From Chloroflexota bacterium (GTDB lineage Bacteria > Chloroflexota > Dehalococcoidia > Lucifugimonadales > UBA3495): a stretch of 47,166 nucleotides of DNA. The stretch is taken from assembly GCA_028875655.1 (NCBI GenBank), contig JAPPCX010000091.1, positions 1-47,166 on the forward strand. The letters are read 5' to 3'. The position numbers and the translations under genes were made by a program. The notes beneath the pieces are model-generated. The model worked only from the letters and a program-made list of their open reading frames with translations, was not told the DNA's origin and did not search any database. This document shows, one piece after another, positions 1 to 47,166 of this stretch; the first letter of the stretch is position 1; every line of letters starts with the position of its first letter.

Positions 1-278
1 TTCATCTCTTTTGCATTGATCATCGATGCTTTGATGTAGTGTGAACACGCCCTAGTCCATGCTATCAACTGATGCCATGCCTGTTCCGGCGTTGACGTCG
101 TATCGCGCCAGATTCGAGGATTAGTTGCCACACTCAAAAATTCGTAGCAGCAAGGCCACGGGATTGCCCAAATCTCGTTGCCCTCGGCTAAGGTGCGTAA
201 TATCGCCGCCGCTGTTTGATGCACTTGCGATTCTCGACGGTGAGCGTAAACCAGGATATTGGTATCTATGGCGTCCAA
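1..278 (-). CDS. vapC: VapC-type PIN-domain toxin, C-terminus off the window edge
   Basis: Reading the minus strand from a TTG at 278 gives an open frame to the window edge (92 codons). It begins MDAIDTNILVYAHRRES, the usual start of PIN-domain ribonuclease toxins, with the first metal-binding Asp in DTN. There is no ATG near this position. The TTG lies inside the last codons of the upstream antitoxin gene, overlapping it by 13 bases, which is typical of translational coupling in vapBC operons. The remaining PIN acidic residues would lie outside the window, so completeness cannot be judged. PIN toxins cleave RNA and are held inactive by the antitoxin. The family call is firm and the start codon is inferred. 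Confidence 0.8.
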   Translation of the reverse strand, partial: MDAIDTNILVYAHRRESQVHQTAAAILRTLAEGNEIWAIPWPCCYEFLSVATNPRIWRDTTSTPEQAWHQLIAWTRACSHYIKASMINAKEM

Positions 279-529
279 TCCCGCGCTTCCTCACCGTAAA
301 TCATCGCGCGCAATTCCTGCCATGAGTATTGCGCCATTGGATCCGGCCTGTGCGCATCGCCCACACTGCAATCCGGCAGCCGGTAGCCCTCGTCCTCACA
401 GGACGGCGCAGTTGACAAGACTCTTCGGAGTCCATCTTCCACCAACGCCTGCAACGAGCGTCCCGTCCGCTCGGCATGAAGTTTCGCCCGGTCCAGCAAT
501 TCGTCCTGGATGTCCACAGTAGTCTTCAT
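266..529 (-). CDS. vapB: VapB-type antitoxin (ribbon-helix-helix)
   Basis: This 87-residue protein starts MKTTVDIQDELLDRAKLHAE, the short beta strand plus helix of ribbon-helix-helix antitoxins that pair with PIN toxins. The N-terminal 40 residues would dimerise and bind the operon's own promoter. The C-terminal half (YSWQELRAMIYGEEARDW) is the part expected to wrap around the toxin. It is the first gene of a two-gene minus-strand operon with the PIN gene overlapping its 3' end. No strong Shine-Dalgarno sequence precedes the ATG. The pair identity rests on both the family look and the gene order. Confidence 0.8.
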   Translation of the reverse strand: MKTTVDIQDELLDRAKLHAERTGRSLQALVEDGLRRVLSTAPSCEDEGYRLPDCSVGDAHRPDPMAQYSWQELRAMIYGEEARDWTP

Positions 530-640
530 ACTGGCTATGCTAACCGCCTAGCGCTAATCCGGTCAATCGCCGCTGTTTGCTATACTGCCGGCACACCATA
601 GCCGGGCGCGATAGCGTCCGGAACCAAAGGACGTGTCTCA

Positions 641-2047
641 ATGACCACCAACTCCCTGCCCGCAACCCTCGGCGAACTGCGCGATAGCGGCTATCGAACC
701 GTTTCCGTGCGCGAGGAAATCCGCCGCAACCTGATCTCCAAGATCCGCGCCGAGGAGCCGGTGTTCCCCGGCATCGTTGGATTCGACCAGACGGTGATTC
801 CCCAGCTGGAGAACGCCATCCTGGCCGGCCAGGACATCATCCTGCTGGGCGAACGCGGGCAGGCCAAGACCCGCCTGATCCGCGAGATGGTCAACCTGCT
901 GGACGATCACATCCCCACCATTGCGGGCAGCGAGCTGAACGACGATCCGTACAACCCCATCAGCCCCGACGGACAGCGCATCGTCGCCGAAATGGGCGAC
1001 GACGCGCCCATCGCCTGGATCGAGCGCGACCGCCGCTACTCGGAAAAACTGGCGACGCCGGACATTTCCATCGCCGACCTCATCGGCGAGATCGACCCCA
1101 TCAAGGTCGCCGAGGGCCGCCACCTGTCCGACGAGACCGCCATCCACTACGGCCTGGTGCCGCGCACCAACCGGGGCATCTTCTGCATCAACGAGCTGCC
1201 CGACCTGGCCGAGCGCATCCAGGTGGGCCTGTTCAATCTCATGGAGGAGCGCGACGTCCAGATCAAGGGCTACCGCATTCGCATGCCGCTGGACGTGTTC
1301 GTCGTCGCCACCGCCAACCCGGAGGACTACACCAACCGGGGACGCATCGTGACACCGCTCAAGGACCGCTACGGCGCGCAGATTCACACCCACTACCCGC
1401 GCACCATTGAGGAAGAAATCGACATCATGGAGCAGGAGCGCAACCTGTTCCCCGACGAGGACAAGGTGTACGTGCCGTCCTTCATGACCGAGATCGTGGC
1501 CGAGGTTACCGCCCGCGCCCGCGGCAGCAACGAGATCAACCAGCGCTCCGGCGTCAGCGTGCGCGTGTCCATCTCGAACTACGAGACCCTGATCAGCAAC
1601 GCCCTGCGCCGCAGCATCCGCCTGGACGAGTCCATCGCCTGCCCGCGCGTCAGCGACCTGCCGTACCTGATCGCGTCGCTGGGCGGCAAGATCGAGCTGG
1701 AAACCTTCGGCGAGGGCCGCGAGGACCGGCTGGTCGAAGACCTCACCAAGCGCGCCTCTCTCGCCATCTTCACCCGCTACTGCAACCTGGACGAACTGGA
1801 CGACGTGGTGATGTCCTTCGACCTGGGCAACGCCGTGGAGACCGGCAGCGACGTGCCTTCCGAGTCCTACGCCTCAGCCCTGGCCAATGTGGACGGCCTT
1901 GCGCCGGTGGTGTCCCGGCTAACCGGCGACGACCAACGGCCCGAGGTGCAGGCGTCGGCGGTGGAGTTCGTCCTGGAGGGACTGCACCTGAACCGCCGCC
2001 TCAACTGCGCCCGCACCCCCGCCGGCGGCTACCGCTACGCCCGGTAA
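641..2047 (+). CDS. MoxR/Mg-chelatase-like AAA+ ATPase
   Basis: This is a 468-residue AAA+ protein. Walker A is GERGQAKT at residues 70-77 and Walker B is GIFCINELPDL around 179-189. Next come a sensor-1-like segment (DVFVVATANPEDY) and a helical lid. The layout matches MoxR and Mg-chelatase ChlI-type ATPases, which remodel partner proteins, usually together with a VWA-domain protein that inserts metal or assembles an enzyme. No VWA gene is adjacent; the next gene is a Uma2 nuclease 33 bases downstream. The start has AAAGGA about 9 bases upstream. The substrate is unknown. Confidence 0.8.
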   Translation: MTTNSLPATLGELRDSGYRTVSVREEIRRNLISKIRAEEPVFPGIVGFDQTVIPQLENAILAGQDIILLGERGQAKTRLIREMVNLLDDHIPTIAGSELNDDPYNPISPDGQRIVAEMGDDAPIAWIERDRRYSEKLATPDISIADLIGEIDPIKVAEGRHLSDETAIHYGLVPRTNRGIFCINELPDLAERIQVGLFNLMEERDVQIKGYRIRMPLDVFVVATANPEDYTNRGRIVTPLKDRYGAQIHTHYPRTIEEEIDIMEQERNLFPDEDKVYVPSFMTEIVAEVTARARGSNEINQRSGVSVRVSISNYETLISNALRRSIRLDESIACPRVSDLPYLIASLGGKIELETFGEGREDRLVEDLTKRASLAIFTRYCNLDELDDVVMSFDLGNAVETGSDVPSESYASALANVDGLAPVVSRLTGDDQRPEVQASAVEFVLEGLHLNRRLNCARTPAGGYRYAR

Positions 2048-2080
2048 ACTCTCGCATCTTCTCGTTAGAGGAGGATTGCC

Positions 2081-2656
2081 ATGACCACGCAGAACATAGC
2101 CGCCGCGCCGCCCGTCTCGCTGGAAGAATACGCCGCGCTGCCCAAACACCCACGCTACGAACTGGTCAAAGGAGTTCTAGTAGAACTGATGGCTGCGTCC
2201 GAAGAACACGAACATACCGGCTCACTGGTCAATTGGCGCTTGTCAGAGCACGTTTTCCCCAACGGGTTAGGCCGGGTATATATCAGCAACCGGGGTTATG
2301 TCACCGGGCCGGATTCACCAGCCACCTCGCGGATGCCCGATGTATCCTTCATGTCCAACGAGCGGCTGGGACGCCCTGACTTATTCGGCAAGCTCCACGA
2401 CGGTGCGCCCGATCTAGCAGTTGAGATTCTTTCCGACAGCAATACTCCCGCCGAAATCGCTCGGAAAATCACCGAGTACCTCAACGCCGGCGGCAGGGCC
2501 GTCTGGGTCATTGATATCGACGCCCGCGCCATCACCGTACACACCCCCAATGCACCGCCGGTCACCCTCACCGATGCTGATACCATCGACGGCGCCGACT
2601 ACCTCCCCGGCTTCTCCTGCCCCGTCTCTGACCTGCTCCCGACCAGCGCTGATTAG
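2081..2656 (+). CDS. Uma2 family (DUF820) PD-(D/E)XK endonuclease-like protein
   Basis: The 191-residue protein has the Uma2 order: an N-terminal SLEEYAALP...RYELVKG segment, a central MPDVSFMS, then PDLAVEILSDS and a downstream Lys in ARKITEYLNAG. These form the PD-(D/E)XK-like nuclease core. Such genes are multi-copy in Cyanobacteria and Chloroflexota; their physiological role is not settled. It follows the AAA+ gene closely with GAGGAGG as ribosome site (about 2068-2074), so they may share a transcript. Its stop codon overlaps the stop of the convergent selenoprotein-like gene by two bases. A second Uma2 protein lies at 21959-22867. Confidence 0.8.
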   Translation: MTTQNIAAAPPVSLEEYAALPKHPRYELVKGVLVELMAASEEHEHTGSLVNWRLSEHVFPNGLGRVYISNRGYVTGPDSPATSRMPDVSFMSNERLGRPDLFGKLHDGAPDLAVEILSDSNTPAEIARKITEYLNAGGRAVWVIDIDARAITVHTPNAPPVTLTDADTIDGADYLPGFSCPVSDLLPTSAD

Positions 2657-2982
2657 ACCAGCGATGCTCTCCGCCCCAGCGTGATCCCGTCGGGCAGTGC
2701 GATGGTCGCCTTCAGGTTGCGGAACAGCAGGAACCGGCTCACCAACACGTCCACCCGCTCGGCGTAGTCGGCGATGCCCGGAGCCAGCAGCAGTTCAATA
2801 TCGCCATACTCAGCCCGCTCGTAGGCGTCCAGGTTGCGCCGCCGCCGCACGTTGGTATCGACCGATACCTCTACGGATTCGCCGCTTCAACCCTTCCAGC
2901 AGATCAGGTCAATCACGGCCCGACCACCCTTGTTGCGAATGAACTGGGCCGCCTCGGCCGTTATTTCCAACTGTGCGCTCAT
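2653..2982 (-). CDS. Candidate selenoprotein, CC/Se-motif-like, with in-frame TGA at codon 32
   Basis: Seen: from an ATG at 2982 with AGAAGGG upstream, the frame runs 109 residues to TAA at 2653 with a single internal stop, TGA at 2889-2887. The N-terminal part is MSAQLEITAEAAQFIRNKGG followed by RAVIDLICWKG, then the TGA, then SGESVEVSVDT. The C-terminal part (GDIELLLAPGIADYAERVDV and SRFLLFRNLKATIALP) keeps the same coding style. A hairpin with a GGUC tetraloop follows the TGA. Known, from memory and not checked: a family of small proteins labelled CC/Se motif family (seleno)protein has this size, an ITxEA...KGG start and a C-terminal strand/LxFxxLxV pattern, with Cys or Sec in the loop. 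Inference: TGA encodes selenocysteine. The alternative is a single nonsense mutation (CGA or TGC to TGA). The gene begins 12 bases after the hicA stop and is probably co-transcribed with hicBA. Confidence 0.6.
2850..2875 (-). promoter_or_regulatory. Putative bacterial SECIS hairpin
   Basis: On the coding strand GGTATC-GGTC-GATACC (2869-2854) forms a perfect 6-bp stem with a GGUC tetraloop. A lower CGT/ACG stem is separated by a 3x1 internal loop. The loop begins 23 nt after the TGA, within the window usually accepted for bacterial SECIS elements (about 16-37 nt), and has G at its first two positions. The E. coli fdhF element also presents a GGUC loop to SelB. The hairpin lies in the coding frame (VSVDT). 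Confidence 0.6.
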
Positions 2983-2994
2983 ATCGTAGCCCTT

Positions 2995-3282
2995 CTAATC
3001 TAGCGGCTGCCCATCCCAAGGCGCGTCGGGGTCCAGATAGCGGCGCGGGATGTCGCCGCGCAACGCCGTCCGAAACTCCTCGGCGCTGTTGAATTTGAGG
3101 TCATCAATCGCAATTTTGCCCATCAGCAAGGCGCCGATTTCCTTGTCTCCATGTGAAATATGAGTGGTTATCCTCAGCCATTCGTGGTGGAAGTAGGCGT
3201 GGTGGCGGTTGTCCTGCAAGAATCGCATCCGCCGGAGTAGTCGCAACAGTTCCCGGGTTTTGACGTTGGCAATTCTTGGCAT
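2995..3282 (-). CDS. hicA: HicA-like mRNA interferase toxin
   Basis: This 95-residue protein starts MPRIANVKTRELLRLLRRMRF, followed by QDNRHHAYFHH and ITTHISHGDKEIG. That is the HicA double-stranded-RNA-binding-like fold, with the catalytic His in the HHAYFHH strand where the family usually has GSH. HicA cleaves mRNA and is neutralised by HicB. The gene starts 2 bases after the hicB stop. It is longer than a typical HicA (about 60-80 residues) because of a C-terminal tail, RRYLDPDAPWDGQPLD. The antitoxin-first order matches one of the two known hic arrangements. Confidence 0.75.
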   Translation of the reverse strand: MPRIANVKTRELLRLLRRMRFLQDNRHHAYFHHEWLRITTHISHGDKEIGALLMGKIAIDDLKFNSAEEFRTALRGDIPRRYLDPDAPWDGQPLD

Positions 3283-3284
3283 CG

Positions 3285-3575
3285 CTAGGCCGGCGCAGGA
3301 ACCGCAGGATGCGCCACCTTACGCAGCCATGGAACGACATCTTCCGCAACCAATTCCGCAATCAATTCTTCCACATCATCCTGCGCCGCTCCACCGAACT
3401 TCACCCGGTCTGGTTCCAGCTCCAAGAAGCAGGCTATCGCTTTGGAGATCTCTGCCAGAGCCTCCGCTTCGGTGTCTCCCTGCCCATGGGCGCGGCACAC
3501 GGCGGGGCAAAGCGCCGCGTAGCACTTTGAGCCATCGGAAAGATCGTCAAGCCAGACAACAACGTCGTATTCCAT
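3285..3575 (-). CDS. hicB: HicB-like antitoxin
   Basis: The 96-residue protein opens MEYDVVVWLDDLSDGSKCYA, continues ALCPAVCRAHGQGDTEAEALAEISKAIACFLE and ends in an acidic helical tail. The first part is the partial RNase-H fold of HicB antitoxins, in which VxxCPxLPGxxxxGDTxEEA is the common pattern. No ribbon-helix-helix or HTH tail is obvious, so DNA binding is uncertain. GGAGG lies 6 bases before the ATG. It leads a minus-strand unit with hicA and the selenoprotein-like gene. Confidence 0.75.
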   Translation of the reverse strand: MEYDVVVWLDDLSDGSKCYAALCPAVCRAHGQGDTEAEALAEISKAIACFLELEPDRVKFGGAAQDDVEELIAELVAEDVVPWLRKVAHPAVPAPA

Positions 3576-3602
3576 AACCAGCCTCCACGCTTTCTCACCT
3601 CA

Positions 3603-3608
3603 ATTATA
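3603..3608 (-). promoter_or_regulatory. Possible -10 box of the hicBA unit
   Basis: TATAAT on the minus strand lies about 28 bases before the hicB start, in the short gap after yqeK. No well-spaced TTGACA-like -35 is visible, so support is weak. Confidence 0.3.
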
Positions 3609-3609
3609 C

Positions 3610-4218
3610 TCAGCCAACCGCCTCCCTCGCCAACAGCAGCGCGTTGCGTGATTCGATTGCCGCCGGATGCACTGGCACTCCGCTGTCCAGCAGCCGTGCT
3701 ATGTTGTTGGTCAGGAACATTAGCATCGCCGCCGGCAGGTCGGTCTCGGCCAGTTCCCTCAGCTCCGGCTGACAAGGGTAGCGCTTGAGTTTGACGGGAT
3801 CCAGCTTGTCGGCCAGGAGGATGATGTGGCCGATGGTATCGCCGCCCGTGGGGTTGCCGGTGGTGTGCCAGTAGATGGCGTCGTAAAGCTGGGGGTGGCT
3901 CAGCCCGTCCTCGCGCTTGAGCAGTTCGGCGCCCACCATGCCGTGCAGGATGGCCGGGTTGCGCCGCTCGTATTCGGTCACCGGAGGCAGGTCGTAATCC
4001 TCCATCCGTAGCAGGTTCTCCGCGCCCGAGAAATGCCTGGTGGCGTCGTGGGCCAGCGCGGCCAGCCCCACGGCGTCGGCATCCTGTCCATGCTTTTCGC
4101 AGAGGCCACGTGCGATCTGCTCAACGCGCTGGCAGTGCTCGCAGAGCGCGGGCGGCAAGCGACGCATCCGCCGGTGGATGCGGTCATACACGCGGCCGGG
4201 GATTTCGATGGTGGTCAT
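3610..4218 (-). CDS. yqeK: YqeK-like HD-domain Ap4A hydrolase
   Basis: The 202-residue protein carries the HD-domain metal ligands in YqeK order: HCQRV (His28), HD (57-58), LHG (His92), YWHTTG (His118) and LLADKLDP (Asp137). The AIYWHTTGNP...LADKLDP block is characteristic of YqeK, a symmetrical bis(5'-nucleosyl)-tetraphosphatase. In Firmicutes yqeK usually follows nadD, which here lies about 4.8 kb away in obg-nadD. The gene starts 4 bases after the upstream HIT gene's stop, so the two are co-transcribed. Both act on dinucleoside polyphosphates or related nucleotides in their families, so pairing makes sense. Confidence 0.75.
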   Translation of the reverse strand: MTTIEIPGRVYDRIHRRMRRLPPALCEHCQRVEQIARGLCEKHGQDADAVGLAALAHDATRHFSGAENLLRMEDYDLPPVTEYERRNPAILHGMVGAELLKREDGLSHPQLYDAIYWHTTGNPTGGDTIGHIILLADKLDPVKLKRYPCQPELRELAETDLPAAMLMFLTNNIARLLDSGVPVHPAAIESRNALLLAREAVG

Positions 4219-4222
4219 CGGG

Positions 4223-4579
4223 TCAGCCCATGTCGCCCAGGGCGCGACCGCCCAGCAGGTGCATGTGAGGCCAGGCGATGGTCTGGCCGGCGTCCTCGCC
4301 GTTGTTCATCACCAGCCGATAGCCGCTGATGGTGACGCCCTCGCGCCGGGCCATCTCCGCGGCGACGACGAAGAGGTGCCCCATGATGCCCTCCATGGCC
4401 GGGCTGATGTAGTCCAGGCCGTTGATGGGCATGTTGGGGATGATCAGCAGATGCACCGGCGCCTTGGGATAGATGTCGCGCACGACGAAGCAACGCTCAT
4501 CGCGGTAAATCACGTCGGGATGCAGCGGGTCCCGGGCCATGGCGGCGAAGGGCGAGTTGCGGGCGGGGGTGATGGTCAT
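4223..4579 (-). CDS. HIT-family nucleotide-binding protein with altered triad
   Basis: This 118-residue protein has the HIT fold sequence: YRDERCFVVRDIYPKAPVHL, the IPNMPI loop and GYRLVMNNGEDAGQ, ending at the triad region QTIAWPHMHLLGG. Aligned to the usual QSVxHLHLHxLGG, the first triad histidine is Trp; the central (nucleophilic) and third His remain. HIT proteins hydrolyse or transfer purine nucleotides. Loss of the first His should weaken activity but not necessarily binding. A GGAG lies about 11 bases upstream of the ATG. It is the first gene of a HIT-yqeK pair. Confidence 0.75.
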   Translation of the reverse strand: MTITPARNSPFAAMARDPLHPDVIYRDERCFVVRDIYPKAPVHLLIIPNMPINGLDYISPAMEGIMGHLFVVAAEMARREGVTISGYRLVMNNGEDAGQTIAWPHMHLLGGRALGDMG

Positions 4580-4613
4580 GGGGATGAAACTCCTTCAAAA
4601 TTGGTAACCAATC

Positions 4614-4699
4614 TGTCATTGTGAGCGCAGCGCGGCAATCTCGAACCAGATACGCGCTTTCGACGGGGTTGCCACGTCGCCGCGCTCCTCGCAATGACA
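4614..4699. repeat. Repeat family B: 86-bp element with inverted ends
   Basis: The element starts TGTCATTG and ends CAATGACA. Its outer about 22 bases are imperfect inverted copies (TGTCATTGTGAGCGCAGCGC against the reverse complement of the right end). It fills the gap between the acyl-CoA dehydrogenase stop and the HIT start. Partial copies of the same end sequence occur at 6530-6544 and 42678-42706. The layout is that of a non-autonomous MITE-like unit; no transposase is present in the window. Confidence 0.65.
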
Positions 4700-4704
4700 G
4701 CAAA

Positions 4705-5880
4705 TTACGCCGCCTCGATCTCCTGCAGCGCGATTTCCTTGTGGTCGTGGACGCTGCCGTAGGATAGTTCCTGCACCTTGGCTCGGCGGGTGTAGAGCTG
4801 GAGGTTGTGTTCCATGGTGAAGCCGATGGCGCCGTGGCACTGGTGGCCCAGCGAGCACACCCGTTGGTAGGCTCCACTGCACCACGCCTTGGCGACGGCA
4901 ACCTCGCGGCGGGCCGGCTGGCCCTCGGAGATGGCCCACGCCGCCTGGTACGCCACGTGGCGCGCGCCCTCGACGTCGGTGGCCATGTTGGCGCAGTGAT
5001 GCTGCACCGCCTGGAAGCTGCCCACCGGCCGTCCGAACTGCGTGCGCTGCTTCACGTACTCCACCGTCATGTCCACCACTGCCTCGGCGCCGCCCACCAT
5101 CTGCACACAGTGGGCCGCCGTCGCCCGCGCCAACGCCCGCTCGATGACGGGCCAACCCTCGCCAACCTCGCCCAGCACGGCGTCCCCGGACACCGACACG
5201 TTGTGCATCCGTATCTCGCACAGCCGCTCGTTGCCGATGGTGCTCACCTGCTCGACTTCAACTCCCGACGCGCCGGAGGGAACCAGGAAGAGAGTGATAC
5301 CCTCTTCTGGATTCCCGCTTTCGCGGGAATGACGGGAGGAATTGGGGTCGTCGCCGGCTGGCATGGTCCGAGCAGCGACGATGATAGTGTCGGCGGCGTG
5401 GGCGTCGGGGACGAACAACTTGGTTCCGTTGATGACGTAGCCACCATCCGAAGCTCTGGCCTGGGTCTCAACACCCCACGCCTCGGTGGTAGCCGACGGC
5501 TCGGTGAGCGCCAGGGTCAGGCGCACCGTGCCGGCGCAAACGCCGGTCAGGATGTTCTGTTTCTGAGCGTCGTTGCCGGCGTCGAGCACGGTGAGGCCGC
5601 CGAGCACTACGGTGGCGAAGAACGGAGCCGGCAGCAGCGCCCGTCCCGTCTCTTCCACCAGCACCGCCAAATCCAGGAAAGTGCCGCCGGTGCCGCCGTA
5701 CTGCTCGGGGAAGGGTATGCCGGTCCAGCCCAGGTTGACCACCTGACGCCAGATGTCTTCGCTGAACCCCTGCGGGTCGTCCTCCAGCTCGCGCACCAGC
5801 GTGAGCGGACATTCCTGGGCCAGAAATTCGCGGGCCGAGTTCTTCAGCATCTGCTGAATCTCGCTGAGTCCCATATCCAT
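4705..5880 (-). CDS. Acyl-CoA dehydrogenase family protein
   Basis: The 391-residue protein shows the acyl-CoA dehydrogenase plan: an N-terminal helical domain, a central beta domain, then the C-terminal bundle with QRTQFGRPVGSFQAVQHHCA and HGAIGFTMEHNLQLYTRRAK, where Glu in FTME matches the catalytic base position. It oxidises an acyl-CoA at alpha-beta with FAD; the substrate cannot be told. The ATG at 5880 is chosen because GGGAGG lies 9 bases upstream. Odd: in the beta domain the frame contains NSSRHSRESGNPEEG, encoded by a dispersed palindromic repeat that also occurs between genes, inserted without breaking the frame. No electron-transfer flavoprotein gene is nearby. Confidence 0.85.
   Translation of the reverse strand: MDMGLSEIQQMLKNSAREFLAQECPLTLVRELEDDPQGFSEDIWRQVVNLGWTGIPFPEQYGGTGGTFLDLAVLVEETGRALLPAPFFATVVLGGLTVLDAGNDAQKQNILTGVCAGTVRLTLALTEPSATTEAWGVETQARASDGGYVINGTKLFVPDAHAADTIIVAARTMPAGDDPNSSRHSRESGNPEEGITLFLVPSGASGVEVEQVSTIGNERLCEIRMHNVSVSGDAVLGEVGEGWPVIERALARATAAHCVQMVGGAEAVVDMTVEYVKQRTQFGRPVGSFQAVQHHCANMATDVEGARHVAYQAAWAISEGQPARREVAVAKAWCSGAYQRVCSLGHQCHGAIGFTMEHNLQLYTRRAKVQELSYGSVHDHKEIALQEIEAA
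5307..5335. repeat. Repeat family A copy, inside a coding region
   Basis: ATTCCCGC-TTTC-GCGGGAAT with flanking CTGG and GACGG. The arms are perfect over 8 bases. Related copies are intergenic at 17414-17442 and 42111-42141. Here it lies in frame in the acyl-CoA dehydrogenase and encodes the RHSRESGNP segment. Confidence 0.8.
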
Positions 5881-6078
5881 AGGGGAAAGCCTCCCGCCGC
5901 GGGCCACCGGAACGGCAGTCCGGGCGAAGCAAGAAAGGATTTGAAAGCGCAGCGAGTATAGCGCACCGGGCCGGCGGCGGCAAACCTACTGGCCCTCGTT
6001 TGCCGCCCAGCATCGCCCCTGTGTACAATGCGGCTATCACCCCTCCCGCCGTCGTATTGCATCCCAAGGAGGCGCCCC

Positions 6079-6498
6079 ATGTATCAACGGCCCACCCTCA
6101 GCCTCAGCCAGGTCCGCAACGCCATGAACGCCATGCTGGACCAGGCCCAGCAGGAACCCGACCGTCCGCTGGCCATCGCCATCGTTGACGCCGACGCCAA
6201 GCTGCTCAGCTACGCTCGCATGGACAACTGCCGCGCGCTGCCCCAGCGGATGGCCGTCAGCAAGGCGTACACGTCGGCAATGTCCGGCTCCGACTCCGAC
6301 GCCTACGCCCAGCGCCTCAAGAACGAGGGCCGCAACATCGCCGACTTCGGCGACCCCCAATTGGTAGCCGTCCAGGGCGCCGTCGTGGTGCGGGATCCAG
6401 AGACCGACCTGGTTTTGGGAGCAATCGGCGTCAGCGGCCTGACCGCCCAGGAGGACGAGGATCTGGCCCGGCTGGGAATGCAGGCACTGGGGCTGTAG
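6079..6498 (+). CDS. GlcG/HbpS-type protein (DUF336)
   Basis: The 139-residue protein has the DUF336 pattern: LSLSQVRNAMNAMLDQAQ, then PLAIAIVDADAKLLSYARMD, AVSKAYTSA, and the C-terminal GAIGVSGLTAQEDEDLARLG. Members bind haem or cobalamin-type ligands, or sit beside glycolate, diol or aromatic degradation genes; the fold is PAS/profilin-like. The ATG at 6079 is chosen over an upstream start because AGGAGG lies just before it. It is divergent from the acyl-CoA dehydrogenase, with about 200 bases between the starts. The ligand and role here are unknown. Confidence 0.75.
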   Translation: MYQRPTLSLSQVRNAMNAMLDQAQQEPDRPLAIAIVDADAKLLSYARMDNCRALPQRMAVSKAYTSAMSGSDSDAYAQRLKNEGRNIADFGDPQLVAVQGAVVVRDPETDLVLGAIGVSGLTAQEDEDLARLGMQALGL

Positions 6499-6508
6499 CG
6501 AGACTGCC

Positions 6509-6544
6509 ATCCGCCGGAGGCGGATTACGCTCCTCGCAATGACA
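6509..6544. repeat. Hairpin plus partial family B repeat end
   Basis: ATCCGCC-GGA-GGCGGAT is a perfect 7-bp hairpin just after the GlcG-like stop. It runs into CTCCTCGCAATGACA, the same right end as the element at 4614-4699. It could act as a terminator, but no T-run follows. Confidence 0.55.
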
Positions 6545-6569
6545 GGTTAGATAATTTCGGAGACTCCTC

Positions 6570-7445
6570 ATGCCCAACCCACGCGCTGAATACTCGCCCA
6601 TTTTCGACCGACCTCGGCTGACGCTGCCCGACGGGGCAAAGGTTGCCGTGTGGTTCATCATCAACGTGGAGGAGTGGGACATCGGCCAGCCCATGGCCCG
6701 CACCGTTCTGCCCTCGCCGCAGGGCGCGGCGGTGTCGCCCGACATTCCCAACTACTCCTGGTACGACTATGGGATGCGCGTGGGGTTCTGGCGCATGAAG
6801 CAGATCCTCAACGACTTCAACCTGCCCTGCACCATCAGCCTCAACGCCGCCGTGTGCGAGGAATACCCCCAGATGGTCCAGTCCTGCCTGGACAGCGGCT
6901 GGGAGTTGCTGGGCCACGGCTACGTCCAGCAGGTGCTGCACCGGGAACCCGACGAGCGCGCCACCATCCGCAAGACCATCGAGGTGATCCGCGAGTTCAG
7001 CGGCAGTGCTCCCCGCGGCTGGATGGGCCCCGGCCTCGCCGAGACATACGACACCCCCGACATCCTGGCCGAGGAGGGTATCGAGTACGTGGCCGACTGG
7101 GTCAACGACGACCAGCCCTACGAGCTGAAGGTCAAGTCCGGCCGCCTGGTCGCCCTCCCCTACACCGTGGAGCTCAACGACATTCCCATCTACCTGGTGC
7201 AGCACCACTCGGCTCCCGAGCTGTTCAACCGCACCAGGGACGTGCTGGACGTGATGCTCACCGAGGGCGAGGACAACGCCCGCGTCTTTGCCATCTCCAT
7301 GCACCCCTACATCACCGGCGCGGCCCACCGCATCGGCCACTTCCGCCGCCTGGTGGAGTATATCACGCAGCAGGAAGGCGTAACCTTCTGGACCGGCAGC
7401 GAGATCCTGGATTGGTACAATGGACAGGTGAACGGGCGTCCATAA
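6570..7445 (+). CDS. Polysaccharide-deacetylase-family hydrolase (PuuE/allantoinase-like)
   Basis: This 291-residue protein has a NodB-homology barrel: VAVWFIINVEEWD, CTISLNAAVCEEYP, WELLGHGYVQQVL, GWMGPGLAETYDTPDILAEEG, and late MHPYITGAAHRIG. The INVEEW and GHGY...GPG...MHP pattern is nearer to PuuE-type allantoinases and related cytosolic deacylases than to peptidoglycan deacetylases. No signal peptide is seen, consistent with a cytosolic amidohydrolase role. GGAG lies 7 bases before the ATG. Substrate unproven; a hydantoinase-like gene elsewhere in the window (22870-24321) is not linked. Confidence 0.75.
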   Translation: MPNPRAEYSPIFDRPRLTLPDGAKVAVWFIINVEEWDIGQPMARTVLPSPQGAAVSPDIPNYSWYDYGMRVGFWRMKQILNDFNLPCTISLNAAVCEEYPQMVQSCLDSGWELLGHGYVQQVLHREPDERATIRKTIEVIREFSGSAPRGWMGPGLAETYDTPDILAEEGIEYVADWVNDDQPYELKVKSGRLVALPYTVELNDIPIYLVQHHSAPELFNRTRDVLDVMLTEGEDNARVFAISMHPYITGAAHRIGHFRRLVEYITQQEGVTFWTGSEILDWYNGQVNGRP

Positions 7446-7694
7446 CTCGTTCATAATGCGTGCGCAACGCTGATACCGCCGGTGGATAACACCGCGACAG
7501 TCAGTTTATAGTAAGGCAGAAATCTACGAACCCCGGATTCCTCGTTCGCCGTGCCCAACTTATGAACCAATACGAAGGGCACTGGGTATAAAATCAACGG
7601 ATTATCGACGCCATTCTCCTGCTCCAATCACTCGGTTATAAACCCCATCAACGTACTTATTATCGTTTACTACTCTAAAGCCAAGTCCTGAATT

Positions 7695-9011
7695 ATGATT
7701 GACACCGTAAGAATTAACGTCAAAGCCGGAAACGGTGGCGACGGCTGCATCAGCTTTCTCCGGCTCAAGTACCAACCCCGGGGTGGGCCGGACGGCGGCG
7801 ATGGGGGAGATGGCGGCAGCGCTTACATCGTCGGCGACAACTCCATCAACACTCTGCTGCACCTGAAGTTCAACAGCACCTTCTACCTGGAGCGCGGCGC
7901 CCACGGCAAGGGCAAGAACCAGCGCGGCGGGAACGGGAAGGACCGTCACATCCCAGTGCCCATGGGTACCGTGGTCTGGCGCATGAACTCCGACGGAAGC
8001 AAGGATTTCGTGGCCGACGTCACGTCTGAACAACCGGTCCTTATTGCTAAGGGCGGTGAAGGCGGATGGGGCAACGCCCGGTTCGTGTCATCCACCAACC
8101 AGGAACCGATGCTGTCGGAGTCCGGCAAGAAGGGCGATTACTCGGTGCTCTGGCTGGAACTGAAGCTGCTCGCCGACGTGGGTTTGCTGGCCAAGCCCAA
8201 CGCCGGCAAGTCCACGCTGATCTCGCGCTGTTCGGCAGCCAAGCCCAAGGTTGCCGACTACCCCTTTACCACCGTGGAGCCGGTGCTGGGCGTAGTCACC
8301 CACGGCGGGCAGGACTTCGTGATGATGGAGATTCCGGGGCTGCTGGAAGGCGCGCACCGCGGCATCGGCCTGGGGCACCAGTTCCTGCGCCATGCCGAGC
8401 GGGCTCGAGTCTATGTCCACCTGATTGACGGGCAGTCTGACGACCCGGCCGGCGATTTCGTTATGCTGAACCGGGAACTGCGGGAGTTCAGCCCAATGCT
8501 GGCGGCCAAACCCCAGGTGCTCGCTGTCAGCAAGCTTGACACCACGGAAACCTATGAACTCCGTGACGTGATTGAAGAGGAGTTGAGGAAGGCGATAGCG
8601 GGAATGGAAGAATACCCTTCCCGGCCTGAGGAAACTCCGATCCACTTCATATCGGCGATGTCGGGTGAGGGGGTGGACAGGCTTTTGGGGCAACTGGCCG
8701 GCATCCTATCTGACGCGCCGCGCACGGGGTTGGATGAATCCGAGTGGGAAGACGAGCCGGCCGTTGCGTTGGGCGAGATTGCCAAACGGGAGCGCCCTCC
8801 CCTGGGTTTCTACCTGGATGGGGATGTGTACGTGATCGAGTCGGAGCGGCTGGAACGCCTGACCGGCCGGGCCGATATGCGGGACTACCGCGTGATGCTG
8901 CAACTGTGGCGGGAGATGACCCGCCTGGGGATCGCGCGCCAGTTGGAAGAAGCTGGCATTGAGCCGGGCGACACCATCCGTATCGGCAACGCCGAGCTAG
9001 AGTGGTTCTAG
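7695..9011 (+). CDS. obg: Obg/CgtA ribosome-assembly GTPase
   Basis: The 438-residue protein is a complete Obg. It has the Gly-rich OBG domain (KAGNGGDGCISF, PRGGPDGGDGGDGG), the GTPase domain with G1 KPNAGKST, G2 YPFTT, G3 EIPGLLEGA, G4 SKLD and G5 SAMSGEG, and a C-terminal OCT domain (GFYLDGDVYVIESERLERLT...WREMTRLGIARQLEEAG). Obg binds the 50S subunit and links GTP/ppGpp levels to growth. Oddity: the G3 Asp (DIPG in nearly all Obg) is Glu here. Upstream is a 249-base AT-richer spacer with TATAAA-like boxes but no convincing complete promoter. It heads an obg-nadD-pyrE run. Confidence 0.95.
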   Translation: MIDTVRINVKAGNGGDGCISFLRLKYQPRGGPDGGDGGDGGSAYIVGDNSINTLLHLKFNSTFYLERGAHGKGKNQRGGNGKDRHIPVPMGTVVWRMNSDGSKDFVADVTSEQPVLIAKGGEGGWGNARFVSSTNQEPMLSESGKKGDYSVLWLELKLLADVGLLAKPNAGKSTLISRCSAAKPKVADYPFTTVEPVLGVVTHGGQDFVMMEIPGLLEGAHRGIGLGHQFLRHAERARVYVHLIDGQSDDPAGDFVMLNRELREFSPMLAAKPQVLAVSKLDTTETYELRDVIEEELRKAIAGMEEYPSRPEETPIHFISAMSGEGVDRLLGQLAGILSDAPRTGLDESEWEDEPAVALGEIAKRERPPLGFYLDGDVYVIESERLERLTGRADMRDYRVMLQLWREMTRLGIARQLEEAGIEPGDTIRIGNAELEWF

Positions 9012-9640
9012 TGGGGGACGGCGATTCCAGCCGACGCATCGGCATCCTGGGCGGCACCTTCGATCCGCCGCACCTGGGCCACCTGCTGATCGCCGAAACC
9101 GCCCGGGTCGCGTTGGGGCTGGAGTCGGTGCTGTTCATCCCGGCCGGCGAACCCTGGCTCAAGTCGGGGCAGCGCATCACCCCGGCGGCGCACCGCCTGC
9201 GCATGGTGCAGCTGGCAGTGGCCGACAATCCAGACTTCTGCGTGTGCGACTGCGAGGTGCTGCGCAGCGGGGCATCCTATACGGTGGACACGCTGCGGGA
9301 ATTGCGGGGGGCGTATCCCGATAGCGCGGAGTGGTATTTCATCGTCGGTTCCGACGTGCTGGACCAGTTCCACCTTTGGAAGGAGCCGGAAGGCATACTG
9401 GAGCTGTGCCGGCTTGCGGTCGTTGAGCGTCCCGGCGGGCCGGACGACGGAGTTGCCGCGTTGGCGGAACGGTTCCCGGACGCGGTGGCATCCGGCGTGG
9501 TGGTGTCGGTGGCCGGGCCGCGTGTCGATTTCAGCGCGTCGGAGTTGCGTAGTATCCTGGCGGAGGGCCTGTCGGTGCGCTACCGGGTTCCCGACGCCGT
9601 GGCGGAGTACATCAAGCGGCACGAGCTTTATCGGAACTGA
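9002..9640 (+). CDS. nadD: Nicotinate-nucleotide adenylyltransferase
   Basis: This protein of about 210 residues has the nucleotidyltransferase signature GILGGTFDPPHLGHLLIAE near the N-terminus, FIPAGEPWLKSG, the SGASYTVDTLREL block, YFIVGSDVLDQFHLWKEPE, and DFSASELRSIL, the ISSTxIR-like motif. It makes deamido-NAD from nicotinate mononucleotide and ATP. The start is a GTG at 9002 or another at 9011 that overlaps the obg stop as TAGTG. Either way it is coupled to obg, a common arrangement. Confidence 0.93.
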   Translation: MVLVGDGDSSRRIGILGGTFDPPHLGHLLIAETARVALGLESVLFIPAGEPWLKSGQRITPAAHRLRMVQLAVADNPDFCVCDCEVLRSGASYTVDTLRELRGAYPDSAEWYFIVGSDVLDQFHLWKEPEGILELCRLAVVERPGGPDDGVAALAERFPDAVASGVVVSVAGPRVDFSASELRSILAEGLSVRYRVPDAVAEYIKRHELYRN

Positions 9641-9660
9641 AGACTACCGGAGCGAGACAG

Positions 9661-10242
9661 ATGACAACCGACCAGGGGAAAATGGTGAACCGGCTGCTGG
9701 AGTTGGCGCTGGAACGCGGCGCAATACGGTATGGCGACTTCACCCTGTCGTCGGGCCGCAAGAGCACGTACTACTTTGATGGGCGCCTGCTGAGCCTGGA
9801 CCCGGAAGGCGCGTACCTGCTGGGCCACGCGCTGCTGCCCCTGCTCACCGACGCCGGCGTGAGTGCGGTGGGCGGCCCGACGCTGGGCGCAGATCCCATC
9901 GTGACCGCGGTGGCCACCGCCTCCTGGCAGCAGGGGATTCCCATGCCGGCGTTCATCGTGCGCAAGGAGGCCAAGGGCTACGGCATGGGGCAGATGATCG
10001 AGGGGCCGCTGCCGTCGGCCGGCGCGTCCGTCGCCATCGTCGATGACGCCTGCACCACCGGCGGGTCGCTGTTTCACGCCATCGACGCCACAGAGGAAGC
10101 GGGCTACAAGGTCGGGTTGGTGCTGGCGGCCCTGGATCGCAACGAAGGCGGCAGCGACGCCATCCGCAAGCGCGGCTATCGCTTCGCATCCCTGCTCACC
10201 GCCGGCGCGGACGGACGGATCCGCCCGTCCGATGAAGTCTAA
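9661..10242 (+). CDS. pyrE: Orotate phosphoribosyltransferase
   Basis: The 193-residue protein has GAIRYGDFTLSSGRKSTYYF, the orotate site common to PyrE, a catalytic Lys-rich loop (RKEAKGYGMGQMIEG) and the PRPP-binding motif VAIVDDACTTGGSL at about 123-136. It converts orotate plus PRPP to OMP in pyrimidine synthesis. It lies 20 bases after nadD and likely shares the transcript. The PRPP motif has DDACTTG where DDVxTTG is usual, a mild variation. Confidence 0.92.
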   Translation: MTTDQGKMVNRLLELALERGAIRYGDFTLSSGRKSTYYFDGRLLSLDPEGAYLLGHALLPLLTDAGVSAVGGPTLGADPIVTAVATASWQQGIPMPAFIVRKEAKGYGMGQMIEGPLPSAGASVAIVDDACTTGGSLFHAIDATEEAGYKVGLVLAALDRNEGGSDAIRKRGYRFASLLTAGADGRIRPSDEV

Positions 10243-10367
10243 CTGCGCCAACCGGAACGCCCAACTCCCGGTGGGCTTCCGATACGGCCCGTTGTTTGTG
10301 CTAAAATCGGGCGCGGAGGGCAATTTCCACTGCTCCCTCTGGGAGGGTGTGGCTGAGGGCAGAGAGC

Positions 10368-11135
10368 ATGAGACTGATTTCTTGGAACGTTAACGGCATC
10401 CGGGCAGTGCATCGGAAGGGATTCCTGGAGTGGTTTCAGGAAGAGCAGCCCGACGTGCTGTGCCTCCAGGAAACCAAGGCCCACGAGTCCCAGTTGCCCA
10501 CCGCCCTGAAGCAGGTGGAGGGCTACTCCAGCTGGTTCACCACTCCGGAGCGAAAGGGTTACAGCGGCGTGGGCCTCTACACCCGCGAAGGACATGAACC
10601 CCGCAGCGTCACTTTCGGCCTGGGCGTTGAGCGATTCGACAGCGAGGGGCGCACCATCGTCGCCGACTTCGATGATTTCGTGTTCCTGGGCATCTATTTT
10701 CCCAACGGCAAGCAGTCCGCCGAACGTCTGCGTTACAAGATGGAGTTCTACGACGCCTTCCTGGAATACGTGGACAAGCTGCGAGGGGAAGGCCGCAGCG
10801 TGGTTGTGTGCGGCGACGTCAATACCGCCCACAAGGAGATCGACCTAGCCCGGCCCAAGGCAAACGAAAAGATTTCCGGCTTCCTACCGGAGGAACGGGC
10901 CTGGATGGACACCTTCCTTGATCATGGCTACGTTGACACCTTTCGCCGGTTCAACCAGGAACCGCACAACTACAGCTGGTGGAACCAGGTGACTCGCGCA
11001 CGAGAACGGAATGTGGGCTGGCGCATCGACTACTTCTTCACCGACAGCGACTTCGCTTCCAACCTGACCGATGCCTTCATATTGTCCGACGTGATGGGCT
11101 CCGATCACTGCCCCGTGGGCATCGAAATTTCCTGA
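10368..11135 (+). CDS. xth: Exodeoxyribonuclease III (AP endonuclease)
   Basis: The 255-residue protein has all ExoIII landmarks: [14 protein letters not shown], the metal Glu in [38 protein letters not shown] and the catalytic GSDHCPV at the end. It nicks DNA 5' to abasic sites in base-excision repair. The ATG at 10368 is chosen because the protein then starts exactly at the first strand; the GTG 21 bases upstream adds no family sequence. It is convergent with ygfZ, with 17 bases between the stops. Confidence 0.93.
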
Positions 11136-11152
11136 GTTTCCCCATCATTCGG

Positions 11153-12181
11153 CTACCCGGCCAGCCCGGGCTTCTCGCCACCGAACAGCAGGGGCTGGGC
11201 GGTGATTTCGGCGACGATGCCGGAGTCGCCGTCGTCCGACGCCACCTTGAGCCGTCCGCCGATTTGCACGGCGCGGGTACGCACGTAGCCCAGGCCGATC
11301 AGGTTTGCCCCGTCCGTGGTCGGAACCGCTGCCGCCGAGGTCACCAGCCCCATCGCGTCGCCGGCGTCGTCGGTGAGGCGGGCGTTGGGCAGCGCCGCCG
11401 CCATTTCGGACGCATCACCGGCGCGCGATTCAAACCGCAGCGTTACCAGGTACTTCTGCACCTTATCGTAGGTGTCCAGCCGGGCGATTACCTCCTGGCC
11501 GATGTAGCAGCCCTTGTGGAAGTCGATTGCGCCGATGAGGCCGGCCTCCAGCGGGTTGTAGGTATCCCCCATCTCGGAGCCGTAGGCCGGCCGGCCGCCG
11601 GCGATGCGCAGCGTCTCGGCGGTGGTCGCGCTGACGCTCACCGCGCCGGCCGATTCAAGCGCGGTCAGTACCCGGTTGGCGGCGTCGCGGTCCAAACACA
11701 GCAGTTGGCAAGTGGGTGGCCGGTCAGGATCGTCCGGGTCGGCGGGCAAACTCACCCGCACGGCGTCGATGGACTGCGCGCGCCCGAGGATCTCGTTGGC
11801 GGCCGGCCCGGTCAACGTCAGCATTGCGGTGTCGGCGGTTGCGTCCTCAACTTCCAGGTCCTCCATGATGGTGTACTTGTCCAGGAAGTCGATGACGTTC
11901 TGCTGCTGGCCCGGGCTGGTGAGCATGAGCTGGTGGTCGCCGCAATGCACCACGTACACCAGGTCAACGATGCGTCCCCGGTCGCTGGTCAGCACGGTAA
12001 CGGCGATTTCGCCGGCTGCGCCGTCCGGGTCAACCAGGTTGGTGGAGAGGCGGTTGAGCAGATCGCGAGCGTCCTCACCGGTCAACCGGAGCAGGCCGGC
12101 GTCGCTGGGAAAGACGGCGGCGCGCTGGGTGGCGGCGCGGAATTCCTCCGCGGTGTGGGAGTTGGCAGCGATGGCAGTCAT
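11153..12181 (-). CDS. ygfZ: YgfZ/GcvT-domain iron-sulfur cluster assembly protein
   Basis: The 342-residue protein carries the YgfZ signature KGCYIGQEVIARLDT with the conserved Cys, an N-terminal GcvT-like folate-binding domain (LRLTGEDARDLLNRLSTNLV...LTSDRGRIVDLVYV) and a C-terminal barrel (LIGLGYVRTRA). YgfZ helps make or repair certain Fe-S enzymes in a folate-dependent way. The ATG at 12181 has GGAGG 7 bases upstream; a longer frame to 12379 runs into low-information sequence. It lies downstream of erpA on the same strand, another Fe-S maturation gene. Confidence 0.88.
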   Translation of the reverse strand: MTAIAANSHTAEEFRAATQRAAVFPSDAGLLRLTGEDARDLLNRLSTNLVDPDGAAGEIAVTVLTSDRGRIVDLVYVVHCGDHQLMLTSPGQQQNVIDFLDKYTIMEDLEVEDATADTAMLTLTGPAANEILGRAQSIDAVRVSLPADPDDPDRPPTCQLLCLDRDAANRVLTALESAGAVSVSATTAETLRIAGGRPAYGSEMGDTYNPLEAGLIGAIDFHKGCYIGQEVIARLDTYDKVQKYLVTLRFESRAGDASEMAAALPNARLTDDAGDAMGLVTSAAAVPTTDGANLIGLGYVRTRAVQIGGRLKVASDDGDSGIVAEITAQPLLFGGEKPGLAG

Positions 12182-12217
12182 CGGGAGCCTCCGGGCGAGT
12201 ACGGTATATGCGAAAGC

Positions 12218-12244
12218 GGGGCAACCACAAGGGTTGCCCCTACA
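12218..12244. repeat. Repeat family C copy
   Basis: GGGGCAACC-ACAAG-GGTTGCCCC followed by TAC: a 9-bp perfect hairpin in the erpA-ygfZ gap. It shares the GGGGC...GCCCCTA outer sequence with copies at 19885, 40119 and 45514 while the inner arm differs. Confidence 0.65.
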
Positions 12245-12272
12245 TCGGGCGCGTGGGGGCCGGACATGAGGG

Positions 12273-12629
12273 CTACACGGCGAAGGAAGTGCCGCAGCCG
12301 CAGGCTTTCTTGGCGTTGGGGTTCTCGAAGACGAAGCCCTTGCCGTTGAGTCCGTCGGAGAAGTCGAGTTGGGTGCCAACCAGGTAGATGTAGGACTTCT
12401 TGTCCACCATCACCTTGACGCCGTACTGCTCCACGATCTTGTCGGACTCGCGTTCCTGGTCGGTGATGTTGAGGTCATACGTCAGGCCGGAGCATCCGCC
12501 GCCCTTGACAGCGACGCGGAGACCGATATTGTCGGTGATGCCCTCTTTCTCGGCAAAATACTTGATCTTTTCGGCGGCCTTCTCCGAAATTTCTACGGTG
12601 AGTTCAACGCCGTTCTGGGTGATGGGCAT
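12273..12629 (-). CDS. erpA: ErpA/IscA-type iron-sulfur insertion protein
   Basis: The 118-residue A-type carrier has the three conserved cysteines: Cys46 in VKGGGCSGLTY, and Cys110 and Cys112 in ACGCGTSF. The LTVEISEKAAEKIKYFAEKEG start is also typical. It delivers Fe-S clusters to apo-enzymes. GAGGAGG stands about 8 bases before the ATG. It lies upstream of ygfZ on the same strand with a family C repeat between, so the two may be one Fe-S maturation unit. Confidence 0.9.
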   Translation of the reverse strand: MPITQNGVELTVEISEKAAEKIKYFAEKEGITDNIGLRVAVKGGGCSGLTYDLNITDQERESDKIVEQYGVKVMVDKKSYIYLVGTQLDFSDGLNGKGFVFENPNAKKACGCGTSFAV

Positions 12630-12725
12630 ATTTTGAAAACCTCCTCGCGGGGGTTGAGTGATACTTTGATTTTACGCAAATGAGGGCACAGGCGTCAAAT
12701 TGTAACGTTAAGCGGAATAAGTCCG

Positions 12726-13934
12726 TCATTTCGCGCTGGCGAGTTTTTCGACTTGATGGTACTTCCCGTCCGGCCCAATCACGGACAGGAACACCCGGTC
12801 AGACCCCTGGTTGTCGTCGGGGCCGTATTGGAGCTGAAAGCCGTCGATATCTATGACTCTTGAAGTATGGAGAGCGTCAATGAAACACTGGCGGCTGAGG
12901 TCGTGTCCGCAGTCTTCGAGGCCGAAAATGGCCAGCCGGCCGGCCAGGTATCCTTCCAGGGAGACGTACCCCGGTTCCGCTGCGGGATTGTAGTTCGCCA
13001 GGGCGGCGTGATAGCTCGCGACCACCGGGATGCCGGCATCTTCGGGAAAGGGCATCACTTGCGTAACGTAAACGCCTTTCCCGTCATGCCCCAGAGCTTT
13101 CGCCAGGGCCCTGCCGCCTCCGAAGGAAACCGTCAGGAACACCGGGTCTATGTCCTTACGCGCCAATTCTATCGTTGTGGCGACCGACTCAGACGCGCCG
13201 ATGATAATCACGGCTTCGGGGTCGGATGCAACTATTTCCGAGGTCGCGCTCCTCACCGCTCCGGAATTGCGTTGGTAATGGGAGGCTCCGACCGGTTGCA
13301 GCCCCCGGCTTGCCAGCGCCCGGCGCACTCCCTCAAGTCCGTCCGTGCCGAAAGTGTCGTTCTGATAGAGCACCGCCACGCGGGTTATTCCCAGGTCTTC
13401 GGTCAGGCGGGCGACCATCTCTTCGGTTTCCTGGTAATAGGAGGCGCGGACGTTGAGCACGTTATCCAGCGCCGGGTCGCGCAGAAATTCCGCGCCGGTG
13501 AATGGGGCCAGAAAGGGCACCCCGGCATCGTGGGCCAACGGAGACGCGACGCGGGACGTGGGTGTGCCCACCGCGCCGATGAGCGCAAAAACCTGCGCTC
13601 TCTCAATCAGCAGCTTGGTGGTGTGAAACGCGTATTCGGTTTCGTAAGAATCGTCCAGGGTTTTGAGCGTCAACCGGCGCCCATGAACGCCTCCCGACTG
13701 ATTGGCTTCGTAAAACGCCGCTTCGATACCCAGCCTCATCTCCCGTCCCAGCTCCCGGGAAGGGCCACTGAAAGCCGCGGATTGCCCGAACAGGACCTGG
13801 TCGTCGGTTATGCCGGGGCTGCTCAAACCGCCGACCGTTGGGGCCGCAGGGTCTGCGCCGGCGCATGCTATTCCGGCGATGGCAACCATCAGAGCCGCGG
13901 CAACCGTCAATTTAACGAGGGGCAGCAATTTCAT
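12726..13934 (-). CDS. LivJ-type ABC transporter substrate-binding protein, orphan
   Basis: The 402-residue protein has an N-terminal export signal (MKLLPLVKLTVAAALMVAIA) ending in GIACAG, which could be a weak lipobox. A type-I periplasmic binding fold follows: ITDDQVLFGQSAAFSGPSRE, GIEAAFYEANQSGGVHGR, ALIGAVGTPTSRVASPLAHDAG, VAVLYQNDTFGTDGLEGV, PEAVIIIGAS. These bind branched-chain amino acids, amides or aromatic acids for ABC uptake. No permease or ATPase gene is near, so it may work with a distant transporter or as a sensor. The ATG at 13934 is taken since it begins the signal. It starts 22 bases after the P-loop-like gene. Confidence 0.85.
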   Translation of the reverse strand: MKLLPLVKLTVAAALMVAIAGIACAGADPAAPTVGGLSSPGITDDQVLFGQSAAFSGPSRELGREMRLGIEAAFYEANQSGGVHGRRLTLKTLDDSYETEYAFHTTKLLIERAQVFALIGAVGTPTSRVASPLAHDAGVPFLAPFTGAEFLRDPALDNVLNVRASYYQETEEMVARLTEDLGITRVAVLYQNDTFGTDGLEGVRRALASRGLQPVGASHYQRNSGAVRSATSEIVASDPEAVIIIGASESVATTIELARKDIDPVFLTVSFGGGRALAKALGHDGKGVYVTQVMPFPEDAGIPVVASYHAALANYNPAAEPGYVSLEGYLAGRLAIFGLEDCGHDLSRQCFIDALHTSRVIDIDGFQLQYGPDDNQGSDRVFLSVIGPDGKYHQVEKLASAK

Positions 13935-13956
13935 CGCGATAGCCGGGCATTGCGGC

Positions 13957-15210
13957 TTAAAACAGCGGCCGCTGCGGGTCGTCGCGGTCAACCGGGGCGA
14001 TGTTGGCGATGGCGTTGAACCATTCGTCCGTGGTGTGGTACGTGCGGTGGTTGAAGTTCCGCAGGAACGGGTGGTCCAGGCCGCCGTCCTCGGGGTCGGC
14101 GTACATCAGCACCGGGCGGGCCGGCTCCGCGGTGTGCGAGGCGTACATCAACTCCGAATACATGCCCGTGGACAGCCGGCCGCCCATGGTGATGCGGTAG
14201 GCGGCGACGCACTGGGCTTGTTCCACCATGGTCAGGTCCCGGTGGCGCACCTGGTTCTCCATGTCGTCCCACACTTCCAGGGCCTCTCTTGGGTCAAGGG
14301 TCATCGGAAAGGCCGACGGCAGGCCGTCCTTGAGCGTGCCCGCGTTATCCAGCGGCCAGCGGGCTTCGTCGGCGGTGATGGTGATTTCACTCACGCCGTC
14401 AGCGTAGGCAGCACGCGCCTTGTCGAACACCTGCGGCGTGCCCTCGTCCAGCGTCAGGGGGTCAAAGACGATGAAACGGCGGTGCAGTTCGCTCCTGATG
14501 TCGTCAACGCTGGCGCGCCGGCCGGCCTCGTGCCGAATGGCGGTGATGGGAAAGCTGGAATACACCACCGGGAACCGCCGGCGATGGAAGATCAGCCGGT
14601 AAAGCATTTCAGCAGGATGTTTGACGCTGACAACGTAGTGGGGAATCATCCGCCGCTCGTACAGGTTGCGCGCCAGCAGGTCCGCCATGGCGATCTCCGC
14701 CGAGCGCCAGGCCAGAATCTCCCGTAGTCGCAACCGGAAATTCGTGTGCTGTTCGGTATCCCGACGCGCCAGGGCCGCGCGGATGTCCAGCATGTCGTCA
14801 ACCAGGGTGATGATGCAGTCGGGACGCCAGCGGCGGATGGTGGGAATGTCGATCAGCGAAAACTGCCGGCCGCTGGTGTAGTAGGTGAGGTGAGTCGCCA
14901 GCAGGCTGTGGCGCGGGTCCAGGTCCTCCATCTGCTCGGCGATGGCGAGGCCGGCGCGTTGCCAGGCGTCCAACTGGTATCGCGGTCGGAACGCGGCCAG
15001 AGTGCTGGCCAGGTCGTCGCCCTGCCGCGCGAACACATCCTCGACGCTGGCGGAGAGCAGTTCCCGCGGATCCGGCCCGATCTGCGGGTCCAGATATGCG
15101 TCGGCGCCGGGGGATGCACTGATGTCGCCGTTGGCGCACAGGCGATCCAGCAGGTTGGCGACGACGATGTCCTTGTTGACGCCGGAGATGCCGGCCAGCA
15201 GAGCGCGCAT
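13957..15210 (-). CDS. Uncharacterised protein with degenerate P-loop start
   Basis: This 417-residue protein is not one I recognise. It starts MRALLAGISGVNKDIVVANL, like the beta1-P-loop-helix of adenylate-kinase-type NTPases, but the Walker A reads GISGVNKD with Asn and Asp where GK[ST] is expected. LIDIPTIRRWRPDCIITLVDD at about 140-160 resembles the core strands after the switch region. Later parts (IPHYVVSVKHP, RRFPVVYSSFPIT) look globular and cytosolic. Only 22 bases separate it from the binding-protein gene downstream, so the two share a transcript. A nucleotide-binding role is an inference from the first 20 residues. Confidence 0.6.
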   Translation of the reverse strand: MRALLAGISGVNKDIVVANLLDRLCANGDISASPGADAYLDPQIGPDPRELLSASVEDVFARQGDDLASTLAAFRPRYQLDAWQRAGLAIAEQMEDLDPRHSLLATHLTYYTSGRQFSLIDIPTIRRWRPDCIITLVDDMLDIRAALARRDTEQHTNFRLRLREILAWRSAEIAMADLLARNLYERRMIPHYVVSVKHPAEMLYRLIFHRRRFPVVYSSFPITAIRHEAGRRASVDDIRSELHRRFIVFDPLTLDEGTPQVFDKARAAYADGVSEITITADEARWPLDNAGTLKDGLPSAFPMTLDPREALEVWDDMENQVRHRDLTMVEQAQCVAAYRITMGGRLSTGMYSELMYASHTAEPARPVLMYADPEDGGLDHPFLRNFNHRTYHTTDEWFNAIANIAPVDRDDPQRPLF

Positions 15211-15324
15211 ACCACAACGATGCCCCCTGCCGGTGCATCTGTCAAGGCAACCGGCGCCCTTCGTTGACAACCTTTGCCGGCCTGCCTACTATCGGCCTTA
15301 CGCAATCAACGGGCAGGTCTGGCC

Positions 15325-16425
15325 ATGAAGGTATCCTATTTCGGCTGCATGAGCTACGCGGATCGGGACAAACTCCCCGGCGGCTGGCCGGCGCCGCCGG
15401 CGTTTCACGACCCGGAGGTCTCCCAGCGTTCCTACCGGGAGGGCATGGCCGAGTGCGAGCTGGCTGAGTCCCTGGGCTTTGACTGGATCAGCCTCTCGGA
15501 GCACCACTACTCGGGCAACCGCACCACGCCCAACCCGGCGGTGATGGCCGCCGCCGTCGCCGAGCGTTGCAAATCCGCTCGCATCGCCCTGCTGGGCCAA
15601 CTGCTGCCGTTGAGCAATCCCGTCCGCGCCGCCGAGGAAATCGGGATGCTGGACAACCTCACCGGCGGACGGCTCGTCGCCGCTTTCATGCGCGGCACCC
15701 CCGGCGAGGACCAGGTGTACGACCTGAACCCGTCCGAGGGGCGCGAGCGGCTCATTGAGGCCATGGACCTGGTGCTCAAGGCCCTCACCGAGCGGCAGCC
15801 CTTCTCCTGGGAGGGCCGGCACTACCAGTACCGCACCGTGTGCGTCTGGCCGCAGCCGGTGCAGCGGCCCCTGCCGCCTCTCATCGTGGCGACCCGCAGC
15901 CGGGATACCGTCAGATACGCCGCCGCCAACCGCCTGGGCCTGGGCATCTCCTACGACCATCCCGACGACATGGCCGTAACGGTGGGTCAGTATAGGGACT
16001 GGTGCGACGAGGCCGGCTGGCAGCCGTCGCCGGATGACATCGTGTACCGCGGCGGCATCTGCATTGCCGAGACGGATGCGGCTGCGATGGCGCTCCGGGA
16101 CCGGGTGGAAGCGGCCGGCGGAGGCAGCGGCACGTTCATCGGGCGTTCGCTGTCCCAGGCGGTGCAATCTGCCCGCTCCGCTGGCCAGCCTGGCAATCAG
16201 CCGCCGGCGTCGCCGCCACGCGCCCGGAGCGGCGGAACCATCCGTATGCTGAACTTCGTGGGCAGCCCCGATACCGTGGCGGAGCAACTGCGCGAATACC
16301 AAGACAAATGCGGCGTCGGCGTGGTGGATCTGGCCTTTCAGCAGCCCGGGTTGAACCACAAGGACGTTACGGCCGAAATTGAATTGTTCGGTCGGGAAGT
16401 GCTGCCGCAAATCAAGGAATTCTAA
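15325..16425 (+). CDS. LLM-class (luciferase-like) flavin-dependent oxidoreductase
   Basis: The 366-residue protein has the bacterial-luciferase-like barrel: MKVSYFGCMSYADRD, ESLGFDWISLSEHHYSGN, ARIALLGQLLPLSNPVRAAEEIGMLDNLTGGRL, PPLIVATRSRDTVRYAA, and a C-terminal FVGSPDTVAEQLREY...VVDLAFQQPG. These use reduced FMN or F420 to oxidise small organics. Expansion of this superfamily is typical of SAR202-type Chloroflexota. The ATG at 15325 begins the first strand. A loop near residues 275-310 (GQPGNQPPASPPRARSGG) is Pro/Gly-rich and looks disordered. The alpha/beta hydrolase follows 17 bases later. Confidence 0.85.
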   Translation: MKVSYFGCMSYADRDKLPGGWPAPPAFHDPEVSQRSYREGMAECELAESLGFDWISLSEHHYSGNRTTPNPAVMAAAVAERCKSARIALLGQLLPLSNPVRAAEEIGMLDNLTGGRLVAAFMRGTPGEDQVYDLNPSEGRERLIEAMDLVLKALTERQPFSWEGRHYQYRTVCVWPQPVQRPLPPLIVATRSRDTVRYAAANRLGLGISYDHPDDMAVTVGQYRDWCDEAGWQPSPDDIVYRGGICIAETDAAAMALRDRVEAAGGGSGTFIGRSLSQAVQSARSAGQPGNQPPASPPRARSGGTIRMLNFVGSPDTVAEQLREYQDKCGVGVVDLAFQQPGLNHKDVTAEIELFGREVLPQIKEF

Positions 16426-16442
16426 ACTACCCGCGAGGCGCT

Positions 16443-17318
16443 ATGACTGATTTCAAGACCGGCTCGGTGCAGGCCAACGGCATCGATTTTCACTACCTGG
16501 AAATGGGCGACGGCCCGCTGGCCATCTGCCTGCACGGGTTCCCAGACCACGCTTATTCCTTCCGCCACCTGCTGCCCGACCTGGCCGCCGCCGGATTCCG
16601 CGCCGTCGCGCCGTTCATGCGGGGCTATGCGCCCACCTCGGCACCGGCCGACGGGCGCTACCACTCCGCGCTGATGGCCCGCGACGCCGTGGAACTGATC
16701 GGCGCGCTGGGCGCGGAGCGGGCGTATCTGATCGGCAACGACTGGGGCGCCGGCGCCGTCGTGGGAGCCACCGCCCTCGCGCCGGAAAAGGTCATCAAGC
16801 TGGTGACCATCGCGTCGGGCCGCGTTGACCGCGAGCTGAGCATGGAGTTCGAGTACCTGCGGGGCACGTGGCACGGGTTCTTTTTCCAGCGGCCCGACGC
16901 CGAGGAGGCGGTCGCCCACAACGACTACGCTTTCGTCGAGGGATGGTGGCGCTGGGCTTCGCCGGAATGGGACATACCCGCCGAGGCGCTGGAGAGCATC
17001 CGCGCCACCTTCCGCAAGCCGGGCGTGGTGCAGGCGGCGCTGGGATACTATCGCGCGCGCTACGACGCGTCCCAGGTGGATGACCAGGTGCGGGCCGACC
17101 AGGCTGTGATCAGCGCCGGCCCCGTTACCGTGCCGACCCTCGCGCTGCACGGCACCCGCGACCGTCCCCGGCGGCTGGAGTCGTTCCTGAGTTCGGGCAT
17201 GTACGAATACTTCAAGGGAGGGCTGGAAAAGGTTATCATCCCCGGCACGGGCCACTTCATGCACCAGGAGCGCCCCGAGGAAGTGAACCCCAAAATCCTC
17301 AAGTTCCTGCAACGGTAG
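16443..17318 (+). CDS. Alpha/beta hydrolase, epoxide-hydrolase/dehalogenase-like
   Basis: The 291-residue protein has the oxyanion motif HGFPD (31-35), nucleophile elbow GNDWGA with Asp100, probable acid in LHGTRD, and catalytic His271 in GTGHFMHQE. An Asp nucleophile with HGFPD fits epoxide hydrolases and haloalkane dehalogenases rather than serine esterases. It would hydrolyse an epoxide, C-halogen or similar bond. It directly follows the luciferase-like gene with GAGG before its ATG, suggesting a two-step oxidation and hydrolysis unit (inference). Confidence 0.85.
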   Translation: MTDFKTGSVQANGIDFHYLEMGDGPLAICLHGFPDHAYSFRHLLPDLAAAGFRAVAPFMRGYAPTSAPADGRYHSALMARDAVELIGALGAERAYLIGNDWGAGAVVGATALAPEKVIKLVTIASGRVDRELSMEFEYLRGTWHGFFFQRPDAEEAVAHNDYAFVEGWWRWASPEWDIPAEALESIRATFRKPGVVQAALGYYRARYDASQVDDQVRADQAVISAGPVTVPTLALHGTRDRPRRLESFLSSGMYEYFKGGLEKVIIPGTGHFMHQERPEEVNPKILKFLQR

Positions 17319-17413
17319 GATTGTTGAGGCTTTGAAAATCACAACGTCGTTCCTGTTCAGCAGTAACCTAGAAAAGTCGTTGCCACAGAGGCGTTGGCTT
17401 TATATTGTGTACT

Positions 17414-17472
17414 CTGGATTCCCGCCTTCGCGGGAATGACGGTTTGAATAGCGGGAATGAGGGTTTGAATGG
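17414..17472. repeat. Repeat family A copy with tandem partial duplication
   Basis: CTGGATTCCCGC-CTTC-GCGGGAATGACGG is followed by a second GCGGGAATGA-GGTTTGAAT-like unit, so about 20 bases are repeated in tandem with one change. It lies in the 184-base gap before the uracil-DNA glycosylase. Confidence 0.7.
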
Positions 17473-17502
17473 TAACGCCGATTAATACCCCGTCCATTTT
17501 GT

Positions 17503-18210
17503 ATGTCATCACGAACTGAAATATGGGACTCCATCGCCGAGATCCAGCAGCGGGTCCTCATCTGCCACAAATGTCCCCGCTTAGTCGAGTGGCGCGAGGA
17601 GACGGCCCGCGTCAAGCGCCGGATGTACCGGGATGAGGACTACTGGGGCCGTCCTCTGCCCGCGTTCGGTGACCCCGATGCGCGCCTGCTGGTGGTGGGT
17701 CTGGCGCCCGCCGCGCACGGAGGCAACCGCACCGGCCGCATGTTCACGGGAGACCGCAGCGGCGACTGGTTATTTGGCGCGCTGCACCGTGCCGGCTTCG
17801 CCAACCAGCCCGAGTCCGTCCGGATCGGCGACGGCCTGGAACTCACCGGCGCGCTGATCACCGCGGCCGCCCGCTGCGCGCCGCCGCAGAACAAGCTCCG
17901 ACCCGTGGAATTGACTACCTGCCGCCCGTACATCACCCGCGAGATTCAGCTGTTGACGGATCTTCGCGCCGTAGTGACCCTGGGCCGCATCGCCTTCGAC
18001 GCCTTCCTGAGGGCGTATGCCGCCGCCGGACGCACGCCACCCGGCCGCAAACCACCCTTCGGCCACAACGTCGCCACCGAGCTGCCCGACGGCGGGCCTC
18101 TGCTGATAGCCTCATACCATCCCAGCCAGCAGAACACGCAGACGGGCAGGCTGACGGTGGAGATGCTGGACGCGGTGTTCGCAAGGGCGCGTGCGGCGTG
18201 CGGCGTGTGA
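17503..18210 (+). CDS. Family 5 uracil-DNA glycosylase (UDGb type)
   Basis: The 235-residue protein matches family 5: 4Fe-4S ligands in CHKCPRLVEWR near residues 21-24 and ARCAPPQNK, active-site block GLAPAAHGGNRTGRMFTGD, and the C-terminal YHPSQQNTQTGRLT. The family removes uracil and other deaminated bases and lacks the polar catalytic Asp of family 1 (Ala in GLAPAAHG). No good ribosome-binding site precedes the ATG, and a family A repeat ends about 30 bases upstream. Confidence 0.88.
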   Translation: MSSRTEIWDSIAEIQQRVLICHKCPRLVEWREETARVKRRMYRDEDYWGRPLPAFGDPDARLLVVGLAPAAHGGNRTGRMFTGDRSGDWLFGALHRAGFANQPESVRIGDGLELTGALITAAARCAPPQNKLRPVELTTCRPYITREIQLLTDLRAVVTLGRIAFDAFLRAYAAAGRTPPGRKPPFGHNVATELPDGGPLLIASYHPSQQNTQTGRLTVEMLDAVFARARAACGV

Positions 18211-18290
18211 AGCCGCGAGGTCCCTGAGAGTCCCGCCGCCCCCATGCTAAAATCCCCGCCGTACCCATCACCACAGGAGCGTCCCCCGTT

Positions 18291-19862
18291 ATGAAGTACG
18301 ACTACATCGTGGTTGGCGGTGGTTCCGCCGGTTGTGTTATGGCTACGCGGCTTTCCGAGCAGACCGACAAGTCGGTGATCCTGCTGGAGGCCGGGCCGGA
18401 CTATCCCGACTTTGAGCATCTGCCCCAGGACCTCAAGCAGGGCAACAACACCTGGCTCTCCGCTTATGGCCCCCACAGCTGGGACATGCGCGGTCGCGCC
18501 AATTCCTCGCAGAGCGAGCCGATGGTCATCCCACGAGGCTGGGCCATGGGCGGCTCGTCGTCGATCAACGGCCAGGTGGTCTTTCGCGGCATCCCTGAGG
18601 ACTACGACCTGTGGGCCGAGTGGGGCAACGACGAGTGGAAGTTCACCGATTGCCTACCTTTCTTCCGCAAGCTGGAGAACGACTGGGACTTCGGCGGCGA
18701 CGACTTCCACGGCTCTGAGGGGCCGCTGCCGGTGCGCCGTCCCAAGCGCGAGGACTGGCTGCCCTTCAACACCGCCTTCTACGACGCCTGCGTGGCCCTG
18801 GGCATTCCCGAGCATCCCGACCAGAACGCGCCGGACTGCTACACCGCCATCTCGCCGCGTCCCATGAACAACATCGACGGCGTGCGCATGAGCACGTCGC
18901 TGACTTTCCTCAACACCGCGCGCCATCGCCTGAACCTCACCGTGCGCGGCAACATCCACGCCCACCGGGTCATCCTGGAGCGCGACGGTTCGACCGGCTC
19001 ACCACGAGCGGTTGGCGTGGAGGTGCAGAGTGGCGGCGAGGTCTTCACCGTTGAAGGCAACGAGATCGTCCTGTGCAGCGGAACCATCGGGTCGGCCCAG
19101 ATCCTGCTGCTGTCGGGCATCGGCCCCGCTGACCACCTGCGGGAGATGGGCATTCCGGTGAACCACGAACTGCCCGGCGTGGGCAGGAACTTCCGCGACC
19201 ATCCTGCCGCCTACATCCTGTTCCGCGGCGAGGGCGAGGAGCCGGATACCTTCGCGCCCAACATCCAGGTGGGGCTACGCTGGAGCGCTGAGGACTCGCC
19301 CACCAAATCCGACTTCCAGATCACGCCCACGCTGATGACCAGCGAGCACCGGCCGGCCAGCGTGTCCTACGACGGCGAAGGATTCCACTTCGGGTTGAGC
19401 GTGGGCTTGCAGAACGCCGTGGGCTTCGGACGCCTTTCGCTGCAATCTACCGATCCCACCGTGCAGCCCGATCTGGACTACCGGTTGTTCAGCGATCCCT
19501 ACGATCGCCAGCGCATGCGCCAGGCCGTCCGCAAGGCGCTGGAAATCGCCGAAAGCTCGCCGTTCAAGGACTTCATCGTCGAGCGGCTGAATCCCACCGA
19601 CGCCGATCTGGTCAGCGACGACGCGCTGGATGCCTGGATCCTGCGCAACGCCTACACCCAGCACCACATCGCGGGCACGTGCAAGATGGGGCCGGACAGC
19701 GACCCCATGGCCGTGGTCAACCAGCACGGGCAGGTTCATGGGATACAGGGTCTCCGCGTCGCCGACGCCTCGGTGATGCCCGACGTGATTCGCGCCAACA
19801 CCAACGCAACGACGATCATGATCGGCGAGCGGGTTGCGGAGTTTATTAAGGCGGGCGTTTAG
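18291..19862 (+). CDS. GMC-family FAD oxidoreductase (choline/alcohol dehydrogenase-like)
   Basis: The 523-residue protein starts with the FAD fingerprint YIVVGGGSAGCVMATRLSE and has MGGSSSINGQVVFRG (GMC signature 1) and CSGTIGSAQILLLSGIGP (signature 2). The C-terminal QHHIAGTCKMGPDSD carries the active-site His, followed by VADASVMPDVIRANTNATTIMIGE. It oxidises an alcohol to an aldehyde or ketone. The specific substrate is not deducible. AGGAG lies 13 bases before the ATG. It stands alone, with a family C repeat at its 3' end. Confidence 0.9.
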   Translation: MKYDYIVVGGGSAGCVMATRLSEQTDKSVILLEAGPDYPDFEHLPQDLKQGNNTWLSAYGPHSWDMRGRANSSQSEPMVIPRGWAMGGSSSINGQVVFRGIPEDYDLWAEWGNDEWKFTDCLPFFRKLENDWDFGGDDFHGSEGPLPVRRPKREDWLPFNTAFYDACVALGIPEHPDQNAPDCYTAISPRPMNNIDGVRMSTSLTFLNTARHRLNLTVRGNIHAHRVILERDGSTGSPRAVGVEVQSGGEVFTVEGNEIVLCSGTIGSAQILLLSGIGPADHLREMGIPVNHELPGVGRNFRDHPAAYILFRGEGEEPDTFAPNIQVGLRWSAEDSPTKSDFQITPTLMTSEHRPASVSYDGEGFHFGLSVGLQNAVGFGRLSLQSTDPTVQPDLDYRLFSDPYDRQRMRQAVRKALEIAESSPFKDFIVERLNPTDADLVSDDALDAWILRNAYTQHHIAGTCKMGPDSDPMAVVNQHGQVHGIQGLRVADASVMPDVIRANTNATTIMIGERVAEFIKAGV

Positions 19863-19884
19863 ATACATCGTCAGCAAACACACA

Positions 19885-19911
19885 TAGGGGCGAATGATTA
19901 TTTGCCCCTAC
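19885..19911. repeat. Repeat family C copy
   Basis: TAGGGGCGAATGATTATTTGCCCCTA: an imperfect inverted repeat lying exactly between two convergent stops (GMC oxidoreductase and retropepsin-like protein). The position suits a two-way terminator. Confidence 0.65.
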
Positions 19912-19914
19912 GGT

Positions 19915-20331
19915 CTAATCCGTTGCTGCAAATTCCAGCCGCCCCGTTGGGTAATCGTACTCCATCCGCATCTGATTCAACACGTCCCGGCCCAACAGCG
20001 ACGGCAAGTTCGCAGATCCGGATTGGGGCGGCGAAGTATGAAGTTCAACATCGAACCTGCGCCACGTATCCTCGTCGAGGAGCAAGATAACCGCTGACTC
20101 TCCGTAGTAGGTGCGTGTTCCGACGATGCCGCGACGCTCAACCGGGTTGCTCAGCTCAGCTGATGGGATGCCCAAGTTGGACCCTTCCAGCGGGTGAAGG
20201 AGAGTATCGGTGGCGCCCGTATCGACCAAAAAATTCACCCGCCCTACTATGTCCAAGCGGGGGAGATATAGGCGGGCCCGCACGTAGGGAATTCCCCCTC
20301 TGCTGAAGTATCCTACAATCATAGAATCCAA
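19915..20331 (-). CDS. Retropepsin-like aspartic protease fold protein
   Basis: The 138-residue protein has one aspartyl-protease half: FLVDTGATDTLLHP with Asp37-Thr-Gly, and a late hydrophobic-hydrophobic-Gly segment (LPSLLGRDVL) that mimics the second conserved patch. Retropepsins act as homodimers, so a single DTG per chain is expected. It overlaps the upstream small gene by 13 bases. A second unrelated copy of this fold is at 39299-39670. Whether these cleave peptides is not known. Confidence 0.7.
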   Translation of the reverse strand: MDSMIVGYFSRGGIPYVRARLYLPRLDIVGRVNFLVDTGATDTLLHPLEGSNLGIPSAELSNPVERRGIVGTRTYYGESAVILLLDEDTWRRFDVELHTSPPQSGSANLPSLLGRDVLNQMRMEYDYPTGRLEFAATD

Positions 20332-20639
20332 GGCGTTGGGTCTGTGTCAAGAAACTCGATGACGTTGCTGCCCGGGGGCGTGTCCAATGCGCGGAATTTT
20401 TCTGCCAACGCTTCAAGAGATGGAGCAATCAGCAACTCGCCGCTTTCCGTCAACGCCGCCCATTGGTCGGGATACTGCTTGGTGAGTTCTGGCAGCATAT
20501 CGTCCAACTGTCGTTGGCGCTCCGCCTGCTCGGCCATCTCCTTACGGGCAAGTTGCGGGTCTCCCATCCATTCTTCCCAGTCGGCGTCGGTCATTCGGAT
20601 GGGCTTGTTCGAGGTGGTTGCCGCATTTCGTATAGCCAT
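20319..20639 (-). CDS. Small soluble protein coupled to the retropepsin-like gene
   Basis: This 106-residue protein is rich in charged helices (LARKEMAEQAERQRQLDDML) and then has QYPDQWAALTESGELLIAPSLEALAEKFRAL. That segment resembles the DUF5678-like LxxxYPgkWVAvdddgevvahg pattern. ATG at 20639 is preceded by GAGGAGCG. It overlaps the protease-like gene by 13 bases, so the two are co-translated. Small DUF5678-like proteins next to retropepsin-like proteins recur in Cyanobacteria and Chloroflexota in my recollection. Function unknown. Confidence 0.6.
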   Translation of the reverse strand: MAIRNAATTSNKPIRMTDADWEEWMGDPQLARKEMAEQAERQRQLDDMLPELTKQYPDQWAALTESGELLIAPSLEALAEKFRALDTPPGSNVIEFLDTDPTPWIL

Positions 20640-20731
20640 CGTAGTTCTTCCACGCTCCTCCCATAGTACAATCGCTGGGCGCATCCCATTCTAACACCGC
20701 TGACCCCACGCAGCCTTCCCGCCGTCGCTAT

Positions 20732-21886
20732 ATGACACTGCAATCCGCTATGAACATGAACCCCGAAACCGTCGCCGCCCAGGTGGCTCACCAGATTGAC
20801 CCCGCCACCGGGGCGGTCGCTCCGCCCATATATTTGTCCACTACCTTTGAGCGGGACCCGGACGGCGAATACTCGCGCGGGTTTGTCTATTCCCGCTCGG
20901 ATAATCCCAATCGGCAATCTCTGGAGCATCTGCTGGCGTTGCTGGAGGGCGGCGGTTCCGGCGAGGCGGTGGCCGCTGCCTTCGCGTCAGGCTCGGCGGC
21001 TACCGCCTCGGTGTTCCAGGCGCTGGCTCCCGGAGACCACGTGATCGCGCCCGACGACTGCTACCACGGCACGGCGCGCCTGCTGCGTGAGGTGTTCGCA
21101 CCCTGGGGACTGCAAACCACTTTCGTTGACATGACCGACGCCGGCAACGTGCGTCGCGCCGTGCAGCCCAACACCCGACTGATCTGGGTGGAAACGCCGT
21201 CCAATCCACTGCTCAAGATCACCGATATCGCGGAGATGACGGCCATCGCCAAATCCGCCAGCGCACTGTGCGCCTGCGACAACACCTGGGCCAGCCCCAT
21301 GCTCCAGCGGCCCCTTTCGCTGGGGGCGGATTTGGTGGTCCATTCCACCACGAAGTACCTGGGCGGCCACGAGGACGTCACCGGCGGCGCGGTGGTCAGC
21401 GCATCCGACGGCGAGTTTTTCCGGCGCGTCCGCCTGATTCAGAACATCTATGGCGCCGTGCCGTCGCCCTTTGACTGCTGGCTGACGCTGCGGGGCATCC
21501 GTACCCTGCACGTGCGTATGCCGGCCCACTGCGCCAACGCCGGCAAAATCGCCCGCTTCCTGAACGACCATCCCAACGTCGCGGCGGTTCATTACCCCGG
21601 GCTGCCGGAGCATCCCGGCCACAGCATCGCTGCCGGGCAGATGGCCGACTTCGGCGGGATGCTGGCGTTCCAAGTCGCCGGCGGACGGGGCGCTGCGATG
21701 CGAGTGGCCGCCAACGTGCGCCGGTTCGTGCGCGCCACCAGCCTGGGCGGTACGCAGAGCCTCATCGAGCACCGGGCATCTATTGAGGGGCCGGATTCGA
21801 CGACGCCCGATGACCTGCTGCGTGTCTCCGTGGGCCTGGAAAACGCGGACGATCTGATTGCTGATTTGGGCCAGGCGCTGGGGTGA
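20732..21886 (+). CDS. PLP-dependent trans-sulfuration enzyme
   Basis: The 384-residue protein belongs to the cystathionine gamma-synthase/lyase family: APPIYLSTTFERD, GFVYSRSDNPNRQSLE, ALAPGDHVIAPDDCYHGT, WVETPSNPLLKITDI, CDNTWASPMLQRPLSLGADL, and the PLP lysine in HSTTKYLGGHEDVTGG. Late SLGGTQSLIEHRASI fixes the substrate carboxylate. Synthase and lyase cannot be told apart from sequence alone. The first Met at 20732 or the one at 20750 could be the start. Confidence 0.9.
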   Translation: MTLQSAMNMNPETVAAQVAHQIDPATGAVAPPIYLSTTFERDPDGEYSRGFVYSRSDNPNRQSLEHLLALLEGGGSGEAVAAAFASGSAATASVFQALAPGDHVIAPDDCYHGTARLLREVFAPWGLQTTFVDMTDAGNVRRAVQPNTRLIWVETPSNPLLKITDIAEMTAIAKSASALCACDNTWASPMLQRPLSLGADLVVHSTTKYLGGHEDVTGGAVVSASDGEFFRRVRLIQNIYGAVPSPFDCWLTLRGIRTLHVRMPAHCANAGKIARFLNDHPNVAAVHYPGLPEHPGHSIAAGQMADFGGMLAFQVAGGRGAAMRVAANVRRFVRATSLGGTQSLIEHRASIEGPDSTTPDDLLRVSVGLENADDLIADLGQALG

Positions 21887-21958
21887 TGCGCTAGCCCGCC
21901 ACGGGCAACGTATGTGGTACTATCGAACCGTTCAGCCGGCCGGTATCTGAGGCACACC

Positions 21959-22867
21959 ATGACCACCCAGACCATCGAACTTCAAGAGTTGAACCTGCCT
22001 CGTGGCGGTCGCATCCCCGAGTGGGCCGACCCCGACACTTTCATCTCGCCCGATACGCCACCGTTCCCCGACGCCATGCACCAGGAACCCAGCATCTCTG
22101 ACACTATGACCACCCTGCGCCGCCACCTGCGCGGCCGGCCGGACTGGGAGACCACCCTGATTTCCGGCAACAGTTTTCTCTACTACAACCGCGACAACCT
22201 CAACGACCGCTATTCGCCGGACTGTTACGTCGCCTTCGACGTGGACATAGATACAATCTGGCCGCGCAACGGCTACATGGTCTGGTCGGCCGGCAAGCCG
22301 CCCGATTTTGCCCTGGAGATCGCCTCAAAGTCCACTGGGCACCGCGATACGGTGTTAAAGCGGCGGGACTACGCCCGAATCGGCATCCGGGAATACTGGC
22401 GGTTCGATGCTACCGGCGGCGATTACCACGACGCGCCCCTGGGCGGCGACCGGCTGGTGAACGGGGAGTACCAACCCCTCCCAACGCAAACCGAACCCGA
22501 CGGCTCCATCTGGGGTTACAGCGAGGTTATGGATTTGTGGCTGGTCTGGGACAGCGGCTACCTGCTGTTCTGGAATCCCAGCGCCCGCGAATTCCTGCGC
22601 AACATCGACGCGGCGGAGGACGACCGACAAGCAGCCGAGGATGCGCTGGCAGAAACGCAGGAAACCCTGGCGGGAACGCAGGAGGCTCTGGCGGGGACGC
22701 GAGAAGCGCTGGCGGGAACGCAGGAAGCGCTGGCGGGAACTCAGCAGAGACTTGAGGCGTCCCGTTCCGCCAAGGAGAGGGCTCTTGCGGAACTCGAAGC
22801 TGCTCAGGAAACCATACGTCGGCTGCGGGAGCAATCGGACGAAAGCGGACCGGACTCAGGAGGCTAA
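21959..22867 (+). CDS. Uma2 family protein with heptad-repeat tail
   Basis: The 302-residue protein has a Uma2 nuclease core (YSPDCYVAFDVD, PDFALEIASKSTGHRD, KRRDYARIGIREYWRFD). About 85 residues then follow, including five 7-residue units of the form ALAGTQE and a charged helix (SAKERALAELEAAQETIRRL). The tail should form a coiled coil for oligomerisation or a partner. The DNA under it is a near-perfect 21-bp tandem repeat, so its length is likely variable between strains. The ATG at 21959 opens the MTTQT start. It ends 2 bases before the hydantoinase start. Confidence 0.8.
   Translation: MTTQTIELQELNLPRGGRIPEWADPDTFISPDTPPFPDAMHQEPSISDTMTTLRRHLRGRPDWETTLISGNSFLYYNRDNLNDRYSPDCYVAFDVDIDTIWPRNGYMVWSAGKPPDFALEIASKSTGHRDTVLKRRDYARIGIREYWRFDATGGDYHDAPLGGDRLVNGEYQPLPTQTEPDGSIWGYSEVMDLWLVWDSGYLLFWNPSAREFLRNIDAAEDDRQAAEDALAETQETLAGTQEALAGTREALAGTQEALAGTQQRLEASRSAKERALAELEAAQETIRRLREQSDESGPDSGG
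22646..22750 (+). repeat. Five 21-bp tandem repeats coding a heptad coil
   Basis: CTGGCGGGAACGCAGGAAGC-like units repeat five times with few changes, in frame with the Uma2 tail, each giving seven residues (LAGTQEA). Confidence 0.85.
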
Positions 22868-22869
22868 CC

Positions 22870-24321
22870 ATGTTTGACCTGCTTATCACCGGCGGAACCG
22901 TCGTCATGCCTACCGAGGCAGCTGCCGTGGACGTTGGCGTCCAGGACGGCCGTATCGTCGCCATCGGCGCGCCCGGCACGCTCATTGACGAGGCGGCGCA
23001 GACTGTCGATGCCACCGGCCGGATCGTAACTCCCGGAGGCATCGAGCCGCACATCCACGCCGCCGCCAACGTGCAGCCGGGCGTACATCAACAGGTCGCC
23101 GGCGTTCCCAACGCCGGCCCGCTGGAACACTCCCTGGGCGCCATCTGGGGCGGAACCACCACCGTCGTTGACTTTGCCCCCGCGCCCAACGAGGGCGAAC
23201 TGGTGGGCGGCGTCCTGGACTTTATGAAGGTGTGGGAGGGCAACACCTACGCCGATTATTCCGCCCACGTCATTTACCGCAGCAGCAACACCGCCGACAG
23301 CATCGCCCGCGTCGGCGAGCTGATCAACAACGACTTTCCCAGCGTCAAGATTTTCACCACCAACATACGTCCGCCTCAGGATCCGCCGTTGTCGCTGACC
23401 CCCGTCGGTCGCATTGACAACGGGCGCCTCGCCGACCTCACCGCCCAGCTGTCCCGCCACGATGGCGTCCTGGCCGTTCACGCCGAAGACGACGAGATCG
23501 TGATGTACAACTACCTGCTGGCCCACCAGCGGGGCATGTGGGACTGGTGGAACGCTCACCTCATCCACTCCAAGGAGGTGGAGGACGTGGCCTTCCGCGA
23601 CGTGATTCGCATTGCGGAGCAGAACGACGCGGGAATGTACTTCGTCCACGTCACCGGCAGCGACGGCGTCAACGCCGTGGCCGCGGCGCGCAGCCGTGGT
23701 CAGGCCGTGTACGGCGAGGTGCTGACGCTGGCCCTGTCGTTCAACGCCTGGCAGTACCGCGAGCCCGACGGCATGAAGTACCACACCTACCCGTCCCTCA
23801 AGTACCCCGAGGACGGCAGCGACCTGTGGAGCGGCCTGCTCGGCAACAACCTGACCTTCACCGCCACCGACAGCAGCTTTACCACCTACATCGACAAGAC
23901 GGCCGGCCTCAACGTGCAGGATATGCGGGGCGGCAACATCGGCATCGAGATCCGGATGGGCGTCAACTACACCGAGGCGGTGGTGCGACGCGGGATGTCG
24001 CTGACGCAATTCGCCAACATCACGGCCACCAACGCGGCCCGGCTGCTGGGGATGTACCCGCAGAAGGGCGTCATCGCGCCGGGCAGCGACGCGGACTTTG
24101 CCATCATAGACCCCACCATCAACAAGCGGCTGACCATGGACGACCTGCACCTGCGGGACTACAGCCCGTGGGAGGGTTGGGAGATTTTCGGCTGGCCCAC
24201 CACGGTGATACTGCGGGGCAAGGTCATGGTAGATAACGGCGAGTTGCTCGGCGAACCCACGGACGGCCAGCGCGTGCGCCGCCGCATCGACCCGGCAGTG
24301 CTGCAACGCCCGGCGTTCTAG
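22870..24321 (+). CDS. Dihydropyrimidinase/D-hydantoinase-like amidohydrolase
   Basis: The 483-residue protein has an N-terminal LLITGGTVV strand, metal motif PHIHAA (HxH), a candidate carboxylated Lys in SVKIFTT, His in AVHAEDDE and YFVHVTGSDG, and the C-terminal KGVIAPGSDADFAIIDP. This is the cyclic-amide amidohydrolase layout and the length is normal. The usual Asp-His of the last metal motif reads TATDSS here, so Asp is kept but His is not. It would open hydantoin or dihydropyrimidine rings. It follows the Uma2 gene by 2 bases and precedes the propeller gene by 5. Confidence 0.87.
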   Translation: MFDLLITGGTVVMPTEAAAVDVGVQDGRIVAIGAPGTLIDEAAQTVDATGRIVTPGGIEPHIHAAANVQPGVHQQVAGVPNAGPLEHSLGAIWGGTTTVVDFAPAPNEGELVGGVLDFMKVWEGNTYADYSAHVIYRSSNTADSIARVGELINNDFPSVKIFTTNIRPPQDPPLSLTPVGRIDNGRLADLTAQLSRHDGVLAVHAEDDEIVMYNYLLAHQRGMWDWWNAHLIHSKEVEDVAFRDVIRIAEQNDAGMYFVHVTGSDGVNAVAAARSRGQAVYGEVLTLALSFNAWQYREPDGMKYHTYPSLKYPEDGSDLWSGLLGNNLTFTATDSSFTTYIDKTAGLNVQDMRGGNIGIEIRMGVNYTEAVVRRGMSLTQFANITATNAARLLGMYPQKGVIAPGSDADFAIIDPTINKRLTMDDLHLRDYSPWEGWEIFGWPTTVILRGKVMVDNGELLGEPTDGQRVRRRIDPAVLQRPAF

Positions 24322-24326
24322 CCCAC

Positions 24327-25820
24327 GTGAGCGCCAACCCACGACAATCCGAGGAGGCGACCGTCCTCCTCTGCCGTTTCTGCGGCCATGTCAACGACCC
24401 GTCGGAACCGGGCGTCCGGTGCGCCCAATGCGGAGCGTTCTCCGGCCTGGAAGCTCTGGATGTTGACGAAGCGCAACAGCGTTCCCGCCGGGTTCGCCTC
24501 GATTTTTTGCGAAATCGGCTGGTGCGGGTCGCCATCATCGTGCTGCCGTTGCTCGGCCTGCTGATTTACGTCCTGTGGGCCTACACCGGCCTGCCGCCCG
24601 ATCCTCCGCAGCCAACCACCGCCATCGGCGACACTTCCGTTGCGCCGGTTCCCGGCGATTGGCCCCAGGCCGGCGGCAGCGCAACCAATACCTCCGCCGC
24701 TGTCGGGTCGTTCGGGCCTGTTGACGACGCGCCTTCCGCCTCCGGCGGATGGGAGTACGCCGGCGGCGCCCCCATCGTGGCCTCGCCCGCTGTGGCCGGC
24801 GACCGCGTATTCGTCACGGCGGAGGATGGCAGCGTAGTCGCGCTGGACCGCCACACCGGGGCCGCACTCTGGCGTTACGACTCAAGGCTGACCGCCGCCA
24901 TCACTCCCGCCGTTTCAGAAGGGATGGTGTTCGTGGTGTTCAAGCCCGGGGTGATAGCGGCCCTGGACGAGAGCTCGGGCGAGGTGGTCTGGTCAAAGCG
25001 GCTGCCGGTGGCGTCTTTGCCATCGCCGACCGTGGCCGATGGCCGCCTGTTTGTGGCCGAAACCGACCGCAACCTCCTGCTGGCCCTGGATGCTGCCACT
25101 GGCGAAACCCTGTGGGATTATCGTCTGGATGACTGGGTAATCGCGCCGCCGGCCATCAATGACGGCCTGCTCATCGCCACCTCCAACGCCGCCAGGATTC
25201 ACGTGCTGAACGTCAACACCGGCAAGCTGCGTATGATTTACAACGCCGGCGAGGGTCGCTGGACGCGCGGCGCCCCTGTGGTAACCGATGACCTGCTCCA
25301 CGTCAGCAGCAACGGTGTCCGGCGCGACGGCAACCGGGCCCGGGTATGGGGCATCGACTACCGGGGGCACCGCTACCCGCTGGAACGGCCCATCTATTAC
25401 GTGCGCACGCAGTTGGCTGTTTGGGGATTCGCCAAGCAGCCGCCGGTGCAGCAGGGCACCGTTTGGTCCACCAGGACGTCCGGCAAGCAACCCTACCAGC
25501 CGGCGGTGTACGGTCAAACCGCCGTTGTTACCGATGTTAGCGGACTGGTGACCGGCCTGGACGTTTCCGACGGAGCAATTCTGTGGGAGACGGACCTGGC
25601 CGTTGACATCACCACCGCCGCTACCATCGCCGGCCCGGTGGCGCTGGTCGGCGACGAGCACGGACGGATCACTGCATTGTCAGTCGCGGACGGCTCGCAA
25701 CAGTGGGTTGCTACGCTGGACGGCGCGGTGACTGCCCCGCCGGTCGTGGCCGGGGATCTGCTGCTGGCGCCCACCGCCGGCGGAACGCTGACTGCCTTGC
25801 GCGTTAGCGGCAACCGATAG
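24327..25820 (+). CDS. Membrane-anchored PQQ-type beta-propeller with zinc ribbon
   Basis: This 497-residue protein starts at GTG. Residues 16-35 form a zinc ribbon (CRFCGH...CAQCGA), one membrane helix spans about 65-87 (VAIIVLPLLGLLIYVLWAY), and a long propeller of PQQ-like blades follows (DRVFVTAEDGSVVALDRHTGAALWRYD and several similar GxxxWxxxL units). The ribbon would be cytosolic and the propeller outside. The architecture suggests a binding or scaffold role like BamB-type propellers rather than a quinoprotein enzyme, as no PQQ ligand set is evident. Confidence 0.8.
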   Translation: MSANPRQSEEATVLLCRFCGHVNDPSEPGVRCAQCGAFSGLEALDVDEAQQRSRRVRLDFLRNRLVRVAIIVLPLLGLLIYVLWAYTGLPPDPPQPTTAIGDTSVAPVPGDWPQAGGSATNTSAAVGSFGPVDDAPSASGGWEYAGGAPIVASPAVAGDRVFVTAEDGSVVALDRHTGAALWRYDSRLTAAITPAVSEGMVFVVFKPGVIAALDESSGEVVWSKRLPVASLPSPTVADGRLFVAETDRNLLLALDAATGETLWDYRLDDWVIAPPAINDGLLIATSNAARIHVLNVNTGKLRMIYNAGEGRWTRGAPVVTDDLLHVSSNGVRRDGNRARVWGIDYRGHRYPLERPIYYVRTQLAVWGFAKQPPVQQGTVWSTRTSGKQPYQPAVYGQTAVVTDVSGLVTGLDVSDGAILWETDLAVDITTAATIAGPVALVGDEHGRITALSVADGSQQWVATLDGAVTAPPVVAGDLLLAPTAGGTLTALRVSGNR

Positions 25821-25826
25821 ACGCGG

Positions 25827-26030
25827 TTAATCAGCGGCGGCGTTGTCCTTGGCCTCGGGCGTCTCGGCGGCCCGCGCCAGTTCCTCCGGCGTGGACAGTT
25901 TCAGGTTGGGGAATTGGACGCGCCTGGCCTTGCTCCAGTCCACGTAGTCCATGGAGTCGTGGGATTCCCAGAAAGCGCGTTCCTCGGCCTCGGTTTTGAA
26001 ATATGGGACCGGCTTAAGTTTCTTCTCCAT
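25827..26030 (-). CDS. brnA: BrnA-like antitoxin
   Basis: The 67-residue protein reads KLKPVPYFKTEAEERAFWESHDSMDYVDWSK, the conserved start of BrnA/CopG-family antitoxins, which use the following ribbon-helix-helix to bind DNA. The C-terminal part here (QFPNLKLSTPEELARAAETP) is short. It overlaps the brnT 3' end by 17 bases, toxin gene first, as in known brnTA operons. Confidence 0.8.
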   Translation of the reverse strand: MEKKLKPVPYFKTEAEERAFWESHDSMDYVDWSKARRVQFPNLKLSTPEELARAAETPEAKDNAAAD

Positions 26031-26316
26031 AGCGTTCTCTTTCCCGGCGACTCATATCGCGAGCGGATATGATGCGAATAAGGGTCCCCTCGTTGCGCAT
26101 CGTGAAAGTGACGTGTAGCCGACGACCGGCCGTAGTGATTCCGAAAGCGTTCTGCCTACGTTCCTGTTGACTATGGGCGGTATCATCCACAATCAGAAGG
26201 GGCCGATTGAAGAAAACCTGCTCTGCCTCGGATTGACTGACGTCATGCAAGTCAGAATTCTTTCGAGCGTTTCCGTCGTCCCACTGAAAGTCGGCAACTC
26301 GGCTGAAATCAATCAT
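26014..26316 (-). CDS. brnT: BrnT-like ribonuclease toxin
   Basis: The 100-residue protein fits BrnT: FQWDDGNARKNSDLHDVSQSEAEQVF, then LIVDDTAHSQQERRQNAFGIT, RRLHVTFTMR and IRIISARDMSRRERERY. BrnT is a RelE-like RNase; the H...R...SAR residues of its core are present. Gene order brnT-brnA and the overlap support a functional pair. A palindrome overlapping a promoter lies just upstream. Confidence 0.82.
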   Translation of the reverse strand: MIDFSRVADFQWDDGNARKNSDLHDVSQSEAEQVFFNRPLLIVDDTAHSQQERRQNAFGITTAGRRLHVTFTMRNEGTLIRIISARDMSRRERERYGEET

Positions 26317-26331
26317 AGTCGATCATTTGTG

Positions 26332-26360
26332 ACTGTACCGTAGGTACGAGTGAGTTGCAA
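26332..26360 (-). promoter_or_regulatory. Candidate brnTA promoter with operator palindrome
   Basis: On the minus strand TTGCAA, a 17-base spacer and TACAGT precede the brnT ATG by about 16 bases. GTACC-GTA-GGTAC (26335-26347) overlaps the -10 side. That is a likely autoregulatory site for the antitoxin (inference). Confidence 0.45.
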
Positions 26361-26388
26361 GACTGACGATTCCCTTGGGTAGTGGAGA

Positions 26389-27234
26389 TTATGCCGCTAT
26401 GTTCAGCGCCCGGCGCGCGTTTTCCAGCAGGACTTTGGGTATCACGTGGTCGCGCATTTGCAGGTTCTGGAAGTCGGCGAGCCAGTTATCGGGCTGGATG
26501 AACGGGTAGTCGGAGCCGAACATTACCTTGTCCTGCAACCGCGTGTTGGTCTCGCGGATCAGCGTCTCGGGGATGAACCGGGGCATCCAGCCCGAGAGGT
26601 CCAGGAACACGTTGGACTTGTGCAGCGCGACGGCAATCTGCTCGTCGATCCAGGGCCACGCGGGATGGGCCATGATGATGGTCAGGTTGGGGAAGTCGGC
26701 GGCCACGTCATCGAAGCAGGGTACGGGCTTGCTGTACTTGAGTTTGAGGCCGCTGCCGCCCGGAGTTCCTGAACCCGCGCCGGCAAAACCGGAGTGAAAC
26801 AGCACCGGTATGCCCAGCCCGTCGGCAACTTCATAGAGCGGATAGAATCGCGTGTCGTTGGGGAAGAATGCCTGGTGGATGGGATGCAGTTTTAGCCCTT
26901 TGAGGCCCAGCTCCTTCACCGAGCGTTCCAGCTCGTAGCAGGCCGCCTTGCCCATCCAGGGATCCACCGATGCGAACCCCATGAACTGCTCCGGGTGGTC
27001 GTTGACGATGCTGGCCACCCAGTCGTTGCTGTCGGGCTTTTCGCCGGTGTTGGTGGTGGTGTCCACCGAAAAGATCACGCCGAACAGGTCCAGTTCGCGG
27101 AACTTGTCGGCCATCTCCGCAGGATCAGAAGGCGGCGGCGGCGCGCGGAAGTAGCGCAGCAACTCAGCCTCAATCTCGATTTCGGGCAGGCCGGGTTCGC
27201 GGGGTACGTGGATGTGCATGTCAATGGCTTGCAT
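26389..27234 (-). CDS. Amidohydrolase-2 family metal hydrolase
   Basis: The 281-residue protein begins MQAIDMHIHVP (HxH metal motif) and continues with LKGLKLHPIHQAFFPND, IPVLFHSGFAG, LTIIMAHPAWPW and KVMFGSDYPF. The His and Asp ligands match the ACMSD/amidohydrolase-2 barrel. Members decarboxylate or hydrolyse aromatic or lactone substrates. The ATG at 27234 starts the barrel; a longer frame adds unrelated sequence. Substrate unknown. Confidence 0.83.
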   Translation of the reverse strand: MQAIDMHIHVPREPGLPEIEIEAELLRYFRAPPPPSDPAEMADKFRELDLFGVIFSVDTTTNTGEKPDSNDWVASIVNDHPEQFMGFASVDPWMGKAACYELERSVKELGLKGLKLHPIHQAFFPNDTRFYPLYEVADGLGIPVLFHSGFAGAGSGTPGGSGLKLKYSKPVPCFDDVAADFPNLTIIMAHPAWPWIDEQIAVALHKSNVFLDLSGWMPRFIPETLIRETNTRLQDKVMFGSDYPFIQPDNWLADFQNLQMRDHVIPKVLLENARRALNIAA

Positions 27235-27316
27235 GGGGCGTTCTCCGTAGAGTGGGCGATTGTCAGGTTGATTGATCTGTGATTCTATATGCGGAAAACA
27301 GGGAGGTTGTAAAGCG

Positions 27317-27610
27317 TTGGATTCGGAAAGCGAACGAAGGCACCTGGAAATAGTGAAAGCAATCAACCTAATACACCGGCACGTCCATGCCGATGGCAGC
27401 CCGGCAGTCGTATCATTGTCAGACGAGCGTCGTCCCATTGTGTCTCAGACCAGCGCTGACCGTCGGTTTAGAGAGATGGAAGAGGCCAACGAGCGTCGGC
27501 ACCAAGAACTGATGAAAGCTATCAGTCTGCTTTACCATCACGTCCACGACGATGATGGCAAGGCCATAATTCCCTTGCCTGATGCTGCCCCAATTCCCGC
27601 TGACAACTGA
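27317..27610 (+). CDS. Hypothetical protein made of two tandem repeats
   Basis: The proposed start is TTG at 27317 because GGGAGG lies 10 bases upstream; an ATG at 27272 lacks a ribosome site. The 97-residue product contains two copies of one unit: ERRHLEIVKAINLIHRHVHA-DG-PAVVSL and ERRHQELMKAISLLYHHVHD-DG-KAIIPL. Each has a helix ending in HxHVH and a short strand, so His-rich metal or ligand binding is conceivable. No family is recognised. It is convergent with the TfoX-like gene. Confidence 0.55.
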   Translation: MDSESERRHLEIVKAINLIHRHVHADGSPAVVSLSDERRPIVSQTSADRRFREMEEANERRHQELMKAISLLYHHVHDDDGKAIIPLPDAAPIPADN

Positions 27611-27618
27611 AGCGCTGG

Positions 27619-27948
27619 CTACTTCGGCGGCAACGTCGTGGCAAACGCAGCGCCCCGCTGCACCCACTGAGACAAAGCGGCGTCGGACGCCAAACCTTCG
27701 AGTTGCACCAGCACCCAGCCCTTCATGGGCCGGCCCGTAAGGTCCATCAACCCGGCGTGAGGCTGGGACAGCGCATCCTCGTAGGCGTCGGGGCCGACGC
27801 GCACCATCAGGCCGTGCTCGGTAAGGCAGCAGCACATGTTGCCGCTCAGCATGAAGGCCAGCCCGCCGAACATTTTGCGCTCGGACAGGCCGGAGTGATC
27901 GGATAGACTGGGGCGGATGCGCTCTGCCAGCGTTTCGTCGTAGGCCAT
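27619..27948 (-). CDS. TfoX N-terminal domain protein
   Basis: The 109-residue protein has the TfoX-N core: ERKMFGGLAFMLSGNMCCCL, LMVRVGPDAYEDAL and GRPMKGWVLVQLEGL. Stand-alone TfoX-N proteins are common outside competence systems and their role is unclear. The Cys cluster (MCCCL) is unusual and could be redox-active. It lies 11 bases after the DinB-like gene on the same strand. Confidence 0.8.
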   Translation of the reverse strand: MAYDETLAERIRPSLSDHSGLSERKMFGGLAFMLSGNMCCCLTEHGLMVRVGPDAYEDALSQPHAGLMDLTGRPMKGWVLVQLEGLASDAALSQWVQRGAAFATTLPPK

Positions 27949-27959
27949 CGCGTAATTCT

Positions 27960-28562
27960 CTACGGCTGGCGGCCCATGTAGGCGATCATCTTGTCCTGCG
28001 GGCTGGCGTCGTCAGGTACGCAGATCTCCGGGCCGATGAAACCGGCTTGTCGGCCCATGTTTGCGAAACCGCCGGACACCAGCATCCCGTAGGCAAACTC
28101 CACCAGGCCGGCATCCAGGGTTGTGTCCTGGCCCGTCGCTTTCGCCAGGTCCCAGCCGTGGATGAACTGGTCCATGGTGGTGCCAATGAAGATTTGACTA
28201 ACGGGCATCTCGCCGAAGGGAGTCGTCGCCGTGCGCTCCAGGGCGCCGGGGCTGGCCGCAAGCTCCAGCGCGAGATCAACCGCTGCGGGGTAGGCCCGAA
28301 CCAGAACGGCAATGTCCGTTTCTCCCCTATAACTGCTCTCGGCCTCGTTGGGGCGAATGTTAGGGACGTCGCCGACGATGCAGCCGGCCGTGAATTCCAG
28401 GCCGCCGATGAGGTGGTTGAGCAAGTCCAGCACGCTCCATTCGGAGCATGGCGTCGGGTCTGCGGCCTGGGATTGCTCCACGCCGGCCACGACTTCCTTC
28501 ACACGGAGCGTAGTTTTGCGAAGCATCTCCACCGGATCGGGCATTCCGGATGCAGTAGCCAC
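27960..28562 (-). CDS. TIGR03086-like DinB/maleylpyruvate-isomerase fold protein
   Basis: Starting at GTG 28562 with GGAGG 5 bases before, the 200-residue protein reads EVVAGVEQSQAADPTPCSEWSVLDLLNHLIGGLEF, then MDQFIHGWDLAKATGQD and late FANMGRQAGFIGPEI. His in NHLIGG and the HGWDLA motif are the metal ligands of the mycothiol-dependent isomerase/DinB four-helix fold. The true partner thiol is unknown. It is downstream of aprA with about 14 bases between, possibly the same transcript. Confidence 0.78.
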   Translation of the reverse strand: MATASGMPDPVEMLRKTTLRVKEVVAGVEQSQAADPTPCSEWSVLDLLNHLIGGLEFTAGCIVGDVPNIRPNEAESSYRGETDIAVLVRAYPAAVDLALELAASPGALERTATTPFGEMPVSQIFIGTTMDQFIHGWDLAKATGQDTTLDAGLVEFAYGMLVSGGFANMGRQAGFIGPEICVPDDASPQDKMIAYMGRQP

Positions 28563-28576
28563 AGTTTCCTCCAAAT

Positions 28577-30436
28577 CTAAAACACCCTTGGGCAATCGCG
28601 GGTGAACACGTCCCACTGACCGTTTTCGGGGTTGTAGCGGGAGTTGACGAAGACGCGCCAGTTGGGTTCGTCCATTTCGGGGTAGTCGGTGCGGTAGTAG
28701 AAGCCGGGCCAGCGGGTTTCCTTGCGGTGTAGCATGTGGCGCAGGTGCGCCTCGGCGACCCAGGCGCGGTGGATCAGCTCGTGGCACCGGAGCAGTTCGT
28801 GGCGGTTGCGGGCGGCCAGTTTTTCCAGGTCTTCGCGCAACATGCCCATCAGCTCAAGGCCCCGCAGCATCGTGGATTCGTTGGTGGTGAAGCCGGCCGA
28901 CACGCCGGCGACGTACTCGTCCATCAGCTTTTGCAGGCGGAACAGGCCCTGGCGGGGCAGCAGGTAGTTGGGGTTAACCTCCGGGTTGGTTGAGGCGTAC
29001 TGGTTTTCCTCGAAGGTGACCATGGGCGCCCACGCCTGCCGCTTCAGTTCTTCAATCTTGCGGTCGTCCACTTTGGGCGGCGTGGTATTGTCCAGGGCGT
29101 AGGCCACGGCGGATTTGCCGGCCAGACGGCCTTCGGTGAATGAGCCTGACGAGAACTTGTGCGGGCACGCGCCCACACCGTCGCCGGCGGCGAAAAGGCC
29201 GTTCACCGTCGTCATCTTGCTGTAACCCCAGTGGTAGCCGTCGGGAGCCACATCCTCGGGACCGCTGACCCACGCGCCGGCTTCTCCGCTGTGGCTGCCC
29301 ATGATGTACGGCTCGGCCAGCACCACTTCCGAGGGGCGCTCCTCGGGGGCGATGTTGTGGGCAGCCCAGAGGATGGCCTGGGAGATGGTCATGTCCAGGA
29401 AGTCTTCCCAGGCCTCGGCGATGATGTCGCGCTTGCGGTCCTCGTCGCCGGCGGCCAGGGCGTCGATGGCTTCGGGCGTCTTCAGCATGATGGGGCCGTT
29501 GCCGGCCTGAATCTCCGTCCAGAGCAGATGGTTGCGCAGGGGCGTGGGCGTTGGGAAGGCGGAACCGTAGGGATCGTACTTCTTGAGTTCGGGCAGGCGG
29601 TTGACGAAGTAGTTTTCGCCGGCCGCGTTGGTCAAGTCGGCGCGGAACAGTTGCGACCACGCGCCCACCGGGCCGTAGGAGTCCTTGAACCGGCTGGGCA
29701 CGAAGCGGTGTTCCATCTGGGTCATCTCACCACCCACGGGGATGATGAGGCCATAGACGGAGCCGGTATCGAAGATGGAGTACCAGGTGCGACCCATGCC
29801 CTCGCCCACGCTGCGGGGCCGGAAGATGGCGGTGGCCCCGCCGGCCGCGCTGATCACGGAGCGGGCCTTGAAGATGTAGATGACATCCTCGCGCACGCTG
29901 AAACCCACGGCGCCGGCGATGCGGTTGGGGTCGTCGGCGTCGGTGAACAGGTGGGAGATGAACACGCGCTCGAAGTGGTTGTCCGGGCCGATGGCCTTCT
30001 TGGTGGCCTCGGACACGATGGGCTTGTAGGCCTCGCCGTGGATCATCACCTGCCAGCGGCCTTCCCGCACGTAGAGACCCTCATCGTCGTACCAGAATGG
30101 CAATCCCCACTCCTCGAACATGTGGACGCTGCTGTCCACGTGGCGGGCCACGTCGTACACCAGGTCCTCGCGGGAGACGCCCATCATGTCGTTGCGGACG
30201 TACTCCACGTAGTCCTCGGGCTGGTTCCAGCCGTGGCGCATCCCCATGTACATGTTGATTGCGGATAACCCTTCGCCGACGGCGCCGCTGCGGTCGGTGG
30301 CGGCCTTGTCCACCATGACGATGCGGAGGTCGTCGCCGCCCCAGTAACGGGCTTCGATGGCCGCGCCGCAGCCGGACATGCCGCCGCCGATGATCAGGAC
30401 GTCGGATTCAACGATACGGGTAGTGGGTTCAGGCAT
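28577..30436 (-). CDS. aprA: Adenylylsulfate reductase, alpha subunit
   Basis: The 619-residue flavoprotein has an FAD site (VLIIGGGMSGCGAAIEA), VGEGLSAINMYMG, and the AprA-typical FVPSRFKDSYGPVGAW (substrate Arg) and GSHSGEAGAWVSGPED (active-site His). GDGVGACPHKFSSGSFTEGR and RWPGFYYRTDYPEMDEPNW follow near the end. It converts APS to sulfite and AMP or the reverse. Without neighbouring sat or dsr genes the direction cannot be told; SAR202 and sponge symbionts are known to carry aprBA. GAGGAG precedes the ATG. The usual order aprB-aprA is kept but a HEPN-like gene separates them. Confidence 0.9.
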   Translation of the reverse strand: MPEPTTRIVESDVLIIGGGMSGCGAAIEARYWGGDDLRIVMVDKAATDRSGAVGEGLSAINMYMGMRHGWNQPEDYVEYVRNDMMGVSREDLVYDVARHVDSSVHMFEEWGLPFWYDDEGLYVREGRWQVMIHGEAYKPIVSEATKKAIGPDNHFERVFISHLFTDADDPNRIAGAVGFSVREDVIYIFKARSVISAAGGATAIFRPRSVGEGMGRTWYSIFDTGSVYGLIIPVGGEMTQMEHRFVPSRFKDSYGPVGAWSQLFRADLTNAAGENYFVNRLPELKKYDPYGSAFPTPTPLRNHLLWTEIQAGNGPIMLKTPEAIDALAAGDEDRKRDIIAEAWEDFLDMTISQAILWAAHNIAPEERPSEVVLAEPYIMGSHSGEAGAWVSGPEDVAPDGYHWGYSKMTTVNGLFAAGDGVGACPHKFSSGSFTEGRLAGKSAVAYALDNTTPPKVDDRKIEELKRQAWAPMVTFEENQYASTNPEVNPNYLLPRQGLFRLQKLMDEYVAGVSAGFTTNESTMLRGLELMGMLREDLEKLAARNRHELLRCHELIHRAWVAEAHLRHMLHRKETRWPGFYYRTDYPEMDEPNWRVFVNSRYNPENGQWDVFTRDCPRVF

Positions 30437-30517
30437 TTTGGGGATACTCCTCAGGGTTTGGCCGGCCGTAGGTCAAAGCGGCGCGCGGCAGTATAGCAGG
30501 TTGGTTGCGGGTGTTGG

Positions 30518-30904
30518 TCAGGGGGATGGCGAAGGAGGCGGTAGAGACTCCAGCGCTTGGATAAACTCGGTGATGATTTCCTTGCCGTAGCGGATACCGT
30601 CAGCCGGCGGAGGCCATGCGTAAAACCCTTGATGATAAGCTGACGCTATCATGTACTGTCCCCATAGATGAGGCGGCGCGCCTTCTTCATAAACCAGCCG
30701 ATAGACTGCTTCCTGCAGCAGAGCGTGGGCATGGTGTTCCCAGTCGCGGCTTTCGGCGACGGCTTTGATGGCGTGGGCGGCCGCGCCCCACAGCTTGTTG
30801 CTGGCCCCTTCCAGTTCGCTCCGGGCCAGTTCGTCGTCCACCAGGGCCAGGAAATGCCAACTGCGTTCCCGGTGGTAGGCGATAGTGTCGGCTGCGGTAG
30901 TCAT
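30518..30904 (-). CDS. HEPN/PaREP1-like small helical protein
   Basis: This 128-residue protein has YHRERSWHFLALVDDELARSELEGASNKLWGAAAHAIKAVAESRDWEHHAHALL, the helical LxxGxxxxAxxKxWxAAxHAxKAVAxxRgW pattern of PaREP1/HEPN-type proteins. No Rx4-6H ribonuclease motif of toxic HEPN enzymes is clear. It lies between aprB (4 bases) and aprA (80 bases) on the same strand. A relative with the ATAHAIKCVAKERGWP block is at 43730-44098. Function unknown; the location may be a later insertion. Confidence 0.65.
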   Translation of the reverse strand: MTTAADTIAYHRERSWHFLALVDDELARSELEGASNKLWGAAAHAIKAVAESRDWEHHAHALLQEAVYRLVYEEGAPPHLWGQYMIASAYHQGFYAWPPPADGIRYGKEIITEFIQALESLPPPSPSP

Positions 30905-30908
30905 CTCG

Positions 30909-31346
30909 CTAGGCGGAATCGGGGAGCATGAGGTACTCGGGTTCGCCGAAAAGGGCTGTGGTGCGCAGCGCGTCCCGGTCGGCCGGGTTGATGCCGGCGT
31001 AAGGGTCGATGCTGCCCCAGGGCGTCGAGCGGGACGCAAAGCGGAAGTGCTCGGTGCGTCCGTCGCGGAAGGTCACGTTCCAGACGATGTCCTGTCCTTC
31101 GTAGTGGGGCTGCACCTCCGCGCCCAGGGGCACGAAGTCGGCGTAGCCGCGGACGTGGATGGCGTTTTCAGGGCACAGCTTGACGCAGGCGTAGCACTCG
31201 GAGCACATGTCGGGTTCCTGGTTGCTGCCCTTGTTGACCATATCGTCCAGCACCATGAGGTCGTTGGGACAGATATAGACGCACTGGGGGCCGCCGTGGA
31301 CGCCGGCGCAGGCGTTGCAGGCGGAAGGATCGACGTAGGTAGGCAC
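30909..31346 (-). CDS. aprB: Adenylylsulfate reductase, beta (ferredoxin) subunit
   Basis: The 145-residue protein has two 4Fe-4S sets: CNACAGVHGGPQCVYICP and CSECYACVKLCP, then ENAIHVRGYADFVPLGAEVQP and the tail FASRSTPWGSIDPYAGI typical of AprB, which wraps around AprA. The GTG at 31346 follows GAGGAGAT and gives the conserved VPTYVDPSACNAC start, so the longer frame from 31388 is not needed. It passes electrons between the quinone-linked partner and AprA's FAD. No qmoABC or aprM gene is present nearby. Confidence 0.92.
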   Translation of the reverse strand: MPTYVDPSACNACAGVHGGPQCVYICPNDLMVLDDMVNKGSNQEPDMCSECYACVKLCPENAIHVRGYADFVPLGAEVQPHYEGQDIVWNVTFRDGRTEHFRFASRSTPWGSIDPYAGINPADRDALRTTALFGEPEYLMLPDSA

Positions 31347-31412
31347 GGGTATCTCCTCTATTGCAAGTCGAAAAATCGATAGCGGCAAAAAAGTCTGCGG
31401 GGCATTGTAACA

Positions 31413-34400
31413 TCAAACGTCAAATGTGGGCCGTCGCCAAACCAGGCGGCGCGCGCGGTGGTACAGGTTGGGTATCGACTCCTCGAACAGCAGGTACACC
31501 ACCGGAACGGCCACCAGGGTCAGGAAGGTGGAGCTGATCAGGCCGCCGATCACCACCGTGGCCAGTTCCGCTCCCACCAGGCCGGCGGAATCGCTCAGCG
31601 ACAGCGGGACCAGCGCCAGGATGGTGGTGAAGGCGGTCATCAGGATGGGGCGCAGGCGGATGCGGCTGGCCGACAGGACCGCCTCATACGGAGGCGATCC
31701 CCGCTGCCGCAGCTGCTGCACAAAGGTCAGCAGCACGATGGCGTTGGTCACCACGATGCCCACCAGCAGCAGAAACCCCATCAGCGCCGGCAGGCTCAGC
31801 GAGCGGTCGGTGATGACCAGCGCGGACAGCGCGCCCACCACGGCCAGGGGCATGCTCAACACGATGATGAACGGAATCTTCAGCGAACCCAGTGTCGCCA
31901 CCATCACCAGGTACACCAGGGAAACGCCGATGGCCATGGCCACGTACACGTTGTTGAACTCTTCCCGAATGTCGCTGAACGTCCCGCCGGAGCGCACGCC
32001 GACCCCCGACGGCAGCGGCGTGGAGGCTACGATGGCGTCCACGCGCTCGCCGATGGCGCCGGCGTCGCGGCCGGCCAGTCCGCCCGAGATGGTGGCCGAG
32101 CGATTGCCGTTGTAGTGGGTGACCGCGCTGGGGCCGACGGTGTAGCCGGTGTCGGAAATGGCTCCCAGCGGGATCACGCCGCCGCCGCCCGAGATGGGCA
32201 GCAGGGGGATGTCATCGATGTCGTCCACCGAATCGGGCGCGCCGCGAACTACCACGTCCAGCGTCTCCTCGCCCAGGTTGACCTCGGTGACCTCGCTGCC
32301 CCGGAGCCAGGTGCGGACCTGGCTGGCGACGTTGGCCGTGGACAGGCCGTAGCGTCCCGCCTCATTGGGGTCGATGGCGATGGTGAACTCCTCGGCGCCA
32401 TCTACGATGTTGGTGTTGACGTTGCGGACGCCGGGATCGCGCTCAATGGCGACCTCCAGTATGTCGGTGGCGGCGCGGACGTCCTCGTAGTTGGGGCCGG
32501 TGAGGGTCAGCCGTATACCGCCGCCGCGTCCCGGGCCGCCGGAATCGGCGAACACCTGCGTGGTGACGCCCGGTGTTTCGGGAAGGGCGTTGCGGATCTG
32601 CTCGTCCACGTCGGCAGGGGGATCCTCCGGCAGCACCACGGTGAAGCCGGCCCGGTCGAAGGAATCGTCCGCGCCGCTGCCGAAGTTACGGCTGCCGGAA
32701 CCCAGCGTCACCTGGTAACTTTCCACCGTGCCCGAGGCTACGAAATCATCCAGGATGCGCTCGACGCTGCGCACTTCCTGGAATAGCTGCCCGGTCGAGG
32801 GGTTGTCGCTCAGGCGCAGGTCAATGCGGACGCCCTCGGTGCGGCCCTGGGAGAAGAGTTCGATGGGGAGCTGGCGGATCAGGGTCAGGCTGCCCAGGAC
32901 CAGCAAAACGCTCAGGATCGCGGTCAGCAGCCGGAACCGGAGGGCGAGCCTCAGTACCGGCGTGTAGATCTTTTGCAGCAGGGTATCCTCTTGCACGGTG
33001 TCGGGATTTACCGTCATGTCGCCCTGGCGCAGGAACCACGACGCCAGCACGGGCACCGCGGTCAGCGCCACCAGCGTGGATGCCACCAGCGATACGCACA
33101 CCGTCTGGGCGAAGGGCAGGAAGAACTGGCCCACCACGCCGGGCAGGAATCCCAGCGGTATGAACACGGCCACGGTGGTCAGCGTTGACGCCACGATGGC
33201 CGGGCTCACCTCCTGGGTGGCCTCGATCACGGCCACGGCCCGGGCGCTGCCGTTTTGGATGTGCCGGTAGATGTTCTCCAGCACCACGATGCTGTCGTCA
33301 ACGATGCGCCCCACGGCGATGGCCAGGCCGGCCAGGCTCATGAAGTTCATGTTCCAGTCGAACACCGCCATCACCAGCATGGTCACCATCACGCTCAGGG
33401 GAATCGACAGGGCGATGATTACGGTGGGCCGGATCGTGTTGATGACGCCGGAGAACAGGGTTGGCCTGATCTGCAACAGGAACACGAACACGGCGATGAC
33501 GGCGAAGGCGAAGCCCTGGACGCCCTGGCCGATGACCTTGCTGAGTTCCTCTTCCAGCCGGGGCGCCTGGCTGTCCATCACGGCGATGTCCAGGTCGGGC
33601 GGCAGTTCGCTTTCCAGCTCCAGCAGCAGGTCGTCGATGGCGTGGGTGATGTCGATGGTGTTGCCGTCGGGGGTTTTGAGCACGTTGAGGCTCACGCTGG
33701 GCTGGCCGTTGGTGCGGGAGACGGTGCTGGCCTCCGGCGTGGCGACGCGCACGTCGGCCACGTCAACCATGCGGATGGGCGTGGCGGTGGCAGCGGCGGC
33801 GGCGCTGCGGTTCGCGCCGGCCGCAGGGTCGGGACGGGCGAACCCCACGGGCAGGTTGCGGATCGAGTCCAGGTTGGCGTACCCGTGGAAGGCGCGGACG
33901 GTGACGATGCCGTCCTGGGAGGACATGCTGCCGGCGGTGACGTCCACCGAGTTGCCCTGCAAGGCTCCGATGACGTTCTGGATGGTGAGGCCGTAGGTTT
34001 CCAGCAGCGCGGGGTCAACGGTGACGAAGACCTGCTCGGAGACGCCGCCCTCGATGTCCACCTCGAATACGCCGGGAACGGTTTGCAGCCGCGGCGCGAT
34101 CTGCCGCTCGACGATGCGGAGCAGCTCCGGCACGTCCCGCTGCCCCGATACGCTCAGCTCCATGACGGGGCGCTGGTTGGGCGAGAGCGCGAACACGCGG
34201 GGGTCGCCGGCGGCGTCGGGCAGGCGCAGAGCGGACACGCGGCTCTGAATTTCCGCCTCCGCCTCCTCAAGGTCGGCGTTGTTCTCGAAGCTGGCGCGCA
34301 CCGTGGAGCGGCTGCCCCGGGAGGTGGAGGTCACCTCCTTCAGGTTCTCCATCCCGATGATCACGTCCTCGATGGGCTTGGTAACCTCCTGGGCGACCTG

Positions 34401-34574
34401 GTAGGGCGTACCCTGCTGGAACGAGGTCGAGATGTTGATGACCCCCAGGCTGATTTCAGGGAAGAGCTCCTGCTGCAACTGCTGGTAGGCATAGACGCCG
34501 CCGACCAGGATGAGAACCAGCGCCATGACGGTCACGGCGCGATTGCGGAGCGCCAGTTTGGTCAGGATGATCAT
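31413..34574 (-). CDS. RND-family efflux transporter (HAE1/AcrB-like)
   Basis: The 1053-residue protein has the AcrB duplication: TM1, porter loops, TM helices with GRIVDDSIVVLENI (proton-relay Asp pair), a second large loop and TM7-12 (LMGFLLLVGIVVTNAIVLL). The second half has Asn in the VTNAIV stretch. These export drugs or lipids by proton antiport. No membrane-fusion protein or outer-membrane factor gene is adjacent, as expected if the host is monoderm, so the partner arrangement must differ from E. coli. GGGAG precedes the ATG. Its stop lies 66 bases upstream of the aprB start codon. Confidence 0.9.
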   Translation of the reverse strand: MIILTKLALRNRAVTVMALVLILVGGVYAYQQLQQELFPEISLGVINISTSFQQGTPYQVAQEVTKPIEDVIIGMENLKEVTSTSRGSRSTVRASFENNADLEEAEAEIQSRVSALRLPDAAGDPRVFALSPNQRPVMELSVSGQRDVPELLRIVERQIAPRLQTVPGVFEVDIEGGVSEQVFVTVDPALLETYGLTIQNVIGALQGNSVDVTAGSMSSQDGIVTVRAFHGYANLDSIRNLPVGFARPDPAAGANRSAAAAATATPIRMVDVADVRVATPEASTVSRTNGQPSVSLNVLKTPDGNTIDITHAIDDLLLELESELPPDLDIAVMDSQAPRLEEELSKVIGQGVQGFAFAVIAVFVFLLQIRPTLFSGVINTIRPTVIIALSIPLSVMVTMLVMAVFDWNMNFMSLAGLAIAVGRIVDDSIVVLENIYRHIQNGSARAVAVIEATQEVSPAIVASTLTTVAVFIPLGFLPGVVGQFFLPFAQTVCVSLVASTLVALTAVPVLASWFLRQGDMTVNPDTVQEDTLLQKIYTPVLRLALRFRLLTAILSVLLVLGSLTLIRQLPIELFSQGRTEGVRIDLRLSDNPSTGQLFQEVRSVERILDDFVASGTVESYQVTLGSGSRNFGSGADDSFDRAGFTVVLPEDPPADVDEQIRNALPETPGVTTQVFADSGGPGRGGGIRLTLTGPNYEDVRAATDILEVAIERDPGVRNVNTNIVDGAEEFTIAIDPNEAGRYGLSTANVASQVRTWLRGSEVTEVNLGEETLDVVVRGAPDSVDDIDDIPLLPISGGGGVIPLGAISDTGYTVGPSAVTHYNGNRSATISGGLAGRDAGAIGERVDAIVASTPLPSGVGVRSGGTFSDIREEFNNVYVAMAIGVSLVYLVMVATLGSLKIPFIIVLSMPLAVVGALSALVITDRSLSLPALMGFLLLVGIVVTNAIVLLTFVQQLRQRGSPPYEAVLSASRIRLRPILMTAFTTILALVPLSLSDSAGLVGAELATVVIGGLISSTFLTLVAVPVVYLLFEESIPNLYHRARRLVWRRPTFDV

Positions 34575-34885
34575 ATCGTGCTCCCTATGGACGCCGGTGG
34601 CCCGTTCAATTGGGTGGCCTATTTTCCTACTGCCTGCACTGCGTTACTTTCCTGCTCCGGTAAAGAATACTACGCCGCGCGATGTTTTGGGCAGACGCAT
34701 CCACGCGCCATGATACGCGGCCAATGTGAAGATTTGATTAAGAGCCGAAACCGTCACTCCCACACCCCACCCGTCATTCCCGTGCCCCTTACCGCTCATC
34801 CTGAGCCTGCCGAAAGGCCCGCGTCATCTGCCGGCCCTGGCTGTGCCGCGCCCGTGGCGCCCGAATCATTTGTGTCAACGATCCC
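34575..34885. other. Gene-free spacer with repeat remnants
   Basis: I see no gene here. It holds a degenerate family A half (CGTCATTCCCGTG at 34772-34784) and GCTCATCCTGAGCCTGCCGAAAGG (34794-34817), a piece of another common dispersed repeat, plus a CG-rich hairpin near 34840-34860. Base use is less coding-like than the flanks. Confidence 0.5.
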
Positions 34886-34954
34886 TTGCCAGCACGTGGC
34901 AACACGGATTAGGATACGGGCACTTCCCAACAGAGGTGCCCGTTTTGCTTTTTG
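34886..34954 (+). promoter_or_regulatory. Tandem hairpins and T-tract at the methyltransferase start
   Basis: TTGCCA-GCACG-TGGCAA (34886-34902) is followed by ACGGGCAC-12 bases-GTGCCCGT (34916-34943), an 8-bp stem with TTTTGCTTTTT after it: a terminator-like structure. It contains the AGAGG and the possible start codons of the methyltransferase, so it could be a terminator, attenuator or translation switch for the restriction-modification operon. Confidence 0.5.
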
Positions 34955-35610
34955 AATCTGCGCAGGTCAGCCAGGGATACCAGCCCATCAGCAGCGTTTG
35001 GGAAGGCAGCGACGGTGACTTGATTGAAACCATGTTGCAATTCTACTCGTCGATTGATCCGGAGCCTATTCTGGACGCCACGTACAACCGGGGGCGCTTC
35101 TGGAAAAAATCGATACGGCAAGTCGTGTCAATGGACATCGACCCCAAATACGAGCCGATGATCGTCGGCGACAATCGGGTAATGGAAGGCGTGCCGGACG
35201 CTGCATATGGAACGGTCGTTTACGACCCGCCGCACGTGGGCCCTCAAGGTAGGGACAAGAGCAGCAAGAAATTTGATGAGGATTTTGGCGCGACGGTAGC
35301 TTGCGGCAAAGAGCATGATTGGAGCCTGAGCTATCTCTATCCTCCGTTCTTGACCCAGGCGAAACGGGTTCTGAAACCCGATGGCCTGCTTCTCGCCAAG
35401 ATCACCGATATGGTCAACAGCCACCGCTCAAAGTGGAGTCACTGCGACTTCATGCGCATGGCTGATGAGGCAGGATTCACCGTCTGCGACCTTATCATCA
35501 AGGTCCGAACGGGCCCGATGGTGTCCACCAAGTGGGCGACCGCGCATCACGCGAGGAAACGACACTGCTTCTGGATAGTTTGCCGCAACAGTACCAAGTG
35601 CGAGCGATAA
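34945..35610 (+). CDS. Amino-DNA methyltransferase of a type II R-M pair
   Basis: With TTG at 34945 (AGAGG 8 bases upstream) the product is 221 residues. GTG at 34936 or ATG at 34843 are other options. Seen: a SAM-type motif I ILDATYNRGRFWK (42-54), acidic VVSMDIDPKYEP, motif IV VVYDPPHVGP (DPPH, 94-97) and a late strand RVLKPDGLLLAKITDM. The order fits a small amino-methyltransferase (N4-cytosine or N6-adenine) without a large target-recognition domain; DPPH instead of DPPY or SPPY is unusual. Next, 3 bases on, is the restriction nuclease. Inference: it protects the host from that nuclease. Confidence 0.65.
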   Translation: MLFESAQVSQGYQPISSVWEGSDGDLIETMLQFYSSIDPEPILDATYNRGRFWKKSIRQVVSMDIDPKYEPMIVGDNRVMEGVPDAAYGTVVYDPPHVGPQGRDKSSKKFDEDFGATVACGKEHDWSLSYLYPPFLTQAKRVLKPDGLLLAKITDMVNSHRSKWSHCDFMRMADEAGFTVCDLIIKVRTGPMVSTKWATAHHARKRHCFWIVCRNSTKCER

Positions 35611-35613
35611 TCG

Positions 35614-36183
35614 GTGCGCGCTTATAACCCGCTCAGTGTGGACGAACTGGGCCGCAATGCGGCTCGGGCCTTGATTGAGTATCCCGCCGCCGCGCTACCA
35701 CCGAGCGTGGCCTTTGACGGCGCCGGGGTTTACACGCTGCACTATACCGGAACCTTTCCTGCTTATGCCGGTATTGGGACGGACGTGCCCATCTATGTAG
35801 GCAAGGCCGACCCGCCCGGGCGGAGACAAGGACGCACTCAGACATCAACCACCGTTCTCCACAGCCGCCTGCAGGAACACGCCGGGTCCATCGAGTCGGC
35901 ATCCAACTTGGAACTGGCCGATTTTCGCTGCCGTTGGCTGGTGCTTGATCCGGTGTGGATCGGACTCACGGAGCAGGTGCTGATTGCGCAGTATCAGCCG
36001 GTGTGGAACGTGGTCGTTGATGGGTTTGGCAACCACGATCCCGGCGCAGGGCGAAGGAACCAGCGTCGGTCCCGATGGGACACGTTGCACCCGGGGCGTG
36101 AATGGGCGTCCAGCCTTCGAGACCGGGGCGAGACTGCCCCTGACGTTATCGCAGCAATCAAGGCCCTCAGAGAGCGCCGATAA
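35614..36183 (+). CDS. Eco29kI-type GIY-YIG restriction endonuclease
   Basis: The 189-residue protein starts at GTG. GVYTLHYTG and PIYVGKADPPG give the GIY-YIG core (Tyr40, Tyr61), followed by Arg85, His89 (RLQEH), Glu120 and Asn132 (PVWN) and VVVDGFGNHDPGAGR. Spacings of Arg-His (4) and Glu-Asn (12) equal those I recall for R.Eco29kI, which cuts CCGCGG. Known Eco29kI partners are C5-cytosine methyltransferases, but here it sits beside an amino-methyltransferase, so the site may differ. Confidence 0.82.
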   Translation: MRAYNPLSVDELGRNAARALIEYPAAALPPSVAFDGAGVYTLHYTGTFPAYAGIGTDVPIYVGKADPPGRRQGRTQTSTTVLHSRLQEHAGSIESASNLELADFRCRWLVLDPVWIGLTEQVLIAQYQPVWNVVVDGFGNHDPGAGRRNQRRSRWDTLHPGREWASSLRDRGETAPDVIAAIKALRERR

Positions 36184-36219
36184 GCCAAACATTTCCTCCG
36201 AACCACTGACACCCACCGC

Positions 36220-36249
36220 TTGACATCTGGCCGAACATACGTTCATAAT
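36220..36249 (+). promoter_or_regulatory. LexA-box promoter
   Basis: TTGACA (36220-36225), 18 bases, CATAAT (36244-36249), with CGAACATACGTTCA (36232-36245) in the spacer. The last is the Gram-positive/Chloroflexota SOS box CGAACrnryGTTyG but for the final base. The predicted start of transcription is near 36256. No intact gene follows. Confidence 0.65.
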
Positions 36250-36706
36250 GGCCTTGTGCACATCAAAATCCAATCATCCCAGCCTGCCAACTAGGTCACA
36301 TCACTACGGTCGTCAACGGCCACCAACCAGTCAGCATTTCCAAATCGCAAGACCACGCCTGGACCCACCGGGCAACCTATGCGCGCTACCCACTGCGACG
36401 TGTACGGCTAACTACATGACCCGTGCGAACTCAACGGTGGCTACCTCTGAACTGGACGCTTCCATTAGGCTTACCCACTCGGAGGGTATAAACCCCCTTG
36501 CGTAACACCCCCGGCCGTGGGGCTGGCAACGACCACAGTGAATCCGGAAACCGACCTCAGGCAGGCTACCAACCAACACCAACCAAAGGAGGCCAACCCC
36601 AACGAAGCCAAACGCCACGGAATCAACCGCCAATCCTGAAAATCCCAAAATAACGGCCTGCCCCGTGCTCGATACGAGGCCGGGAAATCACTCGCCGCCA
36701 TGCTGT
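36250..36706. other. Gene-poor stretch behind the LexA promoter
   Basis: About 450 bases without a convincing gene. A GTG at 36256, right at the predicted transcription start, gives only 12 codons (VHIKIQSSQPAN). Short open pieces lie in other frames (GHQPVSISKSQDHAWTHRAT near 36313-36372; a run ending EAKRHGINRQS near 36640), which could be a frame-broken SOS gene. The + strand is strongly A/C-rich from about 36530 to 36670. Confidence 0.45.
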
Positions 36707-36753
36707 ATGATGTACGTTGAAAGGACGGCATTATGAATCAGCAGCGCATCCGC
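36707..36753 (+). repeat. Direct repeat copy 1 of the lepA start region
   Basis: 47 bases match 37325-37371 with one mismatch. They include the ribosome site (GAAAGGACGG) and the first seven codons of lepA (MNQQRIR). After copy 1 the frame diverges and stops. Confidence 0.9.
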
Positions 36754-36766
36754 TGCGAGGTGAATC

Positions 36767-37117
36767 ATGGCCCAACCGCCCATAGCAGCGCAAGCTGCGG
36801 CGTCCGAAGAACTCCGCGACAGGTTTGAGCGGCTGGCCGACGAATGGGAACGCGACCGTCCGCGCGGGGCCGATGTTGCGCAGATGACGCAGCACCCGGC
36901 CTATCGGCGCATCATCGACATGGGCGAGCCTGCCGTGCCCTGGCTGTTGCAACGACTGGCCGAAAAGCCCAACCACTGGTTCGTCGCGCTCAACGCGATT
37001 ACCGGCGCCAGGCCAGTCCCGCCGGAGAGCCGCGGACGCATCAAAGAGATGGCGCAGGCGTGGTTGGACTGGGGACGCCAAAACGGGTACGGGTTGACCG
37101 GCAGCGATGTGGATTGA
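36767..37117 (+). CDS. Small helical protein paired with a DUF7689-like gene
   Basis: This 116-residue protein has FERLADEWERDRP, MTQHPAYRRIIDMGEPAVPWLLQRLAEKPNHWFVALNAITGARPVPPESRGRIKEMAQAWLDWGRQNGYG. I recall this HPAYxxIIxMGxxAvPxLLxxLexxPdhWfxAL pattern as a HEAT-like small protein encoded just upstream of a NCIAWA protein in many bacteria. GAGGTG lies 4 bases before the ATG. It overlaps the next small gene by 11 bases. Both sit inside the interval bracketed by the 47-bp lepA repeats. Function unknown. Confidence 0.7.
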   Translation: MAQPPIAAQAAASEELRDRFERLADEWERDRPRGADVAQMTQHPAYRRIIDMGEPAVPWLLQRLAEKPNHWFVALNAITGARPVPPESRGRIKEMAQAWLDWGRQNGYGLTGSDVD

Positions 37118-37262
37118 CGAAGAACTGCCACACTTGGCGTCGGAGGGCTACGAGATCACCAGTAATCCTACCGACGAGTACAATTGCATCGCATACGCCG
37201 CCGGTGAAACCGACCGTTGGTGGAGCCATGTCGCAGACGCCGATTACTACTGGCGGGTTTGA
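37107..37262 (+). pseudogene. Truncated DUF7689-like (NCIAWA) protein
   Basis: The 51-codon frame reads MWIDEELPHLASEGYEITSN, then PTDEYNCIAYAAGETDRWWS and ends YYWRV before TGA. This equals the N-terminal third to half of the NCIAWAAGD...WW...YWP family, normally about 140 residues as I recall. The rest is missing, and the lepA repeat begins about 60 bases later, so it looks like the broken end of an inserted gene pair. Confidence 0.6.
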
Positions 37263-37324
37263 ACCGGGAATGACTGGGCGAGAGCAGCGGTTCCAATTGG
37301 CGCGGTGAATCGGCCCGTGCTACC

Positions 37325-37371
37325 ATGATGTACGTTGAAAGGACGGCATTATGAATCAGCAGCGTATCCGC
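37325..37371 (+). repeat. Direct repeat copy 2, true lepA start
   Basis: This copy is joined to the intact lepA gene. The spacing to copy 1 is exactly 618 bases. Confidence 0.9.
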
Positions 37372-39207
37372 AACTTCTGCATCATCGCCCACATCGATCA
37401 CGGCAAATCCACGCTGGCGGACCGCCTGCTGGAGATCACCGGAACGGTGCGGCCCCAGGATATGAAGGCCCAGTTCCTCGATCAGATGGAGCTGGAGCGC
37501 GAGCGCGGCATCACCATCAAGGGCAAGGCCGTCACCATGTCCCACCGCGTTGCGGGCGGCGACTACGCCGGCGAGTACCAGCTGAACCTGATCGACACGC
37601 CCGGCCACGTGGACTTTTCCTACGAGGTGTCGCGGGCGTTGGCCGCCTGCGAGGGCGCGCTGCTGGTGGTGGACGCCACCCAGGGCGTGGAGGCCCAGAC
37701 CATCGCCAACACCCTGCTGGCCATGGAGTACGACCTGGAGATGATTCCGGTCATCAACAAGGTCGATCTGCCCTCGGCGGAACCGGAGCGGGTGGCCGCC
37801 GAGATGGAGCAGATTTTCGGCTTCCGGCGGGACGAGGTGGTGTTTGTGTCCGCCAAGTCGGGCCTGGGCTGCACGGAGCTGCTGGACTCTATCGTGGAGC
37901 GGGTGCCGCATCCATCGGGCGGGGACGACGATCCTTTCCGCGCGCTGGTATTTGATTCCACCTACGATACCTACAAGGGCATCATCGCCTACGTGCGAGT
38001 GGCGGACGGAGAAATTTCAACCAGCGACCGGCTGCGGGTGATGTCGTCGGGCAGGACGGTTGAGATCATGGAGGTGGGCGTGTTCGCGCCGGAGCCGACG
38101 CCCACCGGCATACTGCAAGCCGGCCAGGTGGGTTACGTCGCCACCGGCTTCAAGGACGTGCAGGAGTGCGCCGTCGGCGACACCCTGACCAACAACGTCC
38201 ATCCCGCCGAGGAACCCCTGCCCGGCTACGTGGAACTGAAATCCATGGTGTTTGCAGGGCTGTATCCGGCGGACGGCGAGGACTACACCCGGCTGCGGGC
38301 CGCGCTGGATAAGCTCAAGCTCAACGACGCCTCGCTGACCATCGAGCCGGAGAACAGCGGCGCGCTGGGCTTCGGGTTCCGCTGCGGATTCCTGGGCCTG
38401 GTGCATCTGGAAATCGTGCAGGAGCGGCTGGAGCGCGAGTACGACCTGGACCTGATCGTGACCGCGCCCAGCGTCGCTTACGAGGTGCTGCTGACCAACG
38501 GCGACGTGATCCGCGTGGACAACCCGTCGCTGCTGCCGCAGCCCAACGCCATTTCAGAAGTTCGGGAGCCGATCCTCGGCGTGACCATCGTCGCGCCCAG
38601 CCGTTCCGTCGGCGCCGTGATGGAGCTGATGCACGCGCGGCGGTCGGAGTTCCGGCGCATGGAATACATCCAGGGCATCGGCGGCAGCCAGGCCGACGGG
38701 TCAGCGGACTCCGAGCAGACCCGTGTGGTCATGGAGTACACCATGCCGCTGGCCGAAATGCTGGCCGACTTCTACAACCAGTTGAAATCGCGCACCCAGG
38801 GCTACGCCTCGCTGGACTACACCTTCGAGGGCTACCGGGCCGCGCCGCTGGTGCGCATCGACATCCTGGTGAACCAGACGCCGGTGGAGGCGCTGAGCAT
38901 GATCAGCCACCGGGACAACGCGGTGGTGCAGGGCCGCAGCATCGTGGAGAAGCTGCGCAGCACGATACCGCGCCAGATGTTCGAGGTTCCCATCCAGGCC
39001 GCCATCGGCAGCCGCATCGTCGCCCGCGAAACCGTCCGCGCCATGCGCAAGGACGTGCTCTCCAAGTGTTACGGCGGCGACATCACCCGCAAGCGCAAAC
39101 TCCTGGAGAAGCAGAAAGAAGGCAAAAAGCGCATGAAGCGCGTGGGCCGGGTGGAGGTGCCGCAGGAGGCGTTTTTGAGCCTGCTGAAGATTGGGGAAGA
39201 GGGGTAA
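37351..39207 (+). CDS. lepA: Elongation factor 4 (LepA)
   Basis: The 618-residue translational GTPase is full length: G1 AHIDHGKST, switch region with the [10 protein letters not shown] block, G3 DTPGHVDF, G4 NKVD, G5 SAKSG, then EF-G-like domains and the LepA-specific C-terminus ([20 protein letters not shown]...[17 protein letters not shown]). It acts on ribosomes in initiation or back-translocation under stress. GGACGG lies 7 bases before the ATG. Its 5' end and leader are duplicated 618 bases upstream. Confidence 0.97.
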
Positions 39208-39298
39208 AATGCCAGCCTGTAACCATGGTCGGGATTGACGTAAGTGGTAGATACCGAGATTGGTATTGCGACGATTTCCAAGTGGACAGGTGAGCGAC

Positions 39299-39670
39299 AT
39301 GTCAATTTTTAAAGTGCCGATCAGCGTCGGCCATCCCAACGGCGGAGATTTGTATCCACTCGATGCCGTGGTGGACACCGGGGCGGCGCACTCCATGTTG
39401 CCGGCGTCGCTGCTGGCCGACCTGAGCGTGCCCGCGGAGGAAGAACTCGGTTTCATTTTGGCTGATGGCAGCAGGGTACGGTACGGCTTTGGCATGGTAC
39501 GTTTCCGCATCTACGATAAAGAACGGCAATACCCGGTGATTTTCGGGCCGGATGGCAACTATCTGCTAGGCGCAACGGTACTGGAGACGTTCAACTTGTT
39601 GGCTGACCCACATGCGGAGCGTCTGGGTCCGGCCGAGTGGCTGCGGTTGGGCTGGGGCGGAGAGATATAG
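39299..39670 (+). CDS. Retropepsin-like aspartic protease fold protein
   Basis: The 123-residue protein has DAVVDTGAAHSMLPASLL with Asp26-Thr-Gly, LADGSRVRYGFGMVRFRIY and PDGNYLLGATVLETFNLLADP, one retropepsin half. Unlike the copy at 19915, its LLGATVLE segment is close to the classic aspartyl second strand. The ATG at 39299 is chosen by the protein start; an upstream GTGAGCG adds weak context. Likely a homodimer; substrate unknown. Confidence 0.7.
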   Translation: MSIFKVPISVGHPNGGDLYPLDAVVDTGAAHSMLPASLLADLSVPAEEELGFILADGSRVRYGFGMVRFRIYDKERQYPVIFGPDGNYLLGATVLETFNLLADPHAERLGPAEWLRLGWGGEI

Positions 39671-39700
39671 CATAGCTGGCATGGTGTCTGAGTCAGCACG

Positions 39701-40099
39701 ATGCTGCCCAAGATCAAAGGAACTCTGCTGCCTGCCCCGCCTTTTCCCGAGTTCTCGTTTGACGAAGTGCTCGGCTACCATGATGGCCCACGCATCTTAC
39801 TGGAACGTGACGAATCGGGCCAACTGTACCTGGTGTGGTGGAGCGACGCCGATATGGAAATGGAGCGGTGGATCTGCCTGCCTCTCAGCGAGGCGCGGTT
39901 GCGCGCCATTTTTTCCGGGGAAATAGCGCCACGCGACGCCATGGAGAACCCCGAAGGTGGTTACCTGCTGGCGATTGAGTTTGACTTGACCACCGACGCC
40001 GCGCCGTGGGCCATTAAAACTACTGCCGCGGCTTTCCCACAGGACGCGCTGCCCCATCCCGAAGCCCACTTGCGCAAGCCAACGCCGGCGTCGGTGTGA
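39701..40099 (+). CDS. Hypothetical protein, DUF6575-like
   Basis: This 132-residue protein has FDEVLGYHDGPRILLERDESGQLYLVWWSDAD followed by WICLPLSEARLRAIFSGEIAPRDAME, a pattern I associate with DUF6575-type proteins (weak recall). It is soluble with no cysteines of note. It follows the protease-like gene by 30 bases and may be its partner. The mRNA would end in the 42-bp palindrome at 40119. Confidence 0.5.
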   Translation: MLPKIKGTLLPAPPFPEFSFDEVLGYHDGPRILLERDESGQLYLVWWSDADMEMERWICLPLSEARLRAIFSGEIAPRDAMENPEGGYLLAIEFDLTTDAAPWAIKTTAAAFPQDALPHPEAHLRKPTPASV

Positions 40100-40118
40100 T
40101 TTGCCTGGTCCCCCGCAA

Positions 40119-40160
40119 GAACGGAGTAGGGGCGAATAATTATTCGCCCCTACTCCGTTC
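40119..40160. repeat. 42-bp perfect palindrome, repeat family C
   Basis: The sequence from GAACGGAGTAGGGGCGAATA to TATTCGCCCCTACTCCGTTC is a perfect inverted repeat around AT, with no loop bases lost. It lies between convergent genes (stops at 40099 and 40181), so it could terminate both. As a full palindrome it could form a cruciform. Confidence 0.9.
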
Positions 40161-40180
40161 GGCTTCCTGTGCGTCCCGGC

Positions 40181-41032
40181 TTACTGCACGATGTTCGGCG
40201 TTACCTCGGCGGGGATGCCCGTGGCTTCCATTTCGCGGCCGCGCTGCTCCACCCGCTGGACGGCTGACGCCAGCACGTCATCGTCCAGGTCGGCGGCGAC
40301 GCCGGGGTAGCCGGCCCGCTCGATCATGGCCTTGAGTTTGCCCGTCTTGAACTGGTCCAGGCACCAGCCCAGCGGATCGGGAACCAGCGTCTTGTCCCAG
40401 AAAATCCGGTGGTTCTTGTTGCGGGGGCCGTAGTGGTAGTGGGGCTCGTCGCGGAAACAATCGAACGCCAACAGCTCGGTTTCCTCGGTGAACACCCGTC
40501 CGGTGTTGCCGGCCAGGTCGCTCAGCACGTGGATGGCCAGCCCGCCGTCGCCCGAAGCCTGGCGGCGCATCTCCAGCCCGAAGCGGATGTTGCCGGCCTC
40601 GATGATGTCGGTGCCCCGGTTGTGCTTGACGGTGTTACGGTCGGCGGCGAACTTGACCCGCGCGGTGCTGTCCACCTCGTCCAGGGCCGTGTTCACGGCA
40701 TCCATGTCCAGCCCGGCGGCGGCGTCTGAGTAGCCGGCGGCCTCCAGCATGGCGCCCAGGTTGCTGCGCATGGTGCGAACCGACCAGCCGATGGGGTTGC
40801 CGTCGGTGGTCTGGTCCATGCGGTACTGGATGTTCTTGCCGTCGGGAGCATACACGTAGCTCTTTTCGATGTCGAAGCAGTTGAAGCGCAGCGCCGTCTC
40901 GTCGCCAACCTGAACCAGGATCACGACGCCCTGGTCGGAGTGGTCCTGGATATTGCCGTCCCACAGCTCGTGCTGGACGATGAATCCTACGTTGCCGGCG
41001 TCAAAACTGACTCGTCCTCGTGGTGTCGCCAT
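40181..41032 (-). CDS. Hypothetical protein with internal duplication
   Basis: The 283-residue protein is built of two similar halves: NVGFIVQHELWDG, ETALRFNCFDIEKSYVYAPDGKN, NPIGWSVRTMRSNLGAMLEAAGYSDAAAGLD; and NIRFGLEMRRQ, LLAFDCFRDEPHYHYGPRNKN, DPLGWCLDQFKTGKLKAMIERAGYPGVAADLD. The common elements are FxCF, then (V/H)YxP, then GW and AGYxxxAxxLD. GGAGG lies 9 bases before the ATG. No enzyme family is recognised; aromatic-rich PHYHYG suggests binding of a small ligand. Confidence 0.6.
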   Translation of the reverse strand: MATPRGRVSFDAGNVGFIVQHELWDGNIQDHSDQGVVILVQVGDETALRFNCFDIEKSYVYAPDGKNIQYRMDQTTDGNPIGWSVRTMRSNLGAMLEAAGYSDAAAGLDMDAVNTALDEVDSTARVKFAADRNTVKHNRGTDIIEAGNIRFGLEMRRQASGDGGLAIHVLSDLAGNTGRVFTEETELLAFDCFRDEPHYHYGPRNKNHRIFWDKTLVPDPLGWCLDQFKTGKLKAMIERAGYPGVAADLDDDVLASAVQRVEQRGREMEATGIPAEVTPNIVQ

Positions 41033-41117
41033 TTCCAATTACCTCCAGTTTGGGTGATCGATATTATTAGCCGGAATATAGACATACTGGCGGCAAGGTG
41101 TCAAACGGCGGCAAGCC

Positions 41118-42110
41118 TCACTCGCGCCACTGCTCCGCGCGCTGCATGAACACCGTCGGATCGGCCCGCCATTCGGCGTAGCCGATGCGCCGGTGGTCGG
41201 TGAGAAAATCGATGCGCTCGTTGAGCAGGGCCAGCAGCTCGGTATCGCCGGCGGCTACGGTGAAACCGCCGTACTCCACCGCGGCGTCCAGCGCCGTAAC
41301 CGCGAATATGCCGCCGGATTCCTGCGAGGCGTCGGTGTTGCCGATTTCGCCCCTGGCCAGCGCGTCGATGTCGCCGTTGGCCAGGGACTCCAGCAGTTCT
41401 CGCTCGCCCAATGCGTCGCCCAGGTAAACCACCTGGGGCTTTGAGTCGTCGGGCGGGTAGAGGTGGCGCCGGCCCTCCAGCAGAGGGGACGCCATGGCGG
41501 CGGTGATAGTGTATTCCGCGCTGCCGTCGGCGATGATCTCGCCGGCGCCGGTTTCAATCCGAGTTCCGGAGACCAGAACACCATCGCTGTCGGCCAGGCC
41601 GGTCAGTTGCAGCAGACGAGCCTCTCCGGTAGTGCCGATCAGCGCGCCCACCCGCACGCCGGAGGTCAGGTCGACATAGTTCGCCAGCCGAGCGGCGTCT
41701 TCGGCCCGCACCAGCAGGGATTGCCGGAAAGTGATGTGACCGCCGGTAAAAGCAACTTTCGTATCTCCCGCGTCATCGCGGGTTCGAGAGTCCAGGATGG
41801 TAATGCCGCCGCCCACGATGTCGTAGTCGTCGCCGGCGGACCGGAGCCAGATGCCGGGCCATTCAGCAATGGCGCGTCGGTTGAAAGACAGGCCGTCGTC
41901 CATGGCTTCCAGTGCGGTCAGCAAGTCGGCTTCGTAGCCCAGGTGGGTGTTGAACCCGGGCGAGTCGGGAGATTCGTCGGCGCTGTGGCTTACCGGCGGA
42001 AAGTAGGCGTAGAAGCCCATGTTCAGCGTCCGCGGGTCTCCGGTACAGGCGGCCAGCAGAACGGCGGCCAGGAACAGCGCGGCGATTCTGATGAATGCGA
42101 ACATGATCAT
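41118..42110 (-). CDS. Lipoprotein amino-acid-type solute-binding protein
   Basis: The 330-residue protein has a signal with lipobox LLAAC (Cys22) and an SBP_bac_3-like fold: LNMGFYAYFPPVS, LGYEADLLTALEAMD, YDIVGGGITILDSRTRDD, KVAFTGGHITFRQSLLV and RVGALIGTTGEARLL. It would bind an amino acid or organic acid outside the membrane. No permease genes are adjacent. A family A repeat abuts the start codon, so its promoter may be within or beyond the repeat. Confidence 0.78.
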   Translation of the reverse strand: MIMFAFIRIAALFLAAVLLAACTGDPRTLNMGFYAYFPPVSHSADESPDSPGFNTHLGYEADLLTALEAMDDGLSFNRRAIAEWPGIWLRSAGDDYDIVGGGITILDSRTRDDAGDTKVAFTGGHITFRQSLLVRAEDAARLANYVDLTSGVRVGALIGTTGEARLLQLTGLADSDGVLVSGTRIETGAGEIIADGSAEYTITAAMASPLLEGRRHLYPPDDSKPQVVYLGDALGERELLESLANGDIDALARGEIGNTDASQESGGIFAVTALDAAVEYGGFTVAAGDTELLALLNERIDFLTDHRRIGYAEWRADPTVFMQRAEQWRE

Positions 42111-42141
42111 GCTGGATTCCCGCTTTCACGGGAATGACGAG
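42111..42141. repeat. Repeat family A copy
   Basis: GCTGGATTCCCGC-TTTC-ACGGGAATGACGAG, with one arm mismatch. It sits immediately before the start of the binding-protein gene. Confidence 0.7.
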
Positions 42142-42156
42142 TCAAGGCAATGAGCA

Positions 42157-42654
42157 TCACACGCCCAGCGACTCTCGGATGGTTCGCAGCTGGTTCAGGT
42201 GTTCGCCCCAGTGCCGTTCCAGGCCGTCGATGAACGCCTGGGCCGTGCGGGTCTCGTGGATGTCGCGGTGAGGCAGGTGGGCCATGGCCGTCTTGTCCGC
42301 AAAGTCAGCGTCGGACGCGGCGGCGATGGCGTCCTCGGCGGTTTGCAGGATGGTCAGCGGGCCGGCCAGGGCCTCGTCGATGTCGGCGGCCATGCGCTCC
42401 GGCGTCATGTTGTTGGCGTCGGGCAGAATGGTTACCTCATCCCTGGTTCCACCCAATACTCCGGCGATGACGCCGCCGATGCCGCCCTCCGGCGTGTCCA
42501 CCAGGTGATACAGGACCTCGCGGGCACTCCATTGGTCAAGGGCTCGGTTCTCACCGTCCTTCCAGTCCAGGCAGTAGTCCATGCCTTCCAGCAGGGCGGT
42601 CAGCTCAGCGCGGATGCGGCGGACGGTGGCGAGGTTTTCGTCGCGGGTGGGCAT
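42157..42654 (-). CDS. DinB-like four-helix protein
   Basis: The 165-residue protein has LATVRRIRAELTALLEGMDYCLDWKD, WSAREVLYHLVDTPEGG (a His ligand), PHRDIHETRTAQAFIDGLERHWGEHLNQL. Metal His are likely in YHL and HWGEH, as in DinB/mycothiol S-transferase folds. It probably carries a metal with a thiol substrate. It ends a minus-strand group with the membrane protein and the HEPN-like pair. Confidence 0.7.
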   Translation of the reverse strand: MPTRDENLATVRRIRAELTALLEGMDYCLDWKDGENRALDQWSAREVLYHLVDTPEGGIGGVIAGVLGGTRDEVTILPDANNMTPERMAADIDEALAGPLTILQTAEDAIAAASDADFADKTAMAHLPHRDIHETRTAQAFIDGLERHWGEHLNQLRTIRESLGV

Positions 42655-42677
42655 TTGTTGAAACTCCTGTAATGTAC

Positions 42678-42706
42678 GAGATTGCCGCGCTACGCTCGCA
42701 ATGACA
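42678..42706. repeat. Partial repeat family B
   Basis: GAGATTGCCGCGCTACGCTCGCAATGACA matches the right end of the element at 4614-4699. Confidence 0.6.
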
Positions 42707-42708
42707 AT

Positions 42709-43383
42709 TCAGGGTGTATCAGGTTGCGGGGACTTTAGCAGGCCGGCGGTCAGCCAGACGCCGCTGACGATCAGCCAGAGCAGGAAGGCGATGCCGGAAA
42801 CGCGGTGCATCACGGTGGCGGCGTCAACCCAGATGAACAGCATGGCGACGCCGATGACCACGTCGGCCACCGCGCTGATCTTGAGCAAGCCACCGATTCG
42901 CCACTGCACCGGCCCCAGGGCGATGAGGCCCAATCCGGCCAGCGTGAAACCGACCTTGCCGGCGATCCAGCGCACGGCGTCCGCCGGTTCAACCCAGCCG
43001 GGCGCGCTCCATGTCATCAACGTCGCGGCGCCGTTCGCCGCCTGGGGTATGCCGCCGGCCAGGGCGAGCATCGCCGCGCCGGAAATGGCGGTGGCTACGC
43101 CGGAGAGTACCAGCAAGGCGGCAGCCAGGCCCATGGCCTGCGGCTGGCCGACTCTTATTGCCATCCACAGAAACGCGGCCGCCGCCAGCAGGGCGAGGCC
43201 GGATAGAACGCGGGCCGCGCCGGCGATGACGTATTGGCTGGTGTCCAGAATGATGGGAAGCGGGATGGGGCTGCCATCCAGCGGTTCCATGCTGCTGTTG
43301 AGCCGAGTCATCACCGACACTGCCGTAGCGATGGCAGTTAGGAGAAGCAGCAGGCCGGATATGCGGATGGTGGACATGCTCAT
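42709..43383 (-). CDS. Six-helix membrane protein, unknown
   Basis: Starting at the ATG overlapping the upstream stop (ATGA), the 224-residue protein has six predicted helices: about 8-25, 50-75, 83-110, 137-158, 165-187 and 190-214. Short polar loops and no charged pocket are seen. Nothing identifies a family. Coupled translation with the HEPN-like gene suggests a shared function. Confidence 0.6.
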   Translation of the reverse strand: MSMSTIRISGLLLLLTAIATAVSVMTRLNSSMEPLDGSPIPLPIILDTSQYVIAGAARVLSGLALLAAAAFLWMAIRVGQPQAMGLAAALLVLSGVATAISGAAMLALAGGIPQAANGAATLMTWSAPGWVEPADAVRWIAGKVGFTLAGLGLIALGPVQWRIGGLLKISAVADVVIGVAMLFIWVDAATVMHRVSGIAFLLWLIVSGVWLTAGLLKSPQPDTP

Positions 43384-43733
43384 GCGGACAGGGGCAGCAG
43401 GCGGTTGATGAGGCCGCGTGTGGTGGCGGCAGCGGCTTGAAAACAATCGTCGGTCAAGTCGTTGAGATAGAAATGGACGTGCAACCTTTGGGACGTGCCG
43501 AAAGCGTCGGTGATGTCAGGGTCGTCCAATTCTGTGGCTAACCTGCGCATTACATGCCGGCGGTGTTGGTGCTCCCGGTAATTTTCTTGTCGTCGCACGG
43601 CGATGGCGATAATTACCTGAGTGAGAGCGCCGTACAGCATCTCGGCGCCGGCCATGTTGCTGCCAGCGTCGAAAAGCTCATTTGCCAGAGCAATAAAGAC
43701 TTCGGATTGATGGATACGCTCCTCGGCAGTCAT
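43380..43733 (-). CDS. HEPN-like helical protein, partner B
   Basis: The 117-residue all-helical protein reads MTAEERIHQSEVFIALANELF, then DAGSNMAGAEMLYGALTQVIIAIAVRRQENYREHQHRRHVMRRLATEL and ends FQAAAATTRGLINRLL. The arrangement of a helical ALxxxxxxAxxxY core resembles HEPN proteins. It overlaps the preceding HEPN-like gene by 4 bases and the membrane gene by 4. HRRHVMRRL could be an Rx4-6H-like element but that is weak. Confidence 0.55.
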   Translation of the reverse strand: MTAEERIHQSEVFIALANELFDAGSNMAGAEMLYGALTQVIIAIAVRRQENYREHQHRRHVMRRLATELDDPDITDAFGTSQRLHVHFYLNDLTDDCFQAAAATTRGLINRLLPLSA

Positions 43734-44098
43734 TTGACGTCTCGCACTGAGAAGCCCAGCATACGGTCGATAAAACTGGTGGAGATGTCCCAGTCCTCTT
43801 CGATTTCGTACTCTTGCTGAACCAATCCCTTGCCGTTAGTGCGTAGCAACTCTGCGGAGCCCAACGCTGCCATCCAACCAAAGTTGTTTTCGGATTCCTT
43901 GGCCAGCTGCCGGCCGGCGGCGTAAGTTTCCTCGAACGTCGTACAGGGCCAGCCGCGCTCCTTGGCGACGCACTTGATGGCGTGGGCTGTTGCCTCCCAG
44001 ATGCGCTTGCAGAACAGCTCGTGGTCGCGCTGGGCCATGGCCTGGTCGGCCAGCCATACCTTGTTGCGGACTTCCTGTATCTGCTCCGGCGTCAGCAT
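43730..44098 (-). CDS. HEPN/PaREP1-like protein, partner A
   Basis: The 122-residue protein contains VRNKVWLADQAMAQRDHELFCKRIWEATAHAIKCVAKERGWP, the same helical block as the protein between aprB and aprA, then a different C-terminus (FGWMAALGSAELLRTNGKGLV). It starts at 44098 after the MFS gene's stop (57 bases). It leads an overlapping chain with partner B and a membrane protein. Confidence 0.6.
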   Translation of the reverse strand: MLTPEQIQEVRNKVWLADQAMAQRDHELFCKRIWEATAHAIKCVAKERGWPCTTFEETYAAGRQLAKESENNFGWMAALGSAELLRTNGKGLVQQEYEIEEDWDISTSFIDRMLGFSVRDVK

Positions 44099-44154
44099 TT
44101 GCGGGCCTCCGTATCCGGCGGGTCTGCAACCATTATAGCGGTTGCATGGCGCGG

Positions 44155-45492
44155 TTATGCTGAGGCGGCAGCGGGTTCCGGCCTGCGGCGGTCGCCGGGG
44201 ATCATGAGCGACGCGAGCAGGCCGACGAAGTAGATGCCGGCGGCGATGAAGAAGCCGTACTGCCAGTCCAGCCATTCGATGGGGCCGAAAATGAACACGG
44301 CAGCCACCGCGCCGAACAGGACGTTGTTGCCCCACATCAGGCCCAGGAAGCTGGATTCCAGACGGTAGCGCGCCGCCACGTCCGCCGCTGCCGCCGACGT
44401 GAGGTTGATGACCGTGAAGTGCTGCAATCCGTACAGCGCGACGCATATCGTGATCCACGGGGTGTATTGCTGACCTCCCAGCGGAATCGCCATCGTGAGC
44501 ACGGTGGTGAACGCCATCAGGAACACGATGAGGGACTTGCGCCCTACCTTGTCCGACAGCGCGCCGATGAGCGGCGCCGTTACCATGGCCGGGCCGACCA
44601 TCAATGCCAGGTGCGCCGCCGCCTGGAACGAGTTGACTCCCAGCGCCTGCGTCATGTACAGCGGCACCAGGAACAGCAGCGACCCGTCGGCCATGCCGCG
44701 CACCGCCGACACCGCGAAGATGGCCCACAATCCCGTGCCGCGAAACGCCACCCGGGTGCTGTCCCACTGGTGGCGCATCCGCTGCACGATATTGATGTTC
44801 AGGGGCGGCGCGTTGCCGGCGTGGCGGAGCAGTCCGTAGATGATGAACGCCGAGACGATCATCACCGGCGCGCTGACGGCCAGCCACATCCGCCATCCTA
44901 TCGGCTCCCATCCCAACTTCCAGCCCACGGTCAGGCCATCGGATGCCTCCCATTGCAGCGCCCCCAGCAGCAGGATGCCGGCGGCCATGGGGCCTAACAC
45001 GTCGCCGATGCTGCCGGTGGAGCGGTGCATGGATATGAACAGTGCGCGCCGGTTGGGGAACCGCTGCGCCAGCAATCCCAACGCCGGCGGATGCCACAGC
45101 GCAGCCCCCGATGACGCGCAGGCCAGCGCGAACAGCAGCAGGGCGAAGGACGGCGACACCGCCATCAGCAGCAGGCCAATGCCCGACAGGAACGCGCTGA
45201 TGGACAGCACCCACGCCACGCGGTGATGAAACAGGTCCGACAGGAATCCGCCGGTTACGCTGGTGAGGCCGCCGCAGGCCGACCGCACGGCGACGATAAT
45301 GCCCACCTGCAACGCGCTCAGCCCCATGTCGGCGGCGATGAAGGTGGTCAGCAGCGGGATGGCGTTGGAGAAGAAGTGCTCGAAGGCGTGGGCGCCGATG
45401 ATGGTGGAGGCCATCACCCGGTTGCCGGTGCGACGTCCCTGACTCAACGGAGCGTTTGGCGCAGTCTGCGGCGGGGCGGATATTTGTGCCAT
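44155..45492 (-). CDS. MFS transporter, paralog 1
   Basis: The 445-residue protein has about 12 TM helices with GAHAFEHFFSNAIPLLTTFIA, ALWHPPALGLLAQRFPNRRALFISMHRSTGSIGDVLGPM, and the MFS loop GALSDKVGRKS. The motif R-G-x-A-L-F-I-S-M-H-R-S-T-G-S-I-G-D is shared with paralog 2. Substrate unknown; fosmidomycin-resistance-like exporters have a similar pattern. A later Met (residue 27) is an alternative start. Confidence 0.85.
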   Translation of the reverse strand: MAQISAPPQTAPNAPLSQGRRTGNRVMASTIIGAHAFEHFFSNAIPLLTTFIAADMGLSALQVGIIVAVRSACGGLTSVTGGFLSDLFHHRVAWVLSISAFLSGIGLLLMAVSPSFALLLFALACASSGAALWHPPALGLLAQRFPNRRALFISMHRSTGSIGDVLGPMAAGILLLGALQWEASDGLTVGWKLGWEPIGWRMWLAVSAPVMIVSAFIIYGLLRHAGNAPPLNINIVQRMRHQWDSTRVAFRGTGLWAIFAVSAVRGMADGSLLFLVPLYMTQALGVNSFQAAAHLALMVGPAMVTAPLIGALSDKVGRKSLIVFLMAFTTVLTMAIPLGGQQYTPWITICVALYGLQHFTVINLTSAAAADVAARYRLESSFLGLMWGNNVLFGAVAAVFIFGPIEWLDWQYGFFIAAGIYFVGLLASLMIPGDRRRPEPAAASA

Positions 45493-45513
45493 CTGAGGGG
45501 TCAGTGCGCAAGG

Positions 45514-45542
45514 GTAGGGGCGGGTTTCAAACCCGCCCCTAC
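45514..45542. repeat. Repeat family C copy, perfect 14-bp arms
   Basis: GTAGGGGCGGGTTT-C-AAACCCGCCCCTAC lies between the two MFS genes. It is perfect and likely acts as a hairpin between them. Confidence 0.8.
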
Positions 45543-45572
45543 GGGTGTTGACAACGTGCGGGATTCAGGCGA

Positions 45573-46946
45573 TCAGGCGGCTACCGGAACAGCCTCGGGC
45601 TCGCGGGGCTTGCCCGGGATCAGCAGCGATACCAGCAGTCCAACGAAGTAGATGCCGGCGGCGATGTAGAAGCCGTACTGCCAGTCGAACCATTCCACCG
45701 GGCCGAAGATCATCACGGCGGCGACGGCGCCGAACAGCGTGTTGTTGCCCCACATCAGGCCGAGGAAGCTGGACTCCAGCCGGCGGCCGGCGGCGATGTC
45801 GGCCGCGGCGGCCTGGGTCAGGTTGTTCACCGAGAAGTTCATCAGGCCGTAAATCGCCACGAACAGGGTGATCCAGAAGGTGTACACCTGGTGCGACTGG
45901 CCGGCCCAGATGATGCCCAGGGTCAGCAGCGTGGTGGCCGCCATGATGAAGATGATGAGCGGACGGCGGCCGATCTTATCGGAAAGCGCGCCGATCATGG
46001 GGCCGGCCAGAATGCCGGGGCCGACCATGAGGGCGACGTGGGCCGAGGCTAGGAAGGTGTTGGCGCCTAGCGCCTGGGTCAGGTACAGGGGAATCAGGAA
46101 GACCAGCGAGCGGTCGGCCATGCCGCGCACCGCCGACACCGTGAAGATGGCCCACATTCCGGTGCCCCGGAAGGCGTCTTTCATTCCCGCCCAGTTGGTG
46201 CGGATGCGCGCTCTCACGTCAACTCCGACGGGACGCTCGCCGCCGGCGTTGCGCAGCAGGATGAAGATCAGCACGGTGGAGATGAACATGATGGGGGTGC
46301 TGACGCCCAGCACCCACCGCCAGCTGATGGCCGGCCAGGGCAACTGCCAGCAGAAGGGCAGCGCCCCGCAACCCTGGGTCACGATGTCCTCCGCCTCGCC
46401 GGCGCTCCAGGCCAAGGCTCCCAGCACCAGCGCGCCGGCGACCATCGGGCCCAGCACGTCGCCGATGCTGCCGGTGGAGCGGTGCATGGATATGAATAGT
46501 CCGCGCCGGGCCGGGAAGCGTCTTGCCAGCAGGCCCAACGCCGGCGGGTGCCACAACGCGCTGCCCATGGAACCCAGGGCCAGGGCGCAGATTATCAACC
46601 CGAAGGTGGGCGCGATGGACATGAGCAGATAGCCCATGCCGATCATGAAGGTGCTGATGGACAGCACCCAGGCGACGCGGTGGTGGAACAGGTCCACCAG
46701 GATGCCGCCGGAAACGCTGGTCAGGCCGCCGAAGATGGACCGCACCACGACAATCATCCCAACCTGCAGGGCGCCGAGGCCCAGGTCGATGGCGATTACG
46801 GTCGCCAGCAGCGGGATGCTGTGCGCGTAGAGATGCTCAAAGGCGTGGGCGCCGATGAGGGTGGTGGCCATCACAGAGCCCTTGGTGCGCGGCTCCACGT
46901 CCTGTGCTTGTGGTTGGGAAGGACTGATGCCGGCTGCACTTGCCAT
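45573..46946 (-). CDS. MFS transporter, paralog 2
   Basis: This 457-residue protein shares the marks of paralog 1: GAHAFEHLYAHSIPLLATVIA, ALWHPPALGLLARRFPARRG, SMHRSTGSIGDVLGPM, GALSDKIGRRP and the C-terminal SSFLGLMWGNNTLFGAVAAV. Its loop between helices 5-6 has an extra Cys-containing segment (VTQGCGALPFCWQ) lacking in paralog 1. Tandem duplication is the likely origin. GGGAG lies close upstream of the ATG. Confidence 0.85.
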   Translation of the reverse strand: MASAAGISPSQPQAQDVEPRTKGSVMATTLIGAHAFEHLYAHSIPLLATVIAIDLGLGALQVGMIVVVRSIFGGLTSVSGGILVDLFHHRVAWVLSISTFMIGMGYLLMSIAPTFGLIICALALGSMGSALWHPPALGLLARRFPARRGLFISMHRSTGSIGDVLGPMVAGALVLGALAWSAGEAEDIVTQGCGALPFCWQLPWPAISWRWVLGVSTPIMFISTVLIFILLRNAGGERPVGVDVRARIRTNWAGMKDAFRGTGMWAIFTVSAVRGMADRSLVFLIPLYLTQALGANTFLASAHVALMVGPGILAGPMIGALSDKIGRRPLIIFIMAATTLLTLGIIWAGQSHQVYTFWITLFVAIYGLMNFSVNNLTQAAAADIAAGRRLESSFLGLMWGNNTLFGAVAAVMIFGPVEWFDWQYGFYIAAGIYFVGLLVSLLIPGKPREPEAVPVAA

Positions 46947-47166
46947 CGGATTGCTCCCTATGCGCTACCTGGGCGGAATGGGGCGCATTATACACGCCAC
47001 GCGGCGCAATGGAATCCGGGTTTTTGCATGGATGGACAGGATGGATGGGATTTTAGTTGGTCGGAGAGTGATGTTTCGATGGGCTAGCTCCTTTGGGGTT
47101 TTCTGGGTTCCCTTCAATTTCGCTTCGATGGTGGCCTGCAAGCGGAAAGGCCGATGAATTTCTCCT
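46947..47166. other. Window-edge spacer
   Basis: Upstream of the second MFS gene I see no coding frame with family features; it probably carries that gene's promoter. Confidence 0.4.

Follow-up and report, generated by a model that had tools for sequence, protein, structure and literature searches.

The closest known family to the protein studied here, and a distant relative of it, is NF041239 ('CC/Se motif family (seleno)protein', Moorella type). This family is known to contain selenoproteins, and its motif has been given as CxxU, not CC/CU (PMC13188914). TIGR01911, for which the motif UxGP has been given (PMC13188914), and IscA_HesB_Se NF038090 likewise comprise HesB-related small proteins including selenoproteins, with the selenocysteine (Sec) in a U-x-G context. 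The A-type iron-sulfur carriers IscA, SufA and HesB (PF01521) have three cysteines, one in a GCSG motif and two in a C-terminal CxC pair. Nearly all selenoproteins have Cys homologs (PMC13188914).

We analyzed a gene on the minus strand of a 47,166-nucleotide stretch of DNA from a Chloroflexota bacterium (contig JAPPCX010000091.1 of assembly GCA_028875655.1), the whole of which is referred to as the window. Judged from sequence, the gene is a Sec-only variant of a known, NF041239-related selenoprotein family in SAR202-type Dehalococcoidia, from which the CC motif has gone. NF041239 proteins have a Cys beside the Cys/Sec site, whereas the clade of the window protein has none: position -1 is G, S, K, H, N, T or A in 69/69 members and never Cys. 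The distant chloroflexote gene L078 does have CU, reading RCUSG at the motif; in distant forms that lack Sec, the motif is RCCGG or RCCSG. The window protein also differs from NF041239 in scoring 34.9 bits, short of the cut-off of 40, and its clade yielded no Cys form. The NF041239 profile matched 26/26 members scanned, and three relatives pass the cut-off, with 40.9, 44.7 and 42.1 bits. TIGR01911 gave no match in scans of members; NF038090 matched two members only, with a best E of 0.0039.

Reading frame and genomic context

A preliminary description had presented the gene as an overlooked selenoprotein gene, with a 109-codon frame continuous except for one TGA and a good ribosome site before an ATG 12 bases after hicA, and had stated that standard gene callers would report only 65 residues from 2850. 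The joined translation of 2982-2653 (MSAQLEITAEAAQFIRNKGGRAVIDLICWKGUSGESVEVSVDT...RASLV) bears out the frame, with a single TGA at codon 32; the strand, absent from that description, is minus. The ORF from 2850 is indeed 65 aa long and has a GTG start, AGAAGG precedes the ATG, and the ATG lies 12 nt past the upstream stop codon. As for the hicBA pair placed upstream, two ORFs are found there, but the label hicA is weak, the Pfam match being below its cut-off (Table 1).

Table 1 Features of the selenoprotein locus and of a related protein in the window
Feature	Position	Strand	Remarks
Selenoprotein gene	2653..2982	-	109 codons + TAA stop; predicted HesB-like fold; NF041239-related
In-frame TGA, most probably selenocysteine, residue 32	2887..2889	-	aligned with GCSG cysteine of IscA
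SECIS-type hairpin GGUAUC-GGUC-GAUACC, loop 2863-2860	2854..2869	-	covaries in relatives
AGAAGG, Shine-Dalgarno-like, before ATG	2991..2996	-	from sequence
HicA-like ORF, directly upstream	2995..3282	-	PF07927 E 0.025, below cut-off
HicB-like ORF, paired with HicA-like ORF	3285..3575	-	no Pfam or NCBIfam match
YqeK-type HD hydrolase (Ap4A hydrolase), conserved operon partner	3610..4218	-	TIGR00488 above cut-off
HIT (HinT-like) protein, conserved operon partner	4223..4579	-	normal TGA stop
Acyl-CoA dehydrogenase, conserved operon partner	4705..5907	-	
Canonical HesB/IscA-type protein	12291-12596	-	GGGCSG and CGCG motifs; about 9 kb from selenoprotein gene

Within the family of the window, the selenoprotein gene is preceded on its strand by the acyl-CoA dehydrogenase, HIT and YqeK-type genes. 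In this genus only, a HicBA-like pair, sometimes two, is inserted after YqeK and before the selenoprotein gene. Another family has a Nudix hydrolase and a HAD phosphatase as neighbours, and in further families DUF885, CoA-transferase, aconitase or helicase genes are found next to it. Since the neighbours differ between families, the operon is no guide to function and none is claimed from it. Downstream lies a convergent 191-aa ORF (2081-2656, plus strand), a putative Uma2-type nuclease that gave no NCBIfam match; congeners have up to five tandem copies of it.

Conservation of the TGA codon

When the joined protein was used as query, homologs were detected in 14/14 genomes of the same genus and in 35/50 genomes of the GTDB family; the class contributed 27/393 genomes. 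Every homolog match in the genus, family and class scans contained exactly one TGA, and in the extracted genes it occupied the same column in 70/70 cases. Altogether, the UGA and a corresponding RNA hairpin are retained in about 70 relatives of the gene, in marine and sponge-associated Chloroflexota; the assemblies carrying the TGA are independent and number in the dozens. Several genomes carry the gene twice in tandem, with TGA in the second copy as well. Among named genomes, the matches come from bins whose titles name the SAR202 cluster, Dehalococcoidia or Chloroflexi, plus a single bin labelled Actinomycetes. The gene of this last bin (L117) has the same TGA and hairpin, which may reflect horizontal transfer or a misplaced contig. 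No relatives were found in phage and plasmid records.

Homologs with Cys or Sec at the TGA column had been named in advance as support for the selenoprotein reading, and Arg as evidence against it. None of the matches of the genus, family and class scans had Cys there, the Sec codon being present throughout; Cys-Cys and Cys-Sec forms occurred in distant relatives only, and Trp, Arg or Gly were absent from that column among the sequences examined.

The claim that the residues before and after the TGA read as one protein was borne out by selection. In the 14 congeneric genes dN/dS was 0.175 for codons 2-31 and 0.188 for codons 33-109, and these similar values imply that both parts are kept as one protein. 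Codons 39-44, which cover most of the hairpin, showed zero synonymous change in the 14 congeners, against a mean dS of 0.69.

A covarying SECIS-type hairpin

The perfect 6-bp hairpin with a GGUC tetraloop that had been reported downstream of the TGA is present, with its stem starting 17 nt and its loop 23 nt after the UGA. The SECIS loop of E. coli fdhF is likewise GGUC. For bacterial SECIS elements, a loop of 3-9 nt, a stem of 4-16 bp, a G in the first two loop bases, a distance of 16-37 nt from the UGA and an energy of at most -7.5 kcal/mol have been specified (PMC13188914). In line with these values, the element has a GGUC loop, 6 bp and a distance of 23 nt, and its energy is -6.2 kcal/mol for the 16-nt hairpin alone and -12.6 kcal/mol with the lower stem. 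Among the 1274 TGA trinucleotides of the window, 36 (2.8%) are followed at 16-37 nt by a 6-bp Watson-Crick hairpin with a SECIS-type loop, and only the one at 2854-2869 has a GGUC loop. The local folding energy of the single sequence is unremarkable (z -0.23), so the case rests on conservation. A search of Rfam with 2600-3100 matched no family at E up to 5.

In relatives the hairpin has the consensus GGURUC-GGUC-GAYACC. It follows the UGA by 17 nt in the family of the window, and the spacing in other families is 14 nt. Across 45 distinct sequences, 97.4% of hairpin cells were paired, compared with at most 57.2% when the partner was slid by 1-3 columns, and cells with both sides changed numbered 22 versus 6.4 in shuffles. 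As the alignment rows are related, the shuffle control alone is insufficient to establish covariation, and repeated switches on the tree are the stronger point. Pair 4 is G-C in 22 sequences and A-U in 21; both sides are third codon positions (of Val and Asp), which makes the exchange synonymous. On the protein tree the A-U/G-C switch was needed 5-6 times, and at least three of these events are forced by well-supported branches.

In genera g236 and g240 this hairpin is not retained in the second tandem copies; their sequences could form others, with GG or GA loops. Among individual loci, L057, L058, L063, L064, L066 and L067 are second, divergent tandem copies that carry the TGA and lack the same hairpin.

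Protein family and predicted fold

Pfam gave no match for the window protein, and PF01521 matched three relatives with a best E of 5e-4. When the family profile was compared with PDB chains by sequence, no match was obtained. The predicted structure (pLDDT 89.5, pTM 0.81) suggests a SufA/IscA fold: Foldseek matched the model to SufA (2d2a) with E 2e-4, and structural comparison gave Z 9.2 for SufA and Z 8.0-8.3 for IscA. In profile comparison, U32 aligns with the GCSG cysteine of E. coli IscA and with that of the HesB protein encoded in the window, these matches being weak in sequence (prob 48 and 12). Thus, what the window protein has in common with the A-type carriers is the predicted fold, the N-terminal motif and the position of the GCSG cysteine, here Sec. 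It differs from them in having no CxC pair, which is absent from all aligned members, and in having no Pfam match. DsrR of Allochromatium vinosum (2k4z), which is not known to have the A-type cysteines, shows the same fold in the structural comparison (Z 7.3); the family of the window protein differs from it by its invariant Sec.

Sec aside, no cysteine is conserved. C28, at position -4, is Cys in 28/69 members, and other members have Ser, Pro, Ala, Gln and so on at this position; position -3 is Cys in 1/69 members. Many members are without any Cys partner for Sec, which is unusual.

Probable decoding of the UGA and possible role of the selenocysteine

The presence of selA, selB, selC and selD in the same genome had been proposed as a check, and all four were found: selB (361 bits), selA (553 bits) and selD (378 bits) each scored above cut-off, as did a tRNA-Sec with a TCA anticodon (selC). 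Above-cut-off selA was also detected in 43/50 genomes of the family, some of them without the selenoprotein gene.

Because the TGA is conserved, both sides of it are under selection, the hairpin covaries, synonymous change is constrained and the Sec machinery is encoded, the UGA of 2982-2653 is most probably decoded as selenocysteine, at a probability of roughly 0.95. The shortened ORF that gene callers would give is also what is expected if a nonsense mutation had split an intact gene, of which a pseudogene or a 65-residue remnant would be left. Such a mutation is at odds with purifying selection that is equally strong before and after the TGA in the genus and with a TGA common to all 35 family and 27 class genomes that have a homolog; its conservation across genera and orders excludes this explanation, whose probability is negligible. 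An open frame through a TGA does not by itself name the inserted residue, and the codon might instead be read by a near-cognate tRNA or under a changed code, as Trp, Gly or Arg. This is very improbable, given that TGA serves as an ordinary stop in the adjacent HIT gene, that the full Sec machinery accompanies a covarying SECIS-type hairpin, that the motif of distant relatives contains Cys, and that no relative has Trp, Arg or Gly in this column. Every sequence-based test set out in the preliminary description favoured a selenoprotein; 2982-2653 is, with high probability, a genuine selenoprotein gene, which standard callers would truncate at the UGA.

With Sec at residue 32, SelB carrying Sec-tRNA(Sec) would bind the GGUC-loop hairpin 17 nt past the UGA, as at other bacterial SECIS elements. 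Reading through would yield the 109-residue product, presumably with the fold of an A-type iron-sulfur carrier (SufA/IscA/HesB), in which Sec would take the place of the IscA GCSG cysteine while the C-terminal CxC pair is missing. The selenolate may then be the sole chemical centre. Tentatively, it might serve as a ligand to a soft metal or an Fe-S species, which two subunits of a dimer might share; this role is likelier than that of half of a dithiol redox pair, because only Sec is conserved and no cysteine besides. With a somewhat lower probability, Sec could instead act as a redox or nucleophilic centre in peroxide, disulfide or electrophile chemistry that is resolved by an external thiol. 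C28 would be a possible partner in this genus, but the patchy occurrence of Cys at -4, with no other Cys conserved, argues against it. The fold match to SufA/IscA and the aligned GUSG/GCSG motifs would also suit a functional A-type Fe-S carrier with Sec in place of one Cys. Such a carrier is unlikely, as the CxC pair is missing throughout and the genome encodes separate PF01521 proteins, including the one in the window with both GCSG and CGCG.

The ordinary annotation thus shortens a selenoprotein in mostly uncultured marine and sponge-associated bacteria; in the literature covered, no description of selenoproteins in SAR202 was found. The family may possibly represent a small HesB-fold branch, widespread in SAR202-type Dehalococcoidia, with Sec as the sole conserved reactive residue, no Cys form in the clade and a function barred to sulfur. 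About 70 genes of this clade have Sec and none has Cys, which makes the clade well suited to asking why selenium is retained.

SelD of this genome is probably a selenoprotein as well, judging by its gene (L083, on contig C89 of G000), which has its own in-frame TGA (HCAGU) followed by a stable hairpin with a GGUC core in the loop region.
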